Shown here: in pieces, positions 1 through 31,294 of the stretch
How the letters are laid out: every line of letters begins with the position of its first letter
How positions within the stretch are numbered: the stretch's first letter is position 1
The notes under the pieces: generated by a model
What the model was told of the DNA's origin: nothing
Seen by the model: only the letters and a program-made list of their open reading frames with translations
Database searches by the model: none
Source: a virus
Strand: one strand, 5' to 3'
Virus record (IMG/VR): IMGVR_UViG_3300042934_000441
Coordinates: 1-31,294 of that record
Length of the DNA stretch: 31,294 nucleotides
Program-made: the position numbers and the translations under genes

Positions 1-191
1 CTGTACAGATCATAGCCACCCAACGGTAAACGTGTAGTGGCTTCACGCCGCTTGATTCTGCGCAGACGGAGTTCCCGATAACCCAAGACAAGTACCACCA
101 CCAACAAACCTAATCCCACCATCAGGATCAGGTCATCAAAACTATTAACCGCATCGTTTACAACCGGGTCGGTTGTAGTGATCGTTTCCAT
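1..191 (-). CDS. Small single-pass membrane protein, partial at C-terminus
   Basis: I translated this by hand; it is open at the left window edge. It gives 63 complete codons beginning METITTTDPVVNDAV. Residues 20-38 or so form one hydrophobic helix (LILMVGLGLLVVVLVLG), followed directly by a basic stretch (RELRLRRIKRRE). By the positive-inside rule the short acidic N-terminus would lie outside and the basic C-terminal part in the cytoplasm. The ATG follows the upstream stop codon by 3 nt (TAA-CCC-ATG) with a modest GGGA Shine-Dalgarno (SD), so it is probably translationally coupled. No family was recognised. A holin- or spanin-like role is possible for any small phage membrane protein, but nothing here specifically supports it. 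Confidence 0.7.
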   Translation of the reverse strand, partial: METITTTDPVVNDAVNSFDDLILMVGLGLLVVVLVLGYRELRLRRIKRREATTRLPLGGYDLY

Positions 192-194
192 GGG

Positions 195-596
195 TTATTC
201 CCGCTTAGGCAATTTGGCGAGCACTGCTGGCGACAGTAAGCCTGAGAAATAAGAAGCGTACATGCTGATAAGATCTGCAGATGACAAAGGAAACTTCGTC
301 AGCTCCACCGCCAGATCCAACCAAATTGCGTTGTCTTTCATGTACGGGTATTCACAGATAAACACCGAATCAACCAATGGTGAAAACGTCAAGCATGCGC
401 CCACCATGTCACACACCCGCTGATTAACGAACGGGATCTCCAAGACCTGCGTATCAATTAAGATGTCGCTTGCCGTGAAGTGGAAACGCAAACACACAGG
501 GGTGTAGTGGGTATCAAGAGTGTTGAGTGGATTCACCAACATCTCTGACGGCGCCAACATTAAGTCCTGCATCTGCGTGTAAATAAATTTGCTCAT
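195..596 (-). CDS. Conserved phage protein of unknown function (133 aa)
   Basis: This is a 133-residue protein with no family I recognise. It is soluble-looking, with hydrophobic beta-type segments (PVCLRFHFTASDILI; SPLVDSVFICEY) and a helical C-terminus ending in a basic KLPKRE tail. No signal peptide or membrane helix is evident. The start codon shares one base with the stop of the upstream gene (TAATG), and an AAAAGGG SD lies inside that gene's 3' end. It is therefore co-translated with the DUF488-like protein and followed 3 nt later by a small membrane protein. The whole group reads as one minus-strand unit. Confidence 0.75.
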   Translation of the reverse strand: MSKFIYTQMQDLMLAPSEMLVNPLNTLDTHYTPVCLRFHFTASDILIDTQVLEIPFVNQRVCDMVGACLTFSPLVDSVFICEYPYMKDNAIWLDLAVELTKFPLSSADLISMYASYFSGLLSPAVLAKLPKRE

Positions 597-985
597 TAGG
601 CAGCCCTTTTCAGTTCCCCATGATAGACAAAAGGGATATTGTACTTAACACAAATGTTACGAAAAATATCCACAAGTAAAAGACGGTGACAAAAATCCCC
701 CGCCCCACAATAACACGCCAAAGCCACACGCTCATGTTGGCGACAAAAGTTGATGAACCATTCCGGATCAGTTGACCAACGCCCTCTCATAAGGTTTAAG
801 TAGATTTGCTGGTACCCAGAGGCGTTAATGCAGCCACTTTTGTAATTCCCTAATAACTCACCCGTCGGTGCTAGCCAACGGATGTTGTTATGAATTAAAC
901 CAGAGGCGTAAGTGGTATCCACTAATGGGATGTCCAGTTGTTTAGCCAATCGCCACTGACCTAACTGTATTGTCCATATTTCCAT
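596..985 (-). CDS. DUF488-like protein
   Basis: At 129 residues this matches the pattern of short phage and bacterial DUF488 proteins. The N-terminal strand MEIWTIQLGQW opens the fold. The diagnostic C-terminal motif VALACYCGAGDFCHR (about residues 87-101) holds the conserved CxC...FCHR signature, normally followed by a helix, as here. The middle contains an NxxxSGC loop. DUF488 members have no well-settled biochemistry; the Cys/His cluster suggests a nucleotide- or metal-related activity, which is inference. A GGAGG SD sits at a good distance from the ATG. The gene is upstream of, and overlaps by one base (TAATG), a 133-residue unknown. It is likely an accessory early-type function rather than a virion protein. 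Confidence 0.75.
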   Translation of the reverse strand: MEIWTIQLGQWRLAKQLDIPLVDTTYASGLIHNNIRWLAPTGELLGNYKSGCINASGYQQIYLNLMRGRWSTDPEWFINFCRQHERVALACYCGAGDFCHRLLLVDIFRNICVKYNIPFVYHGELKRAA

Positions 986-1000
986 CCCCGCCTCCTTTAC

Positions 1001-1195
1001 CTACAAGTTAATCACGATGTGGGTTTTATCCCACAGTATTTTCACCGCGTCTCTTCCCGCCACTGTAGAACCCAGCAACGCAATCAATCCAATGCCGATC
1101 ATGAACAGCACAAACAGCACGACCAACATTTGAATGACGGGGTCCACACCCGGCCTGCCGCACTGAGAACAGCTTTGACGTCTAAGCAGTCTCAT
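1001..1195 (-). CDS. Small CxxC-containing membrane protein (64 aa)
   Basis: The chosen start gives 64 residues beginning MRLLRRQSCSQCGRP. A longer reading frame goes back to 1288, but only the ATG at 1195 has an SD (AGGAAG, about 6 nt away); the longer version would overlap the preceding gene by about 100 nt instead of 14. The N-terminus is basic and carries a CSQC pair like half a zinc knuckle. A hydrophobic helix follows at about residues 22-44 (QMLVVLFVLFMIGIGLIALL), then a short C-terminal tail (GRDAVKILWDKTHIVINL). The basic side is N-terminal, so the N-terminus is probably cytoplasmic, opposite to the membrane protein at the left edge. Function unknown. Confidence 0.72.
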   Translation of the reverse strand: MRLLRRQSCSQCGRPGVDPVIQMLVVLFVLFMIGIGLIALLGSTVAGRDAVKILWDKTHIVINL

Positions 1196-1835
1196 GGGTT
1201 TCTTCCTGTATCTCAACATCGGGTTGCTGGGCTTCAATGAACACTGGTTCAATGAGTTTGACGAGCGCTGCAACGGTCTGCATGGCAAAGGTGTTGATCA
1301 ACGGAATCTCATCGTCGTTATGCACCACATCCGCATCCTGGATATGGCGATTAAATACACAGTGTGTGGTAACACTAGGAAACCGGCTGGTTTTCTGTGC
1401 AATGGTTCTCAGACGCGCATTGATCTGACCTTGCACTGTCCCTGCTGGTAACTTCAACTCTTCCAGCGCTGGGGTGTAACCGTAGGCCTGGCCCCAGGTA
1501 TAGTTGTTCAGCTGAAGGGTAGTGCGCAAATGGGTGATCACCATTTCATGGTAGCCAGTGCACCCGTACACCAGATTCTGAATACTGATGATATCATTCA
1601 GGATGTACTGTGCGACCGCGGTCGGTGCAAAGCCATAACGCCAGCCTTCAATGATTGTACTGGCGCGCATCTGTTCATAGACAACACCATAAAGCTCTTT
1701 GTGCACTTTCTCAATGAGACCGTAAAAGGCTTCTTTATAGTTCTTTGCCTGGATGGTGTTGTTTCTGATTTCGCCGTTGTGCTGCTCAGTGATCTTGGGA
1801 GCGTAAATATCAAAATCGGGATTGATCGTTAACAT
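1182..1835 (-). CDS. Unknown protein, tandem paralogue A (217 aa)
   Basis: A 217-residue soluble protein with no recognised family. Its central part clearly resembles the neighbouring upstream protein. Both carry WGQAYGYTP followed by (A/S)LEE and a helix with IN near its middle, and both carry a preceding block of the form IIxGxxxGxxPxAVAxYxL. The two genes are therefore an old tandem duplication. The C-terminus is acidic (PDVEIQEETHETA). The ATG lies 3 nt after the stop of the upstream paralogue (TAA-CCC-ATG) with an AGGAG SD, giving tight coupling. The 3' end overlaps the next gene by 14 nt. A role in host takeover is plausible given the small, dispensable-looking neighbours, but this is inference. 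Confidence 0.78.
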   Translation of the reverse strand: MLTINPDFDIYAPKITEQHNGEIRNNTIQAKNYKEAFYGLIEKVHKELYGVVYEQMRASTIIEGWRYGFAPTAVAQYILNDIISIQNLVYGCTGYHEMVITHLRTTLQLNNYTWGQAYGYTPALEELKLPAGTVQGQINARLRTIAQKTSRFPSVTTHCVFNRHIQDADVVHNDDEIPLINTFAMQTVAALVKLIEPVFIEAQQPDVEIQEETHETA

Positions 1836-1838
1836 GGG

Positions 1839-2438
1839 TTACTCCTGAACCAGAAAATAGTCACGACGGGAAGTGAGAGCGACAAGCACCAACGTGCGGT
1901 ATTCTTTCAGCTTGTCAATTTTGTCAAACTTTGACACCGAACCACAGTCGCTGGCGTAAGTACCAAAGCGGACATAGTTTTCTGCACCCATTTCGTTAGC
2001 GATGTCAACGGAACGGTTGTTGATTTCCAGCTGCACATCGATGGCGTCACGGGTGCGTTCTTCTAATGACGGCGTGTAACCATACGCCTGACCCCAATGG
2101 AATTTGTCGTAGCCCATCAGAGAATACATGGTGCCGTTCAGTAACTGCTTGGCCAGTTCATTTCCCCGGTTGCTACCATCATTACTGCCAATGAAAGCAA
2201 AACCGGTTCCCAGGTATTCATGGGTGATCAGGTAATCAGCCACCGCCATCGGATCATAACCACGGTGATAACCACCAATGATGTCTTTGATGCTGAGATC
2301 GATGTTTTTGATCAGGTCATCGAAATATGCAGTCAGGTTATTTACCGCAATCCGATAAGCTTCCTCACCGTTGGGAACGGTCTGCAGTAATTCGACGGCA
2401 AAGAGCTCTTCACGTTTAAAGAACTGAACGGTTGTCAT
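1839..2438 (-). CDS. Unknown protein, tandem paralogue B (199 aa)
   Basis: This 199-residue paralogue sits directly upstream of its relative. I chose the ATG at 2438 (MTTVQFFKREE) over one 30 nt further upstream, because AAGGAT lies 5 nt before it and the extra residues would read through a terminator T-tract. The shared signature is IIGGYHRGYDPMAVADYL then WGQAYGYTPSLEE. Compared with paralogue A there are two local differences: a Gly/Asn-rich insertion (FIGSNDGSNRGNE) and a different, basic C-terminus (LTSRRDYFLVQE). It is the first gene after a terminator, so either a promoter lies in the very short leader or transcription reads through. Confidence 0.78.
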   Translation of the reverse strand: MTTVQFFKREELFAVELLQTVPNGEEAYRIAVNNLTAYFDDLIKNIDLSIKDIIGGYHRGYDPMAVADYLITHEYLGTGFAFIGSNDGSNRGNELAKQLLNGTMYSLMGYDKFHWGQAYGYTPSLEERTRDAIDVQLEINNRSVDIANEMGAENYVRFGTYASDCGSVSKFDKIDKLKEYRTLVLVALTSRRDYFLVQE

Positions 2439-2452
2439 GGAGTTATCCTTAC

Positions 2453-2478
2453 AAAAAAAGAAGGTCACCGCAGTGACC
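2453..2478 (-). terminator. Rho-independent terminator, minus strand
   Basis: On the minus strand a perfect 6-bp stem GGTCAC / GTGACC with a 4-nt loop is followed by TTC and a run of seven T. It lies just past the stop of the 223-residue gene and just before the SD of paralogue B, so it separates or attenuates the two units. Confidence 0.8.
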
Positions 2479-2487
2479 CTCTGGGAG

Positions 2488-3159
2488 TTATGCCGCTAAG
2501 CCTTTGACGGCAGCAGCAGCTTTGTTGGCCATGATCTCAACAACCTTTTTGTAGGTCGTTCCCAATGCATGGTCGCGGTGAGTCAAACGGTTATGTCCGT
2601 CAATATTAAAGGTCCAAACCGTTGAATCGAACTTAAACCGATCTTGCTCAATACGCCAAACACGACTGCCGGTGATGTTCTTATTCGGCGTCATGATAGC
2701 TGCACGGTACTGGTTTTCAATACCGTTCACCAAACGTGCCTGATACATCGCTTCAGCCACACCCACGTAATCGCTAATGGTGTCCGTATTGGATTCATCA
2801 CACGTGCCCAGCAGGTTATCGAAGATTGCTGAGATCAACCGTGAGGTAGACTCGTGCGCATACGGACTGCCTTGTGTGTAGATTGTCGCGCCGTAGTTAG
2901 AGCGATGGTTGAACAACTTATCACCACCGGCAACCGGGCGGTACGCACCGCGCATGCTCCAGTCACGGATGATAACGTTCTCACCCAACTTTCGTTGGTT
3001 ACGTCCAATCCACACGTCATACGTGGTATTGGTGCTGTCTTCTTCAAGACGCAATAAACGCGCCCCAATACGGTATTCGGGTAATTCAATTTCCAACATC
3101 TTCACGTACTGGATGCCGTCGTGTTCTTGGTGCTCAACTTTTACAGTAATCTGTTGCAT
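2488..3159 (-). CDS. Unknown protein (223 aa)
   Basis: A 223-residue protein starting MQQITVKVEHQEHD. The open frame continues to 3195 with two more in-frame Met codons. Only the ATG at 3159 has an SD at proper distance (AAGGA, about 9 nt); the one at 3168 would touch it. The N-terminal third is strand-rich, including YVKMLEIELPEYRIGARLLRLEE. The C-terminus is Ala/Lys-rich (MANKAAAAVKGLAA). There is no membrane segment and I recognise no family. It is flanked by terminators on both sides, so it is probably a single-gene transcription unit. Confidence 0.75.
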   Translation of the reverse strand: MQQITVKVEHQEHDGIQYVKMLEIELPEYRIGARLLRLEEDSTNTTYDVWIGRNQRKLGENVIIRDWSMRGAYRPVAGGDKLFNHRSNYGATIYTQGSPYAHESTSRLISAIFDNLLGTCDESNTDTISDYVGVAEAMYQARLVNGIENQYRAAIMTPNKNITGSRVWRIEQDRFKFDSTVWTFNIDGHNRLTHRDHALGTTYKKVVEIMANKAAAAVKGLAA

Positions 3160-3206
3160 GGTAATCATCCTTTTATTTATGGCACTTTTGGCCATGGGAC
3201 GGTTAT

Positions 3207-3232
3207 AAAAAAGAAGGAGCCGAAGCCCCTTC
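3207..3232 (-). terminator. Rho-independent terminator with UUCG loop, minus strand
   Basis: Minus-strand stem GAAGGGGC / GCTCCTTC (8 bp including one G-U pair) is closed by the extra-stable C(TTCG)G tetraloop and followed directly by TTTTTT. It ends the 360-residue gene about 12 nt after its stop codon. Confidence 0.88.
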
Positions 3233-3243
3233 CAGGTTAGTGA

Positions 3244-4326
3244 TTAAAACTGTTTACCAGTACACGGGTCGTAATGATGACCACCGATCGGGTAACCTTG
3301 GTTAAGTTGCGGCTGGAAATGCATCTGCTGGGTAGTAGATGCTGGATCCATGTGCGGCATACCGTTGGCGGCATCCGTTGCAGGGTGACCGGTAGGTATT
3401 CCTGGGTTACCAAACTGCATTGGACTAAGTGGCGAACTACCCGCACCAAACATCGGAAAATTCATCCCGCCCATCATTGGTTGCTGAGGCTGTTTTGCAG
3501 CCATCGCTTCAGACTCTTCAATAAAGAGGTTAATGAATGCCGGAGAGAAGCCAGCGCGGTCAAACGCCAATACATGCTGAACCAGATGCTGATTGGTAAT
3601 GACTTTATCGCCGTAGTGGTATTCTGTTTCCTGTGCTTGGAACTGCGTCGTCATGTACGCGTACTGACCGGTGCGCACCTGTTCGAAAGTTCTGACGAGA
3701 TGTTCATCAGCTTTGAACAGCCGAGACTGACGAAGCGACGCGCCCAACTCCATGTTCATCAGAGTTTGCTTAACAGTGATGGTGTTATCGAGCACTTTCC
3801 AGATGCGATTATAATCACAGCAATGTGCACGACAATGCGTTTTCACTTCACCGTTTGCACGGTACAACCCTTTTGACAACATCCACTCAGCCATTTTAAC
3901 ACGATCATCAATAACGATGTGCGCCAGGTTAGGTGCGCCAGGTGGTGTCAGCAGTTGACGAAATACTTGCTGGACCACTGCATGTTCTGCATTGGCTTCG
4001 GTGTTGCCTTCCATACCCAGGATGTTAATGCCGAGACGTGGTCGTTCAGCCGTACCAAATGCTGTTCCTAAAACTGATAACCCAATACCGATGCTTAAGA
4101 ACGGTGTGTCTTCACCCAGCGGGTAGAAGCTTGCCACCCATTCACCGTGCAATGTGTTTTCATCGCAGTCCTGGCCGTAGATGACTGGCTTTTCGTCATA
4201 CTCTTCCGAGACCAGCTCAACAACCATCTTAGACGCATCATCGAACTCTGCTTTGTATTGCGTGCAGATGAAGTTCTTTTCGTTGACTGGGGATTTGATC
4301 AGGGACGTAGTTAAGTTAAGGCTCAT
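3244..4326 (-). CDS. Unknown protein with prion-like C-terminal tail (360 aa)
   Basis: A 360-residue protein in two parts. Residues 1 to about 275 look folded. They contain a Cys/His cluster near residues 164-170 (HCRAHCC) that could bind metal, and alternating strands and helices. Residues from about 278 to the end are low complexity, rich in Gln, Met, Pro, Gly and His (for example KQPQQPMMGGMNFPMFGAG and later TTQQMHFQPQLNQGY), with almost no charge. That is the composition of disordered, self-associating segments. I do not recognise the family. The gene has its own terminator and is preceded by an unusually long, highly foldable leader whose last helix can cover the SD (AGGA, 9 nt from ATG). 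This suggests regulated translation. Confidence 0.78.
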   Translation of the reverse strand: MSLNLTTSLIKSPVNEKNFICTQYKAEFDDASKMVVELVSEEYDEKPVIYGQDCDENTLHGEWVASFYPLGEDTPFLSIGIGLSVLGTAFGTAERPRLGINILGMEGNTEANAEHAVVQQVFRQLLTPPGAPNLAHIVIDDRVKMAEWMLSKGLYRANGEVKTHCRAHCCDYNRIWKVLDNTITVKQTLMNMELGASLRQSRLFKADEHLVRTFEQVRTGQYAYMTTQFQAQETEYHYGDKVITNQHLVQHVLAFDRAGFSPAFINLFIEESEAMAAKQPQQPMMGGMNFPMFGAGSSPLSPMQFGNPGIPTGHPATDAANGMPHMDPASTTQQMHFQPQLNQGYPIGGHHYDPCTGKQF

Positions 4327-4548
4327 GTTTCAGTTTCCTATCTATTGGCATTCTTTCTGAATGCAAGGTTTTGAAACTGTCGCGAAATACGACAGTAGAT
4401 AAGAGCCGGTTTCCGGACCAGCCCTTAGATTACTGTCTATTTTTGGAATGTCTTGCAGGACACAGTCCGAGTTGACCCAAGCGGGTTAAATGGAATTGTG
4501 TTTGGCTGAGCGGGTGTCTAGGCCGCTCAGTGTGTTACAGGGTAGAAC
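4327..4548 (-). promoter_or_regulatory. Structured non-coding leader RNA upstream of the 360-aa gene
   Basis: There is no gene in these 222 nt, but several perfect inverted repeats are present. In forward coordinates they are: 4506-4513 with 4523-4530 (8 bp, CTGAGCGG); 4391-4397 with 4431-4437 (7 bp, GACAGTA); 4377-4382 with 4390-4395 (6 bp, CTGTCG); 4331-4337 with 4373-4379 (7 bp, CAGTTTC); 4348-4353 with 4359-4364 (6 bp, GCATTC). The second and third share bases 4391-4395, and the third and fourth share 4377-4379, so they are mutually exclusive. The fourth pairs with the SD region of the 360-residue gene and encloses the fifth as an inner hairpin. The pattern fits a switch, thermometer or protein-binding leader; no known riboswitch class was recognised. 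Confidence 0.6.
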
Positions 4549-4998
4549 TTACTTCGCACCACCGGTCAGGAGGTCGTCAGCCATTGCACGAACGTGCTTC
4601 ACGGCCGCAGCGAGTTCGCCACGGTTCGTACCAGCGGCGTTGGCCGTGTAGGAGCTGATGACATGACCGTTGATGGTCTGTTTGCCGTGCTGGTATTCAC
4701 GCACGATATCGGTGGCAATGGTGTCCGAACCCACTGACAGCGAGGTAGAGATTTGAGACAGCGCGGTGTTGTTCTGCATCACTGGCAGACCGAGTTCACC
4801 GAGTGCCACTGCCTGTGCAGCCATGACTGCGCTGTCGTGGCTCTGGAACTGTTTGCGCTGATCGATAGTCAGACCTTCTGGCAGATTCTTCTCATACCAG
4901 TCCGGTGCGGTCACAGCCACGCCGTTGTCGCCCATGGTCATTGCTGCTTTCAGGGAGTCAGCCAGAGTACGAGTGGTGGCTTTGATTTCTTTTGACAT
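4549..4998 (-). CDS. Unknown small protein, candidate early-expressed (149 aa)
   Basis: A 149-residue protein starting MSKEIKATTRTLADSLKAA. The in-frame ATG 9 nt further upstream touches the SD, so the start at 4998 (AGGA, 8 nt) is preferred. The sequence is Ala/Thr/Ser/Gly-rich with long amphipathic helices at both ends (for example RGELAAAVKHVRAMADDLL) and no membrane helix or cysteine. I recognise no family. A TATATTAC-type promoter element and a 14-bp palindrome lie 45-75 nt upstream. Both flanks are non-coding, so it appears to have its own promoter. That promoter resembles those used by virion RNA polymerase early in phiKZ infection, so it may be made early and in quantity. This is inference from the promoter match. 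Confidence 0.8.
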   Translation of the reverse strand: MSKEIKATTRTLADSLKAAMTMGDNGVAVTAPDWYEKNLPEGLTIDQRKQFQSHDSAVMAAQAVALGELGLPVMQNNTALSQISTSLSVGSDTIATDIVREYQHGKQTINGHVISSYTANAAGTNRGELAAAVKHVRAMADDLLTGGAK

Positions 4999-5042
4999 GT
5001 CGAACATCCTTCTGATGGGGTATGTGGTTTATATGTAAAGTG

Positions 5043-5056
5043 TTCTCTGCAGAGAA
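5043..5056. promoter_or_regulatory. 14-bp perfect palindrome
   Basis: TTCTCTGCAGAGAA is a perfect dyad about 10 bp downstream of the TATATTAC-like element and 45 bp upstream of the 149-residue gene. It could be an operator or a 5' mRNA hairpin (5-bp stem, TGCA loop). Confidence 0.45.
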
Positions 5057-5057
5057 T

Positions 5058-5085
5058 ACACTAGAGTAATATAGGGTTCAAAAAT
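5058..5085 (-). promoter_or_regulatory. Candidate early promoter (TATATTAC class), minus strand
   Basis: Read on the minus strand, an AT-rich stretch (GATTTTTGAA) is followed by CTATATTACTCTAGTGTA. phiKZ early promoters, read by the injected virion RNA polymerase, are known to contain an AT-rich element plus TATATTAC. The same arrangement recurs near 28017 in this window. The upstream AT-rich part also forms a 7-bp inverted repeat (GTTCAAA / TTTGAAC, 5076-5093) right after the stop of the 55-residue gene, which could serve as a weak terminator. Confidence 0.6.
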
Positions 5086-5093
5086 CTTTGAAC

Positions 5094-5261
5094 TCACTCG
5101 CCTGTAATAGGCCAGGTGCTCTGCAACTTCTCTGCAGCGTACGCCATGGCTTTGGCGTGCAGCATCTTAGCATCAAGACCGCTGTAACGGTTATCAACGA
5201 TAAAGGTTTCGTATGCGCTGTTAAAGACATCTAACATTGCTTCCGGAGATGGGCCACCCAT
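5094..5261 (-). CDS. Small unknown protein (55 aa), overlooked short gene
   Basis: I translated this by hand: 55 residues starting MGGPSPEAMLDVFNSAYE and ending STWPITGE before TGA. Its ATG shares one base with the stop of the upstream 175-residue gene (TAATG), the same coupling seen at two other junctions here. The sequence is a believable small helical protein (YSGLDAKMLHAKAMAYAAEKLQ) with no membrane segment. Without it there would be a 260-base gap in an otherwise packed region. Support is the coupled start, intact frame and amino acid composition; there is no homology evidence. Confidence 0.7.
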   Translation of the reverse strand: MGGPSPEAMLDVFNSAYETFIVDNRYSGLDAKMLHAKAMAYAAEKLQSTWPITGE

Positions 5262-5788
5262 TACACTGCTCCTTCTGATTCAGACAACGCCAACTCACCG
5301 TGGGATGCATTCATTGCCACCTGATGCGCCAGCAGAACCATCATCTTCTGGTAACGTGCCTTGTTAGGTCGAGCATAACGACCACTGGTCAGTAGCGCGT
5401 TATTCAGCTCCAGCAGGTTAAGTGACGGGAAGTACACGATGTTGATGAAGTTCAGGATATGGTGAATAGTCACCTCATCGCGGGTCAACGTATAGATCAG
5501 CTGACTGCGAAACGCGAGACCCACCTGAATCGGGGTGTGATTAAACAACGGCCACAATACCACGCTATCCGAATCCTTCCCCAGCACGTATTCATTTACC
5601 CGTGCCAAGAACCCACCGATGATTTCACCCCGGGCATCTTTGTCTTTGGTTTCAGCTAGACGTGGAACCACGTTTTGGTATTCTTCGATAACGCGCATTG
5701 CGATGTCGCAGTAGCGAGGGAGAAAGGATTCAAGTTCCTTCATCGCCAGAAACGCACGAGCGACACTGTGCGGTGCATTAATAATCAT
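5261..5788 (-). CDS. Unknown helical protein (175 aa)
   Basis: A 175-residue protein starting MIINAPHSVARAFLAMKELE. The frame extends to an ATG at 5806, but AGGA lies 7 nt before the ATG at 5788, which is therefore the likely start. It is mostly helical with no membrane segment or clear motif. The middle has hydrophobic stretches such as ILNFINIVYFPSLNLLELNNALL. I recognise no family. It is the first gene after the terminator behind the prohead protease gene, and it is coupled to the 55-residue gene through TAATG. It is thus probably the head of a two-gene unit. Confidence 0.75.
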   Translation of the reverse strand: MIINAPHSVARAFLAMKELESFLPRYCDIAMRVIEEYQNVVPRLAETKDKDARGEIIGGFLARVNEYVLGKDSDSVVLWPLFNHTPIQVGLAFRSQLIYTLTRDEVTIHHILNFINIVYFPSLNLLELNNALLTSGRYARPNKARYQKMMVLLAHQVAMNASHGELALSESEGAV

Positions 5789-5860
5789 GATCACTTCCTG
5801 GTTCATTATTAGACATAAGAGTGGGGTAGTTGGTACGATAATACACAGGCCGGCATAAGA

Positions 5861-5878
5861 GGCAGGGTTTCCCCTGCC
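5861..5878 (-). terminator. Hairpin terminator after prohead protease gene
   Basis: Minus-strand stem GGCAGGG / CCCTGCC (7 bp) with a GAAA tetraloop lies 10 nt past the protease stop codon. Outer bases CATA/TATG can extend it. The following sequence is only moderately T-rich (TCTTATG), so efficiency may be partial. The outer CCGGCATAAGAG sequence is repeated at the terminator near 25811. Confidence 0.65.
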
Positions 5879-5887
5879 CCGTATGTG

Positions 5888-6670
5888 TTACCAACGCAGT
5901 GAGGTCGGACGCAGAATCGGTGAGTTGTCACCGGCTTCGTAATCGTTCATCATGATCTGCAGTGCCGTGGTGTCATTGAAATTAGACTCCAGGCCGTAAC
6001 CCTGACCGCCAGCATTCTGACTGGTGATGATCTCGTTACGGATAACGGCAGGATCGAACTGGTAGTCACCAAACGACTCCAGACCCGGGGAATGATACTT
6101 GGTGGCATTACGCACACCTGGCTCAGGCACCCAGTCCCACGTCACCAGCTCGTATACGTCTTTCTTCCACGCCATACCCATCATGGTATCGAGTGTCAGT
6201 GAACGCACAGAGAAGCAGGTGTCTTCGCTGGAGTTTTCCAGTGACGCTAACAGCTTGTCACCGATCGGACCACCCACAGGTTTGATTTCACCCAGCACCG
6301 CTACCATCTGCTCATTGCGGTGAGACTTGAAGTTGTTGAAATCAAGTTCTACACTGCGGAGGTGCAACGCCCAGTTACTCATGTCGAGGTAACGCAGACG
6401 GGAGAAGTACTGCTGTTGTGACATCCCCGGTTGAATCTTCGGATGGTCTTGTTCACCACGCAGGTGACCGCGTTCAATACGACGCATGAACGAGGAGGAC
6501 TTTAAGAAGATCTCTTCCAGGTATTTGTTGAACGGGTAGTAGTTACCGGATTCGTTATGGATGTTAAAGCCACCCAATACCACGGTCCAGTAACCATCCC
6601 CGCTCGGCTTTAGCGTGCCGGCTTTATTTGTGCCACGTAACGTCTGGCACGAAAACGTAATGTTCGACAT
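5888..6670 (-). CDS. Prohead (morphogenetic) protease, phiKZ gp175 / T4 gp21 type
   Basis: This 260-residue serine protease is expected to act inside the prohead, cleaving scaffold, inner-head and other packaged proteins before DNA filling. The opening strand VVLGGFNIHNESGNYYPF leads into a helix and RGEQDHP, where His76 is the likely catalytic histidine. Ser154 in CFSVRS is the likely nucleophile; the same His-then-Ser layout, about 55-80 residues apart, is seen in herpesvirus-fold prohead proteases such as T4 gp21. In phiKZ the enzyme (gp175) lies near the virion RNA polymerase genes gp178/gp180, and the spacing here is similar. The ATG has an AAGGA SD; the gene is 12 nt downstream of a 239-residue virion-type gene and ends in a hairpin. 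The third catalytic residue was not identified. Confidence 0.85.
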   Translation of the reverse strand: MSNITFSCQTLRGTNKAGTLKPSGDGYWTVVLGGFNIHNESGNYYPFNKYLEEIFLKSSSFMRRIERGHLRGEQDHPKIQPGMSQQQYFSRLRYLDMSNWALHLRSVELDFNNFKSHRNEQMVAVLGEIKPVGGPIGDKLLASLENSSEDTCFSVRSLTLDTMMGMAWKKDVYELVTWDWVPEPGVRNATKYHSPGLESFGDYQFDPAVIRNEIITSQNAGGQGYGLESNFNDTTALQIMMNDYEAGDNSPILRPTSLRW

Positions 6671-6682
6671 ACGACGTTCCTT

Positions 6683-7402
6683 TTACGAATCAGTTAACCC
6701 CAGATTACCGGCACCGAGCTTCTTGTGAGAAGAGTATTCGCCGCTGGTAATAGGAAGCACGATGATATCTTGGGGGTTACGCAGATCCATTGCTTCGAAC
6801 CAGTTGTTGTAAATCAGTTTGTAATACCCAGCACGCAATACCGTTGATTTGTTCAGCGGCAGCATGTTCCCTTCAGCAATTCGGACGTATGCTTTCACCA
6901 CCACTTTACGGGGCAGCTTCGCATCACTGGTGGCTTCACGCCCCACCTTCGTAAAGAAGATCTCACCAATTGGTGTTGCCGGATAACGCACATGTGCTTT
7001 GTTGTACGGTACCAGCCAAACTTCTTCCGTGGAATCCGCATCGCCCAGGATTTTCTTATTGGGCTTCAAGGCCACTTCATAATTGATCGCGTAGATCTTC
7101 CACCCACCCGACCACTTTTCCGCATCCATTTGTTCCCAGTCGTACAACGCCGAACTGTACCCAGACAAACAACCGTTCAAGGTGCCCGCTGTAGAAACAC
7201 GAGGAACAGAACGGTCCTCCCGATTCATAGTGCGACGCGATACACGCGGTTCAAATGACTTAAGGCTGTTGTTGGTACTAATGTGGAACACCACCCCCGA
7301 CGAGTTCGCCGGGGTAAGAATGTCGACATTGTTACCGATGGTATTTGGCCAATACTCCAAAAACCGACGCATGTCCTGCAGGTCAGTGTTATCGTCCACC
7401 AT
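6683..7402 (-). CDS. Unknown protein with HxS..PRVS signature (239 aa)
   Basis: A 239-residue protein. Residues 39-83 read FHISTNNSLKSFEPRVSRRT, then ED..VPRVSTAGTLNGCLSGY. This is a recognisable conserved block (His-x-Ser, Pro-Arg-Val, acidic pair, second PRVS, GCL) seen in phage proteins whose fold I cannot name with certainty. It loosely recalls the first strands of ADP-ribosyltransferase-like domains, a tentative idea only. The C-terminal half is strand-rich (KVVVKAYVRIAEGN). Its ATG shares one base with the upstream stop (TAATG) behind a strong GAGGAG SD, and it is 12 nt upstream of the prohead protease, so it is part of the late structural operon. Confidence 0.78.
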   Translation of the reverse strand: MVDDNTDLQDMRRFLEYWPNTIGNNVDILTPANSSGVVFHISTNNSLKSFEPRVSRRTMNREDRSVPRVSTAGTLNGCLSGYSSALYDWEQMDAEKWSGGWKIYAINYEVALKPNKKILGDADSTEEVWLVPYNKAHVRYPATPIGEIFFTKVGREATSDAKLPRKVVVKAYVRIAEGNMLPLNKSTVLRAGYYKLIYNNWFEAMDLRNPQDIIVLPITSGEYSSHKKLGAGNLGLTDS

Positions 7403-8127
7403 TAGCTCCTCAGCAAGGCTTCTACGCCTTCCACACGATCTGACGGGTTAATCAATGCAGAAACCACACCATCCTGGAAGTAACTACCAATCAGTTTCGC
7501 CACCGTATTCGTTGACGTTACAGCTGGGTTACGCAGCCCCACAATGGTAGGCGGTTTCTTGTACACGTCGGCCAGTGCCTGCGGTACATTACGGTACTGT
7601 TTGTTCAGATCTTCAGGGTCACGGGAAATAATGTTAATGATGGTTTCGAACACTTGCGGGTTCGCACCCATCTTAAAGCCCGCGTACTTCGGTGCCAGAT
7701 GGAAACACTTCGCCAGGTCAAACAAACTCCATCCATATGGCGCATTGCCGTTGATGATGAGTTCGTTAAACAAAGGAGGAATGCAACTGTCCGTTTTCGG
7801 AATCCAGGTGGTTTCGAATACCGTGCTACCGGGTGCAAACGACAACTCATAGTACGGGTTCCCGTCCAGCTTCACCTGACGCACTTCGGTCGGGGTCAAG
7901 ATCATGATAGCCGGTACCAGGGTCGCACAATAGAAACCACTGTCCGTTGCCATCACGAACTCACCCACTGACCAGCAGGTTTCACCAACGTTCGCTAACC
8001 CTTTGTTAACGTAACGCTGAGGGATGTAGACTTTACACCCCTCACGGCAAACAACCGAACTGTCGTCAAGTTTGACCAGATTGGCACGGACCTTGTCCCG
8101 GTTACGTGTTAAAGATGACAGGTCCAT
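7402..8127 (-). CDS. Virion-type protein of unknown function (241 aa)
   Basis: A 241-residue protein with a beta-rich first half (SVVCREGCKVYIPQRYV; VPAIMILTPTEVRQV) and a helical second half. There is no signal or membrane segment. I do not recognise the family. Its place between the 508-residue virion-type gene and the protease, with gaps of 9 nt and minus 1 nt, points to a conserved head or tail component of phiKZ-like phages; this is inference from synteny. The start has AAGGG before TAACCCATG. Two in-frame TAA codons (8137-8139 and 8131-8133) close the upstream gene. Confidence 0.75.
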   Translation of the reverse strand: MDLSSLTRNRDKVRANLVKLDDSSVVCREGCKVYIPQRYVNKGLANVGETCWSVGEFVMATDSGFYCATLVPAIMILTPTEVRQVKLDGNPYYELSFAPGSTVFETTWIPKTDSCIPPLFNELIINGNAPYGWSLFDLAKCFHLAPKYAGFKMGANPQVFETIINIISRDPEDLNKQYRNVPQALADVYKKPPTIVGLRNPAVTSTNTVAKLIGSYFQDGVVSALINPSDRVEGVEALLRS

Positions 8128-8136
8128 GGGTTACCC

Positions 8137-9663
8137 TTACGATTGGAAGTTGTAGTAAACGTCGTTCATCAGTGATTTGATGACCATATCCATAACGACA
8201 TGCGACGCGATGGCTTTTGGTGACAGTGTCTGATCCGGGTAGTTGTTCATTGCAGTAATGAACTCATCCACACGCAGGCGGCAATAGATGAATGACGCGA
8301 AGACGTAGGTGATGACCTTGTCCAGGTTGTCGCTGGTGTTAACCGGCAGTCCACTGGCCAGGTAATTCTGAATGTCGCGGATCATGTCTTGCTTGGTGCA
8401 GTCCGGGTTGATCTTAGCCCAGTAATCCTGGTCGATGTTCACCACGTGCTGAATCGCCGCTTTGGTCAGCGCTTCCATGGTGAAACGGTGTTTGCTCGAC
8501 ACTGCCATACCGGTGTAGGTACTCACCACGTTGTTGTACGCCGCTTCGTACTGCGGACGCATTTCCAGAATGGTACGACCAGACACCTGACGCTGAGAGA
8601 ACACGTTACCAATGATGGCTTCAATCGACCCGCCTTCTTGCAGGTACCATTTATGCACATCACCGTTCAGCAGGATGTTGTCGGTTTTCTGACCCAGCTG
8701 CCAGTTGCGAACAATTGGCATGTTGATGATCAGGGTTTTGTTTTCCACCGCAGCCACACGTGCACGGTAAACACGACCGATCACTTTACCGAAGTGGGCT
8801 TTGAACGCAGAGATCGCCAGGTTATAGGTTGGCAGATCCATACCCCACTGCACGCCTGCCACTGGATTGTCATACAGGGCGTTGGCTAACAGGAAGCCAG
8901 ACAGAATCGCGTCGTAACCTTTACGGGTATCCAGAGCATCGCCCAGGGTACCTGCATTCAGCACACGACCATTGCTGCTGTTACCGAGCATGCGGCTCAG
9001 GAAACGGAAGTCATCAGAATCAGACACTGGCTGACCCTGGAACCAGATTTGCCAGATGGCGGACAGGTGGCCCGGGATCTCTTTGTCTTCACGTGCAATA
9101 AAGTCACGCACTTCCTGAGAACCCGAATTCACCAGCGCGTGCAGTTGCTCATCGCTGAGGGTCGGCAGTGAAACAGAAGGCATACCAACCAGATCGACTT
9201 TGTCGTACTGGGTAGCAATCCCGTCAACCAATGCACCGGCCCACAGTGGGTCGTAGTTGTACACATCGACCTCAGGGATGATTGAACGCGCTTGAGCGTT
9301 ATCGGCCACGTACTGGTCAATGTATTCACGCGTGGCATTGATCGCCGGAATAACCACTTCACGTGCGTTGGTGATCATACCCTTCACGCCGGCTGCAATA
9401 CACTGCGCCGCACGTGCCTGAACAAAGCCGTGTTCAGAAGGCAGAATGATAGGTAGATTCTCAGAATCACGACGACCTGTGTCAACCGGAGAGGACACCG
9501 CCATCAGGGTTTCTGCAACGGTGGTGTCATCAGCGTGCAGGGTTGCACTCGCCATGGTCAGGTTTCCAATCGGTGAACCTGCACAGGTTTCCAAACGGAT
9601 ATTGCGTTCGGAGAGCATTTCAGCAAGCGGCATAATAGCCGTTACTACTTGTTTCTTCAGCAT
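8137..9663 (-). CDS. Large virion-type protein of unknown function (508 aa)
   Basis: A 508-residue protein without obvious catalytic motifs. It is mixed alpha/beta with several hydrophobic but not membrane-spanning stretches, and ends in a helical region (AIASHVVMDMVIKSLMNDVYYNF). Codon use looks like the neighbouring RNA polymerase and protease genes. In phiKZ relatives the genes between the virion RNA polymerase beta gene and the protease encode virion proteins, so a structural role is likely; I cannot name the component. AAGGA SD before ATG; the gene follows the 65-residue gene by 12 nt. Confidence 0.78.
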   Translation of the reverse strand: MLKKQVVTAIMPLAEMLSERNIRLETCAGSPIGNLTMASATLHADDTTVAETLMAVSSPVDTGRRDSENLPIILPSEHGFVQARAAQCIAAGVKGMITNAREVVIPAINATREYIDQYVADNAQARSIIPEVDVYNYDPLWAGALVDGIATQYDKVDLVGMPSVSLPTLSDEQLHALVNSGSQEVRDFIAREDKEIPGHLSAIWQIWFQGQPVSDSDDFRFLSRMLGNSSNGRVLNAGTLGDALDTRKGYDAILSGFLLANALYDNPVAGVQWGMDLPTYNLAISAFKAHFGKVIGRVYRARVAAVENKTLIINMPIVRNWQLGQKTDNILLNGDVHKWYLQEGGSIEAIIGNVFSQRQVSGRTILEMRPQYEAAYNNVVSTYTGMAVSSKHRFTMEALTKAAIQHVVNIDQDYWAKINPDCTKQDMIRDIQNYLASGLPVNTSDNLDKVITYVFASFIYCRLRVDEFITAMNNYPDQTLSPKAIASHVVMDMVIKSLMNDVYYNFQS

Positions 9664-9675
9664 GACGCGTCCTTA

Positions 9676-9873
9676 TTAAACAGCAGGGGCCGAGATCAGC
9701 AGTGGGGAAACGATGTTCTGCAGTTTAGCAGCCACCAGGTTAGGTAATGCGTCTGGGTCGTTAACAACGCTGAGATCCGCAATTTCATTACCGCTGATGG
9801 CTTCCATTACTGCGCCAGTGGTTGCGACAATGTTTGCCAGAACGTTGGCGTTCTCATAAAGCTTCGTGGACAT
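9676..9873 (-). CDS. Small protein of unknown function (65 aa)
   Basis: A 65-residue, Ala/Val/Asn-rich, mildly acidic protein starting MSTKLYENANVLANIVATT. It has helical segments and no charged C-terminus. A strong AAGGAG SD precedes the ATG, and it follows the terminator behind the endolysin gene. Hydrophobic residues are spread out and do not form a clear membrane helix, so a holin role is not supported by sequence despite its place next to the endolysin. Confidence 0.7.
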   Translation of the reverse strand: MSTKLYENANVLANIVATTGAVMEAISGNEIADLSVVNDPDALPNLVAAKLQNIVSPLLISAPAV

Positions 9874-9884
9874 ACTCTCTCCTT

Positions 9885-9913
9885 AAAAGGACAGGAGGCG
9901 GTTTCCCACCTCC
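9885..9913 (-). terminator. Hairpin terminator after endolysin gene
   Basis: Minus-strand stem GGAGGTGG / CCGCCTCC (8 bp with one G-U pair) with a GAAA tetraloop (9894-9913), then TGTCCTTTT. It sits 8 nt past the endolysin stop and just before the SD of the 65-residue gene. Confidence 0.75.
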
Positions 9914-9920
9914 CATTAAA

Positions 9921-10604
9921 TTACAGCGGACGACGGAACTGTGGTTGCAGACCCCGCGCTAACTTCTCCAGCACTTTCCCCGCGGCTTCCGCTTTGGTGA
10001 TGGCACCGTCTTTGTCAGCATCCAGGCCTTTGTTCTGCAGGTAAGTCGTAGGACGACCTTCTTTGGTCCACAGCACGAAGTTCTCAGGTTTGCCTACTGC
10101 GGCTGGCCACAAGATCTTCATGTAAAGGTCACTCACGGTCATGAGTTTACCGGTCAACGGTTTGAAGTACAGATACACGTACTCCAGCTGCTGTTCGGCT
10201 GTCATTTTCACGAGTGCTTCTACTGTGGTACCGCAGTCCGTTGCAGCCGCTTTGCCAAACTGAATGAGACCGTAATAAGGTGCACCTGCGCCGTTCTTAA
10301 TCGTCGGGCTGAAGGTTTCCCCAGTCTCAAACGCCATACACGCCATGAGCATGCTGGCACCACCTTCTGGCATCTTCAACTGCTGTGCCATGAGACGCAC
10401 ACGCGCAGAGAACGCCGGTGACACTTTTGCACTCCAGGCGATGTCAAGATCAAGACCACCCAGAGGCGCCAGTGGTTTACCGGCATTGATGTAAGCGGTT
10501 AGCGCACCTTGGGAACCGTTCCCCCAGATGCCATCAACAACACCGGTATAGAAACCGGCGTCTTTTAGCTGCTGCTGCAGACTACGGACTTTTTGCTCGT
10601 TCAC
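9921..10604 (-). CDS. Modular endolysin: peptidoglycan-binding plus lytic transglycosylase-like domain
   Basis: This 227-residue enzyme is predicted to cleave peptidoglycan at lysis. Residues 1-40 form a peptidoglycan-binding type 1 module (VRSLQQQLKDAGFYTGVVDGIWG). Residues about 65-170 form a lysozyme/SLT-like catalytic domain with AFETGETF (Glu93 the likely catalytic acid), GAGAPYYGLIQFG and a helical end. The order matches phiKZ gp144 (about 260 aa). Near the C-terminus, residues 195-206 (DADKDGAITKAE) are a full canonical EF-hand calcium loop, not a standard part of gp144-type enzymes as far as I recall. The start codon is GTG with CAGGAG 7 nt away; it lies 3 nt past the beta-subunit stop. 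No signal peptide, so export needs a holin not identified here. Confidence 0.85.
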   Translation of the reverse strand: MNEQKVRSLQQQLKDAGFYTGVVDGIWGNGSQGALTAYINAGKPLAPLGGLDLDIAWSAKVSPAFSARVRLMAQQLKMPEGGASMLMACMAFETGETFSPTIKNGAGAPYYGLIQFGKAAATDCGTTVEALVKMTAEQQLEYVYLYFKPLTGKLMTVSDLYMKILWPAAVGKPENFVLWTKEGRPTTYLQNKGLDADKDGAITKAEAAGKVLEKLARGLQPQFRRPL

Positions 10605-10607
10605 GAT

Positions 10608-13600
10608 TTACTCCTGCAGTGAATGGCGTAACTTGATTGCGTTTTTGGTCACCGTGTACAAGTAGGAGTTCATGGCACCGATGATGTACGGCGAGGTCAC
10701 CATACGGTTCGCGATCGACAGGTTGGAGAAGATTGCTCCCACTTCCAGACCGTTGACCGTGGTGATGCGTTCGTCGTAGATGTAACCAAAGGTTGATTTC
10801 ATCTGGTTGGCAAACACACCTTTATCACCGATAATGGTTGGCATAGGCACGATCAGGTAAACGTAGATCACCGCTTGTTTGTTCTCAAGCGTGTCACCAC
10901 CAATACGCAGACCACCCATAACCTCACCGGTTTCCGCTTTACTGCCACGCATCTGACGATTCAGTTTGCGGCGTTCGCGGTCAGACCGGTTAGCCACAAT
11001 GGCCAGGGACTCCGACATGTCCTCAATGCTACCCCGATACAGCACCTCAATTTTTGCGACACGACCGGTAGCTTTCGCTTTCGGGTTGTCGTTGCCAAAG
11101 ACACGAAGACCGTCGTAACTGCCGTCGTCATCCAGGCCAAGCTGGGCGCTCACCAGGTTCTCCAGGGTACATAAGATTGTTTCCTGATCGACTTCGTCAC
11201 CGACCGTTACCAGGTTACGTACCTCTTGATCGAAGTTAACCAGAATCGGAATTGGCTTACCGGTAAAGGTTGCCAGTTCCTTACCTACACCACGATAAAT
11301 CATCGAGGAGTCTTCGTAGGTAAACTGATCTTCCATCAACGCTGTGTTGACCATCACCCCGCCTTTCCACGAGACCTGCGTAGGTTCCATGAAATCGCGC
11401 TCGAAGTAGTTGCGGTTCCAAACGATCACATGACCTTTCTTCACCGTGTCGCCCGCTTTCATATCGGTAACAATCTCATGCACATACATCGTACCTGAGG
11501 CTGACCCAAACCGTGTTCCGATTTCGACACCCACCACACGATCACCGTAATCAACCAGCACGTGCTTGTCGCTGACTTCTGTGATCACCCCATCCCCTTC
11601 TGCAGGGTAGGCAAAGATCTTGGTGACGCGGTGCGCCAGCATACGCTCAGCACCGGTACGGTACGGCGTAGTTTTGTATCCCACTGCATACATACCCTGG
11701 GAGTGCTGGACCGAGGTAAACATCACACGTTGTGGTGAATCACGGTCAGAGCCTGGGTTAAGCATGGCAGTAAAGGAGACCAAACTTGCTGGGTTGGTTT
11801 CATCGGTGGCAGCTTGAGCGTTTCCGCGCAGGTCTGTCAACAACGGATCACCCACCATGTGCGCCGTGTAACCAACATCGGAGTTATCCACCGACGACTC
11901 AGAGACCACGCCCAGGTTATCAGGAATGAATTCACGAGTAGGTTTGGTCATGGAACGCGCAGTACGTCCGCCAGTACCACCAAAGGTGACTACTGAGTAA
12001 TCCTTGGAGCTGTGGACGGGGTTGCACTCTTCGACCGGGGTGGTTGCAGTGTCGTCAAGCAACGCGTACCACACCGCATCCGGATGAAGTTCCAGTCCGG
12101 CTTTGGTAGCGACGGCTCGTGCTTTCAATTGACGGGTTGCTTTCACCAGTTCATTGTACACCGCGCCAGCCACACGCTCGGAACCACGCACACGTTGTTC
12201 ACGCATTGAGGTCTCACGAATGTGTTGATCGTTTAGCAGCATCTTAACCGCATGCAGCAGTAACAGATCCCAGCGGGTTGGCGCACCCATGCGTTTCAGT
12301 TCTTCACGCGTAATCGGGTCAATGAACATATCACGCATCAGATCGAGTTCACGCACCCAGCGCACACCCATACCAGCTGACGCCAGTAAGTTGGAGTACA
12401 CGGATTTACGGTCAAAGTCGTAGCGGCTAAAACGCTGCACTTCTTTGTCGTAATAGTTGAACCCGTTCAGCAGCATCGCGGCAAAGCGGTCGCTGCGGTT
12501 GAATACCAGCACCTCATCGTTAAAGGTAACGGTACGTTCATCCGCGGTCAGGTTAAGACGCTCACCACGCTGAGCAATACGAACCTGCAACTGCAGTTGT
12601 TCGATCATCACCGACAAGCCGTAGTAGTAGGCCAGGATCACACCCACGGGAATGGCTTTACGGAAGACCTGCAGCTCCACAGTTTCCACCGGTGCTTTGG
12701 CAGCATCTAGCCCTAAGAAGGTTTCGAAGTCACCCAGCTGTTCCAATGAATCCCCGTTGGCCAGATACAGTGCACCCGAGTCATCCATCAGTACCGGGCT
12801 GCCTTGACGGTGTCCACAGATTGCCAGCTTGTTTGCGTAGTACCGATCCCACAGCTCTTCACCAAACTGGGCTTTGATCTGTTTGATGGAGAACAGGAAC
12901 GAGATACCCTGATAGTCGAACCCTTTATAGCGCTGAGAGATGACCGCGTACGTATGTGGCACCCGAACACTGGATACAAAGTAACGCCCAATCACCAGAT
13001 TAGAAACCGGCGGCTCGTACGTTGAATCACTTGGGTTAGCCAGTGACATCAAGTTAATGCGGTTGCCCAGCCACTTACCGTAGTCATGTACCGCCTTCTC
13101 AGAACGGGTCATGAAGCTCTTACCGTAATAAGAGGTCATGGAGACTTTGGTAGAGGAGACTTTGCGAATCGGAATATCAACACGCTGTTTACGCACACGG
13201 CTCTTAACGTTATTCACCAATGTGGTGCCGTCTTCTTCGAGCTTTGGTACACGGAAACGAATCGTGCTGACCTTCCCGCCCACGGGCTGCACTTGCACGG
13301 CATAGACCACATACGCGGTGACTGCATCCTGTTTCTCTTCGCGCTGGTAATCGAGTACCGCTACACCCGCACCCATCACCGACATCACCGCGTTCGCAAT
13401 GTCAGACTCCAGGACGTTGTTGATGTAGTTCTTGTCGAGGTTAACCAGACAAGTGGTCAGCATGCCTTTATTCAGGATACTGATTGAGTCAGGCGCTTCA
13501 CCACCGGAGAGATCCGTCAGCACTGTCGGGTCAATCTTCATCAGATCAGCCAGTGTGCCTTCACCCACCGGGTTAGGGATGTTTTTGTACTGTTCAGCCA

Positions 13601-15269
13601 GGCGTTGGAAACGTTTGTATTCCGCTGCTGACAACATCCCTGCATCGGCCAACACTTCCACCTGTGCCAGGACACCGTCTTCCGGTTTTGCTTCCACGTT
13701 GTTATTGGGAACGACTTGTGCAACCCGGCCTTCACGGTCATGGTTGAATTCATCGTCCGCAATCTCGTCACCAAAGCTACGTTGTTCGTAGACTTCAATG
13801 TCGGTCAGTGGCTCATCACCGTCGGTCTTCTTGGCTGCAGCAGGTTTAGCCGGTTCAGGTTCATCCAGTGTTGGGATATCCACACCGAATACCGAAACAG
13901 GTTTAGCAACCGGTGCCGGTGCATCTTCTTCATCAATCTCCGGTTCTGCACCCTCGGTCTGTTGAGCCGCCGGTGGAGCAATTGCCTCAATGACTTCAGG
14001 CTGCTCCGCTTCTTCGCTGATTGATGTGCCACCGGTTTTCACTTCGAACAACTTGGTCATGAACTTCAGCATGTGTTTGCGGAAGTTGTCCAGACCGTTG
14101 TTGCCCTTTGACTGTTTCAGGATCTCTTCACGCCACTTTTCAATGACATCAAGACGCACCACAGTGTACGCGCCCACGTTACCAAATACCAGGTGGATCT
14201 TTTCCAACTGTTTCGGATCGTGATCAAGCATGCTGAACAGGGACGCTTCACGGTTACTCCCTAACCATAGCCAAAAGTGAATGAACCAATAATCATTCGC
14301 CGTACGCAGACGGTTCATGACTGACATCTGCAGTTCAGGCTTAAAGCGCATGACACGTGACTGGAACGCGCCCAGGGCTTCCATGCCGGCAGACAGATCG
14401 GTCAACAGCGGCTCGTAGTTCGGCAAGGTGCTCGGGATCAGGAAGACTTCATTCCCGGTTGCCATGCGGATCAAGGTATCCAGTAACCGACCATCTTGGT
14501 TACTGATACGCGCACCTGGTTCCCACGCTTGGTCCGACGCACCGTAATACGCATCACGGGTATCTTCGAACGCTTCGAGTGCCGCATCAATTAACATACC
14601 CTGGTCGTAGTCATCCAAGTTTTCCAGGCCCGCACCGTACCACTGACTCACGGGCACGCCGTCCATCCAGGCTTCGGTACCCACGCCCTGAATCTTGTCC
14701 AACCCTTTTGCCATACGCTCATCGTAGACACGCAGCTGTGACAGCTGAGGCAGTGACGCCGGCATCTGTAAATAGATGAACTGGTTACGCTCAGACTCTT
14801 TCTGGATGTTGGTCATCCGTTCCATCACAGTGTACTGCATGTTGTACCAGCGGAAGTAGTTCACGAACATCGCTGGACGATAGGTCAACTGGTGTTGTGC
14901 CATCGCGTAGTTTTCAACAATACAGTAGCGCTGGTTCGCCATCACTGACGCAATGTTACGGACCAGCTTGAAACGTTTGTGACGGTTATGATACTGCTTG
15001 ATCATGTTGTTCAACGACAACGTCTTGACCTGGGGATTCCCCAGAGGCGTTTTGATTTGACGCACATGGTCAATATAGACGTCATCGCTGTACTTGTTAA
15101 TCAGCAGGTCATTTTGCTCGATACCGTATTCGGTCAGATCCGACGGGACGTAGTGCAGTAATGCGCCACGGGGTAGTTCAAAGTCAGCCAGCGGGAAGAA
15201 GTGCGGGCTGAATACGTGCTCTTTCTTTCGCACACAGATCTTACGAAAGAAGCTATTATACAAAATCAT
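10608..15269 (-). CDS. Virion RNA polymerase beta subunit, main part (phiKZ gp178-like)
   Basis: A 1553-residue subunit of the multisubunit RNA polymerase carried in the virion. Diagnostic beta motifs lie in the C-terminal third: GANMQRQ-like SVQHSQGM; FTYEDSSM with Glu1319-Asp1320 matching bacterial FEDS; GDK (Lys1483) and NQMK (Lys1491), the two active-site lysines at exactly the bacterial spacing of 8; then SIANRM matching bacterial PSRM. The chain stops shortly after that, so the bacterial C-terminal clamp segment is missing; it is encoded at 29801-30469. Residues about 408-530 are an acidic, Pro/Ala-rich, probably disordered linker with a possible protease site (Ser418-Glu-Glu420). It starts 10 nt after the beta' stop, with AAGG overlapping that stop, so the two are coupled. 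Confidence 0.92.
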   Translation of the reverse strand: MILYNSFFRKICVRKKEHVFSPHFFPLADFELPRGALLHYVPSDLTEYGIEQNDLLINKYSDDVYIDHVRQIKTPLGNPQVKTLSLNNMIKQYHNRHKRFKLVRNIASVMANQRYCIVENYAMAQHQLTYRPAMFVNYFRWYNMQYTVMERMTNIQKESERNQFIYLQMPASLPQLSQLRVYDERMAKGLDKIQGVGTEAWMDGVPVSQWYGAGLENLDDYDQGMLIDAALEAFEDTRDAYYGASDQAWEPGARISNQDGRLLDTLIRMATGNEVFLIPSTLPNYEPLLTDLSAGMEALGAFQSRVMRFKPELQMSVMNRLRTANDYWFIHFWLWLGSNREASLFSMLDHDPKQLEKIHLVFGNVGAYTVVRLDVIEKWREEILKQSKGNNGLDNFRKHMLKFMTKLFEVKTGGTSISEEAEQPEVIEAIAPPAAQQTEGAEPEIDEEDAPAPVAKPVSVFGVDIPTLDEPEPAKPAAAKKTDGDEPLTDIEVYEQRSFGDEIADDEFNHDREGRVAQVVPNNNVEAKPEDGVLAQVEVLADAGMLSAAEYKRFQRLAEQYKNIPNPVGEGTLADLMKIDPTVLTDLSGGEAPDSISILNKGMLTTCLVNLDKNYINNVLESDIANAVMSVMGAGVAVLDYQREEKQDAVTAYVVYAVQVQPVGGKVSTIRFRVPKLEEDGTTLVNNVKSRVRKQRVDIPIRKVSSTKVSMTSYYGKSFMTRSEKAVHDYGKWLGNRINLMSLANPSDSTYEPPVSNLVIGRYFVSSVRVPHTYAVISQRYKGFDYQGISFLFSIKQIKAQFGEELWDRYYANKLAICGHRQGSPVLMDDSGALYLANGDSLEQLGDFETFLGLDAAKAPVETVELQVFRKAIPVGVILAYYYGLSVMIEQLQLQVRIAQRGERLNLTADERTVTFNDEVLVFNRSDRFAAMLLNGFNYYDKEVQRFSRYDFDRKSVYSNLLASAGMGVRWVRELDLMRDMFIDPITREELKRMGAPTRWDLLLLHAVKMLLNDQHIRETSMREQRVRGSERVAGAVYNELVKATRQLKARAVATKAGLELHPDAVWYALLDDTATTPVEECNPVHSSKDYSVVTFGGTGGRTARSMTKPTREFIPDNLGVVSESSVDNSDVGYTAHMVGDPLLTDLRGNAQAATDETNPASLVSFTAMLNPGSDRDSPQRVMFTSVQHSQGMYAVGYKTTPYRTGAERMLAHRVTKIFAYPAEGDGVITEVSDKHVLVDYGDRVVGVEIGTRFGSASGTMYVHEIVTDMKAGDTVKKGHVIVWNRNYFERDFMEPTQVSWKGGVMVNTALMEDQFTYEDSSMIYRGVGKELATFTGKPIPILVNFDQEVRNLVTVGDEVDQETILCTLENLVSAQLGLDDDGSYDGLRVFGNDNPKAKATGRVAKIEVLYRGSIEDMSESLAIVANRSDRERRKLNRQMRGSKAETGEVMGGLRIGGDTLENKQAVIYVYLIVPMPTIIGDKGVFANQMKSTFGYIYDERITTVNGLEVGAIFSNLSIANRMVTSPYIIGAMNSYLYTVTKNAIKLRHSLQE

Positions 15270-15279
15270 AAAGGGTCCC

Positions 15280-16896
15280 TTAGCTGGTAAGAGCTTTTAA
15301 TACGAAATCCAGGGTATCGTTGGTTAAGTCGATTAAGAATTCACCACGACCTGTGATGTACGTTTCTCGTTTCGCTAACGACTCTCGGCATTCACGCAGG
15401 ACGTCATCACCCAACAGCACCGTTGCGCCACAGGTGTCACCGTCGTGGTCCGCACCCAACAGCCCCATACGGGACGCGTGCATGGACAGTGATTCCATGA
15501 ACTCCGCTTCGCGTTCATTGGTTGGGAACTCAATAGCATAGGCGCCTTCAATAGGCTCCCAGTATTCGTCACGTTCCTGCTTGACCGATGATTTCAAGGT
15601 GGTGCAGCAATACGCTTTGGTTTGGTAAACTGAACCCATGCCTGTGATAGGATAACGCACCACCAACATGTACAGATCGTTCCAGCGTTTGTAGCCGGAC
15701 AAGTACATGAGTTCGGTGTACGTCATGGGGTGCACGTACTTCTTATCGAAGTTCGCTGGCAGTTCACTGATGTCGCCAAAGACCTTAAAGGTGTGCTGAT
15801 CGCTGTACACCAATCCCAGGTAATACCCGTTCACCGTGATGGGTTTGTTACGCAAGGTAGAGTCACGGAAACCGTTGATCAGTTTCTCTAACCCTTCTTG
15901 TGTGGTCCATTTGGTTAAGGTCGTGACATCAATCTCGACATCACTGGCGGTCAACGTCTTGCGATCAATCAACCGCGCTAGCGTACCTGAGGAGAAGACC
16001 TGTGATAACCAACCGGTCTGCAACAAATGAATGGTTAACGGCAGGGCACCACGAATCAATTGATAAAGACCAATACGGGTGTCGTTGATGTCCGGTGCCG
16101 TTTTAGACCCAAGCGTTGCGGTACCTAACTGAACAGCAGTGATAACGTTACGTGTGCCGTTGAATACCCGGCGGCTACCCCATTTCTGCTGAAGTAAGCC
16201 ACGCTTACCGGACAACATACCCGCATAGTACTCGTAGAGCTCGTTAAACCGGTTCTGCAGCGTCCAACGTGCTGTGTCATACAAACTCCCGTTTGCAAGC
16301 TCCGGATCGTCTGTGATGGTGTTAGCGGCGCTTAACAGCTTACGGTACATATCGTTGACTTCGTTCTCAACGGTACGACCACGCTCATCAATCTGGATCT
16401 CACGTAAGCCAGCAGGTAGCACCAGGATGTTGCGGTGCATGGCACGGTCTTTATATTTGTTAACCAGCTTGATTTTATCACTGCGTTTCGGGGAGCCGGT
16501 CTCTTTGAATTCGATGTCTTTCCAGTGCTTGACAAAGAAGGCAAAACCGGTTTGACCCTCAAGTGCGGATGATTTTATGAAGTCCTTTTCATTTTCATCC
16601 CACACCGCGTATGTGTTACCCGAAAGGATACCGGCGTACATCTGTTTCAAAGCCACGATGCTCTTAAACATCTCTGGGTGGAAAACAGAACTTTTAATGT
16701 GGATGTAACTGAAACGCTCGTCACGTTCCTCGGAACCCACACGACCGAAGATCGGGATGGAGTATAAACCGCTGTCGTTGAGGTCGGTGGTTAGACCGTC
16801 GTAAATGTCTAACGACGTTACCGGTCGCATCATCGCCCACGGAATACGCTGCGGGTTGGTTAATTCAATGTTAAAAGGCAGCATAGCCGATCGCAT
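15280..16896 (-). CDS. Virion RNA polymerase beta' subunit, N-terminal half (phiKZ gp180-like)
   Basis: A 538-residue protein carrying the catalytic motif of beta'. GADHDGDTCGATVL contains Asp483, Asp485 and Asp487 in the DxDGD arrangement that holds the active-site magnesium (bacterial NADFDGDQM). Upstream are KRGLLQQKWGSRRVFNGTRN, which fits the bacterial double-psi barrel approach ([20 protein letters not shown] type), and PMTYTELMYLSGYKRWN. The protein ends about 50 residues after the motif, so the trigger loop and C-terminal half must be another gene (phiKZ gp80 type), not in this window. AAGGA SD. First gene of the leftward operon, starting 38 bp from the divergent tail gene. Confidence 0.92.
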   Translation of the reverse strand: MRSAMLPFNIELTNPQRIPWAMMRPVTSLDIYDGLTTDLNDSGLYSIPIFGRVGSEERDERFSYIHIKSSVFHPEMFKSIVALKQMYAGILSGNTYAVWDENEKDFIKSSALEGQTGFAFFVKHWKDIEFKETGSPKRSDKIKLVNKYKDRAMHRNILVLPAGLREIQIDERGRTVENEVNDMYRKLLSAANTITDDPELANGSLYDTARWTLQNRFNELYEYYAGMLSGKRGLLQQKWGSRRVFNGTRNVITAVQLGTATLGSKTAPDINDTRIGLYQLIRGALPLTIHLLQTGWLSQVFSSGTLARLIDRKTLTASDVEIDVTTLTKWTTQEGLEKLINGFRDSTLRNKPITVNGYYLGLVYSDQHTFKVFGDISELPANFDKKYVHPMTYTELMYLSGYKRWNDLYMLVVRYPITGMGSVYQTKAYCCTTLKSSVKQERDEYWEPIEGAYAIEFPTNEREAEFMESLSMHASRMGLLGADHDGDTCGATVLLGDDVLRECRESLAKRETYITGRGEFLIDLTNDTLDFVLKALTS

Positions 16897-16934
16897 AATG
16901 GTGTCCTTTATTAGTCACGTAAAAGGGTGTTCAA
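16897..16934. promoter_or_regulatory. 38-bp divergent intergenic region
   Basis: This short gap must serve two long operons in opposite directions. It contains both SD sequences (minus AAGGA, plus AAGGG) and little else; TTAGTCACGTAAAA lies in the middle. Either the two promoters overlap or they lie inside the flanking coding regions. No TATATTAC element is present, so it is probably not of the early class. Confidence 0.4.
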
Positions 16935-19900
16935 ATGGCTAACGATTTCGATTTAAGTTTTGGTGACTTCTCACCTGATTATGATTTGGATTATGACTTC
17001 GGCGAGTCGTCCAATTCAGGTGCAAAGAAAGCCAAAAAGAAAGGCGACGTGATTAAAGAATTCGCGTCGGGTCTGTGGGAAGGCGTCACCACAGAGTTAA
17101 CGGGTTACGGTGTCCCGCAACGCCTGATCAAATCCATGCTTCCACGTTCGTATGGTCCGGCATTGGATACAGTTGACCGTACCTTACGGTTTAAAGATGA
17201 CCTATACGATAAAGTCCGGGAGAACACCAAAGAGACGGTGTACGAGTTCCGTGAACTCACTCGTGAAGCCCTCGGCCTGTACGGTAACAAGGTTCCCGCT
17301 AAGCTTGCAAAACGATTAGAGGATTGGGCTAACAGCTCAGCGTCTGACAGCAGCTGGCAGGACTACGTTACTGACGATGGTCAGAAGCTTGACGTGGATG
17401 CCGATACCGGTGATCTCCTTGATGCCCTGACACACGGTACTGCTGCCAATGCAGAGTTGTCACAAGCCCAACACCAGGAACTCCTGGCGACTCTGGCAGC
17501 CGGTGCCGTGGCCAACCAAAAAGGTGATGCTAAGCAGAATGTCCTGTTGGATCAGATTCTGACTATGCAGCGTCGCTTGGTGGGCCACACTGAGACCATC
17601 ACTTCTACCTTCCAACGTCGATCATTGGAACTGCAGTATCGTCATTACAAGTTGGATATCTCGATTGCGAAGATGCAAGAGCAGTATTACAAACGCTCGC
17701 TTGAAGCCTTCTCGAACATGATCACCAACTCCTCGATGACCGATCTGGAGAAAGCCCATAAGTCACCTAATCATCAACGGTTAGTGAACAAGGCGTACGG
17801 CACGGGTAAGATTGGTTCCACGGTATCGCGCTACGGTAATCACTTGTTCGACTCTGTGTACAACATGGTCGACAACATGTCGCAGAACGGTAACCATCGG
17901 TGGTCAGCTGGTGCAGCCGGTATGGGTGCTGCGATGCGCTCGATGCAACAAGCCCGCATGTCGGGCATGACACGGGGTGCGGGTAATAAAGGACGCATTG
18001 CCGGTGGGATGCTTGCCAGTGCCGCACCGTTCATGCTGCAGCAGTTAATCCGCAGTCGCATGGAGCGTAACCCGCGGGCCAATGGCATGGGTCATAACCT
18101 CAGCTATTATGCGGAGTCAGCGCCAGGACTGATTAATGGGTGGTTGCGTAACCGTCAACAGTTCGATGAGTTCTACAACGAATTCGACCCGAACAATAAA
18201 TGGTACACGCGTCTGCAAAAAGGGGTACTCAACCCGCTGCTGAACAACGCCCTGTTTAACATCCCAGTGACCCAAGGCAACAAGACCCGTGTTACCACGC
18301 CCGGTATCAAGGACTTGATGCAGCCGGCCCAGTTCGACATGATGACCCGTCGTTCGATTGTTGAAGTGATCCCAGGTCTGTTAACCCAGCAACTCAGTGT
18401 GCAGCAGAAGCTGTACGAAGTCTGGGGTGGGGAAGCCAAACCTGAACAAGCCTTTAACCATCGCCAAGGTGCCTTTACGTCCAAGGCCCGTGTGAAGGCG
18501 GATATCCGTGCCAGCATCTTTAACCGTAGCGAGTTCCAGTCTGCAGCCGGTTCGTTCAACGGCATGGTTGAGGCCATTGACCCAGAGGAAGAACTCTCTG
18601 CCAATGCCCGTGTAGCATTAGCCATGCGCTTTGCCCGTGATGCTGATGCCGGTGATGGATTCAACATCAACAACTACCTCACGGAGTCGGGTTGGATCAA
18701 CGCCAGTAAAGAGACGATTCGGGAGATCAATGATTTCCTGCACAAACGTTTCGATACCAAGGAAGCCACGGGTAAGGCAAAACTGTTAGGGAAGTATCAG
18801 ATTGGTGACAGTGCGGATGTGGCTGACCTGCGTAAGCGGGTGGCAACTAACATGCAGTCCCAGCAGAACTACATGCCTAACGTCCAGGACTCGGTAAACG
18901 CACTGGCCAACGGTGGTCAACGTGCGATGCTGAAAGAGATGGGGATCATCCAGCGTGTCAATGGTCAGGAAGTGTTCAACCATGACATGTACTGGAAGAT
19001 GATGGAGAAATTCATCAGTAACCCGAACTTCCGTCCTGATGCCGAAGATGAAGGTCCGGGTCCATTGAAGGACCGGTTGGATACCGGTGCAATCGATGAC
19101 CTCAAAGACAAAGCCAAAGCGAAAGTCAAGGATACCGCGAGTGATCTGGCTGACAAGGTAAAAGGCAAGACAGAAGACCTTGGTCTGTCTGGTTCTTTGG
19201 ACAATGCGAAAAGCAAAGTCGATGATCTGCTCAACCGCGGTAAAGGTATTGGTTCTGCTGCCACAGCACGTCTGCGTGCCAGCATGACCGGCGAAGCCCT
19301 GAGTAAGTTCTACGCTGACTGCAGTGACAAATACGATGCCATGGTAGATGAACTGCGTATGCTGCAAGGAAACGGCGACGAGCATGTTATCCACGTGAGC
19401 ATTGCCAACATCAAAGAACGCACCGCAGACATGATCCGTCAGGTGAAGGAGCAGTTGAATAACCTGGATCCGGAAGAGATGGGACAAGAGGCGTATGACG
19501 CGGCACAGAAACGTGGTGCCTTCATTGTACAGTCTCTGCAGAACCAGCTCAACGGATTAAGTATCACCAGTCTGCGCAGTGGTGTGGGAATCAAACTTGA
19601 GCAGGCCAAAGACTCCGTGATCACCGCCACCAATCGGGTCCGCACCCCGGTGGCTGAACCTGAAGCCTTGCAGGATGAAGAACCTGCACCGGAAGTGGTT
19701 CTGGCCGGTGAGCAAAATGACTTGCTTCGTGAACTGATTGGTTTAACGGCTTCGGCACGTGACCAGATCAGTGCAGTCAAAGATGCGACCATGGCGCAAA
19801 TCACCGGTGACCCTAATGTGATCAACAATGGCATCCAGGAACGTAAAGGGTTCTTGAAGTCGTTAGGTGATCGCATGAAAGGACGCGAAGCCAGTAAGCT

Positions 19901-22900
19901 TGCTAAAGCCTTTGGCATGGGTCGTCTGTACTCAAGCGGTGTCTTCACAGTAACGAAGTGGGCAACCTTGGGTCCGGCGATCGTTGGTTACAAAGGGGCT
20001 AAGGCGGTCTGGTCTTTCTTACGTAAGAAGAAAGAAGGCACGCGTGGTGATTCAGACGGTGATGGTGTCCGCGATAACTCTTGGCTGGATCAGCTTCGTC
20101 GTAAGAAGGCTAAACCTGAGAAAGAGAAAGTGGATAAAGACGGTGCACCTAAAGAGAAACCAACATCGCTGTTTGGCATGTTAGGCGGTATCTTTACCAG
20201 CGTCTCTGGCTTGTTCGGTGGGATCAAGAAGTACGGCATCCTCGCAGGGCTGGCAAACTTTCTTAAGCTGGGTTGGATCGGCGACCTCGTTGGCGGGTTG
20301 GGTAAACTCATCATGGGCAAGAAAGCCATTGATGCGGCTACTGACCTGATGGACGACATGCCGGATGTTGATGCGCCAGAACGTGGGGGGCGTCGGAGTC
20401 GCAGAACCCGTGTACCGAGGAAACGCGGTCTCCTCAGTCGGGCAGCGCGCTGGACCGGTAAGAACGTATTGGGTCGTGGGGCGAGGGCTATCCTGGGTGA
20501 ACCGGGTCGTATGGCGGGTCGGGCATCGTGGCTGCTGAAAGGCGGCGCGAAGACATTGGGTCGTCGTATTCCGGTAGTGGGGTCATTGGCAATCGGTGGC
20601 TTCGAAGCATACCAAGCCTGGCAGGATGATGACGGTCTGGGTGTTGCACAGGGATTGGGTGGTGCAGCAGGCGGTGCATTAGGCGGGATGGCGATGGGTG
20701 CAGCCATTGGCTCTGTGGTACCTGTAGTGGGTACGGCAATCGGTGCCGTGGTAGGTTCTGCTGTGGGTGCGTTAGCGGGCAGTAGTGTGGGTGCGGCCAT
20801 TTACAAGTGGGTGAACTCACCGGGTCTGTTACAGCAGATGCGTCTGTACCAGTACGGGCTTGATTCCATTAAGTCTGATTACACTGGGAAGATCTTTGCT
20901 TTGGAAGCTGCGCTGGAACCGTATGTGAAAATACTGGATTCCGGTAAAGCCATGATCGATCCAAAAGCACCGATGGCTGAGCTGGCAAGGCCGTTCATTG
21001 ACGACCCTAATAACCGTGATGAGGTTGAGTCCTTTGGCGGCTGGTTCGTGCAACGTTTCAAACCGGTGTTCTTAACGCACTATGCTGTCGCTAAGCAAAT
21101 GTTCCCGGGTGTCAAGTTCTCTGAGCTTGATGCATCTAAGGACAATGCCGCGAAGTATGAGATGGCCAAACGTTGTCAGCAGTTTGACGAGTCGATTGAT
21201 CATCCGTACCGCTGGTCAGGAATGCTGTTTAATACCAAGCCAGCGTTGGGGTATCGTGAAACCACGGAAGAAGTCCAGAACGTGGTGAATCAACTCAAAG
21301 CAGAAGTGAAGAACACCAGTAAAGATGTCAAGTCAACGTCGTTGGTATTGACAGGGAATGAAAACCGCACGCGTGCTGACGTGGTCGACAAAGGTGTTGT
21401 TGATGCGATTCGTCCTGCCGGTGGTGGTAAGCTGAAAGGGGTGGATCTGGATGGTCACAAGGTCAGTGGTGGCTGGGGGCAAGAAGTTACAGTAGTGTCG
21501 GTGCAAGACATCCTGGGGTCAATCCTCCCAGCGAAAGGTCAAGCACTGGATGACCTGACTGCTGCCCGAATGAAGATCTACGGTTTGCCAAATCTTGACA
21601 TCAGCAAAGTCTCAACCTTGCTGCAGTTGGAATTGGTGGTACAGAACCGGATCTCGTTCAACGGTCGAGGGGTTCACTTTACCGGTAAGACGAAAGAGGT
21701 GTTTGACATCATGGCCAGTTCGTTTGGTCACGGTTGGCTCTCCTCGTTCTCGTTTAACAGCTGGTCGAAGTGGTTCTCACGTCGTTTCCTGCCAGCGTAC
21801 TTGGCGTTTGCTTCAACCGTGTACAACCAGGTCGGTGATGATAAGCCAACCCTGGGTGCGATGAAGTTACCGCCAGAAACTAAGTTGATGATCATCAACG
21901 CCATGACAGGCCAGACGTATAATGACGGTCGCACTGACCTCAACATCTGGACCGTGTCAGACAGTCCGTGGTCGGATTTGGATACGTCCAACACCGATGC
22001 CACCATTCTCGATGTTCACATCAATAACCTGAAACAACTGGCGAAGACGGCGCAGTACGAGGCTCAGCCGGTTAAAGGGGGTGTGAAGCAAAGCGAAGAC
22101 GGTACCACGGATAAGCAATGGCGTAAGGACAACAGCACCGGTCAGCAAACCACCAATGCGGTGAAAGGCACTGACGGTGTCGTGCGTGACTCTCAGCGTC
22201 AAGAGACCACGTATGATCCAGCAACCGGTAAGACCAACGGGGCTTACGGTGGCGGTCAGATGCCAGACGGTGTCGGCAAGAAAGATGGCGGTGGCTTGGA
22301 CAGCACTGGGAAAGTTGAACCGCTGAAGATGGGTCCAGGTACCGAAGAAGGTGCCCGTGCCATGATTCGTGAAGCGGTGAAGAACGGCATCACAGACAAG
22401 AAGGAACTGGCGATCATGTTGGCGAACACCCATCATGAAACCGGTGGCTTTAAGAATGTGGAAGAGAACTTGCGTTACCGCCCCGAGACGTTAATGAAGC
22501 TCTGGCCGAAACGTTTCCCAACCGCAGCCAAAGCACAGGAAGTGGCAAGTGGTGGTCCGGTTACCATTGCGAACACCATCTACGGGAATCGCATGGGGAA
22601 CGAGAATCCGGGTGATGGCTACAAATACCGTGGTCGTGGCTTTATCCAGTTAACGGGTAAAGACAACTATACACGTGCTTCTAAAGCACTGGGTGTGGAC
22701 CTGGTAGATGATCCAGACATCATTGCGGAAGACCCCACCATGGCAGCAGCGTCCGCGCTGTACTTCTGGAAAGCCAACAAGGCAATCAGTCAGAAAGCGA
22801 AAGCCGGTGACGTTGCCGGGGTACGTAAGATCGTCAACGGTGGTACGATTGGGTTGGAAGATACCCAGAAGTTGGCTCAGCAGTACATGCAGACCATTGA

Positions 22901-23558
22901 CGGCGGTCAATACGACGACATCATTTCCGGCAAGGACAAAGGCGACACTGGCACCACGTCAGATGGCGGCTCGACCATGGAAGACATGATGGGTCAATCT
23001 GCACAGGAGCAGGCGAAACAGGAAGGTGCGGTTTCGGATGATAAATCTGCAACCACCACCGCGGCAGCAGCACCGCCACCACCTGGTTCCACCACCAATG
23101 CCGGTCCAAGTACCACACCGCCAGACATGTCGTCCACGGCAGGGCCGAGCGCTACTGCGACCAACAACGCAGCCTCGGTTACGCCAAACGCACCGGACTC
23201 CACGGCATCGGCCGATCCAAGTGCACTCAACAAAACTGAGATGCAGCCGCAACTTCAGCCTCAGCCTGCAGCGCCTGTTCAGCCTGTTCCTGTTTCTATG
23301 GATATGGATGACACGCATGTTAAGGCCACAGCGGAGAACACGGCAACCACCAATGAGAAACTGGATCAAATGATCCAGGCGCTCAACAAGATTGCAGGCA
23401 CCAACCAACAGATGGCTGAGAAAGAAGCCGTGGCTCCGGCCGCAGCAGACCCTGGCTCAGCAGCACCGACCACCCCACAGGCTCAGAATGCTGTGCGGTC
23501 GACACCTGTTGGTTCCGGCAATCCCGGTGTGTCGGTCAAGCGCGCGTACAGTAACTAA
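16935..23558 (+). CDS. Giant tail protein with GH19 lysozyme domain (phiKZ gp181-like)
   Basis: A 2207-residue virion protein close in size to phiKZ gp181. Parts in order: an acidic/aromatic N-terminus (FDLSFGDFSPDYDLDYDFGE); long helical regions; residues 715-780 with LEA-like amphipathic repeats (AKAKVKDTASDLADKVKGK); Asp1039-Asp1047 DSDGDGVRD, a calcium-loop type; hydrophobic segments 1075-1135; an Arg-rich stretch near 1150-1215; a Gly/Ala glycine-zipper region 1235-1300. A GH19 glycosidase domain spans about 1805-1975 with HHETGG (Glu1835 the likely acid) and YRGRGFIQLTG at 1898-1908. A disordered Pro/Ala/Thr/Gln tail follows. Likely role: tape-measure or inner-tail protein that digests peptidoglycan and perhaps inserts in membrane during injection (inference). 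AAGGG SD; ends at a strong terminator. Confidence 0.85.
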   Translation: MANDFDLSFGDFSPDYDLDYDFGESSNSGAKKAKKKGDVIKEFASGLWEGVTTELTGYGVPQRLIKSMLPRSYGPALDTVDRTLRFKDDLYDKVRENTKETVYEFRELTREALGLYGNKVPAKLAKRLEDWANSSASDSSWQDYVTDDGQKLDVDADTGDLLDALTHGTAANAELSQAQHQELLATLAAGAVANQKGDAKQNVLLDQILTMQRRLVGHTETITSTFQRRSLELQYRHYKLDISIAKMQEQYYKRSLEAFSNMITNSSMTDLEKAHKSPNHQRLVNKAYGTGKIGSTVSRYGNHLFDSVYNMVDNMSQNGNHRWSAGAAGMGAAMRSMQQARMSGMTRGAGNKGRIAGGMLASAAPFMLQQLIRSRMERNPRANGMGHNLSYYAESAPGLINGWLRNRQQFDEFYNEFDPNNKWYTRLQKGVLNPLLNNALFNIPVTQGNKTRVTTPGIKDLMQPAQFDMMTRRSIVEVIPGLLTQQLSVQQKLYEVWGGEAKPEQAFNHRQGAFTSKARVKADIRASIFNRSEFQSAAGSFNGMVEAIDPEEELSANARVALAMRFARDADAGDGFNINNYLTESGWINASKETIREINDFLHKRFDTKEATGKAKLLGKYQIGDSADVADLRKRVATNMQSQQNYMPNVQDSVNALANGGQRAMLKEMGIIQRVNGQEVFNHDMYWKMMEKFISNPNFRPDAEDEGPGPLKDRLDTGAIDDLKDKAKAKVKDTASDLADKVKGKTEDLGLSGSLDNAKSKVDDLLNRGKGIGSAATARLRASMTGEALSKFYADCSDKYDAMVDELRMLQGNGDEHVIHVSIANIKERTADMIRQVKEQLNNLDPEEMGQEAYDAAQKRGAFIVQSLQNQLNGLSITSLRSGVGIKLEQAKDSVITATNRVRTPVAEPEALQDEEPAPEVVLAGEQNDLLRELIGLTASARDQISAVKDATMAQITGDPNVINNGIQERKGFLKSLGDRMKGREASKLAKAFGMGRLYSSGVFTVTKWATLGPAIVGYKGAKAVWSFLRKKKEGTRGDSDGDGVRDNSWLDQLRRKKAKPEKEKVDKDGAPKEKPTSLFGMLGGIFTSVSGLFGGIKKYGILAGLANFLKLGWIGDLVGGLGKLIMGKKAIDAATDLMDDMPDVDAPERGGRRSRRTRVPRKRGLLSRAARWTGKNVLGRGARAILGEPGRMAGRASWLLKGGAKTLGRRIPVVGSLAIGGFEAYQAWQDDDGLGVAQGLGGAAGGALGGMAMGAAIGSVVPVVGTAIGAVVGSAVGALAGSSVGAAIYKWVNSPGLLQQMRLYQYGLDSIKSDYTGKIFALEAALEPYVKILDSGKAMIDPKAPMAELARPFIDDPNNRDEVESFGGWFVQRFKPVFLTHYAVAKQMFPGVKFSELDASKDNAAKYEMAKRCQQFDESIDHPYRWSGMLFNTKPALGYRETTEEVQNVVNQLKAEVKNTSKDVKSTSLVLTGNENRTRADVVDKGVVDAIRPAGGGKLKGVDLDGHKVSGGWGQEVTVVSVQDILGSILPAKGQALDDLTAARMKIYGLPNLDISKVSTLLQLELVVQNRISFNGRGVHFTGKTKEVFDIMASSFGHGWLSSFSFNSWSKWFSRRFLPAYLAFASTVYNQVGDDKPTLGAMKLPPETKLMIINAMTGQTYNDGRTDLNIWTVSDSPWSDLDTSNTDATILDVHINNLKQLAKTAQYEAQPVKGGVKQSEDGTTDKQWRKDNSTGQQTTNAVKGTDGVVRDSQRQETTYDPATGKTNGAYGGGQMPDGVGKKDGGGLDSTGKVEPLKMGPGTEEGARAMIREAVKNGITDKKELAIMLANTHHETGGFKNVEENLRYRPETLMKLWPKRFPTAAKAQEVASGGPVTIANTIYGNRMGNENPGDGYKYRGRGFIQLTGKDNYTRASKALGVDLVDDPDIIAEDPTMAAASALYFWKANKAISQKAKAGDVAGVRKIVNGGTIGLEDTQKLAQQYMQTIDGGQYDDIISGKDKGDTGTTSDGGSTMEDMMGQSAQEQAKQEGAVSDDKSATTTAAAAPPPPGSTTNAGPSTTPPDMSSTAGPSATATNNAASVTPNAPDSTASADPSALNKTEMQPQLQPQPAAPVQPVPVSMDMDDTHVKATAENTATTNEKLDQMIQALNKIAGTNQQMAEKEAVAPAAADPGSAAPTTPQAQNAVRSTPVGSGNPGVSVKRAYSN

Positions 23559-23566
23559 ACCAGAAT

Positions 23567-23596
23567 GGCTACCGGTCACCCGGTAGCCTTCTTTCT
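23567..23596 (+). terminator. Rho-independent terminator, plus strand
   Basis: Perfect 9-bp stem GGCTACCGG / CCGGTAGCC with a 4-nt loop (23567-23588), followed by TTCTTTCTT. It lies 8 nt after the giant tail gene and just before the SD of the next gene, so downstream genes depend on read-through or a promoter in this gap. Confidence 0.85.
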
Positions 23597-23608
23597 TCGG
23601 AGCACATC

Positions 23609-25609
23609 ATGACTGTCAGTATCCGGGACCATGACTACATCCAGCAGGCGTTCATGCTTTCGGGTGTGGCAATCGATGATGGCCTAAAAGACCGTCGTCG
23701 TTTCCAAGCAGCACGCAACAAATTTACTGATACCACCCCAGGCGGTAACTTCTGGATTAACCCACCGCCTCAGTGGTCACCAACGTGTGACATTCGCTCC
23801 TCTCGTTTCTGGAGTGATCAGTTCTCAGGCATGGGGTCCGACTACTCCGTGGCTATCGACGATAATGCGGATGTCGTTTATTTTCGTATGGGTGTGCCGG
23901 AGTTCAACGGCATGTTCACGTTCCTCTCCAACATGTTTGACTCCAACTCAGCGTACCTGGCGCGTACAGGTCGCTCACCCGGTTGGCTGTTTAAGATTGC
24001 GGAGTTGGCTTCATCAATTGTACACTGGCCTATCCAGGCGATCTCGGTGACTTACAACACCGTGCGTTGGTTAGCCGGTATTCCAAAGTCCAAGTTCTAC
24101 TACTCTAAACCGGTTATGCCACTGTACTGGAAAGCGTGTACGCACATGCTGAACCAGATCCTCATTAACATGGGGATTGTGCCACGTGTGTTCCGCACCC
24201 GTCATGGTCAGTTGGCAGACGTAGGTAAAGTGTCAGGCTTCGACTTTTCCATGTATACCCAGAACGAACGTTCACAGATTGCTAACTTGTTACCGGGTTT
24301 GTGGAAAGCAGACGGCACGGTCGATCTGTTCTACCTGGCTAACCGGGCAACCCGTAAACAGATTCGTTGGGAGAAAGCACTGGAGTCACGTCTTACCAGT
24401 ACCACTAACCGTGAGACGGCAATCCGAGCAATCTACCAGCACGGCAACAACTGGACTGACAAAGCTGGCGACTCATCGCAGTCCAATCTGAAGACCACGC
24501 TGGACTCTTACTTTAAGTCGGGGTTAGGTAGCGACGGCGATCACAATAACGGTGTTGAACGGGCGGGTAACTATACCCCCGATGCCGACGGTGATACCGG
24601 CGTTAACAATGCGGTGCAACAGAACGGTCAAACGGTCGGTGTCAGTAACACAGAAAAACCGTTAACCTTCATGGAATCCATTGAAGCGCACCTGGCCTCA
24701 GAGTTGCGTGACGGCGGGTCATTCATTGGGTTCAAAGTTAACCATAACGGTGCGGTGGGGGAGTCGTTCTCCAGTTCCTTTAAAGACAACGACCTGGCGG
24801 GCTTCTTCAACGGGTTCTCGGCACAAACCAACGATGCACGCTTCACCATGTCAGGTGGTGCTACTGGCATCCCCGGTATCGATGCATTGATCAGAGGGGC
24901 ACAGGATGTGGTGGCGGGTGCCATCTCAGGTACTGGTCTGGGTGGTATTGCTAACATTGTACTGGGTCAGGGTTTTGTGGACATCCCACAACACTGGGCG
25001 GGATCAACCGTGTCGCTTCCTCGTGAAACGTACACCATCAATCTACGCTCTCCGTACGGCCACCCAGTGGCACGTATCCAGAACCTGATCATTCCCCTGG
25101 TTTGTTTGTTAAACATGGCCCTGCCGCATTCTGCGGGCGCTCAGGCCTATACCTCACCGTTCCTTATCGAGGCATTCTCAAAAGGTCGTTCGCAGACCCG
25201 TTTGGGTATGGTGGACTCCATGAGTATTCAGCGTGGTGTGGGTAACGTGGGCTGGACGCGTGACAAACATCCATTAGGGATTGATGTTACGTTTTCTGTG
25301 GTCGACTTGTCACCGCTGATGCACATCCCTATTGAGCCGGCGTTGAACCCAGGTGACTTGACTAACCCGGCTGCTGCCGTGAACAAACTGTTGACCGATG
25401 ACACTAACTACTCTGACTACCTGAACGTGATCTCCGCTATGGGTGTGAACGAACAGATTTATACGTCGGATAAACTGGCCCGTGTCTTGGCCCGCACTAA
25501 GCTTGATGTCAAGCAGTGGGTGTCGCCAACACAGATGGCGGCTACGTTCTCTAACTCACTGGGTGGTGAGGCCATTAAGATGTTCATGCAAGGGACAGGA
25601 CGTTCGTAA
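23609..25609 (+). CDS. Tail/baseplate-type virion protein (666 aa)
   Basis: A 666-residue protein with no catalytic motif. The N-terminal 200 residues are mixed, with hydrophobic helices (ELASSIVHWPIQAISVTYNTV). Residues 290-360 are Gly/Asn/Asp-rich and probably flexible. Residues 470-590 are strand-rich, running from PRETYTINLRSPYGHPVARIQ through SPFLIEAFSKGRS to TRLGMVDSMSIQRG and GIDVTFSVVDLSPL. Such a strand pattern (surface, specific loop, then pre-conditioned second sheet) is common in tail-tube-like baseplate proteins of myoviruses, so a baseplate hub or tube-initiator role is a reasonable inference. It follows the giant tail gene in the same direction and precedes a small membrane protein. 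SD is a GGAG-type (CGGAGCACATC) 7 nt from ATG. Confidence 0.78.
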   Translation: MTVSIRDHDYIQQAFMLSGVAIDDGLKDRRRFQAARNKFTDTTPGGNFWINPPPQWSPTCDIRSSRFWSDQFSGMGSDYSVAIDDNADVVYFRMGVPEFNGMFTFLSNMFDSNSAYLARTGRSPGWLFKIAELASSIVHWPIQAISVTYNTVRWLAGIPKSKFYYSKPVMPLYWKACTHMLNQILINMGIVPRVFRTRHGQLADVGKVSGFDFSMYTQNERSQIANLLPGLWKADGTVDLFYLANRATRKQIRWEKALESRLTSTTNRETAIRAIYQHGNNWTDKAGDSSQSNLKTTLDSYFKSGLGSDGDHNNGVERAGNYTPDADGDTGVNNAVQQNGQTVGVSNTEKPLTFMESIEAHLASELRDGGSFIGFKVNHNGAVGESFSSSFKDNDLAGFFNGFSAQTNDARFTMSGGATGIPGIDALIRGAQDVVAGAISGTGLGGIANIVLGQGFVDIPQHWAGSTVSLPRETYTINLRSPYGHPVARIQNLIIPLVCLLNMALPHSAGAQAYTSPFLIEAFSKGRSQTRLGMVDSMSIQRGVGNVGWTRDKHPLGIDVTFSVVDLSPLMHIPIEPALNPGDLTNPAAAVNKLLTDDTNYSDYLNVISAMGVNEQIYTSDKLARVLARTKLDVKQWVSPTQMAATFSNSLGGEAIKMFMQGTGRS

Positions 25610-25623
25610 TCGGAGGTATGGTA

Positions 25624-25809
25624 GTGGAAGGGTATTACGAGGAAGTCATTGTGGGGTTAAGCTTTTTGGTAACCTTACTCGGTTTACTCTGCGCTGGATT
25701 GTGGTGCGAGTTAAACAAGCAGCGTCGTATTGCGAAAGTCATGGGTGACCGTTTAAGTGATGTCCTGGCGTTCAGCGATAAGATGGTTAAAGCTGTGTAT
25801 AAAAAATAA
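25624..25809 (+). CDS. Small single-pass membrane protein (61 aa), GTG start
   Basis: A short protein with one hydrophobic helix (EVIVGLSFLVTLLGLLCAGLW) near its N-terminus and a basic C-terminal part (NKQRRIAKVMGDR ... VYKK), which should lie in the cytoplasm. The frame has an ATG at 25618, but that codon is 1 nt from the strong GGAGG at 25612-25616. The GTG at 25624 is 7 nt away and is the more likely start. It begins 14 nt after the 666-residue gene and is last in the plus-strand operon, directly before a convergent terminator. Function unknown; being small, membrane-bound and tail-associated, it could act in injection or lysis. Confidence 0.68.
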   Translation: MEGYYEEVIVGLSFLVTLLGLLCAGLWCELNKQRRIAKVMGDRLSDVLAFSDKMVKAVYKK

Positions 25810-25813
25810 ACCG

Positions 25814-25850
25814 GCATAAGAGCAGAGGCCAACGCCTCTGCTCGTTATGC
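25814..25850. terminator. Bidirectional terminator between convergent operons
   Basis: Perfect 10-bp core stem GAGCAGAGGC / GCCTCTGCTC with a CAAC loop (25820-25843), extended by GCATAA / TTATGC past one bulged G to 16 bp. The minus-strand side is followed by GCCGGTTTATTTTTTA, a good T-rich tail. The plus-strand side is followed by TGATTATT, weaker. It lies exactly between the plus-strand tail operon and the minus-strand block. Confidence 0.85.
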
Positions 25851-25853
25851 TGA

Positions 25854-26918
25854 TTATTGCACGATGGCCAGGTTCGGGTAGTTAGACCGCAGTAAATCGA
25901 TCACGTTCTGACTGCCGTAGAGTTTCGCCATTAACACTTGGTCACGAAAACGCGGCTCATACTGAAGTAACGTGGTGACATCCGGTGAGCACGCCGTAAA
26001 CGGTTCAAGCTTGTTTGCGACAACGCCGCCGAAATTGACTTTGTCCCAGTTAGGCTCCAGTCCGTCCAACACACCTGCTAACCGACCCCGGTAGTTAGGG
26101 TAGTCACTGGTGGTGACACCGGTACGAAAGCGGAAGTTGCGCAACATGTCGACCACCACGTTAGCATTGAGAGCTTTCACCTGTGGTGCACCCACACGAT
26201 CTACAATCGCTTGCAACGTATAGATGTCCCCGTTAGCAATGGCGTAGCTAGCACAGTTACCCAATGCGGTTAAGCCGTCTTGCTTGTTGGTGTATTGGGC
26301 AAGCAGGGTATCAATCCCTTCCCACAGTCCAGAAGACACCGTGTACTGCAGCATCACGTTTAAAAACGCAACCTGTGCGGTACGGTCAACCACACTGCTA
26401 AATTCACTGTCTGAATCTGAATAGCGGTTAATCAGATCCGTCAGCATACTGGTGATTTCATACGACCCATCAGTCGCAATGTTAATCCCCAGGGCATTCA
26501 GCATCCCAAGGTAGTTCTTACTCTGGTATGCATCCAACAGGTTCATTGCTTCCTGTTGAATCTGTGTCGACATGTTTAACACTGAGTTAATGGGGAAACC
26601 TGCGGCTTCACCTAAACGCTTACCCAGTGACATGTAGTCCACTTTGAATCCATTGCGTACATCAATAAAGCTTGAGAGCTCACTGATGCTCAGCGACCCA
26701 CCGGAGACCTTCTTGATAAAACCATTCAGGGCGTTGACCTGATTATCTTTGAAGGTGTTCAGGGAGGCAATACCACTCTTTGCCGTGGAATCAACTAACG
26801 CGATGTCTTCGGATAAGCCACCGGTAAACATCGAGGTGGCTTTCGAGACTGCGTTGGTCGTTAACGAGCTGGCTTGCTTTAACGCGCTGCCAATCGAGCT
26901 TCCGATGTCAACCGCCAT
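25854..26918 (-). CDS. Virion-type helical protein (354 aa)
   Basis: A 354-residue protein with an amphipathic Ser/Ala/Thr-rich N-terminus (MAVDIGSSIGSALKQASSLT) and a mainly helical body, without enzymatic motifs. Two cysteines only. I do not name the family; its position next to the tail genes of a phiKZ-like phage suggests a structural role (inference). It has a near-perfect GGAGGT SD and follows a strong terminator for the upstream gene, so it probably has its own late promoter in the 60-bp gap, where the A/T-tract and GATTTGTTGG lie. It ends at the bidirectional terminator. Confidence 0.75.
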   Translation of the reverse strand: MAVDIGSSIGSALKQASSLTTNAVSKATSMFTGGLSEDIALVDSTAKSGIASLNTFKDNQVNALNGFIKKVSGGSLSISELSSFIDVRNGFKVDYMSLGKRLGEAAGFPINSVLNMSTQIQQEAMNLLDAYQSKNYLGMLNALGINIATDGSYEITSMLTDLINRYSDSDSEFSSVVDRTAQVAFLNVMLQYTVSSGLWEGIDTLLAQYTNKQDGLTALGNCASYAIANGDIYTLQAIVDRVGAPQVKALNANVVVDMLRNFRFRTGVTTSDYPNYRGRLAGVLDGLEPNWDKVNFGGVVANKLEPFTACSPDVTTLLQYEPRFRDQVLMAKLYGSQNVIDLLRSNYPNLAIVQ

Positions 26919-26935
26919 GGGACCTCCAACAAATC

Positions 26936-26972
26936 AAAAAAAAAAGAATAGAGGTGAGGCCGTCGCCCCACC
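26936..26972 (-). terminator. Rho-independent terminator, minus strand
   Basis: Minus-strand stem GGTGGGGC / GCCTCACC (8 bp with one G-U pair, loop GACG), then TCTATTC and ten consecutive T. It lies 12 nt past the stop of the 152-residue gene. Confidence 0.88.
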
Positions 26973-26984
26973 AACTATATCATT

Positions 26985-27443
26985 TTAATCTTCTTCTGCG
27001 TCGTCGATAGAAGGGTCCGACGTCGACGACCCCTCTTTCTCAGGCGACTCACCAAGCATACGTCGTTTCTGCAAAGAGATTGTTGCTGCATTGGTAATCT
27101 CAGTGCCGTCTGGTCGAATGCCGGTAATCTGAATACGGATGGCCTTATATCCCAAAAATTCCATCCCACGTACCAGAGCTTGGAACGACATAGAAGGCTT
27201 CTCAATGAATGACTTCACTAAGTTACCTCGTGCCGTTCCGATTTGTTGTGCGTCCATCGATTTGATCTGTCGTAATTTACTGATGTGTTCTCCAACCAAG
27301 CGCGTCCACTTTGAGGGGGTCACTTGTTCAGCGGCCAGGAACTCACGCCAGATCCGTAAGAGATGGTGCGCAGTGGAGAAGCTTTTCTTACTGGGGTCGG
27401 TAAGCAGCTCTTCCATCTTCTCTTTCGGTTTCTTATTATCCAA
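26985..27443 (-). CDS. Unknown protein, possible HTH fold, TTG start (152 aa)
   Basis: The start codon is TTG (27443), 8 nt after GGAG. The next in-frame ATG (27416) has only a weak AAAGAG before it. The product begins with a basic DNKKPKEKMEELL. Its centre, about residues 45-107 (WTRLVGEHISKLRQI; NLVKSFIEKPSMSFQALVRG; MEFLGYKAIRIQI), has the spacing of helix-turn-helix proteins ending in a strand (PSxxFxxLxxxxxxLGYxxxxI). DNA binding is therefore a possibility, not a conclusion. The C-terminus is acidic and disordered (SSTSDPSIDDAEED). Gap to the upstream gene is 14 nt. Confidence 0.7.
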   Translation of the reverse strand: MDNKKPKEKMEELLTDPSKKSFSTAHHLLRIWREFLAAEQVTPSKWTRLVGEHISKLRQIKSMDAQQIGTARGNLVKSFIEKPSMSFQALVRGMEFLGYKAIRIQITGIRPDGTEITNAATISLQKRRMLGESPEKEGSSTSDPSIDDAEED

Positions 27444-27457
27444 CGGGTATACTCCAT

Positions 27458-27982
27458 CTAAACGCTACGTAAACCACATTCCAACGTGCCGGCAAACACA
27501 ATTAACAGTTCAGTGTATAACGGTGTCAGTTTTCGCAGAATGTAATCACGGTCAATGTCGTCCACCTGATACACCAAGTCGCACAACAGATTAAGCTGGT
27601 TGATAAAGGCGTCGTAGAACTCGGGGATATCGAGAACGTTGCCATCTTCATCAACTAACCAATCGTAGAGCGACATCACCCGTACGTCCTGCAGGTAACG
27701 ATAGGTGATTCGGGCTTCAGGTAACGACCCAGACTCAGAGGAGAGGTGCTCATTGATTTCCTTTACGGTGGTCAACAATTCCACGCCTCGGTGAGTCTGT
27801 ACTCTCAAGCGCACGTCCAACATGCAACGCACGCTAAAGTATTCTATGGGATTGTCACTGTTGATGACTTTGCGTAATGCGCCCAGCACGCGTAATCCAT
27901 CATCGGGCTTGTAACTATCACGTCGTGCTTTCTCCAGCCCTGAGAGCAGACGATTCAACAGCAAACGTTTTAAGAACCGCAT
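27458..27982 (-). CDS. Unknown protein, candidate early-expressed (174 aa)
   Basis: A 174-residue protein starting with a very basic helix (MRFLKRLLLNRLLSGLEKARR), which could bind nucleic acid or membrane surface. The rest is acidic and helical (DVRVMSLYDWLVDEDGNVLDIPEF; a Leu-rich C-terminus). I recognise no family. It has an AAGGA SD and an ACCCATG start context, and lies 35 nt downstream of a TATATTAC promoter element almost identical to that before the 149-residue gene. The gene for the possible HTH protein follows, giving a two-gene unit ending in a strong terminator. Early expression is inferred from the promoter. Confidence 0.76.
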   Translation of the reverse strand: MRFLKRLLLNRLLSGLEKARRDSYKPDDGLRVLGALRKVINSDNPIEYFSVRCMLDVRLRVQTHRGVELLTTVKEINEHLSSESGSLPEARITYRYLQDVRVMSLYDWLVDEDGNVLDIPEFYDAFINQLNLLCDLVYQVDDIDRDYILRKLTPLYTELLIVFAGTLECGLRSV

Positions 27983-28010
27983 GGGTAGTCCTTAATTCAG
28001 TTCCACTTAC

Positions 28011-28038
28011 ACACTAGTAATATAGTCCTGAAAATTCT
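28011..28038 (-). promoter_or_regulatory. Candidate early promoter (TATATTAC class), minus strand
   Basis: Minus-strand GAATTTTCAGGA followed by CTATATTACTAGTGTGTA. It shares the TATATTAC core (28017-28024), the AT-rich block upstream and the following TAGTG with the element at 5066-5073. It sits in the divergent gap between the 174-residue (minus) and 146-residue (plus) genes, and the orientation given fits the minus gene. The plus gene has no separate visible promoter. Confidence 0.62.
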
Positions 28039-28048
28039 TGGAGGAAGT

Positions 28049-28489
28049 ATGAGCGGTAACATTACCCTCGACAGTAACGACGTGTTAATGCTGAAAATGC
28101 AGCGCTACCGCATGGACATCATTGAAGGCGTTATGGAGGCCCCTGCGGAGAACCCTGGTGAGCGCATCGTGGATAAAGACCCTAAGATGCTGCGCGTTGC
28201 ATTGGTTGCCATGGGTGATGTGGATAACTCCATTCACAAGCAAGCACGTCTTGACCTCGATAAGCAAGCGCAAGAGAACGACGGAGATTTCCAGCGTCAG
28301 ATTGCCGGTGCCATTAACTTCATCATGGAGAAAGGTGGCATGGCATTGGCTGACGTAGGGTCTCCGTCTGATCAAACTTCAGCCCCTGCACCGCAGTTGG
28401 CTAACTTGCCCACAGACCATATTTCGTCTGAAGAGGCACACATCGGGGTCGAGCACATTGACTACGATGACATCATGGCCAAGAAGTAA
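28049..28489 (+). CDS. Unknown small protein (146 aa)
   Basis: The only plus-strand gene in the right part of the window. It has 146 residues with a strong GGAGG SD. The N-terminal 100 residues are helical and charged (DVLMLKMQRYRMDIIEGVM; DVDNSIHKQARLDLDKQAQ). The C-terminus is a Pro/Ala-rich flexible part ending in an acidic peptide (EHIDYDDIMAKK). I do not recognise a family; a compact helical N-terminus with an acidic tail also fits adaptor or small terminase-type proteins, but nothing specific supports that. It converges with the next gene with no gap (TAA then TTA), and no terminator hairpin is visible between them. Confidence 0.75.
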   Translation: MSGNITLDSNDVLMLKMQRYRMDIIEGVMEAPAENPGERIVDKDPKMLRVALVAMGDVDNSIHKQARLDLDKQAQENDGDFQRQIAGAINFIMEKGGMALADVGSPSDQTSAPAPQLANLPTDHISSEEAHIGVEHIDYDDIMAKK

Positions 28490-29215
28490 TTACACTTCCA
28501 GGTCAGGCGGTGTGTCGGTCAACACGGAAAATATATTCACGTCCATGAAGACCACACCCGCCAACCCTGCAAACATCAACGCCATTTGCTCCCACCCATA
28601 CTCTTCCGCTTTTACCTTCTCAATCAGTTGAGCAGGCGCATCCGATAAATACAGACGTGGCGCCACAATGCGCACCTCTGGGATGGTGGTCTGCTTAAAC
28701 TCTTCTGTGTGATTCATCAACCACTCATCAAAGTTGTACATGAAACAAATCGCGTAACTGTGCTTTAACATCGACACCGTTAACTCATCCGGCGCAAAGG
28801 AGACAATCTCAACAACGGCAGCATTGTTGGTGTACGTCTCAATGACCCGCTGAATGGATTGACACACTTCATCAGACAGTGTGTACGGATAGATGTTCAC
28901 GTGGATAGCAAACTGCTCAGAGAGCAACGGCATTCCCTGGGTGGTGGTTAACCGGGCAATCAGTGACATCAGGTAGAGTGGCAGTTGTGTCATGGTCGAC
29001 ACTTTTAACGTCTCTTCATCCCGGGCGCTGTAAAGCGCCTCATATGCCGCCTGATTGATTTTCGACCCATTCAGGTCAAAGCGATCGACCGTACGTTTAT
29101 GGTAGTACGAGTCTTCGATCATTTCCGCCGAGGCAGCGTTCAGCCGTTTCAGAGTACCCAACCGGGTATCCATCAAACAGTCTAACGGTACCAGGCATTT
29201 GATGGCACCACTCAT
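28490..29215 (-). CDS. Unknown protein (241 aa)
   Basis: A 241-residue protein starting MSGAIKCLVPLDCLMDTRLGTL. This opening, in which the first strand runs into LMDTRLGTL, is shared by a phage family I cannot name. The middle is alpha/beta (SFAPDELTVSMLKHSYAICF). Near the C-terminus a hydrophobic stretch (LMFAGLAGVVFMDVNIFSVL) is probably buried rather than membrane-spanning. It overlaps the upstream gene by 4 nt (ATGA), so the pair is translationally coupled, with AAGGA about 10 nt upstream. Confidence 0.75.
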   Translation of the reverse strand: MSGAIKCLVPLDCLMDTRLGTLKRLNAASAEMIEDSYYHKRTVDRFDLNGSKINQAAYEALYSARDEETLKVSTMTQLPLYLMSLIARLTTTQGMPLLSEQFAIHVNIYPYTLSDEVCQSIQRVIETYTNNAAVVEIVSFAPDELTVSMLKHSYAICFMYNFDEWLMNHTEEFKQTTIPEVRIVAPRLYLSDAPAQLIEKVKAEEYGWEQMALMFAGLAGVVFMDVNIFSVLTDTPPDLEV

Positions 29216-29790
29216 TTAGTAGGTTCCTTCTCAATTGCCGACAGGATATCAACCCGTGTCAGGTAGTAAATAAAGAACAACCAGGGGTTGGTTTCAAACT
29301 TCTTTTCCAGATCCTGGTACAGGGGAAACACTTCCCGCATTGACGCCGGAAGCAAGCTGGCATTGGATGACATCACAGTCAAGCTGTCGGCCAGGTGTTT
29401 ACCCAGCGCCATCGCTGAAAGGTTTGCTGTGTCCGTTGAGCGACCAAACACCCGAGCATAAAGCATCGACGCTCCACGGTAAACAAAATCCAACAGATCC
29501 TGATTGGATTCCAGCGGCTCCCAAATGCTTTCACGAATACCGGATTCAGACCACAAGCGGGCATAAAAGAAAGATGAGTTTAAACTGACCGCATACCTGA
29601 TGATTGCATTGTAGATTTCATCATCACTGATTTTGCGTCCAGCGGTTTTATTGTGCTTGATACGTGTGCGTAACCACGTCAGAAAATAATCCTCAACGAC
29701 TTCCTGGGCTGCAAGGTCCATTTCCAGCACCAGGGGGTCATTGGGTTTCTGAGCGAGCGCACTGGCAAAGGCGGCCAGTTTATTTTTCAT
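29212..29790 (-). CDS. Unknown helical protein (192 aa)
   Basis: A 192-residue, largely helical protein without recognised motifs (KLAAFASALAQKPND; EVVEDYFLTWLRTRI; PWLFFIYYLTRVDIL). It overlaps the next gene by ATGA and follows the RNA polymerase beta clamp gene by 10 nt, with AGGA seven nt before the ATG. It therefore belongs to the minus-strand run that includes the polymerase piece; a virion role is possible, but there is no direct evidence. Confidence 0.73.
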   Translation of the reverse strand: MKNKLAAFASALAQKPNDPLVLEMDLAAQEVVEDYFLTWLRTRIKHNKTAGRKISDDEIYNAIIRYAVSLNSSFFYARLWSESGIRESIWEPLESNQDLLDFVYRGASMLYARVFGRSTDTANLSAMALGKHLADSLTVMSSNASLLPASMREVFPLYQDLEKKFETNPWLFFIYYLTRVDILSAIEKEPTK

Positions 29791-29800
29791 GCGCGTCCTG

Positions 29801-30469
29801 TTAAAGGTTGTTGGTCAGCATCATTGCGTGCAGGATAGCACCCACCGTCTTGGTGGATTTTACCTTGGTCTTTTGACTGGCAATGGCACCGACGTTCACA
29901 CCGCCTGTGGCGATGATCTCGTTGTTGTAACTCCGGTAAGCGGCTTCATCACCCCCACGCACCTTCAACAGCTCCTGCATGGTTTTGTTCATCCCCATGG
30001 CGTACAGGATCTGAATCTCAGGATAGGAGATAGCGGAACCTTTCGATTCGGTGGTAGGCTGACCGGTCAGGTCGTCAACGTGCTTGTTATCTTTGGGTAC
30101 CGACATCTTCTTCTGTAGCTTCTGCTGCTGGATACGCAGCGGTAGACGCAGAATAGGATACTCAATCGGTGTCAGGAAGCGCTGGCTGGTTTCGAAGTCA
30201 ACCATGTTGATCTTCTCCATGAACGCACCACCTTCCTTGGTGATTAATCCGATCAGGTGTTCCAGGTCGATGTTCTTACCCGTGAAGTTCGGATGGTAGA
30301 ACGGAAAGGACTCATCATCCTTTTCCATGCGGTCCATCATCGCATCAAAGGCAGCGTCATCCAAACGACCAAAGTAGTCGCGGTAGATGTCAGGGTTTTT
30401 GTTCCCCGGCATCACCTGATCCATTGCCCCGATCAGGTATTTCTCAATAGCAGCACGTGCAGCGTTCAT
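29801..30469 (-). CDS. Virion RNA polymerase beta subunit, C-terminal clamp piece (phiKZ gp149-like)
   Basis: This 222-residue protein supplies the part of beta missing from the 1553-residue subunit. Its residues about 110-185 line up with the bacterial beta C-terminus. PIEYPILRLPLRIQQQKL fits the PVTVGYMYMLKLNHL strand; LTGQPTTESKG fits VTQQPLGGKAQ; ISYPEIQILYAMGMNKTMQELL then KVRGGDEAAYRSYNNEI fits [22 protein letters not shown] then TVKSDDVNGRTKMYKNI. In phiKZ the virion enzyme is gp178, gp149, gp180 and gp80, with gp149 far from gp178, as here (14.5 kb apart). The N-terminal 100 residues have no clear bacterial counterpart. The start lies in a TAA-CCC-ATG junction behind the NADAR-SLOG gene, with AGGA. 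Confidence 0.82.
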   Translation of the reverse strand: MNAARAAIEKYLIGAMDQVMPGNKNPDIYRDYFGRLDDAAFDAMMDRMEKDDESFPFYHPNFTGKNIDLEHLIGLITKEGGAFMEKINMVDFETSQRFLTPIEYPILRLPLRIQQQKLQKKMSVPKDNKHVDDLTGQPTTESKGSAISYPEIQILYAMGMNKTMQELLKVRGGDEAAYRSYNNEIIATGGVNVGAIASQKTKVKSTKTVGAILHAMMLTNNL

Positions 30470-30472
30470 GGG

Positions 30473-31294
30473 TTAGTCCTTGCTGAATATAAACACGAAA
30501 TGGCTTATATTATTTTTCACAAGAAGGTCAATCATGTTTTTGGTGCCACGCGACTCACCGTCCCAGAAGATCAGACCCGCATCTACCATCTTACCCATAA
30601 CCCCATTGCGAATCATGCCGGCAGGTTTCTGATACTTGTCCCACAATGCAGGACGGCCGATTAACCCATGACCTTGTTCGCGTGCATAACGAATCGCCAT
30701 GTTGTCAGGACCATCCAGTGCCAGACCGGTCACAAGTTCAATGTCGTAGTCTTTATCAAACGGTGTGATAAAGTTACTGATGTACTCGTCCGTGATCTGT
30801 TTGAACAGGCTGTAGTTCTTCAGGGTGCGTGAGCCCGCAATCAAGATCTTCATGGGTTTCTTCCTGGAGCTCTCAGATTCTTCTTGCATTTTATTCCGGT
30901 ACTCCACGTAGAAGTCCAGCTGCCATTGATGCCGCGCCTTCATATCCCGGACTGCATCGTTGCCGTACACGTAATAGTGTTCAAACGGCAGTGATGAGTT
31001 CAGGAGCTCTGAGCGCAGGATCTCATTTTGTTCGAGGCGTAACCGCATGCCTTCTTTGAAACGTTCCTGGAAATCGGGCAGGTCTACCCGTTCCATCTTG
31101 GAACCGATCTGCTTGGCTTCAAACCCGTTCATCTGTTTGAACTGTTCATGTTTGCAGCCTGTGGCCAACCAGTACCAGTATCCTTCTAAACATTCGAACC
31201 ATCCGTGATCCTCATGCAGGAAACCATGTTTCGACAGGTTGCTTAACCGACGTCCGAGACTGGTGCTGCTTTTGGTCCAGATGTTGATATGTTC
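30473..31294 (-). CDS. NADAR-like domain fused to SLOG (DUF2493) domain, partial at N-terminus
   Basis: The frame is open to the window edge; 273 residues are visible. The first 150 look like a NADAR (YbiA) fold: RRLSNLS matches the SNF strand, CLEGYWYWLATG matches the T-E-HYY helix with its catalytic-type Glu, EAKQIGSKM matches the Ala-Lys-x-Gly turn, and RLEQNEILRSELLNSS matches the K-x-x-Q-N-x-x-L-x-x-x-L-x-x-T signature. Residues from MKILIAGSRT onward are a clear SLOG/DUF2493 domain: GSRT, DGPDNMAIRYA, GMIRNGVMG, FWDGESRGTKNMI. NADAR proteins act on ADP-ribose groups and SLOG domains bind nucleotides, so an NAD or ADP-ribose role, perhaps against host defence, is inferred. The first 16 nt of a canonical start site lie inside the gene at 30853. 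Confidence 0.8.
   Translation of the reverse strand, partial: EHINIWTKSSTSLGRRLSNLSKHGFLHEDHGWFECLEGYWYWLATGCKHEQFKQMNGFEAKQIGSKMERVDLPDFQERFKEGMRLRLEQNEILRSELLNSSLPFEHYYVYGNDAVRDMKARHQWQLDFYVEYRNKMQEESESSRKKPMKILIAGSRTLKNYSLFKQITDEYISNFITPFDKDYDIELVTGLALDGPDNMAIRYAREQGHGLIGRPALWDKYQKPAGMIRNGVMGKMVDAGLIFWDGESRGTKNMIDLLVKNNISHFVFIFSKD
30851..30868 (-). promoter_or_regulatory. Internal ribosome binding site and ATG before the SLOG domain
   Basis: CAGGAAGAAACCCATG at 30853 is in frame inside the NADAR-SLOG gene, exactly where the SLOG domain begins (MKILIAGSRT). The same 16 nt form the real start of the 64-residue membrane protein at 1195. Translation from here would give a 126-residue SLOG-only protein ending at 30473. 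Confidence 0.55.

Follow-up and report, generated by a model that had tools for sequence, protein, structure and literature searches.

Translational riboswitches are built from mutually exclusive helices, one of which hides the Shine–Dalgarno (SD) sequence, and an RNase III processing site spans roughly two helical turns that are often interrupted by an internal loop. The early RNase III hairpins of phage T7 are interrupted duplexes that lie between cistrons. For E. coli adhE and lambda cIII, the introduction of PMC5371410 describes a ribosome binding site (RBS) that is hidden in structure until RNase III cuts a nearby duplex; the same paper cites the processing of T7 early mRNA by RNase III. 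Our literature search found no cis-acting RNA switch described in jumbo phages with their own RNA polymerases. The words riboswitch, non-coding and intergenic are absent from PMC6690015, and the accessible sections of a 2026 jumbo-phage review mention phiKZ non-coding RNAs and name neither riboswitch nor UTR (PMC13282480). Here we describe a 222-nt intercistronic element that we regard, with moderate confidence, as a two-state translational RNA switch in an early two-gene transcript, OFF by default. The mechanism class is known, while the element itself appears to be undescribed; what makes it unusual is that a hairpin of the 3' processing type is coupled with a proposed antisequestor for the gene that follows.

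The element resembles each of these systems in part. As in adhE and cIII, the RBS would stay hidden until a nearby duplex is cut, cleavage of the element being our proposal; however, the cut would act indirectly here, by freeing an arm for a conserved antisequestor. Like the T7 early hairpins, it places an interrupted duplex between early phage cistrons, yet its phage has its own multisubunit RNA polymerases and the element also has a competing hairpin extending to the RBS of the following gene. It shares with translational riboswitches the exclusive helices, one of them predicted to hide the SD, but it has no known ligand or aptamer, lies between two cistrons, and is in part retained as a 3' element. 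A small-molecule riboswitch would account for the layout of sequestor and antisequestor; it is nevertheless very unlikely, as a search of Rfam 15 returned no match at E up to 5 across window positions 3000–6800 and none at gathering for L002 and L005, and what is conserved amounts to simple hairpins, with no junction of several helices.

The window, i.e. the whole stretch of 31,294 nt that was analysed, is a 31 kb virus record with phiKZ-like jumbo phage gene content, including matches to the head maturation protease family S80 and to the RNA polymerase beta subunit. By DNA it is related to Salmonella phage SA002, to Erwinia phages SNUABM_37/48, to the Agricanviruses Ea35-70 and RAY, and to others; the genome that carries the gap is that of a phiKZ-like jumbo phage of the Agricanvirus/SA002 group. 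On the minus strand, the 222-nt gap separates the genes of a 152-aa and a 360-aa protein (Table 1). A preliminary description of this DNA had called so long a leader rare, and it does top the 29 gaps between chosen genes, the next measuring 86 nt and 19 of the 29 being shorter than 20 nt. Homologues of the 152-aa gene occur in 23 phage records, and no relative of its protein was found in the bacterial genomes searched. The structure model of the 152-aa protein (pLDDT 68) has no PDB match at E up to 0.001, and that of the 360-aa protein reaches a pLDDT of 50. Past the terminator, the 235-aa gene (window 2488–3195) is distantly paralogous to the 360-aa gene (phrog_11391; HMM E 7.9e-12). Two annotation problems were seen in relatives: Desertfox gp175 (L004 4839) is annotated to start 198 nt within the conserved frame, and AH06 gene 183 (L006 8005–8178) is called within the structured leader.

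Table 1. Positions of the leader structures, flanking genes and transcription signals in the window
Feature	Position	Strand	Basis or remark
Early promoter motif (virion RNA polymerase type), CCTATATTAC-N4-GTG	5059..5075	(-)	upstream of 152-aa gene
Upstream cistron, 152 aa	4549..5007	(-)	ORF; phrog_9746, unknown function
Hairpin A, loop CCTAGACAC; 8 bp, in relatives as many as 11 bp	4506..4530	(-)	fold and comparison
Hairpin B: helices of 5 bp (outer), 7 bp (basal) and, beyond an internal loop, 11 bp (apical)	4385..4442	(-)	fold and comparison
Alternative hairpin B', ACTGTCG/CGACAGT	4376..4396	(-)	5' arm common with B, 3' arm with C
Helix C (4373–4379 with 4331–4337)	4331..4379	(-)	encloses hairpin D; pairs SD end and spacer
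CCT just before D	4366..4368	(-)	can pair with AGG of SD; in 7/7 gene-bearing lineages by reading
Hairpin D, GCATTCAGAAAGAATGC	4348..4364	(-)	identical in 7/7 gene-bearing lineages
SD AGGA of 360-aa gene	4336..4339	(-)	sequence
Downstream cistron, 360 aa	3244..4326	(-)	ORF; phrog_11391, unknown function
UUCG-loop terminator-like hairpin and T run	3212..3233	(-)	after 360-aa gene

The promoter motif was counted in 16 loci, four short ones being excluded. Before the 152-aa gene, TATATTAC is exact in 14 loci and has one mismatch in another; it is missing in L016, whose contig begins inside the 152-aa gene. The motif is given for phiKZ and 201phi2-1 in PMC7058600. None of the 16 leaders contains TATATTAC within one mismatch, leaving no second promoter there by motif, and UUCG terminators stand past the downstream gene in the window, L008, L009, SA002 and L016. 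An early promoter upstream, none in the leaders and a terminator after the downstream gene together suggest that the two genes probably form a single early transcript. Mass spectrometry of RAY and Deimos-Minion lysates detected the 152-aa homologue at 58.1% and 61.5% coverage, respectively (PMC6690015 Table 3); Deimos-Minion gp179 is that homologue by sequence match, and RAY gp173 by table row only. The 360-aa homologue, the next gene product, is absent from the same table, an absence that counts as weak evidence. Elsewhere in the window, another early-promoter-like TATATTAC site (28010–28026, minus strand) precedes a 174-aa gene (27458–27982).

The competing stems named in the preliminary description are all present on the minus strand. 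GACAGTA/TACTGTC pairs 4431–4437 with 4391–4397 within hairpin B, CTGTCG/CGACAG lies within the 7-bp helix of B' that pairs 4390–4396 with 4376–4382, and CAGTTTC/GAAACTG is helix C. Their exclusive pairing was confirmed, B and B' having 4391–4396 in common and B' and C 4376–4379. Stem length by itself is only mildly unusual: the leader has four perfect stems of at least 7 bp, where 300 dinucleotide shuffles average 0.98 (four or more in 1% of them), and eight of at least 6 bp, where the shuffles average 3.9. The fold energy of the leader is -74.3 kcal/mol (z = -4.5), which 0 of 200 shuffles matched, and the minimum fold of the window contains both B and C, in keeping with the earlier proposal. 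Compensatory changes, by which that proposal could be judged, were found in B, B' and C, those of C only in a hand-set register.

For the comparison, 20 loci carrying the element were extracted and reduced to nine lineages by setting aside, as near copies, L008, L009, L028 and the near-identical Agricanviruses (L029–L032, L040–L043). Seven lineages bear the downstream gene, namely the window, L016, SA002, Desertfox, L015, Ea35-70 and AH06, and the independent lineages number only about three to five. Compared in this way, hairpins A and B are conserved across the nine lineages with many compensatory changes. In a hand-made structural alignment, whose counts lean towards structure, hairpin A is paired in 64/64 cells over 8 pairs in 8 lineages, with both sides changed at 6 pairs. 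There, the apical part of B is paired in 98/99 cells with 7 pairs changed on both sides, and the basal part in 52/63 cells with 3 such pairs. The whole of B is weaker in an unfitted MAFFT alignment (81% paired; 26/500 shuffles reach its count of both-side-changed pairs), because MAFFT misplaces the apical loop (80.5% paired versus the 98/99 cells above). A model of B and D (R1) gave a match at E up to 1 in 7/9 records, below 0.01 in six; the seventh, Proteus phage 10, has four weak matches (E 0.058–0.89), the best of which overlaps a gene end, and LucasX and SNUABM_54 have none. A model of hairpin A (R2) matched at the element in 7/9 records (E 8e-10 to 0.2), and its further matches (E 0.019 and above) look like chance.

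Several further observations concern A and B. The loop of A (4514–4522) and the 5' side of B (4433–4440) have UAGACA in common in the window and the Agricanvirus lineages, and SA002, SN48, L016 and L035 carry UAAGACA at both places. The stretch 5' of B (4439–4450), which reads CATTCnGAAAAAT in several of the lineages, looks like the 5' part of D (CATTCAGAAAGAAT), and the two are perhaps sites for one protein. A copy of hairpin A (10 bp, loop ACTTTAGACAC) is found in Erwinia phage pEa_SNUABM_54 (L027 4128–4158, record 106650–106680). The leader that holds it belongs to a 311-aa gene, distantly homologous to the 360-aa gene, which sits downstream of a 152-aa homologue (36% identical). This leader also contains CATTCCGGAAAAAT, and R1 finds nothing there. 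Reading the sequences also suggested that loop A might form a pseudoknot with the 3' arm of B, but this fails in L016 and was dropped. A conserved leader peptide was likewise rejected, as a small frame with an SD-like site exists only in SA002 and L016, starting inside the loop of B.

Two lineages are without the downstream gene. L035 and L016 have in common the 3' end of the 152-aa gene, A, B and the following gene, yet the homologue of the 360-aa gene, of 338 aa, is missing from L035, whose sequence reaches a UUCG terminator just past B. In SNUABM_48/37, B is followed by a UUCG terminator and then by the homologue of the window's 235-aa gene. Both lineages keep A and B, and neither has D, C or the 3' arm of B'. 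Since the junctions differ, we read them as two separate losses, the direction of the change being what we infer. The element thus appears to split into two parts, A and B going with the upstream mRNA, and the 3' arm of B', C and D with the downstream gene. That A and B are kept without the 360-aa gene suggests that this half also serves the upstream 152-aa mRNA. The element had been presented as the leader of the 360-aa gene; it is indeed a structured leader, but not only that. One could go further and regard the structure mainly as a 3'-end or processing/stability element of the 152-aa mRNA, such as an RNase III site or an exonuclease block, with any effect on the RBS incidental. The persistence of A and B in the two lineages, with a terminator directly after B, speaks for this, as does the form of B, which folded alone is a 20–25 bp interrupted duplex in the seven gene-bearing lineages and fits an RNase III site. 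We nevertheless judge this account unlikely, because it leaves unexplained the invariant hairpin D beside the SD and the alternative hairpin B', whose arms covary and whose 3' arm is present in 7/7 gene-bearing lineages.

The alignments of the seven gene-bearing lineages demonstrate that the competing hairpin B' is conserved. In the hand-made alignment, 61/66 cells of B' are paired and 4 pairs are changed on both sides, while slid versions pair only 15 to 28 cells of 62 to 66. B' also stands out in the unfitted MAFFT alignment, with 96% of 49 cells paired and 3/7 pairs changed on both sides; slid versions there are 25–44% paired, and 1/500 shuffles reaches three both-side-changed pairs. When all 7-pair helices of this alignment were scanned, only B' and its one-step neighbour combined at least 90% pairing with at least 3 both-side-changed pairs, and 0/300 column shuffles that keep relatedness have such a helix. 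Pairs 6–9 of B', whose 3' letters take part in neither B nor C of the window, covary in the window, L016 and AH06. Two exclusive helices, the basal part of B and B', therefore each carry compensatory changes, those of basal B in the hand-made alignment and more weakly in the unfitted one. A chance foldback without function, for which the mild excess of perfect 6–7 bp stems might argue, is refuted for A, B and B' by their covariation and is negligible for the element. Competing hairpins are also typical of transcription attenuators, in which B' or B would end transcription. However, in the gene-bearing lineages neither B nor B' is followed by a T run (by reading), whereas the terminators of this group carry one together with a UUCG loop, and scanning the leader for terminators gave no candidate on the minus strand, so that an attenuator is very improbable.

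Helix C had been said to cover the SD of the 360-aa gene. In the window, it takes in the spacer and the final two bases of AGGA, while the first two are mostly free. Compared with shuffles of the 5' segment, the duplex energy of C gives P values of 0.004 in the window, 0.0025 in L016, 0.041 in SA002, 0.0275 in Desertfox, 0.0165 in L015, 0.11 in Ea35-70 and 0.73 in AH06; the helix is clear in 5/7 lineages, weak in Ea35-70 and absent in AH06. The CCT before D is fully paired to AGG of the SD in the duplexes of three of the seven (Desertfox, L015 and Ea35-70). In the hand-set register, pairs 5 to 7 of C show T-A/A-T, T-A/C-G and C-G/T-A replacements, while the unfitted seven-lineage alignment gives C no covariation support. 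The minimum fold of SA002 pairs the RBS region differently (P(C) 0.26), and that of Desertfox has neither C nor full B'.

We then compared the predicted energetics of the two states. Folds with B forced are the minimum or within 0.4 kcal/mol of it in 6/7 lineages (1.6 in AH06), whereas folds with B' forced lie 1.8–3.7 kcal/mol over the minimum in all seven. The free fold prefers B in 6/7 lineages (P 0.74–0.99; 0.50 in AH06), and at equilibrium B is thus predicted to be preferred, with the RBS mostly hidden. The predicted cost of opening the RBS with B' versus B is 4.1/8.1 kcal/mol in the window, 3.6/5.4 in SA002, 3.1/7.7 in L016, 3.1/4.2 in Desertfox, 3.5/5.1 in L015, 2.4/5.0 in Ea35-70 and 2.7/3.1 in AH06, i.e. 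lower with B' in 7/7 lineages, yet near equal in AH06. Removal of the 5' side of B before folding the leader brings P(B') up to 0.83–0.97 and leaves P(C) at no more than 0.11 in all seven, although the opening cost falls little in Desertfox (0.2 kcal/mol) and AH06 (0.3). An RBS that sits within a helix could also act as an RNA thermometer, an idea raised by the preliminary description. The predictions contradict it, as pairing hardly shifts between 15 and 45°C in the five lineages folded, and a thermometer is highly improbable.

We propose the following mechanism for the two-state switch. In the intact RNA, B would form first and hold the strand needed by B', so that the 3' arm of B' is left free to form C around the RBS; the 360-aa gene would then be translated poorly (OFF). 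Because B forms before B' during transcription, the ON state should be rare without a trigger. The trigger would be the opening or cutting of B, for which the most plausible agent is an RNase specific for double strands, host RNase III for example, and otherwise a phage protein that binds a conserved stretch on the 5' side of B. The strand thus released would fold into B', breaking C and exposing the RBS (ON). B may in addition end or protect the upstream 152-aa mRNA, which would explain its retention after loss of the downstream gene. The earlier statement that the chain of helices looks like a switch holds in that exclusive helices are conserved, while the switching itself, its direction and its trigger are what we infer, and C is weak in Ea35-70 and absent in AH06.

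The nature of the trigger can be given only tentatively. One possibility, which we put forward with low confidence, is a processing-triggered switch, in which cutting B would both end the first early mRNA and free the antisequestor strand, so that the second protein is made only after mRNA maturation. Equally tentative is a translational operator triggered by a phage or host protein that binds the UAGACA-like sites (loop A and the 5' outer arm of B) or D; it would be the same switch set off in another way and overlaps the preferred explanation. It draws on the motif shared by loop A and the 5' side of B (UAGACA or UAAGACA by lineage) and on the invariance of D where other stems drift. However, the motif link could stem from one or two ancestral changes, and neither protein model gives a usable fold match. 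The element is compact, comes with a natural deletion series in the two lineages without the downstream gene, and is present in cultured phages, among them RAY, Ea35-70 and SA002, making the post-transcriptional timing of early jumbo-phage genes directly testable.

Follow-up and report, generated by a model that had tools for sequence, protein, structure and literature searches.

A jumbo-phage protein joining a DarG-type macrodomain, a phage NADAR domain and a YAcAr SLOG domain, with a possible role in removing ADP-ribose from DNA bases

The gene at the end of the analysed DNA (31,294 nucleotides of IMG/VR record IMGVR_UViG_3300042934_000441, hereafter the window) almost certainly belongs to a 429-aa protein composed of a DarG-type macrodomain, a phage (gp30.3-type) NADAR domain and a YAcAr SLOG domain, as judged from sequence and structure prediction. 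Based on these data and on analogy with characterised relatives, the protein may be a counter-defence hydrolase whose main role is the de-ADP-ribosylation of nucleic-acid bases, a reading to which we give a substantial but not a majority share of belief. More tentatively, this single phage protein might reverse both known DNA-base ADP-ribosylations and serve as an antidote to DarTG1 and DarTG2, with the SLOG domain sensing or handling the released nucleotide.

Gene, locus and domain architecture

The ORF at positions 30,473–31,294 (minus strand) consisted of 273 codons without an upstream stop up to the contig edge, that is, with an open 5' end. The upstream part, which the initial annotation had placed beyond the window, could be supplied by an IMG/VR relative (L001), which agrees with the window at 99.1% of nucleotides across 5,819 b and with the window ORF at 100% of its 273 aa. 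The full-length fusion gene is located at L001:4533–5822 (plus strand) and places the true ATG 156 codons (468 b) past the window end; the window gene is thus 5'-truncated and covers residues 157–429 of the 429-aa protein. The whole gene is spanned by two near relatives in IMG/VR, L001 and L002, the latter carrying a 429-aa gene with about 94–95% identity. A 231-aa ORF starting with TTG (30,473–31,168) was rejected as the gene, because full-length homologues begin far upstream.

The closest isolates to the 31 kb window were SA002 and pEa_SNUABM_37/48, with about 77% nucleotide identity. These phages have genomes of 288–294 kb, and the earlier label of jumbo phage is therefore well founded. The adjoining gene (29,801–30,469) encodes a piece of the phage RNA polymerase beta subunit (phrog_3233, 2.7e-83), in agreement with a polymerase gene next door, which may be of the virion or the non-virion type. 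Split phage RNA polymerase beta-type subunits were distributed in the window at 10,608–16,896 and at this adjoining position (phrog_3148, phrog_2986, phrog_3233). In L001, a second, weaker SLOG gene is located directly upstream of the fusion (L001:4107–4520; YAcAr 2.7e-4) and is itself preceded by a UvsX-like recombinase gene (L001:2633–4018; phrog_97, 1.1e-45).

Sequence and predicted fold together reveal three domains, a macrodomain (residues 1–146), a NADAR domain (about 153–298) and a SLOG domain (about 304–429), together with most of the catalytic residues of the first two. A profile search of the whole protein matched Macro and YAcAr SLOG and left the middle empty, the region covered by phrog_652 in the PHROGs database (5.8e-32). 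The full-length predicted model had a pLDDT of 88.7. As macrodomains crowded the fold matches to this full-length model, the NADAR domain was folded separately. The SLOG domain (30,476–30,853, minus strand) belongs to the YAcAr/YspA (DUF2493-like) family, with matches to PF10686 (1.4e-6) and phrog_289 (9.5e-24). The SLOG/DUF2493 assignment of the initial annotation could thus be confirmed, with a Pfam YAcAr score of 28.4 bits that is barely above the curated cut-off of 28.2, below which two relatives fall.

Macrodomain and NADAR domain

The macrodomain is encoded beyond the contig end and is invisible in the window. It matched PF01661 Macro (4e-11, residues 21–128), PADLOC DarG (9.3e-43) and NCBIfam antitoxin_DarG (3.2e-40), in the latter two cases through the macro part alone. 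The best PDB relatives were T. aquaticus DarG (5m31, 4.5e-24), M. tuberculosis DarG (4e-22) and DarTG (7omu, 1.7e-18), followed by TARG1 (5e-8), and fold comparison gave Z values of 21.9/21.6/20.9 for DarG/DarTG, 18.0 for TARG1 and 16.2 for Poa1p. The ADPr pocket was kept, with T20, N22, T79, K80, G117, G119, N120 and G121 of TaqDarG corresponding to T21, N23, T76, K77, G114, G116, N117 and G118. By sequence and predicted model, the N-terminal domain is a DarG-type macrodomain, closest to DarG among known macrodomains. The K80A substitution in TaqDarG abolishes activity, and the DarG macrodomain by itself rescues cells from DarT (PMC5179494).

The NADAR domain lies at 30,869–31,294 (minus strand) for the part inside the window (residues 157–298). 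The phrog_652 profile that matched it also takes T4 gp30.3 (9e-51) and, with a weak match, the YbiA protein of E. coli (1.1e-7). The initial annotation had graded its NADAR call as less sure than the SLOG call and had named beforehand a profile search of the N-terminal part as able to refute it; a NADAR match was found by profile-profile comparison, although PF08719 was silent. Using hhalign, a profile of 80 relatives matched nine bacterial NADARs at 97.2% over 133 columns and four gp30.3 proteins at 94.5% over their full length, while the macro domain and SLOG domain controls gave 0.3% and 0.1%, respectively. The AlphaFold2 model of the middle domain alone (mean pLDDT 96, pTM 0.90) has the NADAR fold, so that the second refuting outcome named beforehand, a model lacking it, did not arise either. 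Its best PDB fold matches by Foldseek and VIA-align were the three solved NADARs, including the YbiA suggested for comparison, with VIA-align Z values of 12.4, 11.7 and 9.9 to E. coli YbiA, P. nicotianae NADAR and G. lovleyi NADAR (2b3w/8bau/8bat) and 2.2 for the next match. Searched directly, Pfam NADAR (PF08719) matched neither the window protein nor its relatives. T4 gp30.3, whose NADAR activity has been measured, was likewise missed by this model, so its silence is uninformative. With the middle domain as query, phmmer returned nothing from the PDB, and a 14-sequence profile of the domain returned 8bau alone (E 0.06). The middle domain is best described as a divergent phage NADAR, whose superfamily membership, based on the predicted fold together with profile evidence, is firm.

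Every motif listed in the initial annotation was recovered, at S174-N175, E193 ahead of the YWYW helix, A216-K217-x-x-G220 and Q245-N246-x-x-L249 (full-protein numbering), with the one correction that the motif given as AKxG is actually AKxxG. Deep conservation could be observed among 80 aligned relatives at G187 and F189 (80/80 each), E193 (78/80), H262 (77/80) and A216 (76/80). E193 (31,184–31,186, minus strand) aligned with 8bau and YbiA as the counterpart of the Glu that holds the distal ribose in NADARs (E43 in P. nicotianae, E88 in E. coli C7), the role of which has been described (PMC11543638). H262 (30,977–30,979, minus strand) aligned with the LKHS of T4 gp30.3 and represents the last-strand His that replaces Glu/Asp (E125/D171) and marks phage NADARs (PMC11543638, PMC11125620).

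The site of the phosphate-binding Lys present in most NADARs (K50/K95) is occupied by A200 (31,163–31,165, minus strand), and Lys is not conserved at this position among the 80 relatives (K 21, S 16, A 14, L 12, R 9; K or R in 30/80). The corresponding K95 is essential in the E. coli C7 NADAR (PMC11543638), and a Lys or Arg seven residues past the Glu was kept in all four gp30.3 proteins translated. The missing Lys therefore weakens the claim of an ordinary guanine-ADPr hydrolase, while membership of the fold is unaffected. Other basic positions were well kept (209, R/K in 74/80; 217, K/R in 76/80), and judging from the alignment these residues could stand in for the missing Lys. Overall, the conserved residues and the predicted fold suggest that the NADAR domain is probably, not certainly, enzymatically active. 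In four other loci (L032, L035, L067 and L089), NADAR-like genes occurred in tandem; the second ORF (about 3445–3940) mostly lacked E193 or H262 and is likely to be a non-catalytic paralogue.

Distribution among phages and possible functions

Within the set of loci retrieved, macro, NADAR and SLOG were fused in L001–L004, in pEa_SNUABM_37 and, more distantly, in L026, whereas Agricanviruses and L023–L025 carried a macro gene adjoining a separate NADAR-SLOG gene, and most other phages carried NADAR alone. SA002 (L015:1443–3319; MGA_142/MGA_143) showed a tandem partial duplication of 590 b with 98.3% identity, which yields side-by-side macro-NADAR and NADAR-SLOG genes; this recent duplication could be either real or an assembly product. 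A tree of fused and split forms gave long branches and no resolution, and is consistent both with splitting of a fused gene and with fusion of split genes. Of 27 large phage records in which this NADAR occurs, 23 also encoded a macrodomain at some position, a co-occurrence to be read without a baseline as these records were picked for NADAR. A scan of genome contigs yielded no more than seven NADAR relatives, all of them distant and located in MAGs and one plasmid. Another large phage contig carries a DUF4326-NADAR-SLOG fusion (L039:2701–3795; DUF4326 4.6e-23). The phiEco32-related phages, represented by Escherichia phage Paul (L129, gp034–gp032), encode a DarG-like macrodomain with 40% identity to that of L001; a sigma factor lies between it and a SLOG-like 'GTP-binding protein' located two genes away.

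The counter-defence function suggested in the initial annotation is plausible on sequence grounds, and the DarG-type macrodomain narrows the proposed target, away from NAD-based defence in general and towards ADP-ribosylation of DNA bases. DarTG2 and DarTG1 are both reported to act as phage defences (LeRoux et al. 2022, as cited in other papers). Removal of ADP-ribose from DNA bases is the simplest reading, because thymidine-ADPr is the substrate of DarG macrodomains and guanosine-ADPr that of NADARs; thymidine-ADPr was beyond the reach of the NADARs tested (PMC11125620). In the infected cell, the protein would free the bases of phage DNA from ADP-ribose, its macrodomain removing thymidine adducts made by DarT2-type toxins via Lys77 and its NADAR domain removing guanine adducts made by DarT1-type toxins via Glu193/His262. 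We infer both substrates from the sequence and from analogy with characterised relatives. For the SLOG domain, the most likely ligand is an ADP-ribose-like nucleotide, and binding would serve to sense this ligand or else to retain or process the product after its release; we also infer this role, which is the least certain part of the mechanism. Several points count against base erasure, namely the missing NADAR Lys, the varied substrates of macrodomains in general, the lack of a DarT-blocking domain, the soluble-ADPr argument of Iyer et al. and the behaviour of T4 gp30.3, a phrog_652 member that hydrolysed guanosine-ADPr in vitro and did not rescue cells from DarT1 (PMC11125620). Even in the absence of a DarT-binding tail the protein may protect, because the DarG macrodomain alone rescued cells from DarT.

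The soluble-ADPr argument leads to a different and rather unlikely function, in which the protein degrades or sequesters small host-defence ADP-ribose signals (Thoeris-type cADPr variants, ADPr-1''-phosphate), every one of its three domains cutting a different bond or holding the ligand. Iyer et al. predict this explicitly for phage Macro/NADAR/SLOG fusions (PMC9503650, PMC7824862), and YpsA-like SLOGs, the clade of the present SLOG, are described there as binding cADPr variants in defence systems (PMC9503650). The presence of SLOG in the fused copies and of the second SLOG gene just upstream is consistent with such a function. However, the macrodomain is nearer to DarG than to TARG1 or Poa1p among solved structures, and it retains the catalytic Lys of DarG/TARG1.

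The protein might otherwise serve RNA repair or RNA de-ADP-ribosylation, with the macrodomain clearing the cyclic ADPr phosphate that KptA/Tpt1 generates and the NADAR domain clearing guanosine-ADPr from RNA, which we regard as improbable. NADARs do process guanosine-ADPr in RNA, where the T4 NADAR is weakly active, but phosphate-end ADPr is not a NADAR substrate (PMC11833690). The KptA/Tpt1 RNA 2'-phosphotransferase (PF01885) was found in the related Agricanvirus Ea35-70 (W02, 68,384–68,890, 7e-40) and in G003 (85,960–86,463, 1e-40), whereas no match was obtained in SA002, SNUABM_37 and G001, the fused- or duplicated-gene phage records searched. An RNA-repair role is accordingly possible for the Agricanvirus branch.

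DarT (PF14487) was not found in the 27 related phage records, including SA002, SNUABM_37 and Ea35-70, in a search whose control worked, and a toxin-antitoxin pair of the phage's own was thereby ruled out. The lack of DarT in related genomes also argues against the very improbable case in which the protein undoes ADP-ribosylation by the phage's own transferase and times host takeover. T4-like phages express NADARs early alongside their ARTs (PMC9503650), which is consistent with that case. The ART families PF03496 and PF18760 gave no match, but neither did their controls.

If DNA-base ADP-ribose removal is correct, the protein would represent a repair-type counter-defence that is built from two separate bacterial antitoxin chemistries and acts against both DarT classes. 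The frequent pairing of macro and NADAR in jumbo phages would then be easier to explain. Two readings, DNA repair and the soluble signals of the published work, are confronted here within a single protein amenable to purification and assay.

Comparison with known systems

The macrodomain resembles the DarG antitoxin macrodomain of DarTG2 (5M31/5M3E/5M3I, 7OMU) in its Macro fold, with 34% identity over 146 aa, and in the ADPr pocket and catalytic Lys, while K29 and Q34 of TaqDarG are replaced by R30 and Y35. Unlike DarG, the phage protein has neither the C-terminal domain that binds and blocks DarT nor a DarT partner and carries NADAR and SLOG instead; it is therefore not DarG itself, merely DarG's macrodomain. 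For the anti-DarT factors AdfA (RB69) and AdfB (ICP1), the proposed mode of action is binding of DarT and not reversal of the modification (PMC11481870).

With T4 gp30.3 and other phage NADARs (PF08010, phrog_652), the middle domain shares a common PHROG, the full-length profile match, the Glu and the last-strand His. In contrast, gp30.3 is a stand-alone protein with the Lys (Arg in an Acinetobacter phage) seven residues past the Glu, which the subfamily of the window protein mostly lacks. The likeness to the YbiA/NADAR superfamily (2B3W, 8BAU, 8BAT; DarT1 antitoxin) extends to the fold, the SN motif, the Glu, AKxxG and the last-helix Arg, but identity is about 15%, the catalytic Glu/Asp is replaced by His and Lys50/95 is not conserved.

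Phage SLOG, Macro and NADAR domains are described as often fused or adjacent, with counter-defence predicted, by Iyer et al. 2021, 2022 (PMC7824862, PMC9503650). The fusions reported there share these domain classes and occur in jumbo phages, whereas soluble ADPr derivatives are the substrates those authors prefer. In the open-licence PubMed Central papers found, the DarG identity of the macrodomain and the exact architecture appear to be unstated, and a description elsewhere is possible. Agricanvirus Ea35-70 carries the same three domains side by side (Ea357_151 and Ea357_152), yet in two genes and not one; in Agricanvirus annotations, the macro gene is named Appr-1-p / phosphatase and the NADAR-SLOG gene is named hypothetical or DprA-like.
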